Source: Jimgerdemannia flammicorona (taxonomy: Eukaryota; Mucoromycota; Endogonomycetes; Endogonales; Endogonaceae). Taken from it: a stretch of DNA of 11,262 bases. Where the stretch lies: positions 1-11,262 of the forward strand of contig RBNI01006499.1 of NCBI GenBank assembly GCA_003990745.1. Direction: 5' to 3'. The notes under the pieces are model-generated. The model saw nothing but the letters and a program-made list of their open reading frames with translations. It had not been told where the DNA came from and ran no database searches. The position numbers and the translations under genes were made by a program. Shown piece by piece: positions 1 through 11,262 of this stretch; the first letter of the stretch is position 1, and the number at the start of each line of letters is the position of its first letter.

Positions 1-148
1 TTTTAAAAAAAAAAAATCTATTTTAATTAATTAACAATCTTCAGTCATCTAAAACAATTTGCTTCAGCCAACTGAAAAAAGAGCACATACTATAGCAAAC
101 TCTAAAATATACTAGATTATTGTAAATATTGCATTTTAATATATATAG
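1..148. other. AT-rich flank left of element 1
   Basis: This is the sequence outside the left LTR of element 1. It is very AT-rich, with an A-run near position 5 and TA-rich stretches at 139-147, and no coding signal was seen. The five bases next to the LTR (144-148, TATAG) are the candidate target-site duplication for element 1. Its partner copy would lie beyond the right edge of this window, after element 2 and the remaining end of the split LTR. Confidence 0.6.
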
Positions 149-354
149 TATCATATAGTGGTCACTGAGTCCTTCAAATATACTAGATTCTCTTCAAGAT
201 GTATCTCTTAGACTAACTCAAGTTTGTTATAAGCAAGTTCTTATTGGAGTGCCTTCCCAAGGTCTTATAGTCCTCAAAATTCTTATCTTTAACTGTCTTA
301 TTATCTCTTAGATTGCTTGTAAGGAAGTGTATATATTGTACTGAGAAAACTGAC

Positions 355-387
355 TTTATTTCAGAGAAAATAAGAGGGGTATTTATA
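355..387 (-). promoter_or_regulatory. TATA box and poly(A) signal in the 3' LTR of element 1
   Basis: On the minus strand TATAAATA is at 387-380 and AATAAA at 360-355, about 20 bases downstream. This spacing is usual for an LTR whose R region begins about 30 bases after the TATA box and carries the polyadenylation signal. It sets U3 as roughly 1704-360 and U5 as the last 200 bases or so. The same arrangement occurs in the right LTR and in element 2. Confidence 0.65.
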
Positions 388-486
388 TAAAATATAATTT
401 AATAATTACTAAGATATAAAGCTAAATATAAATTCCAATAACTAAAACTACTAAGTTCCAGGGTCAGTACTGATGGTTGTATAGAT

Positions 487-620
487 TCAGAATGCTAGTA
501 TGATTCAATATCACATCAGAATACCAGTGCTGGTATTATTTAGTATTACATCAAAATACCAGTGCTGGAATAATTCTGCATTACCTCAGAATGCCAGTAC
601 TGGCATTATCCAGTGGAACA
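487..620 (-). repeat. 35-bp tandem repeats with palindromic core in U3 (left copy)
   Basis: Three units of exactly 35 bp (516-550, 551-585, 586-620) and a shorter 29-bp unit (487-515) lie head to tail. Each full unit begins TCARAAT and has a core of the form CCAGTRCTGG. In units 2 and 4 this extends to an 18-base perfect palindrome (521-537 region and 590-607). The array sits between the ORF3 stop and the TATA box, about 100-230 bases upstream of TATA on the minus strand. That is where an enhancer-like binding array would be expected. Confidence 0.8.
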
Positions 621-626
621 AGGGAC

Positions 627-2013
627 TTAGAGCAGAATGTTCAAGACCATAGAGGCTTCATCCTTGTCATCAGAGGTCAGAATATCTTTAAAGGAGATGA
701 GGTCCACAAACTCATCATATAGATTGCACATCTCGCATACTTCACATGCTACAATGTCACATGGGATGACATCATCACTGATGATGTCATCACGTTCAGT
801 GGCGGCGGGAATAAGGAGATCTGGAGCTACTAGTCTATAAGGTTCTCTTCCAAAAAATAGGGAACAAATATGGGGTCTTGGGGAGATCTAACCTGGATGC
901 TTAGGCCTTGGAATACTGAGATCAATCCTTACAGGAATTGGTCTGGGTTGTCCTGGAGGATAGGATGTCAGAAGTTTTCTATTTCATCACTATTGAGGTG
1001 ATAGTGGACCAGGCTTCTGTAGCCACCCTGGCTTCTAGTGCATTGATATGGTGGGATGACAGGTCTCTGAAGTCTGAGACTCTGATATACTCTAAGTTGG
1101 AGATCAACCATGGTGCATGCCTGAAGATCTGATGGATCTTCTTAGCTGTTCTTGTCTCATCTATATCCATAGGAGTGGTATCTTATAGCTCTTGAGGGCT
1201 GGCCTGTGGGAACTCTCAGCAGAGGAAGTTTTCTATTTCGTACTCCTGCTACATTTGGAGACATTCGGTAGCAATGGTGATCCTTATTTCCATTTCATAG
1301 TAGTAGAGGATATAATGATAAGGGTCACCAGTACCCAGGTTGATACTAGGAGTCCTTCTTGAGCAGGTTCTCATAGCTCTTCTGATGTCTTGGAACATCC
1401 TTTCTTCAACTGAGATGTCTTAGTAGTTTCTTGACCTTGAGGTTTGGCAGACAGCAAGTATTTTGTTTATAGTAAATCTTTGAGCTATTTTGGGATTGGT
1501 GGGTCTTGTTAGTTGCTACTACTGCAGTTCCTTGATCCTTCTTTTATATTCCTCAGGATGCTTGTATTTCTGGTTACAATGACTCACAGTTGGTCATCAT
1601 TGCTCATCTTGTATGCCATATGATCTTCTTGTACTCCAATCTGGTGGCTTGCAAGGAAAGACTGTCTCCTATGCTAATGTCATCATTCTGGAGTCACTAT
1701 TACATCTTCCTCCTAAATAAGGATCTTCCTGAGCATCCTTTTTCATTGGTCCAGTCCTGAAAAATTTGCTGATCTCATAATCTCTGGTAAGGGGTCGAAA
1801 AGTGGTGTTTATGGGCTGGTGTCTTCTCTTTGTATTTTGGCATAATGGTGAAGAGTCGCTCTCTTCATATAGAGCAAGGGCCTGATTCTGATCTTGACCA
1901 ATCAGTTGACAGTTCAAACTCCTCTGACTTCGAAAGTCTCACAGATGAGTAGTTGCTAGTGCTATATCTCTTAGAGAATGGTCCAGACAGATAGCCTGCT
2001 GATCACAGGACAT
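627..2013 (-). pseudogene. ORF3 of element 1: unknown protein running from the internal region into the 3' LTR
   Basis: I do not recognise this protein. One minus-strand frame runs from an ATG at 2013, downstream of the integrase end near 2069, across the polypurine tract and LTR edge at 1704, to a TAA at 627-629. Two one-base losses in this copy (near 995 and 826) are corrected by the right LTR, giving about 460 residues. In-frame stops (1937 region, 1669, 1599-1594, 1521-1516, 1420, 1244 region, 1221 region, 1183, 929) are mostly explained by CAA, CAG or CGA changes. Visible traits are a basic, Gln-rich part after an SHC...KYKHPEEYKRR stretch, a central YIRVSDFRDLSS segment, and an acidic C-terminus ending LNILL. 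I see no membrane segment or signal peptide. An alternative is that the first 100 codons are chance and only the U3 part is coding. Confidence 0.6.
1705..1714 (-). other. Polypurine tract of element 1
   Basis: On the minus strand AGGAGGAAGA (1714-1705) directly precedes the LTR start TGTAATAG at 1704. A purine run at this place primes plus-strand DNA synthesis in LTR elements. It also fixes the LTR edge, which the truncated right LTR cannot show. Unusually, the tract appears to lie inside the ORF3 reading frame. Confidence 0.75.
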
Positions 2014-2068
2014 GCTGTTACAATTTGCAGACTAGAACCTTGTGGGCAGTCATTACATTTTGCTTTTC

Positions 2069-3270
2069 TTATATAGGTTTGTGGTACTTCTTGAGTCTGT
2101 TCCTGTATACTATAGTAGGCAGTATGGTCTCTGAGATTTTTCTAAGCCAGAAGGTGGTTATCTTGATATCTTGCACATAGAAGGGTCCTTTCCATTTGGG
2201 CTCCAGTTTTCATGACCATGAGGCTTCTACCATATTTCAATACAGTAGAACTTTGTCTCCAATTTGGATGGATTCTAGGGCCTTGTAATTCTTTTTCACA
2301 TTCTTCCTTGTCAGTGCTTGTGACTTGGTGATGTAATCTTCAGCCTTCTTCCTGATTTGGTGTAGTCTCCAGATTTCTGCATTAATCTGTCTCCAAGTTA
2401 GGTCTAAATTTGTGGCTGAGGTTCTATCAGAATCTTCTTCTCTGAAGAGCAGCTCTCTTGGAGTAAAGTGTGTGCTCTGTGACCATATGTCTTATAGGAC
2501 AGAGAGAGCAGTTGGAAGATAGTTATTCCAATTCTCATATATCTTTGAGATTTTTGCTAAGATGTTCTTGAGGGTCTTGTTGGTTCTCTCTGTCTGTCTA
2601 TTTCCTTGAGGGTGGTATGTGGTGGTCTTGATGTGCTGGATCTTGTATTTCTGATACATTATCTCATGGAATCTATTGACAAATTATGTACCATGGTCTG
2701 TTGTGATTTGCTTCAGTGTCTTGTAGCAGCAGATGATTTCTTGGTGCAGGAAGTCAGCTATAGAGAGGGCATTGGCTTCTTTTAATGCTCCTGCCTCTAT
2801 TTATTTGGTGAAGAGGTCTATAATAACTATAATATAGTGGTTTCCTGATAGTGTTACTGGTAGTGGCCCAATGATATCCATTGCAATGTGGTAGAAGGGG
2901 ATAGGCTCAATTCTTGATGACCCAGGTGCTGGTCTTGCTGATCTTGTTTCTGTTTTTAGCACTTGTCACACTCTTTGACAAATTGGTACAGGTCTTCTTC
3001 TATTTTGGGCCACCACATGGTTCTTCTTGCTTTGTCATATGTATTGGTTCCTCTTAAGTGTCCTTGCTTGTGTACTTCCTTCATTACTTGATACTTTTTG
3101 TGTTCAGGTATTACTAGCTTTCCTCCTTTTCTGAGTGTAGTGTTGTCTAGTTCAAACTGTTTCCAAGTCTGGTTGATGATAGTGATTGTCCAGGGTTTGA
3201 GGTAGTTGGGAATCTTCCACTGCTCAAGGTAGCTGATTAATCCATAGTATAGCTCCTTATTCATGTTGAA
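2069..3270 (-). pseudogene. Integrase of element 1 (zinc-binding, DDE core and GPF module; frameshifted)
   Basis: Integrase inserts the cDNA into the genome in the nucleus. The N-terminal HHCC zinc domain is visible at about 3070-2956 (VHKQGH...CDKC). Directly after CDKC a one-base change shifts the frame. The next frame carries the core: AMDIIGPLP (first catalytic Asp, about 2883), TDHGT (second Asp, about 2692) and YHPQGNRQTERTN (catalytic Glu, about 2590). A C-terminal IGDKVLLY and WKGPF.V module follows at about 2265-2185, ending near YRNRLKKYHKP and TAA at 2069. No chromodomain is seen after it. In-frame stops are at 2801, 2684, 2492, 2237 and 2210. The last two read as CGA-to-TGA in YRN and SRK. 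All catalytic residues survive but the gene is clearly dead. Confidence 0.88.
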
Positions 3271-3289
3271 TGGTCTTGATGGGGGTGTT

Positions 3290-3690
3290 TTGGGGTATCC
3301 TTGAGAGTGTATTGGCATTGGTGTTGGTCTTTCCTGAGCAGTACTTGATAGTACAGTTATACTCTTACAGCCTGTAGATCCATCTAGCATATATTCCTTT
3401 GGAGTTCAGAGTGTGGAATAGCCAGGCAAGAGCAGAGTGGTCTGTTTGAATGGTGAAGTATTTCCTGGCTAGGTAGTAGTGGAACTTGTCTACTGCCCAG
3501 ACTACTGCTAAGCATTTGAGCTTGTATGACTTGTAGTTCTGTTCTGCTCTGCAGATACCTTGGCTTACATAGAAGATGACATATTCATGTCCATCTTTCT
3601 TCTAAGCTAGGACTGCTCTAAGTCCTATAGTACTTATATCTGTCTGCAGGATGAATTCTAGATTCCAATCTAGTCTTCTGAGGATAGGTG
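3290..3690 (-). pseudogene. RNase H domain of element 1 Pol
   Basis: RNase H removes the RNA strand of the RNA-DNA hybrid during reverse transcription. It continues in the RT frame. Seen in order are QTDISTIGLRAVLA (first acidic residue), CRAEQNYKSYKLKCLAVVWAV (second acidic region), TDHSALAWL (third Asp), and KTNTNANTLSR. In the last motif the usual Asp of ADALSR is Asn, a likely G-to-A change. Stops lie at 3602-3604 and 3365-3367. After about 3290 the coding signal moves to another frame, in which the integrase N-terminus is read, so an indel lies between the two domains. It is inactive as it stands. Confidence 0.85.
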
Positions 3691-3739
3691 CTTGGGTCAA
3701 CCTGGTCTTGAGTTCATTGAAGGTTTCTTGGCACTCCTT

Positions 3740-4690
3740 GGTCCATTTGAATTTGGTTTCCTTCTTCAGTAGCTCATAGATAGGTGCTGCAATATTGGAA
3801 TATCTTTTGATGAATCTTCTGTAGTAGCTGGCCAGTCCAAGGAAGACATGGACTTCTGTGGTTGTTCTGGATCTCGAGTAGACTGCAACAGTCTCAATCT
3901 TCATGGGGTCTGTATGGATTTCAGTTTGGTTGATGAGGTGTCCTAGGTAGGCAATTTCTTGAGCTACAAACTTGCATTTCTTAGGCTTGATGTAAAGGCC
4001 ATACTCCTTGAGCTTCTTGAGGGCTAGCTGTATGTGATTGACATATTCCCATACAGTATTACTGAAGATGATCACATCATCAACATAGACAAAGAGCCAT
4101 TTTCCAATCTTGTTACTGAAGACTCTGTTCATCATTCACTGGAAACTTGCTGGGGTATTGCACATTCCAAATGGCATTCACAGGTAGATATAGGTGGCAT
4201 CAGGTGTGATGAAGGCTGATTTCTCACTGACATCTTATGTGAGACCTATCTGATGGAAGCCTGAGAACAGATCCAAGGTGGTGTAGGATTTGGCTTTGCT
4301 TCCAAGGGTGGTAAGGATTTCTTGAATATTTGGTAAGAGCTGCCTATCCTTCTTGGTGATGGTATTGAGCTTCCTGTAGTCAATGCAGAGTCTTGGTACA
4401 AACTTTCCAGATTTGCTTCCTTTCTTCAGAGTAAGGATAATGGGTGAGGCCCAGGGGCTGATAGCTTGCTTGATGATTCCAGCTTCTTCTATTTTCTTGA
4501 GTTCTACTTACAGCCACTCTCTGTAGGCAGGTGGTATGGGTCTGGCTTTCTGGTAGATGGGCTTGGTATCACCAGTGTCAACTTCATAATAGTACTTGGG
4601 TTCTTGATTGTAGATATCCCTAAAGTCTGTAGTAAGTACTTCTTTGTTCTGGTGCAGGATCTTGAGAAGTTGTTCCTCTAGGGGAAAGTT
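3740..4690 (-). pseudogene. Reverse transcriptase of element 1 Pol
   Basis: This is the RNA-dependent DNA polymerase that copies the element RNA in virus-like particles. It is in the same frame as the dUTPase upstream and RNase H downstream. Landmarks are AREWL-type N-terminal motifs (PIPPAYREWL, about 4550-4511), LCIDYRKLN (about 4385), TLDLFSGFHQI with the first catalytic Asp (about 4270), MPFGMCNTPASFQ (about 4175), FVYVDDVIIF with the active-site YVDD (about 4090), then KKCKF and YLGHLI (about 3990-3945). LGLASYYRRFI (about 3830) is typical of the Ty3/gypsy RT-RNase H connection. Stops are at 4508, 4235, 4178 and 4136. The codon at 4178 sits where Trp or Arg is expected, and the one at 4136 where FQRMMN is usual (CGA-to-TGA). 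Confidence 0.93.
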
Positions 4691-4769
4691 TTCTCCAATA
4701 GTATATGTATACTTGTTCTGGTCCTTATCTTTCTTGTGTTCAAGTTCGGTAATCTTGGTGACAGTATAG

Positions 4770-5155
4770 GCTCCTCTTCCAGTAGATCCAAAGTCTTGTT
4801 CTCCTCTCTTTGTCTTGATGAGTTCAATGGCTTCTATGATCTTGGGCTTCTTAACTTCGTGGATCAGCATCTGGCTAATCTTGTCATGCTTCTTGACTTC
4901 AAATGGAGTAGTGGAGTTGTAATTCCTGACTATGAGAAAGATCTCACCAGTGTAATCAGGGTCAATTACTCCTCCTTTACCTGAGATTTTGCTTTTGGCC
5001 AGACTGCTCCTGGTCTTGATGATTCCAGCATGGTTCTTTGGTAACTTGACTCCAATTTCAGTGCCAAGTAGGGTGGTGGTCTGTAGTTCAAGGGTAGCAT
5101 CTTGAATGCTGGTAAGATCCATTTCTATGGCTCCTTCAGTCTTGTATTCTGAGAT
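4770..5155 (-). pseudogene. dUTPase domain of element 1, between protease and RT
   Basis: This domain hydrolyses dUTP to dUMP, lowering uracil incorporation in new DNA. All five motifs of the trimeric dUTPase family can be placed: motif 1 EGAIEMDL (the usual Gly before the hydrophobic-Asp-Leu is Glu, a possible GGA-to-GAA change), motif 2 KTRSSLA, motif 3 GVIDPDYTGEI with the catalytic Asp and Tyr, motif 4 HDKISQMLI, and the C-terminal P-loop-like motif 5 RGEQDFGSTGRG (about 4807-4772). The domain itself has no stop from 5155 to 4770. It is fused in frame to RT downstream. A related dUTPase occurs in element 2, but before the protease rather than after it. Family assignment is firm; activity is doubtful. 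Confidence 0.92.
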
Positions 5156-5479
5156 CTTGGCTTCAGGGTGAAACTTCTTGACCTTGAGGGTGATGTCTGA
5201 TTCTTGTTCCTCTTCATTGTCACTGTCAGCTTGAAGCTCTGGGGGCTTGCCATCTTCTTCAGCTTTCCTTTTTGCTTCAGCGGCTTCTTGCTCATATTTC
5301 TGTTAGCAGATTTTTCTGACTTTGCTGATACAGGACCAGCAGTCATTTAGGTATTCAGAGCAGTACATCCTAGTACCATGGGGGCATCTTCCTTGAGAGG
5401 CATAGCCATTGATAATCTTGTTGTACCACTGCTCATCTGTGAGCTTGAGTGTCTTGTTCTTAAGACCTCTGTGTCCTCT
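5156..5479 (-). pseudogene. Unrecognised Cys-rich segment plus charged linker before dUTPase (element 1)
   Basis: This is in the Pol frame, open from 5479 and leading directly into dUTPase. The first part reads LTDEQWYNKIINGYASQG followed by six Cys or His within about 30 residues (CPHG, YCSEY, CWSC, KIC; about 5395-5306), which suggests zinc binding. A TAA at 5303-5305 (CAA in the likely parent) interrupts it. The second part is a highly charged linker rich in Lys, Glu and Ala (KYEQEAAEAKRKAEED, then DSDNEEEQESD). I do not recognise the Cys-rich part. The protease before it is in another frame, and the switch is near 5480. Confidence 0.6.
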
Positions 5480-5482
5480 TTA

Positions 5483-6003
5483 TCTCCTTCCTCCATGTCT
5501 GATAGGACTCCTTTATGAACATTGATAGAGACTCATATCTTTCTTCCTCTGTAATTGATCTGCATCTTCTGGGCATTGAGGTCAATAATGGCCTTGGCCT
5601 TGTGAAGCCATTGGTTACCAATGAGGATGTCATAGTTGGTGGTACTTATAACAATTACATCTACTGGGATGGTAGCTCCTCCTATCTTGATGGGGACTTC
5701 TCAGATTTTGCCAAGGGGGGTAGCTTGTATACTATCTGCTATGACATAGACCATCTTAGTAGACTCTTTAATATTCCAGCCTAGGCAGTCAATTGTCTTC
5801 TTACTTATGAGGCATCCTCTAGCACCAGTATCAATGATGGCATCAAAGATACAGTCTTCGATCTGGCAGGTGGTATAGGCTGATATCTTGTACTGGTCTT
5901 TGGATTCTTCACCTGAGTTCTCAGATTCTTTCTGTGCATTGTGAGCTTCTACAATCTTGTACTCTTGATTCTTGGTGGTAGTTGTAAGTCCTACTCTCAA
6001 CTG
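5483..6003 (-). pseudogene. Aspartic protease of element 1
   Basis: This retropepsin-like protease would cut the Gag-Pol polyprotein. The active-site motif is AIIDTGARGCLISKK (about 5835-5790). The second half has the usual ILIGNQWLHKAKAIIDL (about 5620-5570), which matches the ILG.NWL part of the family. It follows Gag in the same frame after a TAG at 6004-6006. Stops at 5701 and 5533 both fit CGA-to-TGA (GKIRE and RKIRV). After about 5480 the coding frame shifts by minus one into the Cys-rich and dUTPase segment. Confidence 0.85.
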
Positions 6004-7254
6004 CTATCTGAAGGCAGGGACTTTGGCTAGCTGTCCAAAGGTAGCATTGACCTTCTGTTCCTTGAGATCCTTGTAGATATCATACTGGTGGATCTTGGTT
6101 TTGTGCAGCTTCTGTTCCTTCTTGCTTTCACTTTCTCCTAAGACTGGAGTAGTGCCTTCAATAATTTGGCAGGCAGCTTCATCTAACTCCATATCTTGAT
6201 CAATCTCCTTGGGTTGGGTCTTGCTTTGAATAGTGACAGCTGGGGTCTTCTTTGGTCTTCCAACTGGCTTACTGTTGCTCTTCTTGTCATAGGGCTTGGA
6301 CCAGATTCTGGTATCTTTAATAGTAGGATAGAATTCAAGCTCCTTGTAGTATTCTTCATCATCAGTGTCACCAATCTCCTTGATGACTACTGTATTGGTT
6401 TGTTCTCTAGTTCTGCTAGCATTGCTTGGTTGGGCTTTGTGTCTTGTTTTGGTCATGCAATTCTTTGCATAGTGGCCTTCTTCTCCACATCTGAAGCATG
6501 TGATATTACATTCTTCTATAGCAGCTACAAATCTCTGCACTGGTCTCCTGTTGGTACTTCGGACTTCTCTAATAACATCATCAAGGTGTGCAGTCATCTT
6601 GGTGAACTGCTTGGTGAGTTCCTCCACTGGGTCAGCTTTGGCTGTCTTGGGGGTAGGTGGGATTGGTTGTCTATTTACAACTATAGTGGGTATGATACTA
6701 GTTGGCTTTGATGGCTCCATCTTGATGCCAGTTATTTTCTCCATTGAGTGTTCGGCAGGGTGTCTGGCAGTTCAATATCTCTATGCAAAGACCACTTTCT
6801 GATCAAGAGTCAGTGCAGCTGGGGTAGACCGAATTGCTAGGGCAATTTCAGGGTGAACTCCTTTAAGGAAGGTTAAATCCACTATTTGTTCCTTAAGGCG
6901 GTCATCATAGCTAGCCAAGACAATCTGGTGGCAGATTTGGATATAGAATGAGTTGGGATCTTCACTAAGTCTCTGGCAGATAGTATTGAGTTGATCCTTA
7001 AGAGCTTGCTTGATCTCTTTGATATAGTATGTTATTCTGAGGAAGGCCTTTATGTTGGTAAGTTTGGCTGCACCAGTATCAGCAATGGTGGCTGTATTGA
7101 ACTTGTCTCTGGTAGGTCCTCTGAGGCTGACTGGTAGAAGGGCCAATTATGTATCTATACTAAGGACTTGTACAGCAGCAAATTGTTCAAAGTTTTCAAT
7201 GAAGGTTAGGATTGACTCTTTAGTAGTATATCTATAGAATGTGAGGGGGTACAT
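6004..7254 (-). pseudogene. Gag of element 1 with CCHC zinc knuckle
   Basis: Gag is the structural protein that packages the element RNA. I chose ATG at 7254 as the start because it is the first ATG in frame; the frame itself is open from the TGA at 7321. The N-terminal capsid-like part contains SILTFIENFEQF and LALLPVSLRGPTRDKF, typical of the retrotransposon Gag family. The C-terminal part has a zinc knuckle, CFRCGEEGHYAKNC (about 6495-6455), then an acidic and basic tail with an AT-hook-like VGRPKKTPA. The full frame is about 416 residues. Stops are at 7147 (TAA), 6781 (TAG), 6772 (TGA) and 6004 (TAG, before the protease). The last has the context TAG CAG TTG, similar to known leaky stop contexts, so it might be original rather than damage. 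Confidence 0.85.
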
Positions 7255-7360
7255 TTCTATCTTATCTTGAATTCTTGCAGAGGTGACTCTTGTAGTTAGA
7301 GTAGTTATTGTGGGAGTTGTTCATTTTTTAGCTTAAAAGTGAGGAATTCGTCTTGAATCA

Positions 7361-7377
7361 CCAGCCAATAGGCACCA
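7361..7377 (-). other. Primer-binding-site candidate of element 1
   Basis: On the minus strand, three bases after the LTR end (TGACA at 7385-7381), the sequence reads TGGTGCCTATTGGCTGG. TGG at the start matches the CCA tail of a tRNA, and the position is right for minus-strand priming. The tRNA cannot be named from this window. Confidence 0.6.
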
Positions 7378-7586
7378 AGTTGTCACATAGTGGTCACTGA
7401 GTCTTTCAAATATGTCAGATTCTCTTCAAGATATATCTCTTAAACTAACTCAAGTCTGTTATAAGCAAGTTCTTATTGGAGTGCCTTCCCAAGGTCTTAT
7501 AGTCCTCAAACTTCTTATCTTTAACTATCTTGTTATCTCTTAGATTGCTTGTAAGGAAGTGTGTGTATTGCACTGAGAAGACTGAC

Positions 7587-7619
7587 TTTATTTCAGAGAA
7601 AATAAGAGAGGTATTTATA
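7587..7619 (-). promoter_or_regulatory. TATA box and poly(A) signal in the 5' LTR of element 1
   Basis: On the minus strand TATAAATA is at 7619-7612 and AATAAA at 7592-7587. This would be the promoter for the genomic RNA of element 1, with transcription starting near 7590. Both motifs are unchanged from the left copy although neighbouring bases differ. No experimental start is known, so the call rests on motif and spacing only. Confidence 0.65.
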
Positions 7620-7718
7620 CAAAATATAATTCAATGATTGCTAAAATATAAAGCTAAATATAAATTCCAATAACTAAAACTACTAAGTTCTAGGATTAGT
7701 ACTGATGGTTGTACAGAT

Positions 7719-7852
7719 TCAGGATACTGGTATAATTCAGTGTTACATCAGAATACTGGTACTGGTATTATTTAGTATTACATCAAAATACCAGTACTAG
7801 AATAATTCTGCATTACCTTAGAATGCCAGTGCTGGCATTATCTAGTATAACA
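7719..7852 (-). repeat. 35-bp tandem repeats with palindromic core in U3 (right copy)
   Basis: This is the counterpart of the left array, with the same unit lengths (29, 35, 35, 35: 7719-7747, 7748-7782, 7783-7817, 7818-7852). Here the last unit keeps a perfect palindrome (AATGCCAG TG CTGGCATT), while unit 2 has lost symmetry to a tandem ACTGGT repeat. The array is upstream of the TATA box at 7619. A role in binding a dimeric regulator is an inference from position and symmetry. Confidence 0.8.
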
Positions 7853-7858
7853 AGAGAC

Positions 7859-8900
7859 TTAGAGCAGAATGTTCAAGACCATAGGGGCTTCATCCTCATC
7901 ATCAGAGGTCAGGATGTCTTTGAAGGAGATGAGGTCCGCAAACTTGTTATGTAGGTCATGCATCTCGCATACTTTGCATGCTTCGATGTCATGTGGGATG
8001 ATGTCATCACTGATGATGTCATCATGTTTGGCAGTGACAGGAACAAGGAGATCTGGAGCTCTCCAGTCTATGAGGTTCTCTTCCAAAAAATAGGGAACAA
8101 ATGTGGGGTCTTGAGGAGGTCTAACCTGGATGCTTAGGCCTTGGAATACTGAGATCAATCCTTGCAAGAATTAGTCTGGGTTGTCCTGGAGAATAGAATG
8201 CCAGAAGTCTTCTACTTCATCACTATTGAGGGTGATAGTAGACCAGGCTTCTGTAGCCACCCTGGCTTCTAGTGCATTGATATGGTAGGATGATAGGTCT
8301 CTGAAGTCTGAGACTCTAACATACTCCAAGTTGGGGATCAACCATAGTACATGCCTGAAGATCTGATGGATCTTCTTAGTCATTCTTATCTTGTATATAT
8401 CTATAGAAGTAGCATCTTGAAGCTCTTGAGGGCTGGCCTGTGGGAACTCTCAGCAGAGGAGGTTTCCTATTTTGTACTCCTGCTATATTTGGAGGCATTT
8501 AGTAGCAATGGTGATCCTTATTTCCATTTCACGATAGTAGAGAATATAATGATAAGAGTCACTAGTATCTAGGTTGACACTAGGAGTCCTTCTTGAGCAG
8601 GTCCTCATAGCTCTTCTGATGTCTTGGAACATCCTTTCTTTGACTGAGATGCCTTGATAGTTCCTTGACCTTGAGGTTTGGTGGGCAGTAGGCATTTTGT
8701 TTATAGTAAGTCTTTGAGCTATTTTGGGATTGGTGGGTCTTATTGGTTGCTGCTACTGTAGTTCCTTGATTCTTCTTTTATATTCCTCAGGATGTTTGTA
8801 TTTCTGGTCACAATGACTCACAGTTGGTCATCATTGCTCATCTCATATGCCATATGATCTTCTTGTACTCCAATCTGATGACTTGCAAGGAAAGACTGTC
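7859..8900 (-). pseudogene. ORF3 (U3 part) in the 5' LTR of element 1
   Basis: This is the same reading frame as the left-copy ORF3, here without its N-terminal part because it lies in the 5' LTR. It stays in one frame from about 8899 to the TAA at 7859-7861. Stops are at 8843, 8831, 8828, 8753, 8483, 8447 region and 8171. Three open stretches remain: 8695-8486 (begins MPTAHQTSRS), 8383-8174 (begins MTKKIHQIFRHVLW) and 8167-7862 (QGLISVFQGLSIQV, ending SDDEDEAPMVLNILL). Several positions that are stops in the left copy are sense codons here and the reverse, so the parent element had a more open frame. A CKVCEMHDLH stretch near 7970 looks like a zinc ligand set but is not kept in the left copy (CEVCEMCNLY). 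Function is unknown. Confidence 0.6.
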
Positions 8901-9304
8901 TGTAACATTTTAGCATAGTTTATTTCTTTTCTCTGTCTTTCTTGAATATTCTATAACCTTCCGGCACTTTCTGCGTACTTAGAAATCCCCTTCTTGGTGC
9001 CAAGCATTAACTAGTACTTATTTAGTTAGTCACTGAATGTCCTGGAAACTTGTAGAACTTTATTTGTCATCATTTGTCATCTTTACTGAGAACTTTCCTC
9101 TTGGCATTTTCCTTTGATTTCTCAGATCCTTCCGGATCCTTCTTTCAGATCTTGTATAAATATCTCCTTTGTTCTCATAAATAAAGCTTTAGAATATTTT
9201 CTCCCAGAAATCCTTCGAGAACACTTGAACCCTTAGTATCTCTTCGAGCTACTTAGGATTACCAGAACTAGTCACTTCCTCAATTAGAAACTAGAACCAT
9301 TACA
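8901..9304 (+). repeat. 5' LTR of element 2
   Basis: It starts TGTAACATTTTAGC and ends CCATTACA, giving a five-base terminal inverted repeat TGTAA/TTACA. It is 404 bp long. Its start coincides exactly with loss of similarity to the left LTR of element 1, and its end is followed two bases later by a primer-binding site. The partner LTR is outside the window, so the right edge rests on these two signals. Confidence 0.85.
9155..9185 (+). promoter_or_regulatory. TATA box and poly(A) signal in the LTR of element 2
   Basis: TATAAATA is at 9155-9162 and AATAAA at 9180-9185. Transcription would start near 9185-9190, making U3 about 285 bp and R plus U5 about 120 bp. The spacing is close to that in element 1, although the LTR sequences are otherwise unrelated. 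Confidence 0.65.
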
Positions 9305-9306
9305 CT

Positions 9307-9320
9307 TGGTAGCAGCGGTG
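9307..9320 (+). other. Primer-binding site of element 2
   Basis: Two bases after the LTR end the sequence reads TGGTAGCAGCGGTG. The first seven bases, TGGTAGC, resemble sites complementary to the 3' end of initiator methionine tRNA used by many LTR elements. A comparison with the host tRNA set would be needed to name the primer. Confidence 0.65.
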
Positions 9321-9372
9321 AAGTTACACCTAGCCTTATCAAGACACCTCTCAAGATATCAGTCACAACACT

Positions 9373-10419
9373 ATGGAGGACAACAGGTAGAACCCTTCAT
9401 ACAGTACCTACAGTCCAGGCAATGCCTCATACAATCAGCAAGAAGAAGAGGAACAGCAAAACCCTACTCAGTCAAATGGGGCCATCAAGAGTCTTTTGCA
9501 GAATATACTAGCTCAGATTGCTCAACTTCAAGAACACATAGAAAGAAAGGAAAGCAAGGCCTCTGCTCATACCTCCGCACCTCCACCGACATCAATACAT
9601 CCAACAGTAGTCACTATCAAGTCCCAGAAGCCCGACACCTTTGATGGTCAAAGAGGAGGACTGTCTACCGACACCTGGCTTTTCCAATTGGAGCAATATG
9701 GAGAGCTGACCAATTTGGAAGAAGCAACACTAGTCCAATTTGCCGCCACACTCCTCTGAGGGAATGCTGCAATCTGGTAGTGAAATCATGTCCAGAATAC
9801 TAGATTCTCTGGCCGAATCAAGACCTGGGGTGAATTCTCTGATACCATTCAAGGCCAATTCAAACCAGTCAACAGCACTAAGGCCGCGCGAGACCATCTG
9901 GCAAATGTCAAACAACTCAAGTCTGTGCAAGCATACAATGCACAATTCCTGTCAATCCTGCTAGAATTACCACATGTCACTGAAGACGAGAAGGTCGACA
10001 AGTACATCCGAGGCCTGAAAGGTCAAACCCGAGTTCATGTCGAACTAGAAGAATCCAAGGACCTAGATACAGCAATGAAAATTGCTAATAGGTTTGATGT
10101 CATCACCTATGGTCACTATTTTGAACAGAAGAGACCACCTTTCAACAACAACAACCACAGAAGGGAGGAACCCAAAGTCAGAACTGTTGGACCTGCCCCC
10201 ATGGATCTAGATACCATTGACAAGAACAAGAAAGGCAAGCTTACCCCCGAGGAAAAGGAGTGTCTCAAGAAGGCTGGAGCCTGCTTCTTTTGCCGTCAGC
10301 CTGGCCACATTGCAACCAAATGTCCCAAGAAAACTGCCAAACCAAAGAGGATTCTGGTCCTATCCAAAGACACTCAAGGTCAACCAGTTGAACAAGAAGT
10401 TGTACTCAATTTCATGTGA
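9373..10419 (+). pseudogene. Gag of element 2 with CCHC zinc knuckle
   Basis: This is the capsid protein of element 2. ATG at 9373 (MEDNR) is the first start after the primer-binding site, with a stop upstream in frame. The frame runs 348 codons to TGA at 10417-10419. The N-terminus is polar and Gln/Glu-rich, then a probable coiled coil (SLLQNILAQIAQLQEHIERK, about 9490-9550). The retrotransposon Gag domain (PDTFDG..., IKTWGEFSDTIQGQFKP, VQAYNAQFLSILLELPHV) is at about 9628-10080. A zinc knuckle, CFFCRQPGHIATKC (10282-10323), is near the end. Four internal stops interrupt it: 9388 (TAG), 9757 (TGA), 9778 (TAG) and 9781 (TGA). The middle ones fit LLRGN and IWWRNH, that is CGA-to-TGA and TGG-to-TAG. 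The final TGA may also be damage, because dUTPase follows in the same frame. Confidence 0.9.
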
Positions 10420-10818
10420 GTCAACCCCAAGACCCAGATCCCTCAAGCACAGTCAGAAGGAGCCATTGGTTTGGACCTTCAAGCAGTACAACAAGTCACC
10501 ATTCTGGTATATGAGAGAAGGCTCATTCCAACTGGCCTTTCAGTCGAAATCCCCAAGGAATATTATGCAAGAATTGCACCAAGATCTGGCCTCAGCTTCA
10601 AGCACTCATTGGATGTTGGTGCTAGAGTCATTGACCCTGACTTCCGAGGTAAAATGCAAGTTCTGCTAGTCAATCACAAGAACCAGCCATACACTGTCAA
10701 TGAAGGTGACAGAATCACACAGCTCATTCTGGAGTGAGCCACCCTACCAGTTGTCAAAGAAGTCACCAAACTGTCCTCAACTAAGCGAGATCAGAAAGGC
10801 TTTGGCAGCACTGACAAA
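10420..10818 (+). pseudogene. dUTPase domain of element 2, between Gag and protease
   Basis: This is a trimeric-type dUTPase, in frame with Gag after the TGA at 10417. Motif 1 is EGAIGLDLQA (about 10477-10506), motif 2 APRSGL (about 10576), motif 3 RVIDPDFRGKMQVLLVN with the catalytic Asp (about 10624-10674; the usual Tyr is Phe), motif 4 GDRITQLIL (about 10705-10731), and motif 5 RDQKGFGSTD (10786-10815). A TGA at 10735-10737, which fits ERATLP with CGA, separates motifs 4 and 5, the latter needed to close the active site. Similarity to the element 1 domain is clearest at motif 1 (EGAIGLDL against EGAIEMDL). Its place before the protease is opposite to element 1. Confidence 0.9.
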
Positions 10819-10836
10819 GTTGTAAGTATAGCCGAG

Positions 10837-11262
10837 AACCAAGTCAACTCAATGTTCATCTTCAAAGGTCTAGTCAAGGGACAAGAACTAGATGTTCTCA
10901 TAGACAGCGGAGCTGTTGGGAACTTCATCAACAAGAACCTCATCGATAAGCTCAAGATTCTTACCAAACCAGCTGGCAAGAATGGTGGAGTTGTCACCAC
11001 AGATGGCACCACCTTACCAATTGACTCAATTACTGCTAAACTTCCCCTCAAGATCCAGAAGTACTGGGAACATTTAGATTTTGAGGTAGCACCACTAGGA
11101 GACCATGACCTGATCCTAGGCAAACCCTGGCTTACACAGCACAACCCTCAGATTGATTGGACCAAGAATGAAGTCACCTTGATTCAGGATGGAGCCAACA
11201 TTACCATCAAGCCAGACAAGACTCAGACAAGAACCCCAATTGCTACTCTTTCAGCAATTCAG
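10837..11262 (+). CDS. Aspartic protease of element 2 and start of the link to RT (open at window end)
   Basis: This retropepsin-like protease is in frame with the dUTPase upstream, and has no stop from 10738 to the window end. The active site is DVLIDSGAVGNFINK (catalytic Asp codon 10903-10905). The C-terminal part carries DHDLILGKPWLTQHNPQIDW (about 11104-11160), the usual ILG..WL motif of Ty3/gypsy proteases. Substrate would be the Gag-Pol polyprotein. The last 25 codons are probably the link to RT. It is the best-preserved part of either element here. Confidence 0.88.

What the first reader, a model, noticed from the sequence alone, without database searches (positions are those of the whole stretch)
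627..2013. A third ORF that crosses the polypurine tract and is mostly encoded by the LTR
Seen: a single minus-strand frame links the region after integrase (2013-1705) with about 360 codons of U3, ending just before the 35-bp repeats and promoter. Frame positions 2013, 1917 and 1170 agree. The right LTR keeps the frame from about 8899 to 7859, and the only two indels separating the LTRs lie in this ORF in the left copy. This explains the 1.5-kb LTR. Known: LTR-overlapping 3' genes exist in some retroviruses (sag of MMTV, nef of primate lentiviruses). I know of no described case in a fungal Ty3/gypsy element. Inference: an accessory gene of unknown function, read from the 3' end of genomic or spliced RNA.
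Basis: partly seen in the sequence, partly recalled or inferred. Interest (0 to 1): 0.88.

Follow-up and report, generated by a model that had tools for sequence, protein, structure and literature searches.

The report
Protein gene inside fungal retrotransposon LTRs
The repeated ends of a fungal retrotransposon, which normally hold only control signals, contain a reading frame of about 280 codons that many copies keep open and that likely encodes a protein with which the element would regulate or de-silence itself.

Summary
The finding is half right, and the right half is the interesting one. The window holds a broken Ty3/gypsy element with a dUTPase in pol, on the minus strand of a fungal genome. 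Its 1.5-kb LTR contains a protein-coding frame of about 277 codons, wholly inside U3 (window 1461-627 and 8695-7859). Both window copies are broken, but 40 of 132 scored genome copies have no stop. In 69 LTR copies, 64 of 84 distinct gaps in the frame are multiples of three, against 10 of 77 in the flanking LTR. A second, diverged LTR family keeps the same frame without a gap over 651 nt, with more amino-acid identity than neutral placement gives. Homologues 57-84% identical lie on public contigs.

The frame does not cross the polypurine tract: in 28 of 28 element 3' ends it is closed by stops on both sides of the LTR edge. A TATA-like site 70-88 nt upstream, shared by both families, suggests a promoter inside U3, so every LTR, solo ones included, may be a complete gene. 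Function is inferred: a trans-acting regulator of the element's own LTR, working like TE-encoded anti-silencing (VANC) proteins or viral U3 genes. No known domain, no usable fold and no expression data were obtained.

The parts
627..1461 (-). U3 gene, copy in the 3' LTR (codons 20-296 plus stop); broken: ATA at the start position, in-frame stops, two frame-shifting 1-bp indels
7859..8695 (-). U3 gene, copy in the 5' LTR; ATG present, no indel, broken by in-frame stops
   Evidence: coordinates of the ATG read
149..1704 (-). 3' LTR; edges read from the sequence and from where matches of other copies begin
7381..8901 (-). 5' LTR, outer end cut off by the insertion of another element
1705..1714 (-). 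polypurine tract (sense AGGAGGAAGA)
   Evidence: read; LTR edge
1538..1549 (-). TATA-like site ATATAAAAGAAG upstream of the U3 gene, shared with family B; putative U3-internal promoter (inferred)
8772..8783 (-). same TATA-like site in the 5' LTR
493..614 (.). 35-bp tandem repeats, 3.5 copies, between gene and LTR promoter
7725..7835 (.). 35-bp tandem repeats, 3.2 copies, 5' LTR
376..392 (-). usual LTR promoter TATA box (TATATAAATACCCC), followed by AATAAA
4508..5302 (-). pol part with dUTPase domain
   Evidence: PF00692, E 3.3e-23
2018..2020 (-). end of pol: stop in 28 of 28 3' ends

Best explanation
Each LTR of this fungal Ty3/gypsy family contains, wholly inside U3, a reading frame of about 277 codons that many copies keep open, and it is likely translated into a protein predicted to act in trans on the element's own LTRs. 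Shown: the position of the frame, its presence in both LTRs, its stop-free state in 40 of 132 scored copies, gain and loss of bases mostly in threes, and its survival in a second diverged family. Inferred: it is transcribed from a TATA box inside U3 (70-88 nt before the ATG) and polyadenylated at the AATAAA of the same LTR, so each LTR, solo ones included, would be a complete small gene. Inferred, less surely: the protein (basic start, helical middle in low-confidence models, fast-changing acidic tail) recognises U3 DNA such as the 35-bp tandem repeats just below the gene and activates the LTR or lifts its silencing, as VANC proteins do for VANDAL transposons.
For: Open copies: 40 of 132 scored places stop-free. 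No near-fixed stop in 296 codons of 28 3' ends, while the other two frames have 10 and 7 such stops there. Distinct gaps divisible by three: 64 of 84 in the frame, 10 of 63 downstream, 0 of 14 upstream (P 2e-16). Fewer replacement changes than same-base random placement in codons 20-230 (P 0.0075 and 0.0045). Family B: 92 of 211 residues kept against 70.4 +/- 4.8 expected, none of 5000 trials, no gap in 651 nt. Homologues at 57-84% identity. Shared 12-mer ATATAAAAGAAG upstream (0.6% of shuffles). Positive-to-negative charge along the protein. Tandem repeats of varying number beside the gene and a constant core with a variable tail resemble VANC and its targets (PMC5735166, passages).
Against: No transcript or protein evidence. 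No family passed a cut-off and no PDB match; models have pLDDT 36-37, so no DNA-binding fold is shown. Family B has no tandem repeat in the stretch read. Repeat arms do not covary. Over codons 20-296 in three frequency classes the replacement deficit is significant in one only (P 0.054, 0.007, 0.122), and rare changes in the tail show none. Pol, as a positive control for the gap test, had one gap only and tells nothing. 92 of 132 scored copies carry stops and 14 of 68 a frame-shifting gap. The family-B copy read has 7 stops in codons 20-230 and no ATG at the start position. The searched protein P0001 itself has ATA at codon 20.
Confidence: 0.55

Rival explanations
1. The U3 gene is real but serves another purpose: an accessory protein that acts on the particle, on nuclear entry or on a host factor, comparable to nef or sag in position only.
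For: Same evidence for a selected protein; no recognised DNA-binding domain; the tandem repeats are missing in family B.
Against: No similarity to the window's two Gag pieces. Nothing else speaks against it directly.
Confidence: 0.35
2. The gene is expressed not from U3 but from spliced or read-through genomic RNA that starts in the 5' LTR.
For: U3 of the 3' LTR lies at the 3' end of genomic RNA in every LTR element (established knowledge); described sag mRNAs include ones that start in the 5' LTR (PMC4667437, passages).
Against: The TATA-like site upstream is shared by two families and found in 64 of 69 copies; no splice signal was tested systematically.
Confidence: 0.4
3. The open frame is a chance or compositional artefact of a long AT-rich LTR.
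For: Both window copies are closed, and acidic codons such as GAT and GAA favour open frames.
Against: Gaps in threes, conservation with family B beyond neutral placement, homologues at 57-84% identity.
Confidence: 0.02
4. One ORF runs from the end of pol across the polypurine tract into U3.
For: Pol and the U3 gene are in the same frame relative to each other; another frame, 1941-1599, crosses the edge without near-fixed stops.
Against: Eight positions in the U3 frame upstream of the gene are stops in 28 of 28 copies. Between pol stop and LTR 4 distinct gaps, and from LTR edge to codon 20 another 7, none a multiple of three.
Confidence: 0.03

Closest known systems
sag of MMTV and related betaretroviruses
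   Same: Most of the gene lies in U3, it is kept in solo LTRs, and one described promoter is inside U3 (PMC4667437, passages).
   Different: Here the gene is wholly within the LTR of a fungal Ty3/gypsy element; no sequence match to any Pfam family passed its cut-off.
nef of primate lentiviruses (recalled)
   Same: 3' gene overlapping U3.
   Different: nef starts before the LTR; here stops close the frame on both sides of the LTR edge.
VANC proteins of VANDAL transposons in Arabidopsis
   Same: TE-encoded protein with a conserved part and a variable part; targets are often tandem repeats that differ between related elements (PMC5735166, passages). Compared for how it may work only.
   Different: VANDALs are DNA transposons (recalled); no VANC domain was found and binding is untested.
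dUTPase-bearing fungal Gypsy elements (Postia, Phanerochaete, Tuber Tmt1)
   Same: dUTPase between protease and RT as in PosPlaTy3-5 (PMC2864245, passages).
   Different: A figure legend there lists an additional ORF of unknown function whose place was not in the passages I saw; no LTR-encoded gene is mentioned in them.
Third ORFs of bdelloid LTR retrotransposons
   Same: Extra genes beside gag and pol in dUTPase-bearing elements (PMC5408684, passages).
   Different: The passages I saw do not place any of them inside an LTR.
crapaud of Podospora anserina
   Same: Fungal LTR element whose subfamilies differ in the 5' half of the LTR (PMC10787394, passages).
   Different: The passages describe gag and pol ORFs only and discuss promoter change as the cause.
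LTR-overlapping gag or pol ends, e.g. Ty1 and plant CRM elements (recalled)
   Same: Coding sequence that enters an LTR.
   Different: Those are ends of gag or pol; this is a separate gene wholly in U3.

Membership tests
Ty3/gypsy (Metaviridae) element | Gag, protease, RT, RNase H, integrase, with integrase after RT | tested here: met
   zinc knuckle, RVT_1 (44.9 bits), RT_RNaseH_2, Integrase_H2C2 above cut-off and in this order; the protease match (22.1 bits) is below its cut-off of 28.2. No tree was built.
Ty3/gypsy (Metaviridae) element | Two LTRs with polypurine tract and primer-binding site | tested here: met
   LTRs 90% identical; polypurine tract and a TGG-starting site next to the 5' LTR read; tRNA not identified.
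U3-encoded accessory gene (sag/nef type, by position) | Conserved protein-coding frame in U3 | tested here: met
U3-encoded accessory gene (sag/nef type, by position) | Sequence similarity to Sag or Nef families | tested here: not met
   No Pfam family over its cut-off for two natural copies
U3-encoded accessory gene (sag/nef type, by position) | mRNA of its own | not testable with these tools
   No expression data; TATA-like site only
VANC anti-silencing protein | VANC sequence domains | tested here: not met
   best match ATG5_HBR at E 0.019, below cut-off, for one copy; none for the other
VANC anti-silencing protein | Tandem-repeat targets in the element that vary between related elements | tested here: inconclusive
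   35-bp repeats called in 57 of 69 family-A copies, about 2-5 units, none called in 12; none in the one family-B stretch; binding untested
VANC anti-silencing protein | Loss of DNA methylation in trans | not testable with these tools
   No methylation data
Envelope-like third ORF | Signal peptide or transmembrane segments, env similarity | tested here: inconclusive
   No Pfam env match; no transmembrane predictor was run
Gag paralogue | Profile similarity to Gag of the same element | tested here: not met
   Profile comparison with two window Gag pieces, probability 0.1%

The most novel reading that the evidence does not exclude
A retrotransposon lineage in fungi has turned its LTR into a self-contained gene: U3 carries its own promoter, a trans-acting anti-silencing or activator protein and the shared poly(A) site, so every insertion and every solo LTR left by recombination keeps supplying the protein that reopens all family copies. 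It would be a retrotransposon counterpart of VANC.
Probability: 0.25. Interest if true: 0.9.

Novelty: new variant of a known kind. Interest (0 to 1): 0.72.

Why it matters
LTRs are usually treated as noncoding, and separate genes in U3 are known to me only from retroviruses. A conserved gene wholly within U3 of an abundant fungal Ty3/gypsy lineage would mean that solo LTRs, normally counted as inert debris, can carry protein genes, and it would offer a concrete protein with which to test how fungal transposons answer RIP and DNA methylation. In the listings of the searches I saw no report of such a gene in a fungal Ty3/gypsy element; the library lacks most subscription journals.

Tried and rejected
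Rejected: (1) a PPT-crossing ORF. (2) The 113-codon open stretch 1941-1599 in another frame as a gene: the gaps there are few and none is a multiple of three. (3) A Gag paralogue: profile comparison with two window Gag pieces gives nothing. (4) The 35-bp repeats as conserved hairpins: arm positions do not covary beyond shuffles. (5) Fold search: not run, because both models were unusable. (6) Relatives in viral contigs and in bacterial and archaeal genome contigs: 70 and 24 pattern matches, none confirmed by tblastn. (7) One repeat unit (window about 541-549) holds the VANC21 motif YAGTATTAY; I take it as chance. (8) Transversions by codon position within family A: too few to decide. (9) Replacement/silent counts within the family: signal present but modest, because most differences are transitions (minor-allele copies in codons 1-296: 4336 transition, 420 transversion).

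Not done: a pol phylogeny, transmembrane or splice-site prediction, dating of copies, a census of solo LTRs.

Full report
Setting. A 678-bp piece of its RPB2 gene scores about 398 bits against yeast RPB2 chains and 328 against the next group (that the latter are animal chains is recalled), so the host is a fungus. On the minus strand the window holds a Ty3/gypsy element: Gag zinc knuckle, protease-like match (below its cut-off), dUTPase, RT, RNase H and integrase zinc domain in that order, with LTRs at 149-1704 and 7381-8901. The 5' LTR is cut at its outer end by a second, plus-strand element that runs off the window (Ty3-type capsid, zinc knuckle, dUTPase).

The observation. The window's frame in U3 is interrupted by stops, and in the left LTR also by two 1-bp indels. 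The genome shows that this is decay of a real gene. Searching it with the translation of one natural copy (P0001, 296 aa) gave 132 scored places of 4504 first-look candidates, 83-100% identical; 40 of 132 have no stop by my count of the list. These are the best-scoring places, so the fraction is not that of the whole family. Pairs about 7.2 kb apart on one strand of one contig (C4384, C7256, C3776, C5061, C7360) fit the two LTRs of one element; in C4384 both are stop-free.

Extent. I aligned 28 distinct element 3' ends (chosen as loci whose match covers the end of pol and the LTR edge, five duplicates removed). In the frame of P0001 no stop is fixed at codons 1-296 (at most 7 copies share one), whereas stops sit in 28 of 28 copies at codon 0 (window ~1522), at -18, -28, -58, -60, -115, -161 and -166, and at 297. 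One copy outside this set, L041, lacks the stop at 297 and runs on. The three-frame map shows that pol ends at the fixed stop at ~2020 and that the other two frames have 10 and 7 near-fixed stops within the stretch of the gene. The gene lies wholly inside the LTR. Codon 20 is ATG in 55 of 69 copies and ATA in 14. P0003, a database homologue, starts at this codon, and 135 of its 142 matches here begin at its residue 1 by my count. P0001 itself has ATA there.

Selection. Of 86 loci, 9 were left out as duplicates and 8 dropped for short matches, leaving 69 LTR copies. Aligned one by one to L024, distinct gaps divisible by three number 64 of 84 inside codons 20-296, 10 of 63 downstream in the LTR and 0 of 14 upstream (Fisher P 2e-16 for the frame against both flanks). 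In the 28 3' ends the numbers are 49 of 59 in the frame, 2 of 26 after it, 0 of 7 from LTR edge to codon 20, 0 of 4 between pol and LTR, and 0 of 1 in the end of pol, so pol is no useful control. Gaps not divisible by three hit the frame in 14 of 68 copies. Most differences are transitions, most frequent at CpA/TpG and next at CpG, so the stops fit RIP-like or methylation-linked decay. Replacement changes in codons 20-230 are fewer than when the same changes are placed at random on same-base sites (122 against 137.7, P 0.0075, rare; 88 against 104.7, P 0.0045, common). In the tail (231-296) rare changes show no deficit (60 against 56.7) and common ones a weak one (P 0.03). An earlier split over codons 20-296 in three frequency classes gave P 0.054, 0.007 and 0.122.

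A second family. Searching with P0006 gave 164 matches, list cut; about two dozen by my reading are more diverged and more decayed. One (L087, on C602) lies in LTR-like repeats: most matches to it either end near query position 1223-1240 or run to about 1450, which I read as 5' or solo LTRs against 3' LTRs. Against L024 it aligns over 651 nt at 60.5% identity with no gap. In codons 20-230 it keeps 92 of 211 residues where random placement of the same substitutions keeps 70.4 +/- 4.8, and none of 5000 trials reached 92; frames +1 and +2 give 57 and 65 of 210. It carries 7 stops there, against 10.7 +/- 2.9 in the trials. Below the gene its LTR has the same TATAAATACC ... AATAAA layout, but no tandem repeat was found.

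Relatives elsewhere. Three protein searches gave P0002-P0008, 57-84% identical to P0001 over 43-94% of it, all from contigs under 1.7 kb, one named 'hypothetical protein'. No Pfam family passed its cut-off (best ATG5_HBR, E 0.019), no PDB chain matched, and PHROGs gave one match at E 0.041. AlphaFold models have mean pLDDT 36 and 37 and show helices followed by an unstructured tail; no fold search was made on them. Net charge runs from positive at the start to strongly negative at the end.

How it may work. Upstream of the gene, inside U3, families A and B share the 12-mer ATATAAAAGAAG, 88 and 70 nt before codon 20; 0.6% of shuffled pairs reach that length, and TATAAAAGAAG is present in 64 of 69 family-A copies. 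I infer a U3-internal promoter, with the AATAAA of the same LTR as terminator; described sag promoters include one inside U3 (PMC4667437, passages). Below the gene lies a 35-bp repeat, called in 57 of 69 copies at about 2-5 units, then the usual TATA box (TATAAATA seen in 41 and AATAAA in 43 of 69 pieces, many of which were cut before that point). An element protein with a constant core and a fast-changing tail beside tandem repeats that vary between families is the pattern described for VANC proteins and their targets (PMC5735166, passages). I therefore commit to a trans-acting regulator of its own LTR as the likeliest function; this step is inference only. My odds: selected protein gene about 0.95, own U3 promoter about 0.5, regulator of its own LTR about 0.35. 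The absence of the repeats in family B argues against that array as a general target.

Verdict. The gene is real and its position unusual; the PPT-crossing claim is wrong; the function is open.

Noticed in passing
window 8902-11262 (+): A second Ty3/gypsy-type element (Ty3 capsid match, zinc knuckle, dUTPase) is inserted in the outer end of the 5' LTR, cutting it at about 8901; its own LTR seems to be about 8902-9304.
   Followed up: partly
window 4508-5302 (-) and 10420-10737 (+): Both elements carry a dUTPase domain, in the first between protease and RT.
   Followed up: no
window 1941-1599 (-): About 113 codons in another frame cross the LTR edge without a stop in 90% or more of 28 copies; gap pattern does not support coding.
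   Followed up: partly
L007/L013 (C2170:6592-6779) and C5780:4827-5248: Some copies have extra partial LTR ends next to a full LTR, as if LTR tails were duplicated.
   Followed up: no
codons 231-296 of the U3 gene: The acidic tail differs between copies by many in-frame insertions and deletions, far more than the core.
   Followed up: partly
P0008 (database protein): A homologue whose end departs from the family after DLISFE into an unrelated cysteine-containing stretch; frameshift or fusion not resolved.
   Followed up: no
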